Part shown: positions 1 through 50,134 of the stretch, one piece after another | Layout of the letters: each line of letters starts with the position of its first letter | Numbering within the stretch: the first letter of the stretch is position 1 | Source of the DNA: Brachionus plicatilis | Lineage: Eukaryota > Rotifera > Eurotatoria > Ploima > Brachionidae | Length of the DNA: 50,134 nucleotides | Reading direction: 5' to 3' | Assembly (NCBI GenBank): GCA_010279815.1 | Contig: QEOQ01000238.1 | Coordinates: 970,552-1,020,685, forward strand | Notes under the pieces: generated by a model | Database searches by the model: none | What the model saw: the letters and a program-made list of their open reading frames with translations, nothing else | What the model was told of the DNA's origin: nothing | Made by a program: the position numbers and the translations under genes

Positions 1-148
1 AAAAGGATCACTACCAGGTACTTGTTTTTCTAAAATTGTCTGCCAAACATCATCAACACATTCCATTGGAGTCAATGCCAGAATAAAAATTGATTTAAAC
101 CATTGTCTAACAGTTTCATCGTTCGAATATTTCTCTTTAAATCCAAGT
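1..148 (-). pseudogene. MULE-type transposase, C-terminal exon (partial, runs off window)
   Basis: Reading the minus strand from 148 down gives an open exon beginning LGFKEKYSNDE and continuing through RQWFKSIFILALTP and DDVWQTILEKQVPGSD to the window edge. This resembles the segment after the MULE/FLYWCH transposase core, where the LGLKxxY...P...V motif is common. An acceptor AG sits at 149-150, so it looks like a spliced exon. No matching upstream exon is visible between 150 and 1000. It could belong to a longer element or a domesticated gene lying to the left. The family call rests on motif resemblance only. Confidence 0.55.
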
Positions 149-369
149 CTTTAAAAATAAGTTTACATTCAAATCAATTAAAATATTTAAACCTACTAAA
201 GTTCAATAAAAAGGAACATTTTTAAATTTTAAATATGAAAATAAACTTGACATGACATGTCAAGTAATTGCTTATGAAAAAATTTATTTTTTCTCTATTA
301 CAAAAAATATTACAATTTATATTTTGATCTTTTGATCTTAGTCTCAAACTTCAATTCGCCTTTTTTGAA

Positions 370-601
370 GCAAAGTAGAATTTTTGATCAAATTTCAAGC
401 GCTCAATCTTGCTCAAACATTTTTAGATGCGCAATTAAATTTAATTGCATTTTTTTAAATTACAATCCTTTTTCAAAATTTTAAAAATAAAGCTTTGAAA
501 TGTTAAAAAAATCAAAAATCTGCGATGAAATTTAATTGCGCATCTAAAAATTTTAAAGCAAAATTGAGCGCTTCAAATTTGATCTAAAAATTTACTTTGA
601 T
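370..601. repeat. Foldback (MITE-like) inverted repeat
   Basis: Two arms of about 80 nt (370-448 and 521-601) are near-perfect reverse complements. Both contain the block TTTAGATGCGCAATTAAATT. The roughly 70 nt loop codes for nothing. No target duplication or superfamily terminus is clear. Confidence 0.75.
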
Positions 602-1029
602 GTTTTTCATGCTTGCCATATTTACTTAAAATTATTTTTTTATTTGAAACTGAAAAAATAATTTGAAACATCACACTTTTTAAATGTTATCTCAACATTG
701 GATACATTTTGTAATTCTAACACTAAAAATTAAACCATTTTGATTGTAAAATATCTATTGATTATTTAAAAATCGATTTTAGACAAAAACAAAACAAATG
801 TGCGATTAAATTCGATTAAAACTTCAATCAAAAGTTTTAAAAGAATTAATGTTCCATGCCTTAATAAAAGTTAATCCAAAGTAACTTGGTAAACTAAATT
901 GCGCCAAAAATAAAAATAAAGTCATATTTTATTAAATATTATAGATTTAAGAATGAATTTAGATATTTTATGTTAAGACAAAAATTTTAATTTTATTTTT
1001 TGAGAATTTTTAAATAAATAGATATTTAC

Positions 1030-1514
1030 CTGGAAATTTAAAGATCATTCTTTCCACAATGGCAATTGGCTTTCTCTTTAGTTTTAAAAATATTGCCGAG
1101 AGTATAAAACATGCATCAATCGGACTAGGAGGATGATAAAGAACAAAAATTGCTGGACCATTGCTTGGCACTTGTTCAAGTCCGTGTATTTCGTAGCCTT
1201 TCAAAAGTCAATTGAAATAAAAAAATTTTTTGAAGAAATTCGTTTTACCGTGATAAACTTTGCCGAAAAAGTACCAAAATTTTGACACATAAGTACATGG
1301 TGTATTCCAAAACTCTCTCGCATTTACAGTTGAATACTAGATATTTTTTTTTAGAATAAATTAATTTAAATAAATAAAATCAGACTTTATTTATGTTTTT
1401 CTTTTTGTAAATGAAAAATAAAAATGAACAAATATAATTGATGATCAAAATGCTGATTGGTATTGAAAAAAATACTCCGATGGTGACTAAAAATAAAAGT
1501 ATCGGAATTATCAT
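1030..1514 (-). CDS. TMEM68-like ER acyltransferase, 5' three exons only
   Basis: Three exons join in phase: 1514-1386 (ATG at 1514), 1336-1249 and 1197-1030, with introns of 49 and 51 nt. The product starts with a hydrophobic segment (about residues 3-35), followed by a basic FIYKKKNINK stretch. It then has YHGYEIHGLEQVPSNGPAIF, LYHPPSPIDACF and a valine/phenylalanine-rich ERMIFKFPG block. This order matches the start of TMEM68 family enzymes (ER-membrane glycerolipid acyltransferases): transmembrane segment, HGYEVHG, then the acyltransferase H-motif, which is usually HxxxxxD (YHGAIPID in relatives). Here it reads YHPPSPID, so H and D are kept. A donor follows at 1029, but no exon for the remaining two-thirds is seen down to position 1. 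The first intron's donor (GTCTGA) is weak. It is either a truncated gene or one with a long repeat-filled intron. Confidence 0.7.
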
Positions 1515-1549
1515 TATTTGTTGGTTCTAAGATAATTCTAAATTTAATG

Positions 1550-3100
1550 AATTTTAAAAAATAATATTTATTTGAATAAAATATTAGATTATTTGAAACA
1601 AAAGGTTATAAATTGCAAAAGATATAAATTGATTTAAAGAGTGAATCTAAAATTTTAATAAAATATGTTTTTTTCGGATAATTCAGGCGCTTATTAAAAT
1701 ATTTTCCGTTTCTATATTTTTTTATTTGAAATATTGAACATAATTTGATTATGTATGTTTTTATTTTATTCTATATAAAGTTTAAAGATTATTGAAAATT
1801 AAAATTTATCTTTAATTAAAATTTATGAATTAGATAAAAAAAATTAAAATTTCCAAAGAGTAATTCTATGAAGCTTTTTTGAGAACAGGCTTGAATCAAT
1901 AAAATAATTAATTTTTTTCAATAAAATTAATTTAGCTATTTCTTCTTTAATTAAATTAAAGTTTAAGGCTGAAACGCCTTTCTAAGTTAATTTGCTTATC
2001 TCTTGAACCGGTTTGATTTAAGAATGTTTGCTTAATGACTTCTTTCTTTCTGAACTATTCAATATTTAAAAACATGAAAAAAAAATATTTTAATTTATCA
2101 TTTTGAATTATATTTATTTACTTTAAAAATTTTTATTTCATTCTGAATTTTTTGATTTATGCTTTCAATCTGAAAAGCTTAGGTAGATAAACAACTAAAT
2201 AAATAAAAATAAAATAATTGATTCAAAAAAAAATTTTGGACTTTTTTTTTTTTATAGATTTTCTAACACTATTAAACTTCTTATTAATTGTTGTTATTTT
2301 TACAAAGTAGACATAAATTTGTCTTTAATCTTTTGTAGTATTTTTTTTATTAAAAAAATTATTCCTCCTGACACAATTAATATCTGTGGGAATGATATAA
2401 GGGTTGTTAATAAGATTATGCTCTTCGGTTCTTGGATTAATCATAATTTAAAAATTGAAACCTGACCTGATTTAAAAACCTGTTTTTAATATCTCATTAA
2501 ATGTAAAAAAAAATTTTTTTGAGACCATTCTATCCCGTTTTTTTATTTTTAAAATTTTCCGTTTTCCTGATCTGTTTTGAATTCCTTATTTTCTTAGAAA
2601 ATAAGGATATGTTTACACATGTGTACTTTTTTGCATTTAAAAATTTGAAAAAGTGGCAAACGGATCACTGGAAGATGACAATAAATCTCTTGAGGAGATG
2701 AAATTTCGAACATTTTTTCAATAAATTTTTTTGATGTAATAAGAAAATTTTATTTATTTTTTAAATAATATTTTTTAGAAAATTAATCTTCTAATGTTTA
2801 CAATTATTTCTCAAATTTAAAATAAAAAATTTTTTGATTTGATCATTTTGAGCATCAAAAATTGATCATAAACTAAAATTTATAATCTTATTTATTAATT
2901 TTTCAGTCGTTTTTATTGTAAGTTTTTTAAGTATACATAAAGCTTATTTCAAAATCTATGACTTGATCAAAAAATCTATTCACTAAGTATTTTGCTATTT
3001 CAAGGCCTTCTAAGGGCGGCTTCTCTATTAGACATTTCAAATTTTTGGCTATTTTAATTTCAAATTAATTTATTTATTACGTCACTCTAACAAATTTAAA
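1550..3100. other. AT-rich non-coding stretch
   Basis: No exon with recognisable protein similarity is seen on either strand. A short hydrophobic frame at 2519-2701 looks like chance. It contains a small hairpin around 2582-2606 (CCTTATTTTC with its complement). Confidence 0.5.
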
Positions 3101-3114
3101 TTAAACAAAGAATA

Positions 3115-3533
3115 ATACAAGCTATTGCCAGTAATTGTGCATCTAATATGCGATCATTCCGAAATAAATGATATTGAAACTACAAAAATGATTTTAAATG
3201 AGAATAAAAAGTATTTTGAGTATATAATACTACTTGGTTCAACAATAAATACTTAAATATTTTTTTTTTATCTTGGCGTTTATTTTAGATAACGAAGAGT
3301 TTTGTTATGCATCGATGCTTAAAGTAGCTGAAGTTACTAGAACTTATGATTTCCAAGAATCATATTTTGAAAAATATTGTAATTTTTTAATTAACATTTG
3401 ATTTTCTAACAGTTCTTTTTCTTGGAGTTGTGTAAAAAATTAAAAAAGTATCTTGTTGATAATGATAAAGATGAGCTCATCAAAATATTGCGTGAACAGC
3501 TTGTCTGTTATATTAAAAAAAAATTAACATAAC
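3115..3533 (+). pseudogene. Exon-like coding fragments of an unrecognised protein
   Basis: Three adjacent stretches read like protein. 3117-3240 contains LPVIVHLICDHSEINDIE. 3289-3378 follows an acceptor TTTTAG and reads NEEFCYASMLKVAEVTRTYD. 3413-3531 reads LELCKKLKKYLVDNDKDEL. The candidate 34-nt intron at 3379-3412 does not keep the frame, so at least one indel is implied. The last stretch ends inside a hairpin (3498-3541; arms AGCTTGTCTGTTAT and complement). I do not recognise the family. Confidence 0.3.
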
Positions 3534-3571
3534 AGACAAGCTTTTAATGGTATTGATATTATATCGAATAT

Positions 3572-3738
3572 CCGGCATCATGAAATTGATGATCAATTCA
3601 AAATATCATTTTAATTCAAAAAGCTAATCCTTAGATATTAAACTTAATCTTTGAATAAATTTAAATAATTGTAATGTAACATGCTTTACATTCAAAGGAG
3701 ATTTAGAAAATAAAAAAAAAATGAAAAAACATTTTCTC
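3572..3738 (+). repeat. Half copy of the 48677-49218 foldback family
   Basis: This stretch matches one arm of the foldback element at 48677-49218 over about 165 nt, including GATGATCAATTCAAAATATC, AATTGTAATGTAACATGC and AACATTTTCTCA. Only one arm is present. It stops exactly where pogo-type transposase coding begins. Confidence 0.7.
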
Positions 3739-4237
3739 AGCCAATAGATCAAGGCACAGTAAATGCCGTTGAATATCCTTCAAAGTTTTTGAACGAATTG
3801 GTTATTTTTATTGACAAAAATCAAGACTGGACAATACAAGACTGGGTCAAACATTGGAACCTTTGGAAAGCTTTAAATGTCTTTTGTCAAGCATTGAATT
3901 TGATTAGTCCATCAACAATAGTTGACTGTTGGAAGCAAGGCGGCTTTAATTTATATCAATGTTTAGAAGAAAGTTCAGAAACAGAACCGATTGTTTAGAC
4001 AAAAGTCTTAAATTAAGACGACTTTAATGATTTTGTTCACATAGACGATGATATTGATTTGTTTGGACCGATGCCATCTGACGAAGAATTGTTTGGTCTT
4101 CAAGAAACCGTAACTGTCTTGAATGATGATGATGATGATAAAACTAATGGTGAGGACAATGTGGAAATAGAACCTTTAAACTCACATGTCGTTAAGAATT
4201 ATTTAGATAGCATAAGATTCCATTTCGGTAGTCATTG
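3736..4237 (+). pseudogene. Pogo/Tigger (CENP-B-like) transposase, C-terminal part
   Basis: The frame opens with QPIDQGTVNA, which corresponds to the conserved QPxDQGxI motif of the pogo/Tigger DDE domain. It continues with HWNLWKALNVFCQALNLISP and IVDCWKQGGF, the usual WxxI..Tixx(C/N)(F/W)xxaGF end of that domain. The frame stops at 3998. After a short disrupted segment the acidic tail resumes in another frame from 4019 to the stop at 4235-4237. That tail includes DDFNDFVHIDDDIDLFGPMP and a final amphipathic helix (VKNYLDSIRFHF), as in jerky/Tigger tails. The N-terminal DNA-binding half and most of the catalytic core are absent. It is a dead fragment. Confidence 0.75.
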
Positions 4238-4497
4238 AGTTTCGAATTTCAATAGCTTGAATGAGGTAGGGCAACAAGTTAATGGATTAATCCTTAGTAA
4301 TCTTAAACAATTAAAAATTAGAATTTTTTTAAAACAACTTTTGTATTTTTTTATCCGCTAAATTAGAAATGTAGAAAAGTTAAATTTGAATTAAATTTGT
4401 TTTTGAATAAAAACTTTTGTAAAAAAATTAAATTCGTTTACAAGAAATCTTCGGATAAAAAAAAATTTCTAATTATATTTTCTATAAAAAAGTTTCT

Positions 4498-4517
4498 TAT
4501 AACCGGAAACTACTGTA
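4498..4517. repeat. Candidate right terminus of a pogo-type element
   Basis: The stretch ends ACCGGAAACTACTG followed by TA. Read inward on the minus strand it starts CAGTAGTTTCCGG, a CAGT-type pogo/Tigger terminus next to a TA target. The left partner was not found, so this is tentative. Confidence 0.35.
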
Positions 4518-4524
4518 TTGAGAA

Positions 4525-4855
4525 AGTTATTATGTTTTTTGTTTTTGGCCGCACACAAACTCTTAAACACATATAACATTGCGAGTAAAAATCATATTCT
4601 CAAAAAATAATAAACAGTTTGTTCAGTTTTACAAGACGATCATTTTGGTACCATTTTCGAGCAATTTAAACAAAATTTGAGGAATTTGTTATTATTTTAA
4701 TTTGCCAAACACTAACTTTTGATAAAATATAACTTTGCGAGTAAGCATCATTTTTTTTTAATTTTTAAAGAACAGTTTGTTCAGTTTTTCAAGACGTTCA
4801 TTTTGGTACCATTTTTTAGCAATTCGAACAAAATTTGAGTAAGAACAATATACTG
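4525..4855. repeat. Two ~160-bp direct repeat units (left pair)
   Basis: Two consecutive diverged units share TTTGGCC-CACACAAACT, ACATATAACTTTGCGAGTAA, AAGACGATCATTTTGGTACC and GCAATTTAAACAAAATTTGA. They start near 4536 and 4698, about 160 bp apart. Two more units lie at 6258-6520 in the same orientation. Confidence 0.7.
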
Positions 4856-5306
4856 TTTCCGTTGAAATTTTCCCTTTCTACAATTTATTAAAGAAAAAAG
4901 TTTCCACATAGAATTTTATATTAAATGAAAGGTCTTAAACTCATCTTTCGGCAAAATTTTATTATTTTTTAAAATTTCCTAATATAAATGTCAATTTAAC
5001 TGGAATGAAAATACCTTTTTTTTCAAAATAAACTTTAATTAGCACTCAAATAATTACCAAATTTTTTCACCACCATTGAACTTGCCGTTCCAGGTTTTAA
5101 AAAAGGACGTGTGATAACATACGGACGTGTGAAAGAAACTGAGCCGTAAGTGGGTTGGACCCTAAACAATCCTAAGAAAATAAGGCGAGAATAATTACTT
5201 GATCAACCCCGATATGAAGGGTTAAAAGAGACTTGTGCATGTCAACAACCTTAAACGTTGTTATAGCCCTGTCGAAACGATAATTGACACATCAGATGCA
5301 AATACT

Positions 5307-5624
5307 ATGGGAAAAGAAAATTTAAGTACGACAAAAGAGTCTATTCATCAAGCTGATGTGTCTGCGCCGGCCCCGAAGGAAGCTATCGTCCAGCAAAAAG
5401 AATCAATAGCTTACCCGGCCGCTGAGGAAGAAGCGAATATTGAAGACTCGTACTGGCTCAATGACCAACATTTAAATTTACAAATGGATGATTCCGGAGA
5501 CAATCACTCCCAATCAGACTTCGAACCTAATTATTATGTTATAACGCAAATAAAAAACGGACTTCTTAGAAAAAACGGTACGCCACGACCAATTCGCTGC
5601 CCAAAAACGATACGGGTACAATAA
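5307..5624 (+). pseudogene. Orphan ORF in a GC-richer island, probably mobile-element derived
   Basis: The frame is open from about 5235. The first in-frame ATG is at 5307 and the stop is at 5622-5624. The product is hydrophilic and acidic, with DSYWLNDQHLNLQMDDSGDN and ending NGLLRKNGTPRPIRCPKTIR. I recognise no domain. Base composition is clearly less AT-rich than the surroundings. Just upstream a direct repeat GGACGTGTGA..GGACGTGTGA occurs (5104-5135). It lies between two pairs of the same 160-bp repeat, so it is most likely part of a degraded mobile element rather than a host gene. Confidence 0.35.
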
Positions 5625-5828
5625 AAAAAGAAAAAATTTAATTCTAGATATGTATGAAATTTTGTTTAGTTTGTTTTAGAAAAAAAGTTGAAAGTTTTAT
5701 TTTTTTTTGCACGAGGTTTTCAGTTTCTTTTTTAGATTTTAAATTAAAAAAAGAAAAAAGGAAAGTGTAATTAGATTTAAGTGTTTCCAGCGACAAATGG
5801 AAATTAGGACCAATGGTATAATGGAATG

Positions 5829-6293
5829 TAGCGGAATAGGGCGTCAGCGCTTTGTCAAGTCAAGGAAGCACCCAGGGGAAGGCTCATTTTTTATGGGCAT
5901 GGTATTCCCAGCTTACAACGTCTGCCTTTTGGATATTATAAACCACTGAACCATCAACAAAAAATCCTAATTGCTTTTGAAGAGGGCCGGATAGTAGGAG
6001 GCGCTCCCATCAGTGGCGTTACAATGCCAACGCCAAGTAACGTCCAAGCAGCTGGCATTCTGTTAAATCCTTATTTAGCCACTCTGGATGTAATTCCGAC
6101 CTCTGCCACCCCTGTACGACCTCCAGCACCAGTCGCAAGAACTTCTGCACCAGTCGATCGAGCTCAAGCACCAGTCGATCGAGCTCAAGCACCAGTCGAT
6201 CGAGCTCAAGCACCAGTCGATCGAGCTCAAGCACCAGTCGATCGAACTCCTGCACCATGTGATTTTTTTTGTTTTTGGCCAAACACAAATTGA
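5829..6293 (+). pseudogene. Second orphan ORF in the island, with a heptapeptide repeat
   Basis: The frame is open from about 5829 (after a TAG) to the stop at 6291-6293. There is an in-frame ATG at 6024. It reads GRLIFYGHGIPSLQRLPFGY, then KILIAFEEGRIVGGAPISG, then a Pro/Ala-rich tail with repeated APVDRAQ. The tail runs into the right-hand 160-bp repeat, which supplies its last residues and stop. No catalytic motif is visible. A capsid- or gag-like role is possible but unproven. Confidence 0.35.
6127..6262 (+). repeat. 21-bp tandem repeat (APVDRAQ)
   Basis: Five near-identical 21-bp units, GCACCAGTCGATCGAGCTCAA, are flanked by one degenerate unit on each side. Each unit contains the palindromes TCGATCGA and GAGCTC. 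The unit is a multiple of three, so it expands without breaking the frame. Confidence 0.85.
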
Positions 6294-6520
6294 TAACATT
6301 TAACTTTACAAGTAAAAATCATGTTCTCAATTTTTAAAAAAAAATTTTTTTAATTTATTCAAGACGATCATTTTGGTTTCATTTTCGGGCAATTTGAACA
6401 AAATTTGAGAAAGCTGTGATGTATTTTGTTTTTGGGCGCACACAAACTTTAAAAAACATATAACTTTGCCAGTAAAAATAATTTTTTTCAATTTTTTAAA
6501 AAACAGTTTGTCCAGTGTAG
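6258..6520. repeat. Two ~160-bp direct repeat units (right pair)
   Basis: These are the same repeat as 4525-4855 and in the same orientation, with starts near 6268 and 6428. Shared blocks are TTTTGTTTTTGG, CACACAAACT, ACATATAACTTTGC and AAGACGATCATTTTGG. Confidence 0.7.
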
Positions 6521-6539
6521 CTTCTCCGTAATTTTTGCC

Positions 6540-7600
6540 TGAGTTAGATCTGAAAGTCATCTTCTTTCGCTCAACACGATTAGCAAAAGCTCTAACTAGT
6601 AATAACCCTTTGCCTTGTAATTCCGGTAGTCTCTGGCAACGAGAAAATTTTTAAGTCCGCTGCTATGTCAGGATAATTGAGAGGCTCTGTAGTATTAAAA
6701 TTTGATACCTTGGGTTCCGTTACGGTTGTGAACCCCTATCCTTTGTAGTGGTAATGGCATTCGTGATTGCTTGATCATTTCAGTATTTATACAATATTTT
6801 TGGATTCTTGTTAGCTTTTTTCACTTAATTTTGTTCATATGTTAGTCGGATATTCTTTCAGAAAAGAAAGCATTGATTAATGAAGCCACTATGCGATAAT
6901 CATCAATTATATGTGGGAGCATTGCATTTTGAATTCTTTAAAGGACTTGAACTGCTGTTTAAATATTCCATTTATCACTTCTTTGACATAGCGACATTTT
7001 GCTACTAATCGTTTCTCATTAGCTTCCCTCCAGCTAAGCTGTTTTTGTTCATTTTTTAAACCTTAATTTTCGACATTTAAAAAATATAAGCATCAGAAAT
7101 AAATAGTATAATTTAAAACTTACATGTAGGAATTTTGCAGTTTAAACCATAAGCTGATTTTAGCATTGATAAACAATCTAAGAATTCACGGTCAAATATA
7201 GCCAAGTCACCTTTTTTTAATAGATCTCTTAGATGATTATCTTATTTCAATTCATGTTCCATAAGCGATGCGGCGTTATCAGTAGAAGCTTGATTACCAT
7301 AAGCATTAATTATTTTCCCATTTTAAGTTGTTATAACGAGCGGCTTAACGAGTGGCCTTTTTTTGTGTCCGCTATAAAGTTTTAGCTGAATAATAGTAGT
7401 AGATACCATCAGCAGTAATAGCAAGCTGATGTAATCCAAATCATCTTTTCTCTTTCATCTTTAAATTATCTTTTCTATCATAATATCTCATATAATGCTT
7501 TCTACACATAATATCTCCGACTTGAACTTGAGTTCCAAAAACAAGTTAATTCATTTGCTAACTCAACTGTTTTTATTTCTGATAACCTTTTTTTCCCAAT
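6540..7600 (-). pseudogene. DDE_Tnp_4-type transposase, decayed
   Basis: In order on the minus strand: an N-terminal segment around 7520-7460 (CRKHYMRYYDRKDNLKMKEK), then ADGIYYYYSAKT (first catalytic Asp), then YSGHKKRPLVKPLVITT and NGKIINAYGNQASTDNAASL. GDLAIFDREFLDCLSMLKSA follows, giving the second Asp in the DRxF motif. After a probable intron near 7083-7128 come NEQKQLSWREANEKRLVAKC, RYVKEVINGIFKQQFK and, one frame over, IIDDYRIVASLINAFF. These are the hallmark blocks of cnidarian/rotifer DDE_4 transposases. They are spread over several frames with internal stops, so it is inactive. The same family occurs in better shape at 42029-44284. Confidence 0.7.
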
Positions 7601-7647
7601 TATGTCGCCTCTTCTTCTACATCCTTCGAGAATAAGGCAAAAGCGTT

Positions 7648-7785
7648 TAAATACAGTGAATTCTCGATTATCGAGACTCGTTTGGGAAACAAAAATATTA
7701 GTCTCGATAATTTTGTCTCTTTATTCGATATTCGAGACTTTTACAATTTTAAATAAAAGTCTCGAAAATTTTTATATAAAAATAT
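7648..7785. repeat. Inverted TCTCGATAA-type terminus cluster
   Basis: Starting at TA, the sequence CAGTGAATTCTCGATTATCG is followed by several direct and inverted copies of GTCTCGA / TCGAGAC. A CAGT start next to TA is typical of pogo/Tigger termini. It abuts the transposase remnant at 7840-8290, so it is probably that element's 3' end. Confidence 0.5.
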
Positions 7786-7839
7786 TATTAAAAAAAAAAT
7801 AAAAAATTTAAAGTATATTATACAAATAAATATCATTTA

Positions 7840-8290
7840 AATTTAAATTCAAAAAATGAAGTTATCAATTTTTGAGATTTGTTTGTTCCTTTCAAGCTAT
7901 CCAATCTGATTTTTATCGCAGCAAGGTGATCTAAATCACTTTCATTGCTTTCAGAATCTGAAGAATGGGTTTCAAAATAACTAAATAATTTTTCATAACA
8001 ACCTATTGCTTCTTCTTATTTTTCATATCAAAATTTTGTCATTGATTATAATATCACTTTGAGCTTGATTGAACCAAATAAACAGACAGCGTTCTAGCTC
8101 AGGATGTTGACATTGTTTTAAATTCTTATATGAAGAATCAGCATCTTCTGAATGAAGCAATTTTTTAATATACTGAGGATTAAAAATTCTGCTCATTGTT
8201 TGTTTAGTTATATTTTTGAAACCAAATTTTTTGGCAAACTTAGCAGCAATAAAAACATGAGTCTCTTTTGATTATTATATAATTTATCAA
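7840..8290 (-). pseudogene. Pogo/Tigger transposase with catalytic core deleted
   Basis: From 8265 downward the minus strand reads THVFIAAKFAKKFGFKNITK, then RIFNPQYIKKLLHSEDAD (first helix-turn-helix), then CQHPELERCLFIWFNQAQSD. The last block matches the PxLExxLxxWxxxxx signature of the CENP-B/Tigger second helix-turn-helix. Almost at once it continues with an acidic segment, FETHSSDSESNESDLDHLAA, typical of the C-terminal tail. The DDE domain between the two is missing. One or two frame changes are also needed. This is an internally deleted, non-autonomous derivative and is a different lineage from the fragment at 3736. Confidence 0.65.
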
Positions 8291-8402
8291 AAATATCTAA
8301 AAAAAATAATAATATGTATATAAAAGTAAATAGAAAATTATTTCACGATGAATTTTTTAAGTTAAAAAAATTAAAAATTTCGTAAAGCACCAGGAAAAAG
8401 AA

Positions 8403-9083
8403 ATGCCTAAGCATGATGGCTACACATTTTGGCGCGAAAAGCCTAACGATTGTAAATACATTCTAGCACCGATGGTCGACGCATCTGAACTTCAATGGAG
8501 AATGCTTTCTAGAAAATATTCATCCTAATTGTGCTATACACCCATGATGAATGCGGGTGTATTTGTTAGAGATTCAACATATCGAGCAAAAAATTTTGTC
8601 ACATGTCCAAAAGACCGTCCTCTAATAGCCCAGTTTTGTTCTGATGAACCCGAGCTTTTTACTAAAGCTGCGGAAATGATTCAAGATAAATGCGATGCAG
8701 TTGATTTAAATCTTGGATGTCCACAAAACATCGCTCGTCGAGGCCATTATGGCGCTTTTTTACAGGACGAATGGGAACTCATCCATAAAATTTGTAATAA
8801 TTTAGAAAAAAATTAATTTTAATTTATAAGGTTTTAATTTTTAAGTGTCTAATGCAGTTGAAAATTTAAAAATACCAGAAACTGCCAAAATCAGGGTCTT
8901 TGATGATATTGGCAAGACAGTTGAATATGCCAAAATGGTAGAAAGCACCGGAATAGCTGTAAATTTGATTTTAAAATTGGAAATTTTTTAATTCTTTAAA
9001 GATTTTAACTGTGCATGGAAGAACACGGGAACAAAAAGGACCTAATACTGGTCTGACAAGTTGGGAGTACATAAGAGCAGTTA
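8403..9083 (+). pseudogene. DUS1-like tRNA-dihydrouridine synthase, nonsense-mutated and truncated
   Basis: Three exons join in phase: 8403-8793, 8846-8958 and 9002 to about 9083 (introns of 52 and 43 nt). The product aligns with the start of DUS1-family enzymes, which reduce U16/U17 in tRNA using FMN. Visible blocks are [62 protein letters not shown] (with the family's catalytic Cys), [27 protein letters not shown] and [13 protein letters not shown]. An in-frame TAA at 8526-8528 sits where relatives carry Gln just before LCYTP, so a single C-to-T change explains it. No exon for the C-terminal half is found after 9083. Splice sites and reading frame are otherwise intact, so loss looks recent. 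Confidence 0.8.
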
Positions 9084-9089
9084 GTTTTT

Positions 9090-9870
9090 CTTTTATTCTT
9101 AATTTTTCTAAATATCTAAATAGATAGAATATTTTTTAGAATTGTTTTGATCATAAATTTTTTATATATGATACATGAGATAATTTAATTAACTCAATGT
9201 ACATAATATTTTTGATAATAATCAAAACTGGATCTTTCCAAAAATGTGAAGTTTTCAAAAATTCTACAAAAATGGAAATGAATGCAATTAATTAGAAGCT
9301 GTAGTTGCATTTTTAGTTTTTTTTAATTCTTTTAGTTAATTATTAATCTTGCAAATGAATTTAAAATTTATTCAAAAGGATAACTTTAAATTTAATTTAA
9401 TCAAATTTTGCATTTTTTTTTTAAATATTTTTCTAACACAATTTCTATGAAAATATTTTATGAGTATGAGTGATATTTATTATTTTATTTTTTATTTAAG
9501 ATAAAAATCTTAAATTTACCATATTCTTCGTAAAATATGGTAAATTCAATATTTTACGAAAATTAGTGTGAAAACAAAAATTGCAAATTAAATGTTTTTT
9601 TTAAAAAATGATTCATTACATAAAATCTAATTTCTCACAGTTTAACAAATAATAAGAATAAAAACGAAGGAATCTGGTCAATTTAAAATGCATTAAAACA
9701 TGATGAAAATTTCATATTTTTTCCCTTTAAAATAAGAAAAATTACTTGATCTTTTAAAAATTTCAATTAATCACCGCTATTTTTATGAAAAATACAAAAA
9801 AGCCAGAATTTTTATTGATTAATTAATTGGTGAAATCTATTGTATTGATTTTTTTATTTTAAATTTTAAA
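9090..9870. other. AT-rich non-coding stretch
   Basis: No coding exon is seen on either strand. A small imperfect inverted repeat around 9508-9560 (ACCATATT / AATATGGT and TTTTACG / CGTAAAA) is the only structure. Confidence 0.5.
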
Positions 9871-9872
9871 AA

Positions 9873-10403
9873 TTATTTATTTTTAAAAAAATTGCATTCA
9901 AAATTTGACGCATTAAACGATGCTAATTGACAATCTGAATAGCGAACACAATGAAATAGGCAATCGAACTTCTTTGATTTAAAATGGCGAATAAAAATTA
10001 AATTATTCTTCATAGCTGATGATAAATTTGTGAATTTAAAAAAGCATTCGTTATTTGATTGACAAAACTTTTCAAAAAATTCACCTGTTAAATTTTGTAA
10101 ATTTATGTTGATCTCTTCTGGAACAGTGGTAGTTGTTCCAGAAGTTGTTGTTGTCGTGGTTGTTGCTGTCGTGGTTGTTGCTGTCGTGGTTGTTGCTGTC
10201 GTGGTTGTTGTTGTCGTGGTTGTTGCTGTCGTGGTTGTTGTTGTCGTGGTTGTTGCTGTCGTGGTTGTTGTTGTCGTGGTTGTTGTTGTTGTCGTTGAAC
10301 AACCGGCAAGATTATTACCATTACCATTAGTACCACATTTATTTGAATCTGATCCTTCGAATAGACAAAGAATTTGAAAAGCCAAGATATATACTAAAAT
10401 CAT
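9873..10403 (-). CDS. Secreted Thr-rich (mucin-like) protein with C-terminal PAN-like Cys domain
   Basis: Single-exon frame of 176 aa. Residues 1-17 (MILVYILAFQILCLFEG) form a clear signal peptide. A short Cys/Asn region follows, then about 51 residues of almost pure Thr with occasional Ala, encoded by 15-bp units. This is a likely O-glycosylation stalk. The C-terminal part has FCQSNNECFFKF, CLFHCVRYSDCQLASFNAS and a final CNFF. The spacing C-x3-C-x5-C with a C-x-F end resembles PAN/apple modules, though the domain is short. It is probably an extracellular-matrix or mucus component. A near-identical 5' copy lies at 16470-16833 beyond the LINE, and a degenerate third fragment lies at 17991-18085. 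Confidence 0.7.
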   Translation of the reverse strand: MILVYILAFQILCLFEGSDSNKCGTNGNGNNLAGCSTTTTTTTTTTTTTATTTTTTTTTATTTTTTTTTATTTTATTTTATTTTTTTSGTTTTVPEEININLQNLTGEFFEKFCQSNNECFFKFTNLSSAMKNNLIFIRHFKSKKFDCLFHCVRYSDCQLASFNASNFECNFFKNK

Positions 10404-10454
10404 TTTTTATTTTTTTTTAAAACAAGATTTGAATAAATCCTTTTCTTTTTCTTG

Positions 10455-10862
10455 ATTCTTTATTATAGTAAGCATTTTGTTTATAAAGCAATATTTGACA
10501 GAGAAAATTTTAAATTTTTAGCCCTTTAAAAAATTAATAAACTTAAATTTCAATTTTCAAAAGAGGAATCTGATTCCTTTTGTTTATCTAACAAAGTTTG
10601 ACGCATTAATAAAAATAAATAATTTTTTTTTTTTTAAAGCTATTTTTGAATCTTTTTTGATTCTTTTTTATAGTAAGCATTTTGTTTATAAAGCAATATT
10701 TGACAGAGAAAATTTTAAATTTTTAGCCCTTTAAAAAATTAATGAACTTAAATTTCAATTTTTAAAAGAGGAATCTGATTCCTTTTGTTTATCTAACAAA
10801 GTTTTACGCATTAATAAAAATAAATAATTTTTTTTTTTTAAAGCTATTTTTGATTTTTTTTT
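10455..10862. repeat. Tandem ~205-bp repeat, two copies
   Basis: AGCATTTTGTTTATAAAGCA starts at 10471 and again at 10676 (period 205). Each unit carries GAGGAATCTGATTCCTTTTG (a small dyad), a TATAAA box on the minus strand and a long T run. The equivalent array at 16885-17500 has three copies. Confidence 0.9.
10480..10485 (-). promoter_or_regulatory. TATA-like box upstream of the Thr-rich gene
   Basis: Minus-strand TATAAA (within GCTTTATAAACAAA) lies 77 bp upstream of the ATG at 10403. The same box is repeated in every ~205-bp unit further upstream, so the promoter itself appears to have been tandemly duplicated. Confidence 0.4.
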
Positions 10863-11069
10863 TATTTATTTTTTTTTATTTCAATGTGTTCAGAGCAGAC
10901 ATTAGTCTTTCATGCGAACATGGTGAACACACTCATTTATTAAAAATAAAAATAGAAAAATTAAATAAATTTTTAATATAAGTCAAACTGTTTTAATTTA
11001 TAAATTTAAATAAATAGTACAAAATAGAATGAAAAGAAGGAAAAGAAGATAGAGAAAGGTGCTTTGACA

Positions 11070-14000
11070 TTATTTTAGGGTATTATTTTTTTTGTATTTT
11101 ACATAAGTAAGAAAATTATAGATGTAATCTATGTCAAATTTGGGAAATATTTTAATAAACTCAATAAAGTGTAGATTTACATTATTAATTTTTCTTTGTC
11201 TAAAAAGAGACAAATTTAAATTTAGATCTTTCAGTGTAAAAGAGTTGACAAATTTAGAAAAAAAGAAGGAAAATGTTAATTCACCAAAAGAATTAAAACC
11301 TAGACTTCCTGGAGTATAGAATTTATTGCTGTTTCTTAAATTATATGGTTTGTTAAGTGATTCGTTCACAATAAGTTGATTTTTAAGTGGAAGAGGCGCT
11401 TCTGGGTTCTTTAAAATCTTATAAGAAAAACAGCAAAGCTTAATGATCAGCCTATGTTGAAACCCGTAAAGACCTAGAATTTCAAGATTATTATTTATTG
11501 TATTGAAATCATTAGGATAATTAACTTGGGCTTTAAAGTGAATCAATTTGAAAAGTGAAATATAATAAGAATTGGATAGAGATTGAATAGCTGGTTTGGA
11601 GAAATAGATGGTAAGTGATAAACAATAATCAAAGTGGGGCAAGATGAACGTTTTAAAAAATTGTATTTTTACTGCTTTTGAAAGAAAGAATAATTGCTTA
11701 ATTGAGTTTAGCTTTTTATTAATAGTAGCTTTTAGATTGTTAACGTGACTAGTAAAGTTTAATTTATTATCTATTATAACACCTAAAAGCTTGAATTCAG
11801 GTACAACCTCGATTTCGAATGATCTATAAGAAAATGATGCTGGTATTACTATGTTTTTTTTGTTATGGATAATCATTATTTTAGTTTTATCCCAGTTGAT
11901 ATCGAGACGATTAAACGAGCACCATTTGTACACTAGTTCTAAGCAATTTTTAAATTTTTCTATTAAATCCTTTAAATTTGAACTACAGAAATTGATAGTG
12001 GTATCATCAGCAAATATTTTACAGTTTATGCCGTGATTTTTAAGAAAAAAAGCTAGGTCATTTATGAAAATTAAAAAGAAAAGAGGACCTAAGACACTTC
12101 CCTGTGGAACTCCAAGGTCTATTTTTGAAAATTCAGAAAGAGTGCCACCGAAGGAAACCGCTTGTTTTCTTCCAGAGAAATAATTTTTGATAAGATCAAG
12201 AGCGTTTTCACTAAAACCAATTCTCTTTAATTTGCAAAGTAAGAGATTTGGGTCCACCAAGTCAAAAGCCTTGCGAAAGTCAATAAACAAGAGCAGTGTA
12301 ATATATCTTTTGTTACGTGATGCGTTTATTTCTGAAATAAGTTCATGCAAGGCCGTTTCACAGGAGTGATCTTCGCGGAATCCATACTGGCATGGAAAAA
12401 GAATTTTATTTGTGTTCAAGTATAGAGATAATTGTGATGCTATAATCTTTTCAAAAATTTTTGATATTACAGGAAGAACGGAGATTCCTCTGTAGTTGTT
12501 GATGATTTCGATTGGACCTTTATTTTTGTAAATAGCTGTTACTATTGCGCATTTCCATTCATCAGGTACTCTGCAATTAGTGATACAATCATTGATAAGT
12601 TCAGTTAACACTGGACCAAGAATTACTGCTGATTCTTTAAAGATTTTTACTGAAATATCTGAGATTCCAGGACCATTGTTGGGGTTCAAATTACTAATCA
12701 ATTTAACAACAGAATCGACCGATATTAAATGAAAATCAAAAGTTTTTCCTTTTAATTTACTAAAGGGAAACATGTTAGAAAGTTCGTCAAATGTTTCATT
12801 TATGGAAGTTAAACAGGTCATTAAATCAGATAATGAATCTGATTTTATATCGGTGAAAAATTGATTCAAAAGCTTGCTAATTTCTGAGGCCTCAGATGCG
12901 GAGTTATTATCTTTGATAATGAAGTTTGGAATGATACTGTTTTGCTTGTCAGACTTTAATTTTATTGTTGATCTATAGAATTCATAAAATTTTTTCGAAT
13001 TTTGAAAATCATTTAATTTTTTATCTTTGAAGTAAAGGATTAATTTTTGTTCGGTCAAAGTTTTTATTCGTTTTTTTGCTTCTACATAAGATAAATAATA
13101 AGAGCGATCATGTGTGTTTTTCCACGACTTATAAAAACCATCCCGTGTTTTAGAAAGAGAATTAATTTCATTATCTGACCATGGGCTAATAGAATTTTTA
13201 TTATCAATTTTAACTTTTTTAATTGGTGCAATTGAATCTACTATACTTAAAATTGAGTTCTTTAGGGAGTTCCATTTATCATTAGGTAGATCAAATGAAG
13301 ATAAAGAAAGAAAAGATTGAGATTTGAAGTCATGGCGAGAGATTTTTTCTGAGATTTTAGAAAGATTATTCTCAGAAAGACTTCTAACAGTTCTGTAAAC
13401 GGAGGTGCTTTTTATTGAGGAAATATCTAGTGTGATAACTAACATTCTATGATCACTTATAGAGTTATCAATGGATGAAGTCGATTTTATTAGATTTTGG
13501 TTATGCAGTACTAGATCTATCTGAGAAACACTTGTTATGAATTTATTTTCTTTCTGAAAAAATTTGGTTGTGACTCTAGTTGGACCTAAAACGAAGTTTT
13601 TAAGTCCATAACTTGAAAGAAAACATTTTAAGATTTCATTTTTTTTTAAACAATCTATATTAAAATCTCCAATAAGAAAAAGGGGATCTTCGATGTTTAT
13701 GGTTAAGAGGAAATTTCCAATTTTATCTAGATAATCACTATCATTAATATATCTGTTTGGGGCTTTATAGCATGAAAGAAAATTAAAGCATATTTTTTTT
13801 AAGTAAATTTGAAGATAAATACCTTCAATTGATGGTAAGATTTTTGTTTTCCTTATAGTGTATTCGTATCGAACATAGACGAGAACGCCTCCACCTTCTT
13901 CATTTTCTCTATCGAAACGTATGATATTGTAGAAGGAATGTTTAAGAGAGGATAAAGGATGGATAAAATCATTGAGAAATGTTTCATTGAGCATCACTAT

Positions 14001-14174
14001 ATCAAATATTCTTAAGTTAAGGACTGAGAATATTTGGTCTTTTTTATTAAAAAATCTGTTAACATTGAAATGGAGAATAGAAAAATTACCTGTCGCTTTA
14101 GTTACTTCTATAAGATCGTTAACAAAGTCGGAACTAATTAATCTTGATGATAGGTTTAATTTTTCTGTATCTAG
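11070..14174 (-). CDS. LINE ORF2: endonuclease plus reverse transcriptase (readthrough product)
   Basis: 1,034 codons from just after the UGA to the TAA at 11070-11072. The endonuclease starts at once: HFNVNRFFNK near codon 35 (first metal-binding Asn), MLNETFLND (Glu), LIGDFNID, and SDHRMLVITLD (catalytic His). The reverse transcriptase follows: GPGISDISVKIF, YGFREDHSCETAL, LLFIDFRKAFDLVD, GVPQGSVLGPLFF, CKIFADDTTINF (catalytic Asp pair) and FKLLGVIIDNKLNF, then a Cys-poor tail. The first AUG in the frame is at 13994 (codon 61), after the HFNVN motif. A product started there would lack the first endonuclease motif. That argues for translation as a fusion with the upstream ORF rather than separate initiation. 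Confidence 0.9.
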   Translation of the reverse strand, partial: LDTEKLNLSSRLISSDFVNDLIEVTKATGNFSILHFNVNRFFNKKDQIFSVLNLRIFDIVMLNETFLNDFIHPLSSLKHSFYNIIRFDRENEEGGGVLVYVRYEYTIRKTKILPSIEGIYLQIYLKKICFNFLSCYKAPNRYINDSDYLDKIGNFLLTINIEDPLFLIGDFNIDCLKKNEILKCFLSSYGLKNFVLGPTRVTTKFFQKENKFITSVSQIDLVLHNQNLIKSTSSIDNSISDHRMLVITLDISSIKSTSVYRTVRSLSENNLSKISEKISRHDFKSQSFLSLSSFDLPNDKWNSLKNSILSIVDSIAPIKKVKIDNKNSISPWSDNEINSLSKTRDGFYKSWKNTHDRSYYLSYVEAKKRIKTLTEQKLILYFKDKKLNDFQNSKKFYEFYRSTIKLKSDKQNSIIPNFIIKDNNSASEASEISKLLNQFFTDIKSDSLSDLMTCLTSINETFDELSNMFPFSKLKGKTFDFHLISVDSVVKLISNLNPNNGPGISDISVKIFKESAVILGPVLTELINDCITNCRVPDEWKCAIVTAIYKNKGPIEIINNYRGISVLPVISKIFEKIIASQLSLYLNTNKILFPCQYGFREDHSCETALHELISEINASRNKRYITLLLFIDFRKAFDLVDPNLLLCKLKRIGFSENALDLIKNYFSGRKQAVSFGGTLSEFSKIDLGVPQGSVLGPLFFLIFINDLAFFLKNHGINCKIFADDTTINFCSSNLKDLIEKFKNCLELVYKWCSFNRLDINWDKTKIMIIHNKKNIVIPASFSYRSFEIEVVPEFKLLGVIIDNKLNFTSHVNNLKATINKKLNSIKQLFFLSKAVKIQFFKTFILPHFDYCLSLTIYFSKPAIQSLSNSYYISLFKLIHFKAQVNYPNDFNTINNNLEILGLYGFQHRLIIKLCCFSYKILKNPEAPLPLKNQLIVNESLNKPYNLRNSNKFYTPGSLGFNSFGELTFSFFFSKFVNSFTLKDLNLNLSLFRQRKINNVNLHFIEFIKIFPKFDIDYIYNFLTYVKYKKNNTLK

Positions 14175-14177
14175 TCA
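14169..14177 (-). promoter_or_regulatory. Candidate UGA CUA G stop-codon readthrough site
   Basis: Reading minus: TCT TTA TGA CTA GAT. UGA followed by CUA, and especially CUAG, is the strongest known context for stop readthrough in alphaviruses and in several animal mRNAs (established knowledge). Both sides are in the same frame. Downstream there is no AUG for 60 codons, although conserved endonuclease sequence begins about 35 codons after the stop. Confidence 0.7.
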
Positions 14178-15731
14178 TAAAGAACCTGTAGTAAATAAAT
14201 TATCGATTCCTTTAATAGAGAGAAGACTTTTAGAGATAATTTCATGAAAAATAAGCTTACGAAAGGCATCTACTTGATCCTGTTTAAAGGTCAATTGGGC
14301 GCTATGGATATAATATCGAAAAAAAAGACAAATGAAAATACCACAGTCATAAAGGTTTGTCTGAATTGGAAAAGAAACATTAGAGTAACACCAGTTATCT
14401 ATGATCAGGTTAAGATCCTTAAGTATTAATGTTAAAAATTTGTTTACCTCCTGATAATAAGTGTTGCTGTTTATTCCTAGAGAGTCATATAAGATTATTG
14501 TTGATTTTGAGAAATCCAGAATTATTAGTCGCCAGTGATTCATAAAACAAGTGGGAATTATAAAAAAATTATAATTACTTAATTTATTGAGCTTTAATCT
14601 GCAATTTCCATTTTTGACATATAAAGAGAAAAGAGATGCAGAAAATGAAAAGAAATTTTTATCCGCAGGAGAAAAAGAAATAATAAGGTTAAAATAAAAA
14701 TCTATTATGTTGTCATTTACCCAATTTGTGTTGTTAAGTGATGATAAATCATGGAACGTTAAACTTGTGTTGAATCCTGTTACTGCTAAGTTAAAGTCAT
14801 CTTCCCAATTTGTTTTTGATTCCGAAATATCATTTTGAACTATCGTACAACCAGCGTTAACATTCCGGGCTCCTGAGAATGTGCGCTCAGATGTTTTGGT
14901 AGGGCTCAGGTTGATTACCGATTCTTTTACACAAGTAGAATCATCCAAAGTTATAATTGAACTTGTGGTGTCATTACTGAACAATTTTTCCTCAGTTAAG
15001 TTCATTTGTGGCGAAGATGGATGATCAACAGTGGTAATGTTGTATAAAGTTGTCCGCTTTTTTTCCCCAGTCATGTTTTTGTCGACTTCAGCTTTGGTCG
15101 TACTAGAAAGTTTACCGTCAGTAGCTGTAATAGGACTTTTTTTGACATATTTAGCCGCATTGTGATGCCTGGTCTCAGCTGTTGTATTCATGCTTTTGTT
15201 GATTACAGTTTTAGTCTGGCTGGGATGCTTTGACTTTGTTCCTGTTGTCTGTATCTGGTTGACTGCTATTTTGGTCGAACTGTCTTTAGCTTTAGCTGCA
15301 CCGGAACAACTGGAGTTAGCTGTTTTGGTGATTGTCCTATGAATTTTTGTTTTGGTCGCACTAGAGCTTCTGGACTCAAATCTTGTGGGCTTGCTCTTGT
15401 TGACTTTAGCTTTGGCCGTACTTGGATGTCTCGACTTAGTTTTTACAGACGGGTCCTGATTTAATTCCAAATCCCCCACTCTTGTTTGACTGGACCCAGT
15501 TGTTGTGGTTATTATCTTGAGGTCTTCAGCTTTCGGTAGATTTGCTTGTTTGGACTCAACTTTAGAAGACAAGGACTTGCTATTAATTAGAGGGTCATTC
15601 GATTGAAGTGAAGAAGACAAGTGCACATTTGATTGTTGAGATGTTGAAATAATCGCTAGATGTTGAATTGTTGCAATAGAGTTTGATTGTTGTGATAATT
15701 CTGTGAAATGATTTGGACTTAAAATTGATTG
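14175..15731 (-). CDS. LINE middle ORF: Ser/Thr/Lys-rich linker plus Ulp1/C48 cysteine peptidase
   Basis: 518 codons lie between the UAG at 15734-15732 and the UGA at 14177-14175. The first roughly 270 codons are low-complexity Ser/Thr/Lys/Gln, with no AUG until codon 181. The C-terminal part is a Ulp1/SENP-type peptidase. It has NNTNWVNDNIIDFYFNLI (the substrate-binding WLxD..I segment), then CFMNHWRLIILDF (catalytic His), IILYDSLG (catalytic Asp), and IQTNLYDCGIFICLFF (Gln, then catalytic Cys in DCG). The order His-Asp-Gln-Cys and the spacing fit an active enzyme. Possible roles are self-cleavage of the readthrough polyprotein or deSUMOylation of host or element proteins; the sequence does not decide. 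The same frame runs on into ORF2. Confidence 0.85.
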   Translation of the reverse strand, partial: QSILSPNHFTELSQQSNSIATIQHLAIISTSQQSNVHLSSSLQSNDPLINSKSLSSKVESKQANLPKAEDLKIITTTTGSSQTRVGDLELNQDPSVKTKSRHPSTAKAKVNKSKPTRFESRSSSATKTKIHRTITKTANSSCSGAAKAKDSSTKIAVNQIQTTGTKSKHPSQTKTVINKSMNTTAETRHHNAAKYVKKSPITATDGKLSSTTKAEVDKNMTGEKKRTTLYNITTVDHPSSPQMNLTEEKLFSNDTTSSIITLDDSTCVKESVINLSPTKTSERTFSGARNVNAGCTIVQNDISESKTNWEDDFNLAVTGFNTSLTFHDLSSLNNTNWVNDNIIDFYFNLIISFSPADKNFFSFSASLFSLYVKNGNCRLKLNKLSNYNFFIIPTCFMNHWRLIILDFSKSTIILYDSLGINSNTYYQEVNKFLTLILKDLNLIIDNWCYSNVSFPIQTNLYDCGIFICLFFRYYIHSAQLTFKQDQVDAFRKLIFHEIISKSLLSIKGIDNLFTTGSL

Positions 15732-15734
15732 CTA
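15726..15734 (-). promoter_or_regulatory. Candidate UAG CAA UCA stop-codon readthrough site
   Basis: Reading minus: ATA AAA TAG CAA TCA ATT. This matches the tobamovirus-type readthrough consensus UAG-CAR-YYA in all six downstream bases (established knowledge). The frame is identical before and after the stop, and the next 180 codons contain no AUG. Confidence 0.7.
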
Positions 15735-16388
15735 TTTTATCCTTTTCTCAATAATAATTCCATTTTTTATCCCATAATAGAAATTGCATTTTGGTTTGCA
15801 ATTTTTCAACTTTTCATTCATTAACTTTTTTTCATCATTTAATTTTTTACTGTGCATTCGTTGTGCTATTGTTAAATCAAGATTAATAGATATATTATTA
15901 TAATTTTTACTCTTCAAATTTTTGGCACATTTTAATACATTAAATTTATCCTCTTTATTACGTAATTTTACTAATACTGGACGGGTTCTGCTCTTACTTG
16001 TCGATTTGAAACGAACCACTTTTTCAATTACATTCAGATCAGTACCAATATCCTTAAAAATATTTTTTATGAACTCACTATCGTTCTCTTGGTCTTCCAG
16101 TCCAAAAATTATCAAATTTTTTTCTCGTTTCTGAATATCTTCATTTTCAGCTGAAACCGCGTTGAGTATGTTTGCTTCCGGCTCTTGCATAGCAACTTTA
16201 TCCCCAGGAGTCTTGCTGTCAAAGAAAGAGGAAAATAATGGTTCTTTTGAGGTTTCATTATCAGATTTTTTAATCAGTCTTGAAACAATTTCCTCTAAAT
16301 CATTTACTCTTTTTAGTAAGGTGGAGTTGGTACTTTCCAAAACTGAAATACGATCAAGGGCAGCATCATGCATTACTTTGTTAACCAT
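15732..16388 (-). CDS. LINE ORF1 protein (coiled coil plus RRM-like domain)
   Basis: 218 aa from the ATG at 16388. A frame extension to 16409 would need a GTG start, and a TAA lies just upstream, so 16388 is preferred. Residues about 8-45 (LDRISVLESTNSTLLKRVND and on) have a heptad pattern consistent with trimer-forming coiled coil. The second half has EKNLIIFGLEDQEND, VVRFKSTSKSRTRPVLVKLR and NISINLDLTIAQR. This is the RRM-like plus C-terminal layout of LINE ORF1 nucleic-acid chaperones (NLIIFGL, RPVLVKF, DLTxxQR blocks). It ends IIIEKRIK then TAG. It should bind element RNA and form the RNP. Confidence 0.85.
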   Translation of the reverse strand: MVNKVMHDAALDRISVLESTNSTLLKRVNDLEEIVSRLIKKSDNETSKEPLFSSFFDSKTPGDKVAMQEPEANILNAVSAENEDIQKREKNLIIFGLEDQENDSEFIKNIFKDIGTDLNVIEKVVRFKSTSKSRTRPVLVKLRNKEDKFNVLKCAKNLKSKNYNNISINLDLTIAQRMHSKKLNDEKKLMNEKLKNCKPKCNFYYGIKNGIIIEKRIK

Positions 16389-16452
16389 TTTACTTTCTCT
16401 CTTGAACACTATAGTATTGGCTTACGTGTGCTTTTTTCAAATTTTTCAAATT

Positions 16453-16833
16453 TCAAATTTCAAATGATAAATTTGTGAATTTAAAAAAGCATTCGTTATT
16501 TGATTGACAAAACTTTTCAAAAAATTCACCTGTTAAATTTTGTAAATTTATGTTGATCTCTTCTGGAACAGTGGTAGTTGTTCCAGAAGTTGTTGTTGTC
16601 GTGGTTGTTGCTGTCGTGGTTGTTGCTGTCGTGGTTGTTGCTGTCGTGGTTGTTGTTGTCGTGGTTGTTGCTGTCGTGGTTGTTGTTGTCGTGGTTGTTG
16701 TTGTCGTGGTTGTTGTTGTTGTCGTTGAACAACCGGCAAGATTATTACCATTACCATTAGTACCACATTTATTTGAATCTGATCCTTCGAATAGACAAAG
16801 AATTTGAAAAGCCAAGATATATACTAAAATCAT
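16453..16833 (-). pseudogene. Second copy of the Thr-rich secreted gene, cut by the LINE end
   Basis: Starts at ATG 16833 with the same signal peptide as the gene at 10403 and a Thr run of about 46 residues. It matches the first copy up to CFFKFTNLS. It then reads three residues of LINE leader (FEI) and stops, so the C-terminal Cys domain is lost. Its promoter repeats (three units) are intact, so it could still be transcribed toward the LINE 5' end. Confidence 0.85.
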
Positions 16834-17510
16834 TTTTTATTTTTTTTTAAAACAAGATTTGAATAAATCCTTTTCTTTTTCTTGATTCTTTATTATAGTA
16901 AGCATTTTGTTTATAAAGCAATATTTGACAGAGAAAATTTTAAATTTTTAGCCCTTTAAAAAATTAATAAACTTAAATTTCAATTTTCAAAAGAGGAATC
17001 TGATTCCTTTTGTTTATCTAACAAAGTTTGACGCATTAATAAAAATAAATAATTTTTTTTTTTTTAAAGCTATTTTTAAATCTTTTTTGATTCTTTTTTA
17101 TAGTAAGCATTTTGTTTATAAAGCAATATTTGACAGAGAAAATTTTAAATTTTTAGCCCTTTAAAAAATTAATAAACTTAAATTTCAATTTTCAAAAGAG
17201 GAATCTGATTCCTTTTGTTTATCTAACAAAGTTTGACGCATTAATAAAAATAAATAAATTTTTTTTTTTTTAAAGCTATTTTTAAATCTTTTTTGATTCT
17301 TTTTTATAGTAAGCATTTTGTTTATAAAGCAATATTTGACAGAGAAAATTTTAAATTTTTAGCCCTTTAAAAAATTAATAAACTTAAATTTCAATTTTTA
17401 AAAGAGGAATCTGATTCCTTTTGTTTATCTAACAAAGTTTTACTCATTAATAAAAATAAATAATTTTTTTTTTTTAAAGCTATTTTTGATTTTTTTTTTA
17501 TTTATTTTTT
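16464..17510. repeat. Direct repeat A' flanking the LINE (5' side of the element)
   Basis: Second copy of 10019-10874. It is longer because it has one extra ~206-bp unit and lacks one 15-bp Thr unit. That arithmetic (856 + 206 - 15 = 1047) accounts exactly for the length difference. The left edge is sharp: shared ATGATAAATTTGTG is preceded by LINE sequence here and by the rest of the gene at 10019. Confidence 0.85.
16885..17505. repeat. Tandem ~206-bp repeat, three copies
   Basis: AGCATTTTGTTTATAAAGCA starts at 16901, 17106 and 17312 (periods 205 and 206). The last unit shares AATTTTTAAAAGAGG and AAAGTTTTAC with the last unit of the two-copy array, so the extra copy is an internal one. Confidence 0.9.
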
Positions 17511-17595
17511 AAAACAAAAATTGTGTTTATTAAGAAATTTTTGTCAGAGAAATTTTCACAGTAAAAAAATTAGTTTGTATAAATTTTTACGATAT

Positions 17596-17987
17596 TATCC
17601 TTTTTATAGAACCATTTTAAAACAATTAGAAAATAAATTATAAATTTTAAACTTTCGTACTGTAATTTGGTTTTGTGATATTCAGTACAAAATGATAAAA
17701 AGAACAGAAAAAAATTGAACAACTTTTTTTCTAGGTTTTAAGACTTTAAGGTTTTAACTTAATTCTGTAAGTGCAACATAGTGCAACATTCAAAGTTGCA
17801 TCAAATATCATGGTCTGCTGAAATCTGCAAATTTAGCAGACCATGATATTTGATGCAACTTTGAATGTTGCACTATGCATTCACAGAATTAATTTTAAAC
17901 TTTTAGAAAAAAAGTTATTTATTTTTTTTTAACTTTGTTCTGTTCTTTTGTACTGAACTTTACAAAACCCTGTAATTTCACATTGCC
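17596..17987. mobile_element. Composite foldback element (GGCAATGTGAAAT family)
   Basis: A large inverted repeat has arms meeting near 17836. The core pair is GTTGCATCAAATATCATGGT / ACCATGATATTTGATGCAAC, with outer parts matching around TACTGTAATTTGG..TTCAGTACAAAA. The right end (..TTTCACATTGCC, 17987) and left sequences such as AATTAGAAAATAAATTATA also occur in the foldback at 40545-40897, so the two are related. It sits next to the third Thr-rich gene fragment. Confidence 0.7.
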
Positions 17988-17990
17988 AAA

Positions 17991-18085
17991 AAATTAAATT
18001 ATTCTTCATAGCTGATGATAAATTTAAATAAGCATTTGTAATTTGACTGACAAAACTTTTCAAAAATTTCATCTGTTAAAAACCT
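17991..18085 (-). pseudogene. Third, degenerate copy of the Thr-rich gene (C-terminal part)
   Basis: Matches 10000-10095 (TTAAATTATTCTTCATAGCTG, GACAAAACTTTTCAAAAA and TCACCTGTTAAA in altered form), with substitutions and a small deletion. It spans the point where the LINE joins copy 2, so it is an independent older duplicate. Confidence 0.75.
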
Positions 18086-18089
18086 TTTA

Positions 18090-18990
18090 TAAGCACAATG
18101 TTTACGATAAAAAGAATCAAGAAAAGAAAAGATAGATTAAAATCTTATGTTTTAAAAAAACGTCAAAATTGTTCAATATTATTAACATCTTTGTTTCTAA
18201 AAAAATTTTCTTGGCGCTTCAGGTATTAAAAATAATTTTGAATTCCAATATTATTTTTAAATCTTGCCAATCTTATTTAAACATGAATTCAAAAATATGT
18301 ATATTAATTTGCGTCAATTTATAGTCAAATAAGTTCAGATAAGTAAAGAGTTGGAATAAGATTTGGAAATTTTAAAAATTATTTCAATATTAATAACAAT
18401 ATTAATGAACAAATAAGTTTTAAAAATATGAACAAAATTTTTTTTATTCATCTAAAAATATATTGTTATTGATCTTTAAAATAAAAAAGAACCAAAAAAA
18501 TTTACGGTTCATATTTTTTGTCCTAAAAAACAGCTAAAGAAAGTTGTGTAGTAGTCATGGAAGCAGAGGATGATGAGCAGACAAGATGAGCGCCTCCCCA
18601 TTATCCACTAGGATAGATAGGCATTTATTATATTTTAAGAGTTTTTATACATTTGTACATTTATTATTTAATTTAATGAATTTATAATTTAGTTTAGAAT
18701 TAGACTGTTTCATTTGCTTTAAAGAATTTTTTGTTAAAAGGAAATCAAAAACTTTCAAATAAAATGCTTCCTAATAATAATTTTGTGATTTTAGTTGATA
18801 TAGAAGTTGGCTAAAATTGCTTGCTTATTGTAATTCAAAAAACATTTCAATTTGAACTAGGTGAATTTGACTAAATGTTTGAAATTACAATTCTAACAAA
18901 TGAAATCTTGCACTTATTTTTATTTTTTTTAAATTTTTAAATAAAAAAAAAAACTTTAAAAATAAAAATCAAAAATGAGTTTTTCTATTT
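18090..18990. other. Non-coding stretch with one GC-richer patch
   Basis: Mostly AT-rich with no exon. 18540-18620 (GAAGCAGAGGATGATGAGCA, GAGCGCCTCCCCATTATCC) is distinctly richer in G+C and followed by a TATAA-poor tail. It may be a remnant of an LTR or an untranslated exon, but nothing identifies it. Confidence 0.4.
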
Positions 18991-18995
18991 TGTTC

Positions 18996-19749
18996 TCAAT
19001 GAAGATATTTTAATTTTGCTTGTAAAGTTAGATCACAATTAAATCCACTTTTGGTTGGAATTGTTCGACAACTGGCGGACATTTTAGCCGTGTTTTTGTT
19101 AGTCGAAATTGACAACAAATGTTCGCTTTTTAAGTTTGTAATCAAATCAATAGAATACTGGTCTCCATTTATTACCAAATTTAGAGCATCATTGTACTTT
19201 GACTCAATCATTTGGTAAAAAGAAAAATTAGTGCCTGCAACATATGAACTGCTCGACCAGCTGCATTGCCACTGTCCTCCATTCAAAACAATTCTAGTCT
19301 CGACTATTGCATCGTTGAGCGTGGCTTGACAACTATCGCTCTTTTCAATAGCCTTAAAAAATCCTCGAAAAGAACTTCTCTCACGAAGTCTTATGGTGCA
19401 CATATTTTTCCAATCACTTATTTTGAACAGATGGGACATGTTCAAACCAACTGAATTCAAAATGTCCTCCACGGTCACTTGAAAAAAGAAATAAAAAATG
19501 AATTTTTTTTTAAGTTTTATTAAATTGAATGTTACATGGTGCATTGGTGGTCGATGATGTTTGAACTGAAGCAAGTGTCTTGGGCTTTGGAAACTTTTCA
19601 AAAGCTACATCTAGTTTATTTACTGGTTTAAGTGTTAACTGTGACAAACCGAATTGAACTTTGAGATTAAATTAAAAATAATTCTAAATTTGAATTTTTA
19701 GCTTACCTAAACTTATGAGAGCGAATATGATAATTTTTTTTGAATGCAT
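18996..19749 (-). CDS. Secreted protein of unknown family, three exons, 215 aa
   Basis: Exons 19749-19707, 19658-19536 and 19477-18996 join in phase (introns of 48 and 58 nt with GTAAGC..AAAG and GTAACA..CAAG ends). They total 648 nt to the stop. The first exon plus the start of exon 2 encode a signal peptide (MHSKKIIIFALISLVQFGLS). The mature part has a Ser/Thr linker (QTSSTTNAP), then TVEDILNSVGLNMSHLFKIS and a compact domain with four Cys (MCTIRL, SCQATL, WQCSW, SASC) plus FNCDLTLQAK at the end. Potential N-glycosylation sites occur at NMS and NFS. I recognise no family. Intact frame, splice sites and signal peptide indicate a live gene. Confidence 0.75.
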
Positions 19750-19759
19750 TTTAAGTTTG

Positions 19760-21030
19760 TTTGAATTTGAGAATGTTCCATTATTTTATAGCCATTTTGT
19801 ACATGATTTCTAAAAAAAGAATCACTAATGATTCAAGTTAATCAGACATTAATGATTAATTTTAAAAATGGAATCATGCATTAGTCTTTTTTTTTTTTTG
19901 AATTTTTTTAAATTAAATTTTTTTTGAGTTTGATCTTAGTTGAGGAAGATAGCGTTAAAATATTTCAAAAGTGAATTAAAGTGAGAGAATGATTTAAGGT
20001 AAATAATGGAAGCGCAGCATGAAATTTATTTTAAATTACTTATGACATTGAAATATTTTTTGCATTTACCTTTTAAGATTTTTTGTGGCATTCGATTAAT
20101 AAAATGTATGCTAAAAAAATATTTAACTAAGTAAATAAACAAAAAATAAAATAACAAGCTGCAGATCACGGGTAAGCCAGTTTTTTTTTTATAAAAATAA
20201 AATTGTTTAAAATTCTGTCATAGACTGAATTATTTTTTTATCCTTTTTATCTTTATCTTAAACTTGAAAAATTGAAATGAGCCCCTAATAATTTTTTAAA
20301 GTGACTTAAAATTCAAAATATTTCTGAGTTTGTTCAATTTTACTTTTTTCCTAAAAAATTGACTGCAAATTCACCACATCTAAACATATCCACCACAATG
20401 ATACTCACAAGTTCTCAAAATTGGAGGGATCATTTCATTTTAGATAAAAAAATACAAAAATTCAAAAGAACAAGTTAAATTAAATGAACTAAAACAAAAA
20501 ACTAAAAAATTTGTGAAATATAAAAGATTTATTAATTGAAATAAGAGAAAAATTAAAAGAACATTGATTTTTTTAAACTATTTTTTTAAGGCGGACAATT
20601 TTTAATACCTCTATTTAAATAAAAATACCGCTAATTTAAGAACAAAAACACGTCTAAATTAATAAAATCATAATTATTAATAATAAGTATAAAAATTAAA
20701 AAAAAGGGTTAAAGATATTATCATTTTATTAAAAACTTAAAAAAGCAAATTAGCTTAGCAAAAAATTTCCAAAAAAACAAAAAAAAGAAAATTGCACAAT
20801 GATCATCAAAACAAATTAATAAAATTGCACTTTTTTTAATTGAATTTTTTTTTGTGTTAATACCGTATTAAAGAAAAAAATGTTCATAAAAGGTTAACAT
20901 ATTAAAATATTTATTGAAATTGATTATAAAATAAAAGCGAGTCGAATTGAAAGAAAAATCATTCCCTTTGACTGCATATGGTCATATTTAGTTTTTGAGT
21001 ATATCTTTGGATTTAAAAAATGCACCGGCT
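19760..21030. other. AT-rich non-coding stretch
   Basis: Homopolymer-rich sequence upstream of the secreted-protein gene. No exon, transposon terminus or repeat family is recognised. Confidence 0.5.
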
Positions 21031-21039
21031 AATTTAGAC

Positions 21040-21322
21040 CAGAGTTGTCTAAAAGTCACAAGTCTCAAGTCAAGTCCAAGTCCAGACTTTTTTTTTTTTC
21101 AAAAGTCCGACCAAAGACTTGGACTTTTTTTTTTAGGCTTTAAAATTTTGAATACTGAAGAAGAAATATATACTAAAATTACAAGAAAATTCTGATATAT
21201 GGCAAATCTTTTGAATTAGACAACCCAAGAGCATATAATTTTTTTGATATAAAGCCTGATCCAGTAAATTTAAAAAAAAAATTCTTGACTTAGACTTTTT
21301 TTTGGTCTTTTAAACAACTCTG
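21040..21322. mobile_element. hAT-type MITE with 8-bp target duplication
   Basis: The terminal inverted repeats CAGAGTTGTCTAAAAG and CTTTTAAACAACTCTG begin CAGAG.TG as in hAT elements. They are flanked by perfect 8-bp duplications ATTTAGAC (21032-21039 and 21323-21330). The 283-bp interior has repeated CAAGTC/GACTTG motifs and no ORF. Confidence 0.9.
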
Positions 21323-21621
21323 ATTTAGACTAATACAGTAATTAGTAGGAAATCTCGCTTTTTTCAAAGTATAAATTGCAGGGGTTGTTACAATAAATAG
21401 TCTCAAAATCATTTGATTTAATTTAAATTTTGAATATTTAAATTATATTAATAGTTTTTTGAATATTTAATCGATATGCCTCCAAAGTCTTCCTGGAAAA
21501 AAAGATCGCTCAAAAAATGCTTAAAGAACGCCATTCTTCGTTAGCGTTTTTTACGCCTCCAAACGAAGGTTTATCAGCGTTTTTTTAGATTTTTCAAAAT
21601 AATTGTTTTAATAAACAGAGC

Positions 21622-21690
21622 TGGCATCTTGAAGTTGATGATCAATTCAAAATATCATTTCAATTCAAAAAGTTTATCTTGTTTATACTT
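21622..21690 (+). repeat. Terminal fragment of the 48677-49218 foldback family
   Basis: GGCATCTTGAAGTTGATGAT followed by CAATTCAAAATATCATTTCA matches the outer ~60 nt of one arm of that element. Confidence 0.8.
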
Positions 21691-21779
21691 GTGGCACAAA
21701 ATTATCGACAAACTTCCGGATCACTAGACGAGAGCGATTATGGTTTACTAAGATAAATCGCTTGCCATGGTTAACAATA

Positions 21780-22735
21780 ATGGCGAATAGTCGCGAATGT
21801 TAAAAACGACGATATGAGTTAAACAAGGTGACCCACTGTCGCCTAGATTATTTGCAATTTACCTAAAGGATTTGGTTGAATCAATTGATCAACTAAACCT
21901 CGGAGTCAAGGTGGGAAAAATGCTCATCAATATCGTACTCTAAGCGTACGACATACTGCTTATGGCTGAGAGTCCAGACGATTTGCAAACACTGGCGAAT
22001 ACAACGAGGGAATTTGGCGAAAGTGGCAGATCAAATATAACCCGAGTAAGACTGTTCTTATGGCATTTGGAATGCCAAAAAAAGACAAGAACAAAGCGAT
22101 CAAAGTTGAATTTGAGAAGCAACAAATTAAACGAGTAAACACGGTGAAATATTTAGGTGTACAAATAAATGATCAATTGTCGAACTCGTCACGCTTAGAT
22201 AATAGAAGAATGGGCACATTTACGACATTGGGTGCCATTTAAAAAAAGTATCCTTAACCAGAACACCAAAACCGATCTTAAGGTACATCTTTACAAAACA
22301 TATTGTCGCCCTGTTTTGTATTACAGTGCCGAATGTTTACCACTAAATACCTAGGAAACAAACACAATGCAAAAAGTCGAATCGAACACTATAAAGGGTC
22401 TGGTTGAGGTGAGAAGAAGAAAGTGGAGTACTTTGCTCTTAGCCGCGCTAGGTTTAAATAAGGTAAATGAGTGATTGGCCGTCCTCAAAAAATGGGTACT
22501 ACCGCAATCTGATCGAGAGCAAGTACACGCGAAAAATAACCGAACAAGTAATCGAGCAATCGGAAAATAAAGGCAGAGGTATTAACAGGAAATCAATGGT
22601 CGCGCAGATGGTAAATAAGCACAAGAGTAATGATATCGAACAAATCTACACATCGAGTCTAAAAGCAACTAAAGAGATAGATGAGAAATTTAAATTACTA
22701 ATTGGAACTGAAGAGGTTAAAAACACTTTTCATTT
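21780..22735 (+). pseudogene. Decayed LINE reverse transcriptase, 3' half
   Basis: Around 21825 the frame reads QGDPLSPRLFAIYLKDLVES (RT block 4). It then has a disrupted A(Y)D catalytic region near 21948, where an in-frame TAA precedes AYDILLMAESPDDLQTLANT, with Tyr in place of the first catalytic Asp. Next come NPSKTVLMAFGMPK, VNTVKYLGVQINDQLSNSSR and YKTYCRPVLYYSAECLP, the usual post-RT blocks. Several stops and frame changes split it, with one tail piece open at 22467-22735. The 5' half and ORF1 are absent. It is a different lineage from the LINE at 10875. Confidence 0.8.
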
Positions 22736-22787
22736 ATCAGGCTTGTGCGTAAGTCAAAAATTAAAGCAAACAGATATCTTTCGATGG

Positions 22788-22830
22788 CTTTCGGCGTTAA
22801 TTGAATTAATTATTCAATTAACGCCGAAAG
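22788..22830. repeat. Perfect 18-bp-arm palindrome
   Basis: CTTTCGGCGTTAATTGAA, a 7-nt loop, then the exact complement. A related GGCGTTAATTGAA occurs at about 23192 and CTTTCGG at 25693. It could be a terminus or a short foldback. Confidence 0.8.
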
Positions 22831-23427
22831 TGCAATTTTTTAATTATTCTATAGAATTTTACTTTTTTATCTTATGTAATTATGCCTGTCTGGCTTAAAT
22901 AAAATAAATGATAAATTACGATAATAGACTTTCGGTTAATATTGGAAGTAACTGAAGTTGACTCGATTTGAAATTTTAAAATAAATAAAAAATTAATCGA
23001 GTAGGAAAATAAAGCGTTAGCATTAAAAAAACGTATTATTTAAATTTGTCTAAATTAAGAAAATTATGAATATATTTTATTTTTAGAATTTTTTTTTATT
23101 TTCATAATCTTTTTTTTTGTCTTGCATATTTTATTTTTGTCCATGGGACTTTTACTTTTACTAATTCATAACAATTTTTCATCGTCGTTTGGCGTTAATT
23201 GAAATAAATTAAATTATAATTAAATTTATTTTAAAATTTAATCAAAATTTAATTGTTTTTCTTTTATAAATATATTGTATTATAATGTACATACATTTTC
23301 ATTTACATATAATTAAAGGTTTAAATAATGAGCAATCGCCAACCACAAAAACAAAACACCCTTGAGCAATCTAATTCTATGAAGCAGATAAATGCAACTA
23401 CTGAATCGCGAAAATTATGAAAATGAT

Positions 23428-23610
23428 ATGGAAAGACAGGGAAACGTTCAATCAATAGTAAGACAAAATAATAGTCATTAACTTGATAGAAAAAAAAACA
23501 TCGAAAATTTATTTCATAGTTGCATAATAATAGAATACATCTACAATAGAAAATAAACCATAGATAGTCACTTAATAGTGTGCATCATTTAATATTCTAA
23601 TAAAAACTAA
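23428..23610. repeat. AATAG-rich subterminal array, left side of the MULE
   Basis: Many copies of (A)ATAG occur (CAATAGT, AATAATAG, GATAGA, ACAATAGA, CATAGATAG, TTAATAGTG). The complementary CTATTA array lies at 25400-25540. This fits multiple transposase-binding sites at the two ends of one element. Confidence 0.5.
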
Positions 23611-23696
23611 GTCAGAATTTTTTTACAATAAAAAAAAAAAAAAAAATAGAGAATTTTAATAGGAATAATGTTACCTCAAAATTTTCACCTCATCTT

Positions 23697-25347
23697 TTGA
23701 GAAATGGAAAAATAAGAAAAATTTATTTACAACAACCTAAACCAACAGTAACAGATTTGATTAGTGACTTTGAGAAAAGTTTAGTGTTAGATGATGGTGG
23801 TATGTGCTCAAGTACTTTTATTCAAGATCGAGATAAAACAGTTGATTTTGATTTGCCTTATGTATCGGAAGATATTGACGTTGTTGATGACTTAGAGTTT
23901 GGAAATTGTATTGTTGCTGATGATGATGTTTGCTCTGACGATGATGAGGTAGATCAAGAAACTCGGATTTTCATCGATAAATTACTCGAACATGACTATA
24001 ATTTTCACGATAGTGGTAATTTAAAAATTGTAGCTACTCAACAGTATAGACCAAAACTAGCCGATGGGGGATTTTTCTACACGATTGATAAGCGTGAAAA
24101 TAAAATAATCTATTGGAAATGTGAGCGAACAGGAAGCAAAAAAGTCCCAAAATGTCCTGGTCGGACACAATCAATTGGCTTCACAAAACCTGTCAAAGAA
24201 TCTGTTCAACATAATCACGAGCCTGATCCTATTAGAGAGGAAGTTCTTGTGGTTATTGCAAGGATTCTAAAACGAGCTTTTTTGACGAATGAACCTCCGC
24301 GTACAATTATCAAGCAGTGATTAAAAGATATTAGTTCTGAGGCCGCTGCGATAATGCCTCGCATAGGTTCATTAACTCAAAGAATACGACGAATCCGTCT
24401 TAAAAAAACAGTGTATGGGAAAAATCCACAAAATGTCAAAGAAATAGATTTAAAGCCTGAGTTAAAAGTCACTTTAAGAAAAGAGCTTTTTTTATGGGAC
24501 GATAGTGGGGCCGATGACCCACAAAGGATTTTAGTTTTTACTACAGAACGAAATATTGAGACATTAAACGAGGCTAAAATATGGTTCTGTGATGGTACTT
24601 TTGATTCATGTCCACTGATTTTTAAACAGATTTTTACAGTACAAGGTTTTAAAAATGGTAAGTTTCTACCTCTGATTTATGCTGTTTTACCAGACAAAAA
24701 ACAAGAAACCTACATGAAATTTTTTAATATACTTGTTTGTTATGTTGAGATGCCTGAGAAGGTAAACATTGATTTTGAATTGGCCATTATGAACTCTATT
24801 AATGCTGTTTTTAAATGTTCCGTTGCAGGTTGTTGGTTTCATTTTTGTCAAAACATGCAAAAACATGTATCCGAGAATGGTTTAATAAAATCTTTAAGCA
24901 ACAAAGCTGTGTTCAAATGTTACCAATGGGTCAAGTGTTTACCATTCGTTCCTTTAGAAGACGTTTCAAGGGCTTTTAAAATCATCAAAGAGTCATCACC
25001 TCCAGTTTTGGATGGTTTTATTATATGTTGAAAACTACTATGTTCTTGGCAAATTAAAAGCCGGTTCTAAAAGTATTAGAGGACGGATAATAATTCCGCC
25101 ATATTCCTGGAATGTTTATGACCGAGTTTTGAGAGATTTACCAAGGACGAACAATAATATTGAGTCATGGCATAAGAACTTTGAGACTGATGCTAAAAAA
25201 CATCCAAGTGTTAATTCTTTGGTAAATCAATTCCAACAAGAACAAAACCTAACTGACATGTATCTTGACCAACTAAACAGTGGTGATGTTCCCACTCGTA
25301 GAGATGCTGCAATTGCAAAAGACGAGAAAATTAAATTTTTGTGTTAA
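23697..25347 (+). pseudogene. FLYWCH zinc finger plus MULE transposase, broken twice
   Basis: An acidic N-terminal region (DDDVCSDDDEVDQETRIF) is followed by a FLYWCH finger at about residues 123-178: GFFYTIDKRENKIIYWKCER, then KCPGRTQ and HNHEPDP. An in-frame TGA at 24318-24320 interrupts the frame, which then reopens. The MULE domain follows: IWFCDGTFDSCPLIFKQIFT (first Asp), LPLIYAVLPDKKQETY, NIDFELAIMNSI (second Asp) and GCWFHFCQNMQKHV (the CxxH block). Near 25010-25030 a one-base frameshift is needed to continue into YVLGKLKAGSKSIRGRIIIP, WNVYDRVLRDLPRTNNNIES and WHKNFETDAKKHPSV. The rest is well conserved. The animal FLYWCH-MULE type is clear, but this copy is inactive. Confidence 0.85.
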
Positions 25348-25399
25348 AACAATAAGACAACTCTATTAAAAAATTATCTAGACGGCTTAATAGCTAATT

Positions 25400-25545
25400 T
25401 TTAAAACAGATTTTTATCACACTAAAATTAACATTCTACTATATTTTTTTCTATTAATTGACAAACTATTAATTATAATTCTATTAAATAAATTTCTATT
25501 ATCTTATGTTTTTTTTTTCTTCACTATTAATTGGCATTCTTTTAT
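25400..25545. repeat. CTATTA-rich subterminal array, right side of the MULE
   Basis: Repeated CTATTA (TTCTATTAATTGAC, AACTATTAATTATA, TTCTATTAAAT, CACTATTAATTGG) is inverted relative to the left array at 23428-23610. Confidence 0.5.
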
Positions 25546-25899
25546 TTGAACTAGTGCCGGAAAGTCAGGAACAAAACCCAAGCATTTCAACAACTGAATT
25601 AAAAGGCAGGAGCAAACTAATGACGCTTCATTAATTTTATTTAATTACAAGGTATTTTCTTTTATGTTGGATATATAGACTTTTGATATCGATGGCTTTC
25701 GGGCATGCTTCCGTTTTTTGAAAAACGTTATCTAACGGAAAAAATTTAACGATTTTAAAAAACAATAAATTTTTTTTAAAAAATAATATTTTAGATAATT
25801 TTGTAAAATTTTAAACCTGAAAAACCATAATTATAAAACAGCTATCATCGTTAACGTTTTTTTTTTCTGATATTTTTTGACTAAAATTTAAAATTTAAA

Positions 25900-26095
25900 A
25901 ACAAAAAAAAAATTCCAAGTTCAGGCTTTAAAATTTTAAACATTAAAGAAGAAATTTATGTTAAAATTGAAAAAAAGTTCTGATTCTGATATTGGACAAC
26001 CCAAATGTTAATAAATTTTTTGATATGAAGCCTGATCCAGCAAATTTAAAAAAAAATTCTCGACTTGGACTTTTTTTTTGGCCCAAGTAAAAATT
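25900..26095. repeat. Second copy of the hAT MITE interior
   Basis: AGGCTTTAAAATTTTAAACA, GATATGAAGCCTGATCCAGC and TTCTCGACTTGGACTTTTTT match 21133-21310 in the same orientation. The outer TIRs and target duplication are not evident here. Confidence 0.75.
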
Positions 26096-26099
26096 TGGC

Positions 26100-27240
26100 G
26101 AAAATTTATGAAAAAATTTTGAAATTTTTACTTCGAATTTTTTGTGTAGCTTTTTGTTAAAAATTTCGGAAACTCATTTCTAAATTTCTTCGAAAGTTTA
26201 TTTCGAAAATATTCCAAAATTTGATCTGAAAAATTTTACAATTTTTTTATAAGAAAAGCTTTACAAATTTACGAGATTATTTAAAGAAGTATCTTATCTA
26301 AATTATAAAATAAATTTGGACTTGGAAATAAAGGTTTTCAAAAAATTACAGAATTTATTTATTTAAACAATTGTATTAAAATTTATAAAAGTATATGAAA
26401 AACAAATTAATTTAGCAAAACGCCATAGGAAAATTAAACACAAATAAAAACTTCTTTATTAAATTCGAATAAGTAAGAAATTTTACTTTTCATCTCTAGT
26501 GTGATGATTCGTCATCTGATTCACTCTAAGAATCTGACTCCAAAATTGGCAATTCAATTTCTAATCGTGTTCTAAAATTTTGAAAACATTTTTTAAAAGA
26601 ATAAAGCCTAAAATTAAAAAAAAGAAGTAAATTAAAAATATTTGTCAAATACCTTTTAAAATTTCGGTCATATTCAATTGCTTAGTCAAACCTCAATTTT
26701 CAATTGCTAATTTGTTGATGATTTTGTTTTTCTCCTAAAGTTGAAATGTGAAATGACCTATTTAACTCAAAAGTAGAAGTTTTGATTTATTAATTCTATT
26801 TTTTTTTTTCAAATAAGAAGTTGAGAGGAGAGTAGTATTGCGAATCGACTTTGATTTTGCTTTGGAAATAAAAGGAAAAACGCTCTCTTTGATAAAATTC
26901 AGACAAGTCTCAAAAATGTAAAATATACGACTAATAAATTTTGAGAATCTCTGGATTCTATGAGCGTCTTACCTTCCAAAGAGGAAATTAAAGTTGAATT
27001 ACAATACTAGAGGAGAGTATTAAAAATCGCAATAAAATAATTGATCCTAAAAAAAGCGGCAATAAAATATACATAATTTAATACATGAACATACATAATT
27101 TAATTAAATTATGTATGTTCACAATTTTGGGTTTGATCTTGAGAAAAATAACCGGTTTTATTGTTTTAAAATTTTTTTTTTTAAAATGAACTTTATTTTT
27201 TTGATTTATAATCTTAAAAAGTCTGTTACCCTGAATAATC
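26100..27240. other. AT-rich stretch without a recognised gene
   Basis: A short minus-strand piece near 26490-26570 encodes an acidic tail (RTRLEIELPILESDS, stop, SESDDESSH), like the ends of some transposases, but is too short to assign. A perfect 34-nt palindrome, GAACATACATAATTTAA plus its complement, lies at 27087-27120. Confidence 0.45.
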
Positions 27241-27359
27241 ACTTATTCATCAGCTTGTCAACTGATGCACAAAGATAAGTAAGAATTATACTTGTCACGT
27301 ATCTCAGAAGTTAGACGCTTCGAAATGCTGACATATACTTTAAGCACGAAGCTCACGAA

Positions 27360-28635
27360 TTGGTAAGCTGTACAGAAGCCGAACAAATGGAATGGCTTCA
27401 AAATTTTCAAAATTCAGGAAAACCTAAGAAGTTGCTTATTGAGCTACTTTTCAAAAGAGCTGAGCTACTGGCCAGTATCAAAAAGATGAAAATAGAAGAA
27501 GATAGTTTTAGGATTATAAATCAATCAAAACAAAGTGAGGAAGGAGCAAAAAGTACCCTTCAAGAAATGGCCACTTCATCGAAAACTTTAATACATGAGG
27601 ATGTATTACAAGAAAACGTAGGATTCGGACTTAAGGAAACACGAATCATAATTTTTAAGTCGACGATATACCAAAATTATATGGAAACGATAGAGATAAA
27701 GTAGATGAATGGATATACCTAGTAGAAACTGAGGCTAGGACCCAAGGAATTATTAGAAGTAGGCTAATAGATTGCGTTACAAAACTCCTAAGAGGAAACG
27801 TCTTACAAATGCTTAGAAATATGCAAAAAAGAGATGAATCAGTTACGTGGGAAAAATTTAAAAATCAATTATTAGCAACCCTTAAACCAGCTGATGTTCA
27901 GAGAGGGCTAAGATCTGAACTAAAAAGTATTAAATTAACGTCAAATTTTGAGGACAACATAATGAAATTCCAGACAATTGCAAACAAAATACATAAGATA
28001 GATGAGTTCGAATTAGTCTGGTTCTTTCTTGAAGCCCTTGACCCAAGAGTTAGGGCCGAGTTAGAGTGTAAAAATGTAGAAACGCTAAATGATGCAATCC
28101 GGCATGCAAGAATTTTTACAAAAGGATTGAGAAATTTTAGCAAACCCACGGTTGCCAACTATTCAAGAAAAAAAAATTTTAATAATAAGGATTCTTTTAT
28201 GAAACCATCCATAAATGGAAAAGAATATGTATCAAAATTTAGAGGTCAGAAATTTGACCAAAATGGAAAAGAAAAATTTAGAAGCCAGAATGAGCTGAAG
28301 AAAAACTTAATATGCTTCGGATGTAAAAAACCAGGTCATAAAATTTCACAATGTAAGCTAAATAACAATAACAATTACTATAAGCAATATTCTAATACAA
28401 GAAGAGTTAATATGGTTGAGGAAGTTAACAATGATTCAGACAATAGGAAAGAAAATCCAGAATATGTGTACACATGTGATACAGGGAATCTTTTATATAT
28501 ATCAGCAACTATAGATGGTATAACACTAACTATGGCACTTGATAGCGGATGTACAACTTCAATATTAAGCAGAAAGTTTGTGGAAAGAAATAAAATAACC
28601 GTAAAGGAGTCAGAAATTACAATTGAATCTGACTC
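27360..28635 (+). pseudogene. Ty3/gypsy-type gag and start of protease, frameshifted and cut
   Basis: A first frame (about 27387-27700) holds a charged N-terminal segment. Near 27650 the coding frame shifts and the gag core follows: KVDEWIYLVETEARTQGI, VTWEKFKNQLLATLKPADVQ, LRSELKSIKLTSNFEDNI and LEALDPRVRAELE. A single CCHC knuckle is present, CFGCKKPGHKISQC (C-x2-C-x4-H-x4-C). Then comes the retropepsin active site in ITLTMALDSGCTTSILS (DSG). Coding breaks at about 28635, where sequence of another element in the opposite direction begins. RT, integrase and LTRs are missing. It is a 5' half of an LTR retrotransposon. Confidence 0.8.
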
Positions 28636-28931
28636 AGTGTTAGATTACTCTTATTATATGTTAAGAAAAGTCCTTCGCTTGTTTCATAGATATTCAAATT
28701 GCATTCAAATAATATTTTAATTACCTTAAACATTTGATTTCCGCTTGGGTTGCTTAATATATTATCGTACGGTAGATTAAGTTTTAACGAAGAGAATAAT
28801 CTATACGGACCAGTGTTAACTATTTCCTTATTCCATATAAGTATTGTATCTCCAAGGTTGAATTCTAAGTTGTTTGCATTGCAGATTTCATTGAATATTT
28901 TATTTTTATATCTTATTTTGTATTGCGTCAT
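28617..28931 (-). pseudogene. Integrase C-terminal fragment of a Ty3/gypsy-like element
   Basis: The minus-strand frame reads RYKNKIFNEICNANNLEFNL, GDTILIWNKEIVNTGPYRLF and LSNPSGNQMFK. A (F/L)xxGDxVLxWN motif followed by GPY is the usual integrase C-terminal, SH3-like layout. The last part overlaps the end of the gag-protease fragment on the other strand, so the true junction lies about 28635-28700. It appears to be AT-rich and separate from the GC-rich element that starts at 28950. Confidence 0.5.
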
Positions 28932-28959
28932 TGTGATGCTTATCTAGTTGTATATAAAT

Positions 28960-29024
28960 GTAAATTTGAAAATGATGTTTTGTTTAAAAAGCGTAACTTG
29001 CTTTGCTCTTGTGTTTGCTACACC
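28960..29024 (-). repeat. Start of a truncated 3' LTR, with polypurine tract
   Basis: Reading minus from 29034, GAGGGAAGA is followed by TGTGGTGTAGCAAACACAAG. That is a purine tract immediately followed by a TG-starting sequence, as at the 3' LTR boundary of Ty3/gypsy elements. Only some tens of bases of LTR remain before unrelated AT-rich DNA. Confidence 0.5.
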
Positions 29025-29040
29025 ACATCTTCCCTCGGCT

Positions 29041-30117
29041 TTAAGCTGAAGACTTGGTCTTCAGTCTTTCTGACCTTCTGGGTTGGTCGGGTTGGCTAGT
29101 CGGTTGTTTGTCGGCTTGTTCTTCGGCTCTCATCCTCGACTCTTCTTTCGCCGGTCGTCCGACCCTTCTCTTGCCAGTTTGGTTGCTGGCTGTTGCAGCT
29201 GGAATGGCTTGGTGTGTTAGTGGTGACGTGTGTGTGTCAATGGATGGAGTTAGTGGTGTGGTAACCTGGGCTTTGTTTGATGGTATTTCTGAGTCATCAA
29301 CTGAATAGTATGGCTTGAAGAAGCTGGAATTACGGGTGACTATGTGTCCATTTCGACTCGCTGTGACCATGGTGCCTTTCATGTCTGTCACGGTATAGGG
29401 TTCTGGGTCCCATCTTGAGTCTGATTTCTTGGTTTGTTCTGTCTTTACCAAGACTCTCACTCCGACTTCGATTTGTGGCTAACGGACCCTCATACGCTCA
29501 TCATATTCCCTTTTCATTCTCTCTTTTGCTTTGCGGTCGTTCGCTCTAGCAAGATCGTGGAGTTTCTTTATTTCGTTAAAGTCGAGCTTTACGATCTCTT
29601 GAATGCCGGACGTTCGTGCGTGCAAGAATAAGAGTCTGGAAGGTGCTACTCCGGTCGTGGTGTGTGGTGTTTCTCTATACGTTCTTAGGAAACACTCTAG
29701 CTCTAAGTCTTTGTTTTTGCCGGCTAGTGCTGCTGCTTTTACCACTTTACCTAGGTTCTTCATGAAGCTCTCAACTTCACCGTTTGCTCTTGGCCATCTT
29801 GGTGTTATGCGTTGATGCGTAAAACCCATTTGCTTGGCGTATTCGGCGAATTGGTAGGACTGGAATGGAGGACCGTTGACAGTTTTGTAGTTGATTGGCC
29901 ATCCTAGGACTCCGTTGAGTCTGTCTAGAGCTTTTTTGACTTGGGCGAATGATGTTGTCATGATTTTATTTATGGCGACCCATCTACTATAGCTGTCGTG
30001 GTTGACAAAGTAGTAGGAGCCGTCTGCCATTGGGCCGTAGAAGTCTGCACTGACTTCCTGCCATGGTCCGTCAGGCATTTCAGATGGTACTAGAGGTGCA
30101 AACTCAGTTTTGTTCAT
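29041..30117 (-). pseudogene. GC-rich Ty3/gypsy element: integrase core and C-terminus
   Basis: The minus frame at 30117-29479 holds the integrase core: WQEVSADFYGPMADGSYYF (first Asp), INYKTVNGPPFQSYQFAEYA (the second catalytic Asp of the usual DNGPPF is Val-Asn here, so it is lost), and RANGEVESFMKNLGK (Glu present). A TAG at 29476-29478 interrupts. The frame then continues with VGVRVLVKTEQTKKSDSRWD and a basic tail (GKRRVGRPAKEESR, RRSERLKTKS) to the stop at 29041. Base composition is near 50% G+C, unlike the AT-rich surroundings. Inactive. Confidence 0.85.
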
Positions 30118-30118
30118 T

Positions 30119-30215
30119 AATGTTGAAACAAACCATTACTTAATTCAAACCATTACCATTACTTAATTTTTGTGGAGTGGCTGTGGTTTCGGCCATATAC
30201 TTGTTTGTAATGGTA
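30119..30215. repeat. Scrambled filler copied from 30877-30975
   Basis: Three patches match the nearby RNase H region. TGTTGAAACAAACCATTAC is the inverse of 30894-30912. GTGGAGTGGCTGTGG copies 30955-30970. GGCCATATACTTGTTTGTAA copies 30879-30898. Between them CCATTA/ACTTAAT is repeated in short steps. It replaces the end of the integrase zinc finger. Confidence 0.75.
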
Positions 30216-30725
30216 TGATGCAAAACTTGATTGTGACCTCTACCATTCGGTCTATGTTTGGGAACCATACTTTAGAGCGTAGCAGGGCCTTTGTCTTGAC
30301 AATGCCTTGGTGCCCTTGGTGCGCAGGCTGTTTGGAATGATGATGCAGCTTCCTTTTAGCACTACGCCGTTTTCTGTTTGATATATTAGTTCGCAATCTT
30401 GGCATAGACGCTAAGTTGTGACGGAATTTTGCGGTTCGTCTGTGCTAGCCATGCTTTCAATGACTGGAGTTCATTGTCTGAGTTTGTCTCGGAAATGATT
30501 TCTTTCATTGAATTAGCGTATGGTCTGGCGCATTCAGCTACCAGGTTGACGTAGTTTTCATTTTGCTCATCTTGGTTTGACTGATTGCATAGTACTGGGT
30601 GGCGTGAGAAGAAGTCGGCTACATTCGTGCTACCAGGCTTGTGGATTATTTGAAAGTCAAACTGAGTGAGTCTCAACTTTTCACGTGACCACACGGCTGC
30701 GAGTGCTTCTTTTTCACACTGGCTT
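30180..30725 (-). pseudogene. GC-rich Ty3/gypsy element: RNase H end and integrase zinc finger
   Basis: From 30725 down: EKEALAAVWSREKLRLTQFD, FQIIHKPGSTNVADFFSRHP (the end of RNase H, with the GxxNxADxLSR motif), then a linker. The H2C2 start follows around 30340-30220 (AHQGHQGIVKTKALLRSKVW, then FPNIDRMVEVTIKFC). The second Cys of H2C2 is replaced by the filler at 30119-30215. Two frame changes are needed across this stretch. Confidence 0.8.
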
Positions 30726-32790
30726 TATCTCCGTTCGGGACCACTGAGCAGTCTTGAGGCGAAGCAGACGATTTTGACCTCATTTTTGTCCTTTGGGTTT
30801 CTTTGCTGCAACACTGCACCTAGACCAACTGGACTTGCGTCTACTATCAGTTCAGTGTGCCATTCCTTGTTGAAATAGGCCATATACTTGTTTGTAATGG
30901 TTTGTTTCAACTTGTGGAGTGCCGAATCATGCTCATCAGTCCATTCCCATATGTGGTGGAGTGGCTGTGGAGTGGCTTCTCTTAAGGCTTGACACTTATC
31001 GTCTGTGACTCCACGGTCTTCGAGTCGCTCGAGTACTTTCATCAGCGTTTCGTCGTGTTCGGCGTCAGTTTTTCCGAATATGAGTATGTCGTCGGTCATG
31101 TTTGTTTGACCTGTGATGTCTTCCAGCATCTTGCGGATCGCCTCTGTGAACTCTTCGGATGCACTTGATATGCCCATATGAAGTCGCTTATACCTGTAAA
31201 GTCCACAGTGGGTAGTGATTGTGGTAAGGTGTCTTGATTCTTTGGCCAGCTTCAACTGGTGAAAGGCTTTTCTTATGTCGAGTTTGGAGAATTTGACTGA
31301 CCCGCATACGAGGTAGATCAAGTCTTCTAGTGACTTGGTTGGGTGCCTTGTGCGGCGTAGAGCCTTATTAATCGGTCGGGCATCACATGTGAGCCTGATG
31401 TCAATCTGATCGGTTGGAGCCATGCTTTTGTGCTTCTTGTCACCTTTTGGCACCACCACCAGATTCGATATCCAGGGCGTCGGGCCCATCGATGAGTTGA
31501 CTTTTTCCAGTATGCCTTCGTCTACTTGCTTCTCCAGTTCTCTCTTGACTGAGTCTTGTAGATGTATCGCTACTGGCCTAAGTTTTTGTTTGATCGGCCT
31601 AGCTTCTGGGTCAACGTCCAGCTTGACCTCGGTTCCGGTTATGCAGCCCATTGTTTCAGAGAATAGTTTTGGAAACTTTTTCTTGACTCTTTCTTTGAAT
31701 TCATTGGTGCTTTTTGTATCGGTAACTGAATTGAGTATTTGGACGACACCTAGAGAGACCGCTGTTCTATAGCCAAGTAGTAGCTCGGCTCTGCCCTTGA
31801 TAACAATGAAACCAGCTTTTGTTGTTGTCTTGACTGTGCTTACGTCGGCTATGAACTGCCCTAGTACTGGTAGCGCTGTACCTGCTGTGTATCCATGGTA
31901 TTCTGTGTTACACTTTTGAAGTGCTGGCCTCCTGTGGATACTATGGTATGTTGGTTCATCTATCACGTTGATGGCCGCGCCTGTGTCTATTAGAAATGAG
32001 AGCCTCGTCTGGTTCATTTCTATCGTCACACGTGGTCCATCGATTGACGTCGGTTCATGCTGGACGGCAAACAGTTCGTACTTTTGATTCTGTTTGTATC
32101 TTAGGTACTCAGCGTACTCTGAGCTATCTATTGTGTACTGCTCGTCCATGTGCGTGATTTGTCTGATTGACTTTTTGGCTTTTGACTCTGACCTTTCTGC
32201 TTTGGGACTCCGACACACTGATGCAAAGTGGTTTAGCTTGCCACAGTTTAGACAGGATTTGTCAAACGCTTTGCATGTTTCTTTGTTTTGGCAGTTCCCA
32301 CCGCACCATCCGCATTGTTCCTTCTTACCAAAACCAGTTCTGCCGTAACTGTTCTTGGGTTTGTTGGGTTTTCTGGATCGGTCTTGCGCGTACATAATCG
32401 ACGATGCCGCCGTCGGGTTCGTGAGCATGTTCATGTTTTGCACTGAGCTCTCGAATCCTTGTGCGCTCTCGATCGCATTGGCCAGGGTCAAGTTGTTCGA
32501 CCTACAGCATTTCTCCTGAAATGCAGGCATGTTCGAAACGGCCACGAATTGGGAGAGGACGTTGCGCTCGAGCGCCTCCCCAAACTTGCAGTGTATTGCT
32601 TGCTGGCGGAGCCTCATTACGTAGTCGTGGACTGGCTCGCCTTCTCTTCTCTTCATGTGGCGGAATTTCTGCTTCTCAGCAAATTCCGATCGCTGGGCCG
32701 TGAAGTGGTCGGTCATCAGTTTGTAGGCCTGATCATGTGTCTCGTTGTCATCTCAGCTCCGGATGCTCTTGTAAATCTCATATTTATCCA
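30725..32790 (-). pseudogene. GC-rich Ty3/gypsy element: gag, protease, RT and RNase H start
   Basis: A 663-codon minus frame covers gag (RREGEPVHDYVMRLRQQAIH), two knuckles (CGWCGGNCQNKETC; CLNCGKLNHFASVC), and protease (SFLIDTGAAINVID). RT follows with VVVPKGDKKHKS, IRLTCDARPINKAL, KFSKLDIRKAFHQLKL, GISSASEEFTEAIRKML and NMTDDILIFGKT, where DD is kept. RNase H starts ELIVDASPVGLGAVL. Between DRGVTDDKCQALREATPQP and the WEWTDEHDSALHKLK block, the usual RT thumb/connection of about 70-80 residues is missing, so there is an internal deletion. Upstream of 32716 gag is interrupted by a stop. The 5' LTR is absent; at about 32775-32800 the sequence changes to another element. Confidence 0.85.
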
Positions 32791-33760
32791 TTCTATGGTC
32801 TAAAATTTTTTCGACTTCAAATACAACATTTTTAGTTTCCCCGTTGTTTTTAACGTTGTCAAATTTTAATCGCTGCCGTGGGAAGGTATCTGTTAATACA
32901 TTTTTTATGCATTTTCCACGATATAATTGTCATTTTTCGTCAGACCTATTACAGTAAACGGACCACGGTATTTCGGGTGAAGCTTATTTTGTATGCCTGG
33001 TATACTAATCCATACCTTAGTTCCTATTGGAATTTTTTTCCTCAGTAATTGGTCTTATTTTGTTTTGGGCTTTAACTTGCTTATTCTTGCCTTTTTCGAT
33101 GTTACGAAGTGCTTCTTGATAAGATTTTTCCATCAAAAATTTTATCTCCAAGACTCGTTCTTCCAGTGCGTTTTGTTTAAACTCTGAATCAATAGAAGAC
33201 CAGTTCCTAAATCCGTTCATTTTACTTCCGAACATTAACTCGAATGGAGAGAATAATGTTGATGTATGGACTCTAGTTCTATATGCTAGCAACACATACG
33301 GTATCCTTTTTGGCCAGTCTTCAGTATTCTGTTCACAATGTTGCCTTAAACATTTAACGAATTCTCCATTAAATCTCTCAACCTGACCGTTTGTCCTAGG
33401 ATGGTATGCTGATTTAACAACATGCTCAGCGCCAATTCTTTTATTAAGATTATCTACGATAGTGTTGTTAAACTCTGTCCCCTGATCTGAAAGAAAAACC
33501 TTAGGAGAACCAAACAAGCGTATAAATTTCCATAGGTGATAAGCAATTTCAATAGCTGTTTTACTTTTAATAGGTTCTACGTATGGATATTCGGTAAGGT
33601 ATTCGCTAATTACCATAACTCCGAGAAATCCTTCCTCAGTTAACGGTAGGCCGAACACAAGATCAATAGCTATTCTATCGAAAATGCTTTTAATATTTAG
33701 TGTTTTGGCCGGATGCTCTTTTAAAGCTATCAGATTATTTCGTTTGCAAATATCACATAC
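32790..33760 (-). pseudogene. AT-rich Ty3/gypsy element: integrase core and C-terminus
   Basis: Minus strand. Zinc-finger end and core start (VCDICKRNNLIALKEHPAKT; the first catalytic Asp in FDRIAIDLVFGLPL) precede the frame 33658-33017. That frame has SPKVFLSDQGTEFNNTIVDN (second Asp), HPRTNGQVERFNGEFVKCLR (Glu) and VLLAYRTRVHTSTLFSPFEL. It ends in a basic tail. After stops the C-terminal domain resumes (VFEVEKILDHRM near 32800), as at the start of a chromodomain-type tail. It then meets the gag of the GC-rich element. All three catalytic residues are present, but frames are broken. Confidence 0.85.
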
Positions 33761-34610
33761 CTAAATATATTGTTCGAAGTCTCTGTCAATGTTTTTCCAA
33801 AAATATTCTTCCCTTATCCTTTTAACTGTTGTTTCTTTTTGAAAGTGTCCCAATACATGAGATTTCTCAATAATTTTTGTTCTTAAATCTGGTTTCGGAA
33901 CAATCAGTGCACACCCTTTTTTGTCAAAGTAAAAAATTAAATTTTCCTTTAGATCATACATATAGCGTGAAGCTTGACTCTCTACTCGTTTTACTTGCTT
34001 GGTTGACAATCCCGGAGAGTGTTTGCCATTCTTAAGAAAATTTAAAAGTGGTTCATCTATGTAAACGTCAAGAATTTTTCTTGAGTCTTCATCACACATA
34101 ATTGTATTCCTCTCACATAAGGTTCTGCATGATAGTACTGGTCTACTAATAGCATCAGCATTCCCATGTTTAGCTCCTTTTCTATATATAATATTAAAGT
34201 CGTATGTTTGTAAGAAAATAGACCATCTAGCTAGTCTCCCACTTGGTTCTTTAACTGATATTAACCATTTTAAGGCAATATGATCAGTAACGACGTCAAA
34301 TTTTTGTCCATACAGAAATGTATGATTATTCTTTATTACCCACACGAGAACCAAACATTCGCGTTCTGTAACGCTATAATTTTTCTCAGCACCTTTAAGG
34401 AGTTTTGAAGAATATGAACACACATACTCTTTACCACTGTCATCCATTTGAGACAGGATAGCTCCCAAAGCATATCCTGATGCATCTGTGTGCAAAATAA
34501 ATTTCTTCTTGAAATCAGGTTGTCTTAGTATTGGTTCAGATGTAAGAGTTTCTTTAAGGGTGTTAAAGACTTTTTCCTGTTCGACTTCCCATTTGAATTT
34601 AAAATCTTTT
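33761..34610 (-). pseudogene. AT-rich Ty3/gypsy element: RNase H and integrase zinc finger
   Basis: The frame at 34495-33761 starts in RNase H: LHTDASGYALGAILSQMDDS (Asp), YSVTERECLVLVWVIKNN (Glu), FDVVTDHIALKWLI (Asp) and AKHGNADAISRP. It continues to the H2C2 region (VLGHFQKETTVKRIREEYFW). Upstream to 34610 the RT-connection segment is recognisable (EVEQEKVFNTLKETLTSEPI), until it is interrupted by the MITE at 34615. Confidence 0.85.
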
Positions 34611-34614
34611 TTAA

Positions 34615-35044
34615 CACTAGAACGCCCGATTTTTTTTATACCGTTAACGCCCGGCAGGGGTCTAAAAAACCCCTTATTAAATTAAAATACAAGCAAAAAA
34701 TTAAGCATATTCGCGGAAAATAAGATTTATTTAAGTTAATTATGATTTATTTATGCATTAAATATTTATGTCATTATTATTTTATGCTAAGAATTTATTA
34801 ATTTTAAGCGATAGAAAAAGTAAAATTTTAAAGGGGTTTAAAAAACCCCCTCCGGGCGTTTATGTATATTTTTTTTTTTTTTGACATTAAATTATTATAA
34901 TTTTTAATTTTCAAAAATAAAATAATAATTAAATTCACATTTTTAATTAGGGAAAAAAAATTTTGACAAAACTCCTCTTAGAAAAATTTTTATTGACATT
35001 TTAAAATCAAAAAGGGGTTTAAAAAACCCCCGGGCGTTCTAGTG
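34615..35044. mobile_element. piggyBac-type MITE (TTAA target) inside the Ty3/gypsy element
   Basis: TTAA duplications (34611-34614 and 35045-35048) enclose terminal inverted repeats CACTAGAACGCCCG / CGGGCGTTCTAGTG. Just inside the termini and again in the middle is AGGGGTTTAAAAAACCCC with CGCCCGG: three copies at 34650, 34836 and 35014. An inner pair (TTAACGCCCGG..at 34642 and CCGGGCGTTTA at 34852) suggests a nested or duplicated terminus. No ORF. The interruption falls in the RT-RNase H connection. Confidence 0.9.
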
Positions 35045-35965
35045 TTAAGCAATACATATAAAGGTTGTGAAATTTTAGCGTAGTCCTTTATGAAAACTCT
35101 TTAGTAATTTGTTGCTCCTAAAAACTCTTGAACTTGTTTAAGATTTTGAGGGCGTTTTCTTCCTATAATTGTTGGGGTTTTAAACGGATCCAATTCAATT
35201 GAAGAAGATGTAACTACGTATCCAAGGACTTTGATTTTTCTTGCAAATCAGTGACATTTGTTTGGCTTAATTTTTAATTCATTATCCCGTAATGCTTTCC
35301 AACCAATTTAATATGCTCCTTGTGTTCTCCAATATTTTTTGAATGGACAATGATATCGTCTAAATAAACCTCACAGAATGACATGTTTCAAATATGCGAA
35401 ACATTATTCTACTAAATTTGGGGGGAGCGTCTTTCAAACCAAAAGGTAGTCTTTAAAATTAATAATGTCCATCGGGTGTAGAAAATGCTGTTTTTTCTTT
35501 AGAGTCAGGGTGCATTTCTACTTGCCAGTAGCCCGATATCAAGTCTAAAGTTGAAAAATAAGTTGAACCATTCAGCCTTGATAGAATATCATCGATTCTT
35601 GGTAATGGCCAAGATTCTGTGATTGTTTTTAGATTTAGCTTTCTATAGTCTACAAAAAAGCGTTTACTTCCATCTTTTTTAGGTATTAACACCACAGGTG
35701 AAGACCATGGTGATGTTGAAATTTCAATAATATGATTTTCAAGCATTGTCTTTATCTCTTCTTGTAATATCTCTCTTTCCTTTAAGGATTTTCTATAAGG
35801 TCTAAGAAATATTGGGACTTCGTTTGCTGTTCTAATTACGTGTTTATCGACTTTACTCCTTGTTACATCTTTCATACTCATTGCGAATCTATATTTTATA
35901 TAGTCTAAAGATTCTTTGAAGTATTGATATTCACTGGCATCAATATTATCGGTTGCTTTACTTTA
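35045..35965 (-). pseudogene. AT-rich Ty3/gypsy element: reverse transcriptase
   Basis: The frame at 35881-35459 reads VIRTANEVPIFLRPYRKSLK, SPWSSPVVLIPKKDGSKRFF, VDYRKLNLKTITESWPLPRI and FSTLDLISGYWQVEM (first RT Asp). After a stop, RLPFGLKDAPPKFSRIMF follows. The YxDD block near 35360 is altered (an in-frame TAG, then TISLSIQ). The thumb and connection (SSRVFRSNKLLKSFHKGL and on) are recognisable down to 35048 with several frame changes. The upstream protease and gag end abruptly at about 35965. Inactive. Confidence 0.85.
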
Positions 35966-35969
35966 TTTG

Positions 35970-36570
35970 TAAAGCTAAGTAAAGATTGCAGCCCTACTAG
36001 TTACAAAAACAATTTCTAGCATTTAAGAATAAAAGTTAGATTACATAATTTTTATCGATGATGCAGCTTTAACATTTGATATAATTCATAAAATTGATCA
36101 TCTTAAAGATTTAATTGTCGTTTTATTTTATTTAAAATACTGATCTTGAACTATCATAATTAAGAAAAAATATAACAATGGGCATTAATAAAAGAAGACA
36201 AAAGATAATTTTTTAAAGCCAAAAACAAAATTAGTAAATTGTTAATAGTAAATAATAGAAAATTGAAAAAGTAAATTGGTTTCGATCAGACGTCTATAAG
36301 CCTACAAACCCGCTATATTTCTCTAAAATAAAAATTCTCAATTTTTTTTTCTCTTTTATGAACGCTTACCAATTAAGTTTAAGATTCTAGAAATAATTGT
36401 GAAATAAATAAGTTGATTTTTAACTCATTTGATCTAAGCAAATATCTGTTTTAAAATTCTTTTATAAAAATATTGATAAAAAAAATTTTTTCAATTGTTT
36501 ATTATTACAGGAAAATATTTCTGTTAAGTCAATTTTAATTCAGAAATAAAATTTTAAGCAAAAATAAAGG
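35970..36570. other. AT-rich non-coding stretch
   Basis: No supported exon. A short frame near 36045-36120 (FIDDAALTFDIIHKIDHLKD) looks protein-like and may belong with the fragment at 36577, but splice sites are not convincing. Confidence 0.4.
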
Positions 36571-36576
36571 AGAATT

Positions 36577-36822
36577 TTTTGAAAAAGTTAACTTCTGGTG
36601 ATGCTGGTTTAGTAGAATTATTTTATGAAAATTTTTGTATAAGAAAGGTGAAAGATTTGGAAAAATGCGCTACCAACTTAATGAGAAATTGTTTAACAGC
36701 ACATGCTGATAAGGGAAGATAAGGCAAGCTATAATAGAATTGTCTAGTGAAAATATTTTAAAAGACGAGCCCAACAAAATAAGGCATGTTGAATTTTATG
36801 ATCAAAACTTAATATCAAATTG
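36577..36822 (+). pseudogene. Exon fragment of an unrecognised protein
   Basis: The plus strand reads LTSGDAGLVELFYENFCIRK, VKDLEKCATNLMRNCLTAHA. After a one-base shift near 36715 it continues RQAIIELSSENILKDEPNKI, RHVEFYDQN to a TGA. Three Cys and the helical pattern suggest a small secreted or regulatory domain. The family is unknown, and the indel suggests decay. Confidence 0.35.
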
Positions 36823-36839
36823 ATCATTTTATATTTAAA

Positions 36840-38700
36840 AATAAATTTCCTGAAGAATTAGGTAGAATTTTATAAAATTCTTGATGGAACATTGATTAAC
36901 ATAGTTTGTTAAATTAAAATTTCAAAAAAAAAAAATTTTAAATTAATAGTATGTTCAAAATTAACTAAAATGATCGATTATTTTTGATTTTTCAGTAAAG
37001 TTAATAATGCAAATAAATAAATTTTTTTCTTAACATAAAATATTATTTGGTTTTTTAATCAAATTTCTTTGCGAAGTTAAGTTTTTTGTCTTTCGGATTT
37101 TGTACTCTTTTAAATTCTAAAAATCGATTATTAATTCATTTATTTTATGATCAACTTAAAATAATTTTTTGAGACTGTAGCATAATATGTTAAATCATTA
37201 TCAATAAAAAAAAATCATTTAGTTAATTTAAGAAATTTTTATGCTCTCTTTTTAATTGAGCATTTGATCATTTGATCATAAACTTCAACATGCCTCAAAA
37301 TTGCTAAAAATATAGATTTTTGGATATTCTTTTTTTGACCAAATTAACTTAATTTTAGATGATTTTATATAAATTTCGATATAATCTCGTAATTTTTTAT
37401 ACTGATAATTTTAGGTAAATTTTCTATAAATTACTAGATATATCTAAAATTATATTAAAACCAAAAATCTTGGCAATACTATAATAATACATTAATTAAA
37501 ATAGAACATAATTTAAAAAAATTTTTTTTTAAATACTTAAGAGTTTAATTTTGTTTTAGTCGCTTTTGGCTAATTGAATTCTTAAAATAATTTTAAATAT
37601 CCTTAAATCAGAGAAAAACCGTTCAGCGTTTGCATTTAAAAAAGAAAGATGAATTTTAAATAAAGTAAAAATTTCACTCAGAGACTTGCTTATATCATTA
37701 TTATTATTATTAATTTCAGTTTAAAAATAAAAATATCCAGTCAATTTTGCATTCTTTTTCTTAGTTTAGACACATGATTTTATGGAGAGAGAAGTCGGGA
37801 ACTTTTTTTCGCAGAAGAGTATATTATTTTAATGCAAAAATAGTATCTCTGCATTATTTCTATTAGGAAATATCAATTTATTTAATGGTTTTAGTTCTAT
37901 TTGATCATTTGAACATCAAAAATTGATCATTAACTTCAAATTGCTAAAATTAAGACTTTTTTATAAAAAAGAAGTTTTTAAAGGGGTGATTAAGACTTTA
38001 TCGAGCTATTCTCTTTAGATTTGGTCAAAAATGTCAAAGTAAAAATCAGATTTTAGTCCAAAAATAAAAGTCAGATTTGCCTTAGACAATAAATAAAGTC
38101 AAATAAAAATTCTGACTAAAAAATTCTAAAAGTTTAGAATTAATTTGGTTTAGTATTATCAACATTTTAATAATTTTTTTCAAAGAAATTTCATTTTTTA
38201 AAAGGGACTAATAAAATGAATGAAAATAAATGAAGCATAAATGAAACTAATAGTTTCTTTTTTCAAAAGTATTTTTAGTATCGGTTTCGATACCTGATAC
38301 CATCAAAATAAATAATTCTGACATCATTATTTAAAAAACTAAAACAATGAAATATTTTTATTTAATTTTTGAATATTTTAAAAAAATTTTTAAATGTAAA
38401 ATGCACATTATTGATTGTTTAAATTGTATAAAAGTCTTGTATAAAAGAATCCAAATGTTTTTTTAAACATTTTCTTATTTTAATGTTGTTTCAATCAGAT
38501 TGTCACTTTAGCTCTAAAAAATATAAAAATTCAAATTTATAGTCATTTTAGAGTCATTTTTCTCTAATTTTTATCTTAAATTATCAAATAAATTACAAAA
38601 AAAAGATTTTTTTAATCAAAAGATAACATTCTTTCCAATATTCTAGCAATGCAAACCATAGCTATCATCTAAAAAATTTTGCTTCTGACTTTAATTAAGA
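36840..38700. other. AT-rich intergenic region with a dispersed TTGATCATTTGA motif
   Basis: No exon is seen. A short repeat, CATCAAAAATTGATCATWAA, occurs near 37912 and also at 2853. A related TTGATCATTTGATCATAAAC is at 37264. Confidence 0.45.
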
Positions 38701-38724
38701 TTTTGAAATAAAATAAAATAAAAA

Positions 38725-40128
38725 TTAAATCCAAATTCGACAAGAAAAGACTATGAGACTAGTTACAAGACATAAAGAAATAAAGAAATAAAGAAATGTT
38801 ATCAGGCCAAACAAGATAGTGAAGTTGAATTGTGCTATATGTAAATAATGATTAGAGATAATTTTAGTGCCACATGGTGCTTGAATGTTCGATGTATGAT
38901 CACATTTCAAAGTAATCATATTAAATTTTAGTCCATTGGAACATTTGCTTGTCTTGACTGTTTTTAAATTTTCACATTTAAAAAAATCCACACAATCATT
39001 CTTAATATTTGGATAATATCCGTCCGGTCTTGAGCTACACAAGTTTTTTTCGCGTTCCTTTATCTTTTCATAAATGAAACTAATATCATAAATATCAGGT
39101 GGACCTTGATTATATCCGGCAATTAAATTTTCACGTTCAATTAAAAGTGAGAAAACAACTTGTTCAGCATAAATGGTAATTCTTAATATTCCACTATTTG
39201 TATTCCAAATTCGAATTGTTTCATCCTGTGATCCACTTGCCAAGTCGCCATTTGTGAGCACTGCAAGGCACAATATATCATTAGAATGGCCATTTAGAGT
39301 ATTTTTCAAATTAAAATTATTTTTATTCCAAATTTTGATTGTTTTATCACCTGATCCACTTGCTAAGTCACCATTCTTAAGTATTGCTAGTGAATAAACT
39401 TTATTTGAATGACCACTCAGAGTTTTATTTAAGTGTAAATACTTATCGAATTGACTGCTCAGAATATAATTTAAACTTTCAAAATTTGTATTCCAAATTT
39501 TAATTAAACTATCATTATATCCGGCTGCCAAATGACCATTTTGGAGCACTGCAAGGCACAAAACTCGTCCAGTATGATCGGACAGAGTAAATTTTGCTTT
39601 TTTTTCATTTGGATTCCAAAATTTAATTGTTGTATCAGCTGATCCACTTGCTAATAAACCATTCATAAGTACTGCTAGTGAAGTAACTGGACCAACATGA
39701 CCAATTAGAATATTTTTTAGTTTTCCATCATTTGGATTCCAAATTTTAATTGTTTTATCTTGTGATGCACTTGCCAAGTCGCCATTTTGGAGCACTGCAA
39801 GGCACCAAATCCTATCAGAATGACCATCAAGAATCCTTTCAATCCATTCTTCAATTGGATTGATAATATAAATTTTTTTCTCATCTACTTCTGCTCTAAA
39901 TTTATTTTTAAGTAGAGCTAGAGAATTGCCTGGATGTTTATCCATTTCATAAATCCCTTTAGTTCTTTTCCAAATTCTAAATGAACGATCATTTGATTTA
40001 CTTGCTAAATCATTATTGAGCGACTTTTGTCCTCTTGAATGACGTAAAAGGATCATTCCTCCTCCACAATAGCAATTGGAGATCACAATTGCCAAAATTT
40101 GATAAAATATAATATAATTTGTTTCCAT
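38725..40128 (-). CDS. Extracellular WD40-repeat protein with chitin-binding (CBM14) domain and C-terminal anchor
   Basis: The frame is open from 40185, but the Met at 40128 begins a good signal peptide (METNYIIFYQILAIVISNCY), so I prefer that start (467 aa). About seven WD40 blades follow: a worn first one (NNDLASKSNDRSFRIWKRTK), then DGHSDRIWCLAVLQNGDLAS, GHVGPVTSLAVLMNGLLASG and GHSNDILCLAVLTNGDLASG, each ending IKIWN-type. Next comes a peritrophin-A/CBM14 module with six Cys: CSSRPDGYYPNIKNDC, DFFKCENL, SKCSNGLKFNMITLKC and APCG. The end is a long hydrophobic segment (FNFTILFGLITFLYFFISLC), a membrane anchor or GPI signal. Several blades are nearly identical to each other, which suggests repeat conversion. 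A secreted propeller joined to a chitin-binding module is unusual. Confidence 0.8.
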   Translation of the reverse strand: METNYIIFYQILAIVISNCYCGGGMILLRHSRGQKSLNNDLASKSNDRSFRIWKRTKGIYEMDKHPGNSLALLKNKFRAEVDEKKIYIINPIEEWIERILDGHSDRIWCLAVLQNGDLASASQDKTIKIWNPNDGKLKNILIGHVGPVTSLAVLMNGLLASGSADTTIKFWNPNEKKAKFTLSDHTGRVLCLAVLQNGHLAAGYNDSLIKIWNTNFESLNYILSSQFDKYLHLNKTLSGHSNKVYSLAILKNGDLASGSGDKTIKIWNKNNFNLKNTLNGHSNDILCLAVLTNGDLASGSQDETIRIWNTNSGILRITIYAEQVVFSLLIERENLIAGYNQGPPDIYDISFIYEKIKEREKNLCSSRPDGYYPNIKNDCVDFFKCENLKTVKTSKCSNGLKFNMITLKCDHTSNIQAPCGTKIISNHYLHIAQFNFTILFGLITFLYFFISLCLVTSLIVFSCRIWI

Positions 40129-40189
40129 TTGGCATAAAATTTTTATTAATATTGAATTTTGTGAGCTCTTAATAATGAACTCCATTTAT

Positions 40190-40540
40190 TTAAATTTCAT
40201 CTATTTAAGTATCTAAAAAAATCAAATAGTGAGGCATAGAATTTCTATATTTTTGTGCAAAATTAGTTTAAATCATAATTTTTGAATAAGTTTTTTGTTT
40301 TTTAATTGAATATATAAAAATATAATTTTTTGAAAGAGCTTTAACTCGTCAAACTACAATTTTCAGAGAATGAAATTTAAAAAAGTTTTTTTCTAATTGA
40401 AAGTTTGATTAATTTGCTTAAATTTTGAGATCAATTATTTATAGAAATAAAAAGAATAGAATTTTATTTATCTTAAATAGGATTGCCCATAATTTTTTAT
40501 CACTAATTTAACTCCAACTGACTAAATTTACAACATCTAA
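40190..40540. other. Intergenic, nothing recognised
   Basis: AT-rich sequence upstream of the WD40 gene. It must contain that gene's promoter, but no clear box stands out. Confidence 0.4.
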
Positions 40541-40544
40541 AAAA

Positions 40545-40897
40545 AGGCAATGTGAAATTTTAGTACAAAAATTACAGTACAAAAAGTAAAAACGCTATAA
40601 TTTATTTTCTAATTGTGCAAAAATAGTTCTATAAAAAGTACAATATTGAACAAATTTTTGCAACCAAATTCCAGGCTCTGGAAAAACTCTGCAATTTTCT
40701 GTAAATGCACACCATTAAAAAATATTTGATTAAAAAATGCAATAAGTTGCAGAGTTTTTGCAGAGCCTGGAATTTGGTTGCAAAAAATTTGTACAATATT
40801 GTACTTTTTATAGAAGTATTTTTGCACAATTAGAAAATAAATTATAGCGTTTTTACTTTTTGTCCTGTAATTTTTGTACTAAAATTTCATATTGCCT
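40545..40897. mobile_element. 353-bp foldback MITE (AGGCAATRTGAAAT termini)
   Basis: The arms are almost perfect reverse complements over about 150 nt each: AGGCAATGTGAAATTTTAGT at the left and ACTAAAATTTCATATTGCCT at the right. CAACCAAATTCCAGGCTCTG lies inside the left arm and its complement inside the right arm. No ORF. It belongs with the composite element at 17596-17987. Confidence 0.9.
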
Positions 40898-41268
40898 AAA
40901 AAAATTAAATTTTGTTTAGATAAAATTTTTTTTTTAAAGAACTCTACCGTATTTCTATTGAAAAAATGCCCCCTTTTATGTCATTTAAATTTTTAGTAAA
41001 ATGCCTAATTTTAGCGAATTTTGATAGGTTTTTTTTCCTTTTTTTTTTTCAACCATTTAATTTGAAAAAAAAAAATAGTTGTCGTCTCCAGATCGGGAAA
41101 AAAATGGTAAAAAAAGTGGCGAATTTAACTTAACATTTATCAAAAAAATTTTCAAAATGAATTAAAAAATAGCAATTGCAATTTTGCTTATTTCATTGAG
41201 ACTTTATTTTCTAAGCATTTTAGCATTTAAAAATCTCACTTAAAAACTTCTTTAATCAAATCCACGCA

Positions 41269-41825
41269 ATGGCTTTAAGCTTATCACAATATTTCAAAGC
41301 AATCAGGAATTCTAGTTACACTCAGAGTGTAACTAGAGCAACCACACTGACCACCAACGAGACTACTACCTTGAATACAATTGCGTCTTCTACAGAGACT
41401 GCCACTGCAACTTCAATGTTAAATCCAAACTTAAATTATTTATCGAACTGTCGTGTTCGTTTCGCAACAAGTATTTTAAAAACAAAGGTTGAATGTGAAT
41501 TTTCATTCATTAGAGCAGATTATCTTGTTTTTGTTATTATTGGACTTTTATCTTTAATAGCTTTCACATTGATTTTGTTTTTGTGTTGTCAGATATATTC
41601 AAAAAATGAAAGGAAAGAAAAAAATGTCAATGAAGGAAAAAAATTCAAGGTATTTTTTTATTTTATATTCAATAAAAATAAATTAATTTATAAAGATTTT
41701 AGACAAATCAAAATAATATGTTTGAAGACTTGCCGATACATGTTGCAAGAAAATCCGGTTCATCAGAAACAATTTGTTTGGAATCAAAGGCTTTGGGAAG
41801 TTTTGGCCAAAATGCTTTGTTTTGA
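41269..41825 (+). CDS. Small single-pass membrane protein with Ser/Thr-rich ectodomain, two exons
   Basis: Exon 1 is 41269-41649 and exon 2 is 41703-41825. The intron is 53 nt (GTATTT..TTTTAG, phase 0), giving 167 aa. Without splicing the frame would run on to 41853 through intron sequence, so the spliced form is preferred. There is no obvious signal peptide. Residues about 15-50 are Thr/Ser-rich (TTLTTNETTTLNTIASSTET) with potential glycosylation. Two Cys follow (SNCRVRF, VECEFSF), then a transmembrane helix (VFVIIGLLSLIAFTLILFLC) and a basic cytoplasmic stretch (KNERKEKNVNEGKK). Topology is probably N-out. No known family. Confidence 0.65.
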
Positions 41826-42028
41826 TTGTTTTTTTTTTATTAAAACCTATTAAATATTAATGTAACCAGGTTATGTTTGTTAAAGTTTTTAAGCGCCTGC
41901 GTGATTAATTGTAAAAATGAAAATGTGTAAATTAAAAAAATTGTTTTTTTTCCATTGTTTATTTAAAATCAAAATATTCCAAAAAAAAATTGCATTAAAA
42001 GTTTTTTTTAATTTTATTTTTTTATTTA

Positions 42029-44284
42029 CTATACTAAAAGATATAAAGTAGAACTTATAGAATGATTACAGGATTGTTTTTGGCTGTCATTTAATTTTTT
42101 CACACTCTGGTCTAAATCATTTACGAGATAGAATTCTCCTTCGATATTGAATATTCCCCAAAAATGTCCTGACTTTGAATATGTCGCTGTTAACAATTTG
42201 AACCTCCTTTTATCAATGATAATTTCTACTGGCAGATCTTTCAAAAAAACATTAAGTTCTCTTGCTTGAATAAAAACAAAATTCGGATTTGTATGAAATT
42301 CGACATCACATTCTATTTTAGTTTGACATAACTTGCATCTTTCTGAAAAGCAAAAATCAAGATGTATTAAGTTCATTTTTTTTTGAAAAAATATTAGTTC
42401 CGCATTATATCGCACAATTACGTTTTTATTATTTTGGCAATTTTTATGACATTTTTGAATTAATTTATGGTTTTGAAAACAAACTAAGTGCTTAATTATT
42501 TTTTCACCCTCAGAACCGAAAACCGAAATTGTGTTTTCTTTTGGCTTTACCCTAAGTTTCATAAAGTTTTCTATCCATAATTGCCGAGCTTTATCCCATT
42601 TTAAAAAATTAATTAATTTTACAATATCTTTCAAGTTCTGAGTTGAATCTAAAATTGGTAACTCTAACAAAAAATCTTTTCTTAATTTATAAACACACCA
42701 TAACGAGAGAAGGAAATAGTCAATTGAACAAGTGTTTGATAAAATTATATTGCTTATTCCGTTATAAACTATTTTTGCTCCCCATTTAGGTACATGATTT
42801 CTAAATTGCTCAATAAAGGGAATTTCTTGATATTCATTCATAAAAACATTATTAAAAATATTTTCATTCATTTTGTCATTTTCATTTTCAACTTCTTTAC
42901 TTATACTTTCAACAAATCTTCCTTTTTTTTTCCTTTCAACACGAACATGTTTTGGTTCATTTGGTTTTTCATTCGATTCTGTATCAATAAATATTTTTTT
43001 GAGATGTTTTCCTTTTATTCTAATATTTCGGAACCTATCAAATGCCAAGAAGCAAAGAACAGTTGCGACATGAACACAACATCCAACAACTTTTCTTCCA
43101 GACATACAATTGCAAATATAGCCTTCAGATTAAATAATTTAATAAATAAATTAAAAATAACATTTCAATGAAAAATATTTACTTTTTATCGACCTCCATT
43201 CATTTAGAAGCGGGACATATTTAATAAAGACTTTATAAGTGTTTTTAAAATGTTTTTTACAATTTAAACTCTTTTTTTTTTTAGTAAATTTTTTGACTTC
43301 ACTTCTTTTATGTCTTGATGCTATTTCAAATGCAATTATTTTAGTATTTTCGGCATTGTTTCTTGATTCATAACTTTTTTCTGATATTAAATAGCATGTT
43401 TCATTATCCAATAAATCTTCGTAATAACTTTGACATTGATTATATTGATATGTTCCAAAAATTATATTTTCAATAATTATTGTTTTAGATAGTCTAGGAA
43501 AGTCTTCAATTTCAGAAAATTTTAATTCTTTTGTTGCTTTTGTGTCCAATCGTGTTTTCAATAAGTATTCTAGTTCGTTTTCGTATTCCTTTGCTTTTTT
43601 TTTCATCCTCTTTGCAATTGATCTAGAATTTTCACCATCAGGACAACATGGCTTGTGAAAAAAATTTATCATTGCACATGCGTTTCTATAATCTTTTTGT
43701 ATATGATTTATCACAGAATTCCTTACGTTATCAAGAGCTTTTAGTCTTTTTAATTTACCATTTACTGTTTCTATAATAAATCTACACTGTAATTTAAAAA
43801 TTAGCTGATTTTTTTCCCTAAAAGTTATTTTAGATATTACTTTAGTCACAAATCTGGTCTTGGTTGTTTGAACAACCGTCAACTGTTTTTGTTCTTTTTC
43901 ATCACTAGAAAATATTGATTCTTCTAATTGCTTACAAGTTGGCATCAGTGGTTTAAAGCTATAAACATCTGACAGCTTTTTAAAGATATCTCTAAATCCT
44001 AAAACAAAATAATTTATAATTGATATTTAAATCAAAAATTAACAATTTCACCTCTATCCAAAAAAAAAAATGTTTTTTTCGGTTCAAGTATTCCTAGCAA
44101 TTCTTCATCTGTGTCTAAAATGTAGTCAAGAATTGATGCGTCATTCATATTCGCTTTAAAAGGGCCATAGCAATCTATTATGTAGCCATCAGCACAGCAT
44201 ATTAAAAATGGCTTTATTAAAGAATCTTTTTTTTGTCCACTATAACAATCGTATTGAACTTGATTATTTTTGCTCTTTTCGCAT
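42029..44284 (-). CDS. DDE_Tnp_4-type transposase fused to SWIM finger and USP-like peptidase domain (5' truncated)
   Basis: Exons 44284-44052, 43998-43183 and 43122-42029 join in phase. The DDE part has YSGQKKDSLIKPFLICCADG, DCYGPFKANMNDASILDYIL, then KKTFFFLDRG spliced to FRDIFKKL (second Asp in DRGF). It continues FVTKVISKITF, IIETVNGKLKRLKALDNVRN and DYRNACAMINFFHKP. The third exon starts YICNCMSGRKVVGCCVHVAT, a CxCxnCxH SWIM zinc finger. The C-terminus resembles a ubiquitin-peptidase fold: SNTCSIDYFLLSLW (Cys box), PNFVFIQARELNVFLKDLPV, YSKSGHFWGIFNIEGEFYLV (His) and NDL. The exon carrying the first catalytic Asp is not found upstream of 44284, so the copy seems truncated, although all remaining frames and splice sites are intact. 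Confidence 0.75.
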
Positions 44285-44289
44285 CTGCA

Positions 44290-44590
44290 GTAAGAAAATA
44301 TGTTGAAAACAGTAGAAAATATTTATTTAGTGGGTTAAAAAAAGAATCAGGCGGAGTAAATATTGTTTGGGTGGATTAAATATAATATTTCTATGTCTTT
44401 ATTTAAAGAATAAATGAGAACAATTGATAGTAGAATTTATGGAAATAATTTTTTTATTCGATTAAAGTATTTCGGATTTTTATTTAGATTTGAATATGAA
44501 ATAAAAAATTTTAAATTCGACTCTTTTTTAACTTTAATTCTATTAATTTTTTTAACATTAAATAATTTTAGAGAATTGGGATAATTAATA
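44290..44590. other. Divergent intergenic gap
   Basis: AT-rich, between the truncated transposase (minus) and the homeodomain gene (plus). No coding exon. It should hold the homeodomain gene's promoter. Confidence 0.4.
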
Positions 44591-45407
44591 ATGAAGAATT
44601 TAGCAATATGTTTATTTTTTGGGAAACAAATCTGTAAATTATCATGGAAATGTACAAGAGCTGGATTTTATCTCTCTCAACAAACTCTAAAATTGGGATA
44701 TTTTATCACTAGATTCTCTTGTGAAAAAAGTTTAAAGGCTGCAGAAAAAGCGATTTTATTGAATAAAAAGGTATTTAAAGAAGCATGCGCAAGTGGAAGG
44801 AATTTATCAATTTTAACCGCTAAAAGTGGCATGTTTTTTGCGCAATCAACTTTAAAAAATGGAACCCTTTTTTTCAGAAAATTAAATTTTTATAAAAAAT
44901 GTTTTATTACAGAAATAGGTTGGAAAACTCTAAAAAGTAATCAGGAATATTTAGTAAAAGGAAAAAAAAACAGTAATTTTTTCAAATATTAAAATAAATA
45001 AATGATTAAAATTAATCTTGTTTCTTTTAAAAACTAAAGAAAAACTCAAGAAGAATTATTTAAAAAAAACTTACGTACTTGAGCACTGGTTTTTAAATAA
45101 CTCAGCAAAACCATATCCAGATATAAAGACAAAAAAGCAATTGGCAAAAGAAAGCAATTTCACGTACCAACAATTAAATCAATGGTTTAAATATAAGAGA
45201 AAATGTATGAAAAATAAAGCTAAAGGAGGAAAGAGCAAATCAATGAATCTTGAGCAAAAATTGATCTTATCACAGTTTTTTTTTCAGAAAAATCAGAATC
45301 CAAGTAAGAAACAATTGGAAACGTTGACAAAGTCAACAGGGTTAATTGAGAAAAAAATTGTTTTATGGTTTGCACGAAAACGATATTTATATAATCAAAA
45401 AAAATAA
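44591..45407 (+). CDS. Two-homeodomain (TALE-like) protein, two exons, 249 aa
   Basis: Exon 1 is 44591-44972 and exon 2 is 45040-45407. Joined across a 67-nt intron in phase 1 they give 750 nt to the stop. The second-exon frame has no ATG of its own, which supports splicing. The first 125 residues are basic and partly hydrophobic with an internal repeat (LSQQTLKLGYF / AQSTLKNGTLFF) and no known domain. Homeodomain 1: VLEHWFLNNSAKPYPDIKTK, LAKESNFTYQQLNQWFKYKR, with the TALE-like proline-tyrosine-proline between helices 1 and 2 and WFxxxR in helix 3. Homeodomain 2: LILSQFFFQKNQNPSKKQLE, TGLIEKKIVLWFARKRYLYN. It is probably a small nuclear DNA-binding protein. Convergent with the next gene, with 121 bp between stops. 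Confidence 0.65.
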
Positions 45408-45528
45408 TTTTTTTTAAATATTTTTTATTAATTATTATTGCTTTTGAATTTTTTAAATTAAATTATGAATTAATTTATTAAACAATTGAATACAAAAAAT
45501 ATGTTGCTGTTCATTTTACAAATTCTTT

Positions 45529-46210
45529 TTAATATTTATTTACAGAAAATATTATAATAAAAAAACAAAATACTAAGGAAGCTAAAATTGTCACTAGTCC
45601 AGTCATTAATTTGAAAAAGTCCATTATTCCAAGTCCACTAAAAGTTGAAGACATAAATGAATTGATTATTCTGCCAATAAAACTAGAAACATAATGACCA
45701 AAATCCAAAAGCGTTTCAAAAAAGGCCTTGTATAGATAAAAACATTAGAATTTATTTTTAAATTGAATGACAAAATTACATTCCAAAATGAGGCATTGTT
45801 TTGGCAATCGATTTGAAAAATAAAGTCAAAAATGTCCTGTTTCTTTTTAATCAAACATTTTTGATAATCACTTACAAGCTTATCATACTTGCTCATAAAT
45901 CCATTCAATATTAATAAAATAAAAAAAAAAATAATAAATATTTTTAATATGCAATTTATTTCTAAACTTGCTGGGAACCAAGTGCTAATCAATGATGATT
46001 TTTTACTATGTATAACACTTTTCGTCGTAATATATTTGATATAGCACTTTTCTTTTTCCATCCAAGTAACACCAATTATGTCATCATGTAAAATGCACCA
46101 AACTTTTGCCTTTTGGAGATCACCTAATTAAATTAAAAAAATTTTAAAAACTTAATATTTTGACTTATTTTCTTACCATTTATTCTTTTGAAAAAAATTT
46201 CTTTTAACAT
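45529..46210 (-). CDS. Two-transmembrane protein of unknown family, three exons, 191 aa
   Basis: Exons 46210-46177, 46123-45780 and 45726-45529 join in phase with introns of 53 nt each (GTAAGA..ATTAG; GTAATT..ACAAG). They total 576 nt. The product starts MLKEIFFKRINGDLQKAKVW. A first transmembrane helix (CILKIFIIFFFILLILNGF) is followed by a charged, probably luminal or cytosolic loop (KYDKLVSDYQKCLIKKKQDI) with a second Cys (IDCQNNASFWN). An amphipathic Gly/Ser-rich segment (FGHYVSSFIGRIINSFM) precedes the second helix (LVTILASLVFCFFIIIFSV) at the end. The layout of helix, loop with paired Cys, amphipathic stretch and helix is faintly like CLCC1-type ER proteins, but I cannot claim homology. 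Confidence 0.6.
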
Positions 46211-46261
46211 TATAATAGTTGGATAGAAATAACCAATAATTCAAAATTTATAATGTTTTTT

Positions 46262-46326
46262 GCTTAATGGGATTTCACTAAAAACCTTTTTTAGTGAAAT
46301 CCCATTAAGCATTAATCCCAAAAAAC
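46262..46326. repeat. Short foldback palindrome
   Basis: GCTTAATGGGATTTCACTAA, a loop of about 13 nt, then the exact complement. Outer bases TTTTTTG..CAAAAAA extend the stem. It lies just upstream of the ATG at 46210. Confidence 0.85.
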
Positions 46327-46329
46327 ATT

Positions 46330-47680
46330 TTACCAAACATTCAAAATAAAACTAAAATTATGTTATGATAGTTTTGATTTTTCCATTTTTTGCTTACCAA
46401 AGACCAACCATCAATTAAAACTTACTTATTCCTTTAGAAAGGACTTACTTTCCATTTGTTCTACAAGAAAATACTTAATTTAATTTTTTTTCTCTTATTT
46501 TTATTTTTTTAAACAGGGGCACAATTTTATACGAAAAACCGGTAGAGTTCTTTACAAGACTTTTTATAATAAAAAAACTTTTTCTTATGTATGATTACTT
46601 TTTTTTCAGTTTCTAAAAAAATTAAAGTATCGTAAATTGACTTCTAAACTCCAAAATAATTGGCGCCTTTTTCTTTCTTTTTATTTAGCCATTGTTTTAA
46701 TGTCTTAAGAGTTTTTTCTTACAATAAAACTACTATTGGATTCACTTTCCAATTAAAGAATTTTAGAATTTTCTGAAAAGATTCTTTTTTAATTTTAGAA
46801 ATAATTATTATCTAAACAAATGTTTTTTTTATATTAAAAGAGTTTTTTTTTAAATCAAATTAGAGAACCCATTTTGTTGTAAACGATGTGGGAAATAACA
46901 GAGGTTTTACTTTATAGCTAGGAATTTATAAAATTCTTATTTAGTGTCTAATTTTTTTAGATTCATTTGTAATGATCATCAAAGATTTCTATTCCAAGTG
47001 AATAGCTTACTTCTATATTTTTTTATCATGTAAAAATATGAGGAATGGTAAGACATATGATCAAAATAACCTATTCTCTTTTAGATGTTTGCCAAACAAT
47101 TTAAAAAAATTTTAAATACTCACAGTTTTTAAAAACGTAATCTTTAAATTAAAAAAAATAAAAGTTCTTAAAAGAATGAAAAGGTGGAAATACTAAGAAG
47201 AAATAAATTTTTAATAGTTTTCTTTTATTTTTTAAATCAATTAAGCTTTACATTTTTTGTAAAATAATTTTTAGTGATCGATCTTCCTAATTAATATTAA
47301 TCTTGTTTATAAAAAAATATCCCCGAGATAAAAAAAATTCAAATAAAATTAAAACATTAAAATAAGCTCCTGTTACACCTCATGTGCCCCATGTTTGTCT
47401 CTATCTTTTAATATATTTATATTGAATTTTAGTTTAAGTTAGAGTTTTCTTTAGATTAAGAAAAGAAAATCTTCTTTTTTAATTTATTTAATAGTTCCAT
47501 GCTTTTAAACTATGATGTGATATAAAATAATTTTTATTTAGTTTAACCCTTAACTTCTAGACTATGGAGGTTAATTTTAAGTTAAATTTTTTATTTAAGA
47601 ACCACTTTATTTTAATTTTTTATGTTTTTGATTTTAGTTAATATTTTCTTTATTAAAAGAAGCTTTTTTTATATTTATTT
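46330..47680. other. AT-rich non-coding stretch
   Basis: Homopolymer runs dominate. No exon, terminus or repeat family is recognised on either strand. Confidence 0.5.
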
Positions 47681-47682
47681 TA

Positions 47683-48579
47683 CAGTGGTGATTTGACACG
47701 TGGGTTTTTACGTAAAATTACGAAAATCGAGCTTAAGTCTTCCAATTTTGAGGAAAAAGAAGGTTCAATCCCCCTAATTTTCCTAAATATTATTTTAGTG
47801 AGGTATTAGAGTACGTGGAAAATTAGTCTGCTGCATACTCAAAATTTCGAAAATTCGATGTCTGAGCCTTCTTTTTCCTCAAAATTGGAAGACTTAAGCT
47901 CGATCCAACCCCAATTAATAATTTTTTAAACCCTTTTTATGACGTCCAAAAAGATTTCACTGAGCAATTAAGGATTAAAATTAGGGAAAATTTCCCTCAA
48001 AACCCAAATGAGGGGGTTAAACCCTAACGATTGGTTTCTATAGATCAGCAGATAATAGAAAATTTCTTGAGAAAAAAGGTATTTATCCTTATTCAATTTA
48101 CTAATTAAAATAGTATTCTAACTTTTTGTATTAAAGAACACCTGGCACGATATGTACCTCATGACAGAAAATTTGAAAAAGCCTTTGAAAAAGCAAGCAA
48201 TTCATTGAAGACGTCCCGCTCAGTTGTTAACACTTCAGCTAAAAAACAACTAGAAAAATAAACAAAATTTTGAATTAAAATTTATTAACTAATAAAATTT
48301 TTAACATGTTTCCAAAAATTTTTTTTAAATTTTAACTTTTTTACGATTATTTACAACTTTTTACGAAATTTTACCACTTTTAAACTAAAATTTTACAAAA
48401 TTTTACGTAAAATATCGTTAATTTTTTTCTCGAGTTTGAAACTTTGATTTTATTGAATTTGAGCAAAATTATCAAAAAAGTACTTAAAAACGGCGAATTT
48501 TTGGCCCTTTTAGTTTTTACCCTTTTTAACGTAAAATTACGTAATTTTACGTAAAAACCCACGTGTCAAATCACCACAG
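47683..48579. mobile_element. 897-bp TIR element with TA target (pogo/Tc1-mariner type)
   Basis: Termini CAGTGGTGATTTGACACGTG at the left and the same sequence with one mismatch (CTGTGGTG..) inverted at the right. The match extends about 40 nt through GGGTTTTTACGTAAAATTAC. TA flanks both ends. A second inverted pair lies inside (GAGCTTAAGTCTTCCAATTT at 47728; its complement near 47882-47901). The right subterminal region repeats TTTTACG/CGTAAAA several times. Confidence 0.9.
48010..48261 (+). pseudogene. Possible captured exons inside the TIR element
   Basis: A protein-like stretch reads VSIDQQIIENFLRKK before a donor (GTATTT, about 48079). After an acceptor (TTAAAG, about 48136) comes HLARYVPHDRKFEKAFEKAS then NSLKTSRSVVNTSAKKQLEK to TAA at about 48261. 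The phases of the two parts do not match cleanly. It could be the tail of the element's own gene or of a captured host gene. I do not recognise it. Confidence 0.3.
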
Positions 48580-48676
48580 TATGTGCCAATCTAAATCTCA
48601 TCAAAAAAAATCAAAATAAAGTTAAAAGTTAAAAGAAAATAAAAGTGAATTAAAAAGAGATTTATTGAAAAAGAAA

Positions 48677-49218
48677 GCATCTTGAAGTTGATGATCAATT
48701 CAAAATATCATTTCAATTCAAATAGTTTATCTTTAGATATTAAAATAAATCTTTGATTTGATTTAAATAATTGTAATGTAGCATGCTTTACATGCAATGT
48801 AGATTAAGAAAATATGAAAAAATTGAAAAACATTTTCTCAATCCAATGATAAAATCGATTTTCAATTTAGTTAACTGATTTTTTGTAAAGTTTAATTTTC
48901 ATTTTACGTATTTGGAATTTTTTATTTGAATTTCTTTTTTTTAATTTAATTGTGAATGCTAGATACAAATACTTTTGAAATAAAAAATCTCAAATAAACT
49001 TTACAAAAAATTAGTTAATACATTTAAATATAAAAATCGATTATCAATGGACTGAGAAAATTTTTTTTCAATTTTTTTTTTATTTTCTAAATCAACATTG
49101 CATGTAAAGCATGTTACATTACAATTATTTAAGATAAATCAAAGATTAAGTTTTATATCTAAGGATTAAATTTTTGAATTGAAATGATATTTTGAATTGA
49201 TCAGCAACTTCAAGATGC
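48677..49218. mobile_element. 542-bp foldback MITE (GCATCTTGAAGTTG termini)
   Basis: GCATCTTGAAGTTGATGATC at the left and its near-complement GATCAGCAACTTCAAGATGC at the right. The arms match for about 190 nt (shared CAAAATATCATTTCAATTCA, AATTGTAATGTAGCATGC, AACATTTTCTCA). AAAAAGAAA flanks both sides and may be a target duplication. Fragments of the same family are at 3572-3738 and 21622-21690. No ORF. Confidence 0.9.
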
Positions 49219-49421
49219 CAAAAAGAAATATATAGAGACATTATTATTTGTATATCTGTGTTGAGATAAAGCCGCTTCAGAATTTAATTTTAAACGAAAA
49301 TTAAATTAAATTAATAAATTTGTTAAAACTAGATTAAAAAAAAAATCGCTAAAAAAAGAGAGAGTTTATTTTTTAACAAAAAAAAATGTCTACAAAATTT
49401 AGAACATAATATTTTTTAACA

Positions 49422-49470
49422 TTTAAGATGGCCGCCATTAGCTTTAATACATTCGGCAACAGCTGAAGAA
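49422..49470 (-). pseudogene. Tc1/mariner-type transposase C-terminal scrap
   Basis: The minus strand reads AVAECIKANGGHLKC then a stop. This resembles the common Tc1/mariner ending (..VIxAKGGHTxY). Only about 15 residues remain and no DDE block is seen nearby, so the call is weak. Confidence 0.35.
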
Positions 49471-49479
49471 TTTTAAAGG

Positions 49480-50134
49480 ATTTGGAGTAATTTTGTTCAA
49501 GAGCAATAAGGTAATTTTTCACGAAACTGACTTATTTAAATTGAAAACAGCCACAGTATAGTAAGTCTTAATTTGTATTTAAAATAATTTAGTTATATTA
49601 ATTTTGCTAAATTTTAGAGAAATCTATTCGAATAAAATTTCATTTGGAATCGATTTCGAAAAAAATCGATTTCATCGCTCAAAAATAAAAATCATAAAAT
49701 GCAAAATTGTTTTTTTTCTTTGTTATCCTAAAATTTTTTAAAAAAGTGCATCTAACTATGTTAAATAAATATTAAAATTTAAAAAAAAAAGGTAACCTGG
49801 AAAACTCTCAAAAGATTTCATATTTTTAAAGAGACATTTTGGATTTTATCCAATGTGATTTTTGCATTTTTTACTTTTAGTTTTATTGAAAAATGATGCC
49901 ATACTTTAGGTCACAAATCTAATAGAATTCGTGGTGGAATTTTTTATTGCAACACCAAAAAAAAATATTAAATGAATAAATGACAAAAAAATTTACTTTG
50001 ATTCCAAAAGTAAAAAAACAAAATGAACAAAAATTGTTTAAAATTTTTTGAAATACATTTACAAATTGATGGCTAAACGCAACTTGGAAATAGTTTTCCT
50101 TAGGCTCAATTATCGATCGCTCAGCATTATTTTA
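49480..50134. other. Non-coding tail of the window
   Basis: AT-rich with no recognised exon or repeat. The last 80 bases are somewhat less AT-rich (GGCTAAACGCAACTTGG; CGATCGCTCAGC) and could begin a feature beyond the edge. Confidence 0.4.

Follow-up and report, generated by a model that had tools for sequence, protein, structure and literature searches.

Our analysis of a 50,134-nucleotide stretch of the Brachionus plicatilis genome, referred to here as the window, revealed a LINE copy whose proteins are all encoded in one frame of the minus strand, in the order ORF1, UAG CAAUCA, Ulp1/SENP-type protease, UGA CUAG, endonuclease-reverse transcriptase (RT). From the ORF1 ATG (16388) to the terminal stop inclusive, this frame counts 1,773 codons, two of them internal stops, as a first-pass annotation of the same DNA had claimed and our recount bore out. 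Both stops are followed by motifs of known readthrough signals, and at the second stop UGA CUA(G) and the open leader behind it are kept across diverged families. Judged from these sequences, the element is an APE-type LINE with a gag-pro-pol-like design, whose three products quite probably arise by programmed readthrough at two different leaky stops.

Structure of the element and its proteins

The whole LINE copy occupies about 10853..16463 on the minus strand, and both of its borders adjoin a flanking direct repeat; the extent given initially, 10875..16463 with the strand unstated, closely matches these borders. The 3′ end TTGAAATA, at about 10877, has a form common to the relatives and is followed by an A-rich tail without a sharp end, while the 5′ border, set by repeat alignment, leaves a short untranslated leader (16389..16463, minus strand) ahead of the ATG at 16388. 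The repeat copies, also given on the minus strand, lie at 16464..17305 (5′ copy, containing the 5′ part of a Thr-rich gene) and 10019..10874 (3′ copy, whose first bases overlap the A-rich tail). They are identical in 831 of 858 aligned columns, 18 of the remainder being gap columns, with an ambiguous register inside 205-base repeats. At about 0.85 kb the direct repeat is unusually long, and it consists of flanking DNA, not of element ends. Since the repeats on the two sides are near-identical, the copy represents a recent insertion, and its frames and protease residues are intact. The A-rich tail, the direct repeat at both ends without LTRs, and an Exo_endo_phos endonuclease followed by RVT_1 within a single ORF identify it as an APE-type LINE.

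ORF1 (15732..16388, minus strand; TAG at 15734-15732) encodes a predicted coiled coil and RRM-like protein, putatively of the LINE-1 ORF1p type. A search of ORF1 against Pfam gave no match; a profile of 15 ORF1s matched coiled coils and, weakly, the LINE-1 ORF1p RRM structures 2w7a/2yko (E values of 0.02-0.03). The middle ORF (14175..15731, minus strand), which ends with TGA (14177-14175), comprises a low-complexity linker and a Ulp1/SENP-type cysteine protease. The protease had been proposed from the letters alone, and Pfam recognized it as Peptidase_C48/Ulp1 at 14235..14723 on the minus strand (E value of 4e-12); by sequence, the protease of the relative L056 also matches SENP5/SENP1/Ulp1 structures. 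The middle ORF retains H399, D416, Q457 and C463, which we take to be the catalytic residues of peptidase family C48 (Ulp1/SENP), and these columns are invariant across 7 aligned rows. The domain and its His-Asp-Gln-Cys residues place the middle ORF in this family, and the predicted protease may trim the polyprotein or act on SUMO/ubiquitin-like host modifiers. ORF2 (11070..14174, minus strand) encodes Exo_endo_phos (APE-type endonuclease, amino acids 35-242) and RVT_1 (reverse transcriptase, amino acids 553-801) and ends with TAA. An alternative genetic code was rejected because UAA, UAG and UGA all serve as stops at these junctions and ends.

The stop between protease and ORF2

Six protease-bearing LINE families were found in the Brachionus genome (that of the window, L049, L050, L054, L055 and L056); they belong to one clade and are not independent samples. 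Their pairwise ORF2 identity is 34-55% as compared, L054 being compared over the endonuclease part only (34-38%); the RT part of L054 is 47% identical to that of the window. The ORF2s of L053, L054 and L055 are broken further down, and the L049 protease has one internal TAA.

Stop 2 (14171..14177, minus strand) reads UGA CUAG and then AT, and this is the context that had been proposed for it. In all six families, the protease and ORF2 share one frame and are parted by UGA CUA, which extends to UGA CUAG in five, L050 having CTAT; the second copies L053 and L071 likewise carry TGA CTAG. Thus, the conservation test suggested in the first-pass annotation came out in favor of this stop, which shows the hallmark of type II readthrough, UGA then CUA(G) kept across diverged members. 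The residue after the Leu of CUA varies over the six families (D, V, S, E, E and A), and CTA accounts for 85 of the 560 Leu codons in the ORF2s of five of them. The claim that two such motifs are hard to get by chance agrees with the background in 182 kb (the window plus L046-L062, counted in all phases of both strands): of 7,422 TGAs, 16 have CTAG next, and six of those are the junctions just described; of 4,048 TAGs, three have CAATCA next, two of them at the stop 1 junctions described below.

Five protease loci without an ORF2 match in the stretch read all lack CTAG, their contexts being TGA CAAC (L052), TAG ACAA (L051), TGA TTTA (L057) and TGA TTAG (L072 and L073); L051 and L057, both distant, could be ordinary genes. 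The sole other copy found of the window's family with a readable junction 2, the decayed L046, which was left out of the six, reads TAA TGA CTTG and has broken frames. L047 was left unscored on account of its missing or degenerate junction. L058-L062 were also left unscored in the junction counts: at L058-L060 the start of ORF2 was seen and the upstream stretch read had no protease or ORF1 match, and L061 and L062 gave no match at all in the stretch read. The terminal stops of ORF2 are UAA followed by T or A, never C, in all five readable cases (window, L049, L050, L055 and L056), although in L055 the terminal TAA is reached after one internal TAA.

From stop 2 to the endonuclease motif runs a leader of 27-45 codons that is open in frame 0 in all six families. 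Across the six frame-0 leaders, shuffles predict 14.2 stops (the shuffle fractions multiply to 2e-7), and stops occur in 11 of 12 cases in the other two frames of the same leaders. In the window, LHFNVN, the endonuclease motif, begins at codon 34 and the first in-frame AUG is codon 61, matching the estimates of about codon 35 for the motifs and of 60 codons without AUG; likewise, the 180 AUG-free codons proposed behind stop 1 end at an AUG at codon 181.

These leaders bear on the possibility of independent starts for ORF2 and the protease ORF, whether by termination-reinitiation or by initiation at a non-AUG codon close to the stop, with SART1 and, as a proposal, LINE-1 as precedents. Reinitiation is a described LINE strategy (PMC5972666), yet it requires no common frame, and the frame is common in 6/6 families. 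In L049, codons 7 and 21 behind stop 2 are AUGs, whereas five of the six families have no in-frame AUG ahead of the endonuclease motif (the L050 motif was read by eye). For the protease ORF, an AUG lies upstream of the protease domain at codon 181 in the window and at codon 41 in L054, so that reinitiation may still operate behind stop 1. A separate start also leaves unexplained why CUA(G) stands right after UGA and why the leaders are open from codon 1, and we consider it unlikely.

Another rival reading places a spliced intron over stop 2, following public gene models of close copies, in which the Brachionus plicatilis proteins P0042 and P0043 join the protease to the endonuclease and skip the junction. 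Such an intron would vanish at the next round of retrotransposition. P0042, which is 99% identical to L056 over 448 amino acids of ORF2, leaves the protease some 30 codons short of its end and resumes near ORF2 codon 20, as if a gene finder had dodged the stop, and the leader that it skips is the one open in frame 0 in every family. Splicing therefore appears extremely improbable. Collectively, the sequences strongly support a leaky stop 2 with predicted readthrough at UGA CUAG.

The metagenome protease P0044 is 39% identical to the middle ORF of L054 over 240 aligned positions and ends within a few residues of the L054 end; this end point, known from the protein and not from the codon, would fit a stop at that position in a further lineage. 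The ORF2 relatives P0001 and P0002 from the protein database lie on short metagenome contigs, and a scan of viral contigs for relatives returned none.

The stop between ORF1 and protease

Stop 1 (15726..15734, minus strand) reads UAG CAA UCA, again the proposed context, and has the type I form CARYYA. An identical TAG CAATCA, nine bases, stands in the same frame between ORF1 and the protease of L054. In L050 and L056, ORF1 and the protease are fused without a stop, and they are apparently fused in L055 as well, where two stops lie further upstream within ORF1; the damaged copy L049 has them in different frames. The expectation that this stop would be conserved among relatives was thus borne out exactly in L054 and not in the other four, so the two-stop layout is present in 2/6 families. 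From stop 1 to the protease domain of the window, 336 codons contain no stop in frame 0 versus 21 and 33 in the other frames, and the stop-free fraction among 2,000 dinucleotide shuffles of this stretch was 0.000.

The genome search turned up no second copy with stop 1 in either the window's family or that of L054, these counts being lower bounds. Together with the degraded copies L046 and L047 in the same genome, this would fit a dead copy whose stops are ordinary nonsense mutations. Decay is nevertheless highly improbable, given that internal stops number just two in 1,773 codons and are placed exactly at domain borders, that the protease residues are conserved and that the flanking repeats are near-identical; for stop 2 it is contradicted by the recurrence of the same stop and CUA in families 34-55% identical. 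Predicted readthrough at a leaky UAG CAAUCA is moderately supported by the available sequences.

The sequence 3′ of the stops gave no consistent sign of RNA structure when 100-base z-scores in the window and relatives were compared with controls (mean, 0.07; SD, 1.1; minimum, -2.5). The values after stop 2 were -1.6 (window), -0.8 (L049), -0.5 (L050), -1.1 (L054), 0.4 (L055) and -3.1 (L056), and those after stop 1 were 0.6 (window) and 0.8 (L054). We therefore claim no structural stimulator.

Proposed mechanism and significance

We propose that translation would start at the ORF1 AUG and that most ribosomes would halt at UAG, leaving the predicted RNA-binding ORF1 protein in excess. Some ribosomes would pass UAG owing to the downstream CAAUCA and add the SENP-type protease, and part of those would pass UGA owing to the downstream CUAG and produce ORF1-protease-EN-RT, giving a product ladder of ORF1 > ORF1-protease > ORF1-protease-EN-RT. 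Readthrough as such, its efficiency and the product ratio are what we infer here.

In the LINE families L006, L007, L008 and L009, ORF1 and ORF2 also share one frame, with a single stop between them and no AUG ahead of the endonuclease motif; the stop lacks a known readthrough motif, and therefore a same-frame stop alone is no proof of this signal class. Given that protease-free LINE lineages of this genome have the same-frame stop layout, programmed readthrough would be common there. On balance, we lean toward the view that a protease-bearing LINE lineage is decoded like a gag-pro-pol virus, with one AUG, one frame, two classes of readthrough stop in series and a three-step ladder, and that readthrough is widely used by the LINEs of this animal alongside reinitiation and frame overlap.

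Reinitiation is the main known way in which LINEs keep polymerase output below that of ORF1 protein. The initial statement that no readthrough LINE has been described is consistent with our full-text search of open-licence PMC papers, in which no LINE with stop readthrough was found among the matches listed. If our interpretation is correct, two textbook leaky stops in a LINE would constitute a mechanistic link to retroviruses and RNA viruses, provide readthrough cassettes of natural origin within an animal genome and explain the broken or mis-spliced models that gene finders give for such elements.

Comparison with known systems

With LINE-1, SART1 and other two-ORF LINEs, the element shares an ORF1 apparently of the LINE-1 ORF1p type followed by EN-RT. 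PMC5972666 reports reinitiation in SART1 and gives it as a proposal for LINE-1, whereas here ORF2 keeps to the frame of ORF1 and no AUG is close by. In NeSL/Utopia elements, which are likewise LINEs, a Ulp1-like cysteine protease precedes the RT (PMC4640811). Utopia, as that source describes it, generally codes for a single protein bearing an RLE nuclease, in contrast to the APE-type endonuclease, the separate L1-like ORF1 and the stops between domains found here. Membership in NeSL/Utopia, which would entail a single ORF with a C-terminal restriction-like endonuclease, was rejected, as ORF2 begins with an APE-type Exo_endo_phos domain and stops divide the coding sequence into three ORFs.

As in MuLV (UAG) and Candida Tca2 (UGA), structural protein and polymerase occupy one frame with a stop between them (PMC5009743, PMC2194720). 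Those are retroviral or LTR elements and not LINEs, and they have one stop, whereas the LINE has two with a protease ORF in between. MuLV depends on a 3′ pseudoknot (PMC5009743), unlike the LINE, which is without consistent 3′ structure, and in the yeast assays that PMC2194720 describes, the Tca2 junction alone directed no readthrough.

The closest parallels to the stop contexts themselves are type I signals (UAG CARYYA) of tobamo- and pomoviruses and type II signals (UGA CUA(G)) of alphaviruses and of vertebrate OPRL1, OPRK1, AQP4 and MAPK10, as set out in PMC4132726 and PMC3542737. The UAG CAAUCA of the LINE fits CARYYA, and its UGA CUAG is an exact match. According to PMC4132726, UGA CUAG directs efficient readthrough in HEK-293T cells, and CUAG works best with UGA, while CARYYA performs roughly equally well with either UAG or UGA; in the element, each motif stands behind a suitable stop. 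The known cases are RNA viruses or host genes, whereas the LINE carries both classes in series, with readthrough predicted at each.

Results

The ORF1, middle ORF and ORF2 ends of the LINE share one register on the minus strand of the window, which lies on contig C29 of the genome searched (102.9 Mb, 173 contigs). As read from the sequence, ORF1 ends at TAG CAATCA (stop 1; 15734-15726), the middle ORF at TGA CTAG (stop 2; 14177-14171) and ORF2 at a terminal TAA (11072-11070). Counted from the ORF1 ATG (16388) through the terminal stop, the frame spans 1,773 codons and is interrupted by two internal stops; the coordinates thus bear out the single frame described in the first-pass annotation, and the contexts it gave for both junctions were read identically, in one register. 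The middle ORF carries a Ulp1-type C48 domain (Pfam, E 4e-12) and ORF2 the Exo_endo_phos and RVT_1 domains (Pfam). His399, Asp416, Gln457 and Cys463 of the middle ORF, which we take to be the catalytic residues of Ulp1/SENP, are invariant across 7 aligned rows, and the protease of the related locus L056 matched SENP5 (E 6e-16). Pfam gave no match for ORF1; a profile built from 15 ORF1 sequences matched coiled coils, and LINE-1 ORF1p only weakly (E 0.02-0.03).

PMC4132726 reports measured readthrough for UGA CUAG and for CARYYA behind UAG or UGA. There, the CUAG effect weakens when UGA is replaced by UAA or UAG, and CARYYA acts similarly with UAG and UGA. The pairing of stop and motif in the window LINE fits these contexts, and programmed readthrough at both stops is predicted as the probable reading.

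A genome search with the middle ORF returned at least 12 places, eight of which had a readable ORF2 after the protease (window, L046, L049, L050, L053, L054, L055 and L056), and in all eight the two share a frame. Two of the eight were not counted as separate families: L053, another L056-family copy (99%), and L046, which belongs to the window's family and has decayed (TAA TGA CTTG). Junction 2 of the six families reads TGA CTAGAT in the window, TGA CTAGTC in L049, TGA CTATCT in L050, TGA CTAGAA in L054 and in L055, and TGA CTAGCA in L056. The expectation that other copies keep both stops therefore held for stop 2, with CTA in six of six families and CTAG in five, apart from the CTTG of L046; among these families stop 1 recurred in L054 only. 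The L055 family has another copy, L071 (121 bases read), which keeps TGA CTAGAA. Protease frame and ORF2 are intact in the window, L050 and L056; L049 has a TAA within the protease, and ORF2 is broken further downstream in L053, L054 and L055.

Across the 182 kb of the window and L046-L062 (both strands, all phases), CTAG follows 16 of 7,422 TGAs, six of the 16 being junctions 2, and CTA follows 56. ORF2 identity among the six families is 34-55% (for L054 over the endonuclease part alone; the RT parts of L054 and the window share 47% identity), and the residues beside stop 2 vary between families, Leu excepted. The families form one clade with three metagenome relatives (100/100 versus four distant rows) and are therefore not independent samples; within this comparison of one genome and of protease families of one clade, their divergence argues for maintenance of junction 2. 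That the stops merely reflect decay is contradicted by this conservation and is very improbable.

The six leaders, from stop 2 to the endonuclease motif, contain no frame-0 stop in 202 codons versus 14.2 expected from shuffles (product of the six shuffle fractions, 2e-7). No in-frame AUG precedes the endonuclease motif in five of the six families, the exception being L049 (AUGs at codons 7 and 21). A separate ORF2 start by reinitiation would need neither the shared frame, nor CUA(G), nor leaders open from codon 1, and we consider it unlikely.

In all five ORF2s with a readable terminal stop (window, L049, L050, L055, L056), that stop is TAA and the next base is T or A. Junction 2 was not readable in L047, and no ORF2 match lay behind the protease stop in L051 (TAG ACAA), L052 (TGA CAAC) and L057 (TGA TTTA). 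L072 and L073, L055-family copies without ORF2 behind the stop, read TGA TTAG, after which the sequence is similar to the 3' end of L055; these half-LINEs, a protease end plus an L055-like 3' end, share 92% identity with each other over 273 columns. The protease ORF of L052 has 341 codons and matches L055 at 76% identity over 568 columns; this locus is perhaps a half-LINE or a gene.

Over 448 aa, the public B. plicatilis protein P0042 and the L056 ORF2 share 99% identity. The gene models of P0042 and P0043 join protease to endonuclease and skip the UGA CUAG junction, which is likely an annotation artefact. They imply an intron spliced across junction 2; such an intron would be lost on retrotransposition, making this explanation barely credible.

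At junction 1, L054 has an ORF1 of 235 codons, TAG CAATCA and a protease ORF of 329 codons, then TGA CTAG. ORF1 and protease form one frame without a stop in L050 (546 codons) and L056 (601 codons) and appear joined in L055 as well, with two stops within ORF1; the ORF1 part of L049 ends at TGA ATCAAA in a frame other than that of the protease, probably owing to a frameshift. CAATCA follows 3 of 4,048 TAGs in the same 182 kb, two of the three at junctions 1 (window, L054). From stop 1 of the window to the protease domain, 336 codons are open (shuffle fraction 0.000), and L054 has no stop in the 40 codons ahead of its first AUG, which 1.3% of shuffles also show. In favor of reinitiation, starting at AUG 181 (window) or AUG 41 (L054) would still yield the protease domain. 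The case for readthrough at stop 1 is good yet rests on two families, the window's and L054.

The ORF1 search returned at least 46 places, of which 30 were read (L004-L033): the window, the fragment L005 and 28 others. ORF2 lies in the ORF1 frame behind one stop in 10 of these 28, making the same-frame stop layout a repeated design in this genome. The stops read TAA T in L006 (TAA TAT), TGA CCA in L007, TGA T in L008 (TGA TTA), TGA A in L009 (TGA AGT), TAA CTAG in L010, TAG CAATCA in L018, TAG CAAATA in L020, TGA CTGG in L021 and TAG CTAT in L028 and L031; in seven of the ten, the base following the stop is C. Pfam placed an endonuclease domain behind the stop in all ten (L018, L028 and L031 below the curated cut-off); AUGs precede it in L018, L020 and L028, and L018 and L020 have additional stops or frame breaks. 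L006-L009 have no known readthrough motif and no AUG ahead of the endonuclease motif; the layout thus also occurs without a recognized motif. L026 has the same layout (TGA CGAG), backed by a weak tblastn match only.

A long +1 frame with an AUG near its start was found in 7 of the 28 (L011, L012, L013, L015, L016, L025, L029), its domain being examined in three of these, in L011 with Pfam and in L013 and L029 through weak tblastn matches. Another ten could not be scored (L014, L017, L019, L022, L023, L024, L027, L030, L032, L033), L032 being part of the L050 element. Seven of eight further places were also +1 (L063-L069; L064 broken); the eighth, L070, keeps the frame after TAG CAACAA and has an AUG shortly downstream. 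The next long frame, +1, overlaps ORF1 in L063-L069, L011, L013, L016, L025 and L029, and may be reached by frameshift or from a separate start.

Alignment of the window element's flanks gave 858 columns with 9 mismatches and 18 gap columns. Their gene part is identical except for one 15-base repeat unit, and the other differences are confined to the A-rich start and to 205-base repeats, within which the register is ambiguous (another left unit fits the same right start, 98.6% over 429 columns). Since the flanking repeat adjoins the element at both ends, the insertion is recent, leaving little time for decay of its frames.

The target duplication measures ~0.85 kb around the window copy (10019-10874 and 16464-17305) and ~3.3 kb around L056 (L074, L075), 98-100% identical where compared, with ~1.4 kb of the left copy outside the compared stretches. 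Both reach the two element ends within some 20 bases. Flanking repeats >99% identical and ending near the 5' border measure 191 bases in L054 (oriented 1355-1545 versus 7055-7245) and 277 bases in L055 (1314-1590 versus 8704-8980), and are candidate target duplications, the left flank being unreadable (N) in L054 and not continuing in L055; L050 and L049 had no flanking repeat in the 10 kb examined. A Thr-rich, secreted-looking gene, its 5' part duplicated across the LINE (9873-10406 and 16484-16836), lies behind the tandem 205-base repeats (10406-10864 and 16836-17500). Insertion of these LINEs seems to duplicate host DNA, gene parts included.

The 3' ends of the window element (10877-10940), L049, L050, L055 and L056 carry AATAAATG, a short hairpin and then TTGAA. 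The stem differs in sequence by family with pairing kept in each (by eye), and the whole is likely an RT recognition hairpin. TTGAAAT repeats open the window element's 5' end, resembling its 3' end.

Discussion

Among the matches listed from the open-licence full-text literature on LINE readthrough, Ulp1-bearing non-LTR elements, Brachionus and the two motifs, there was no LINE with stop readthrough, consistent with the first-pass annotation's belief that none is described. Other routes of LINE expression described in the papers cited are reinitiation and 2A (PMC5972666), and frameshifting in HeT-A (PMC5009743).
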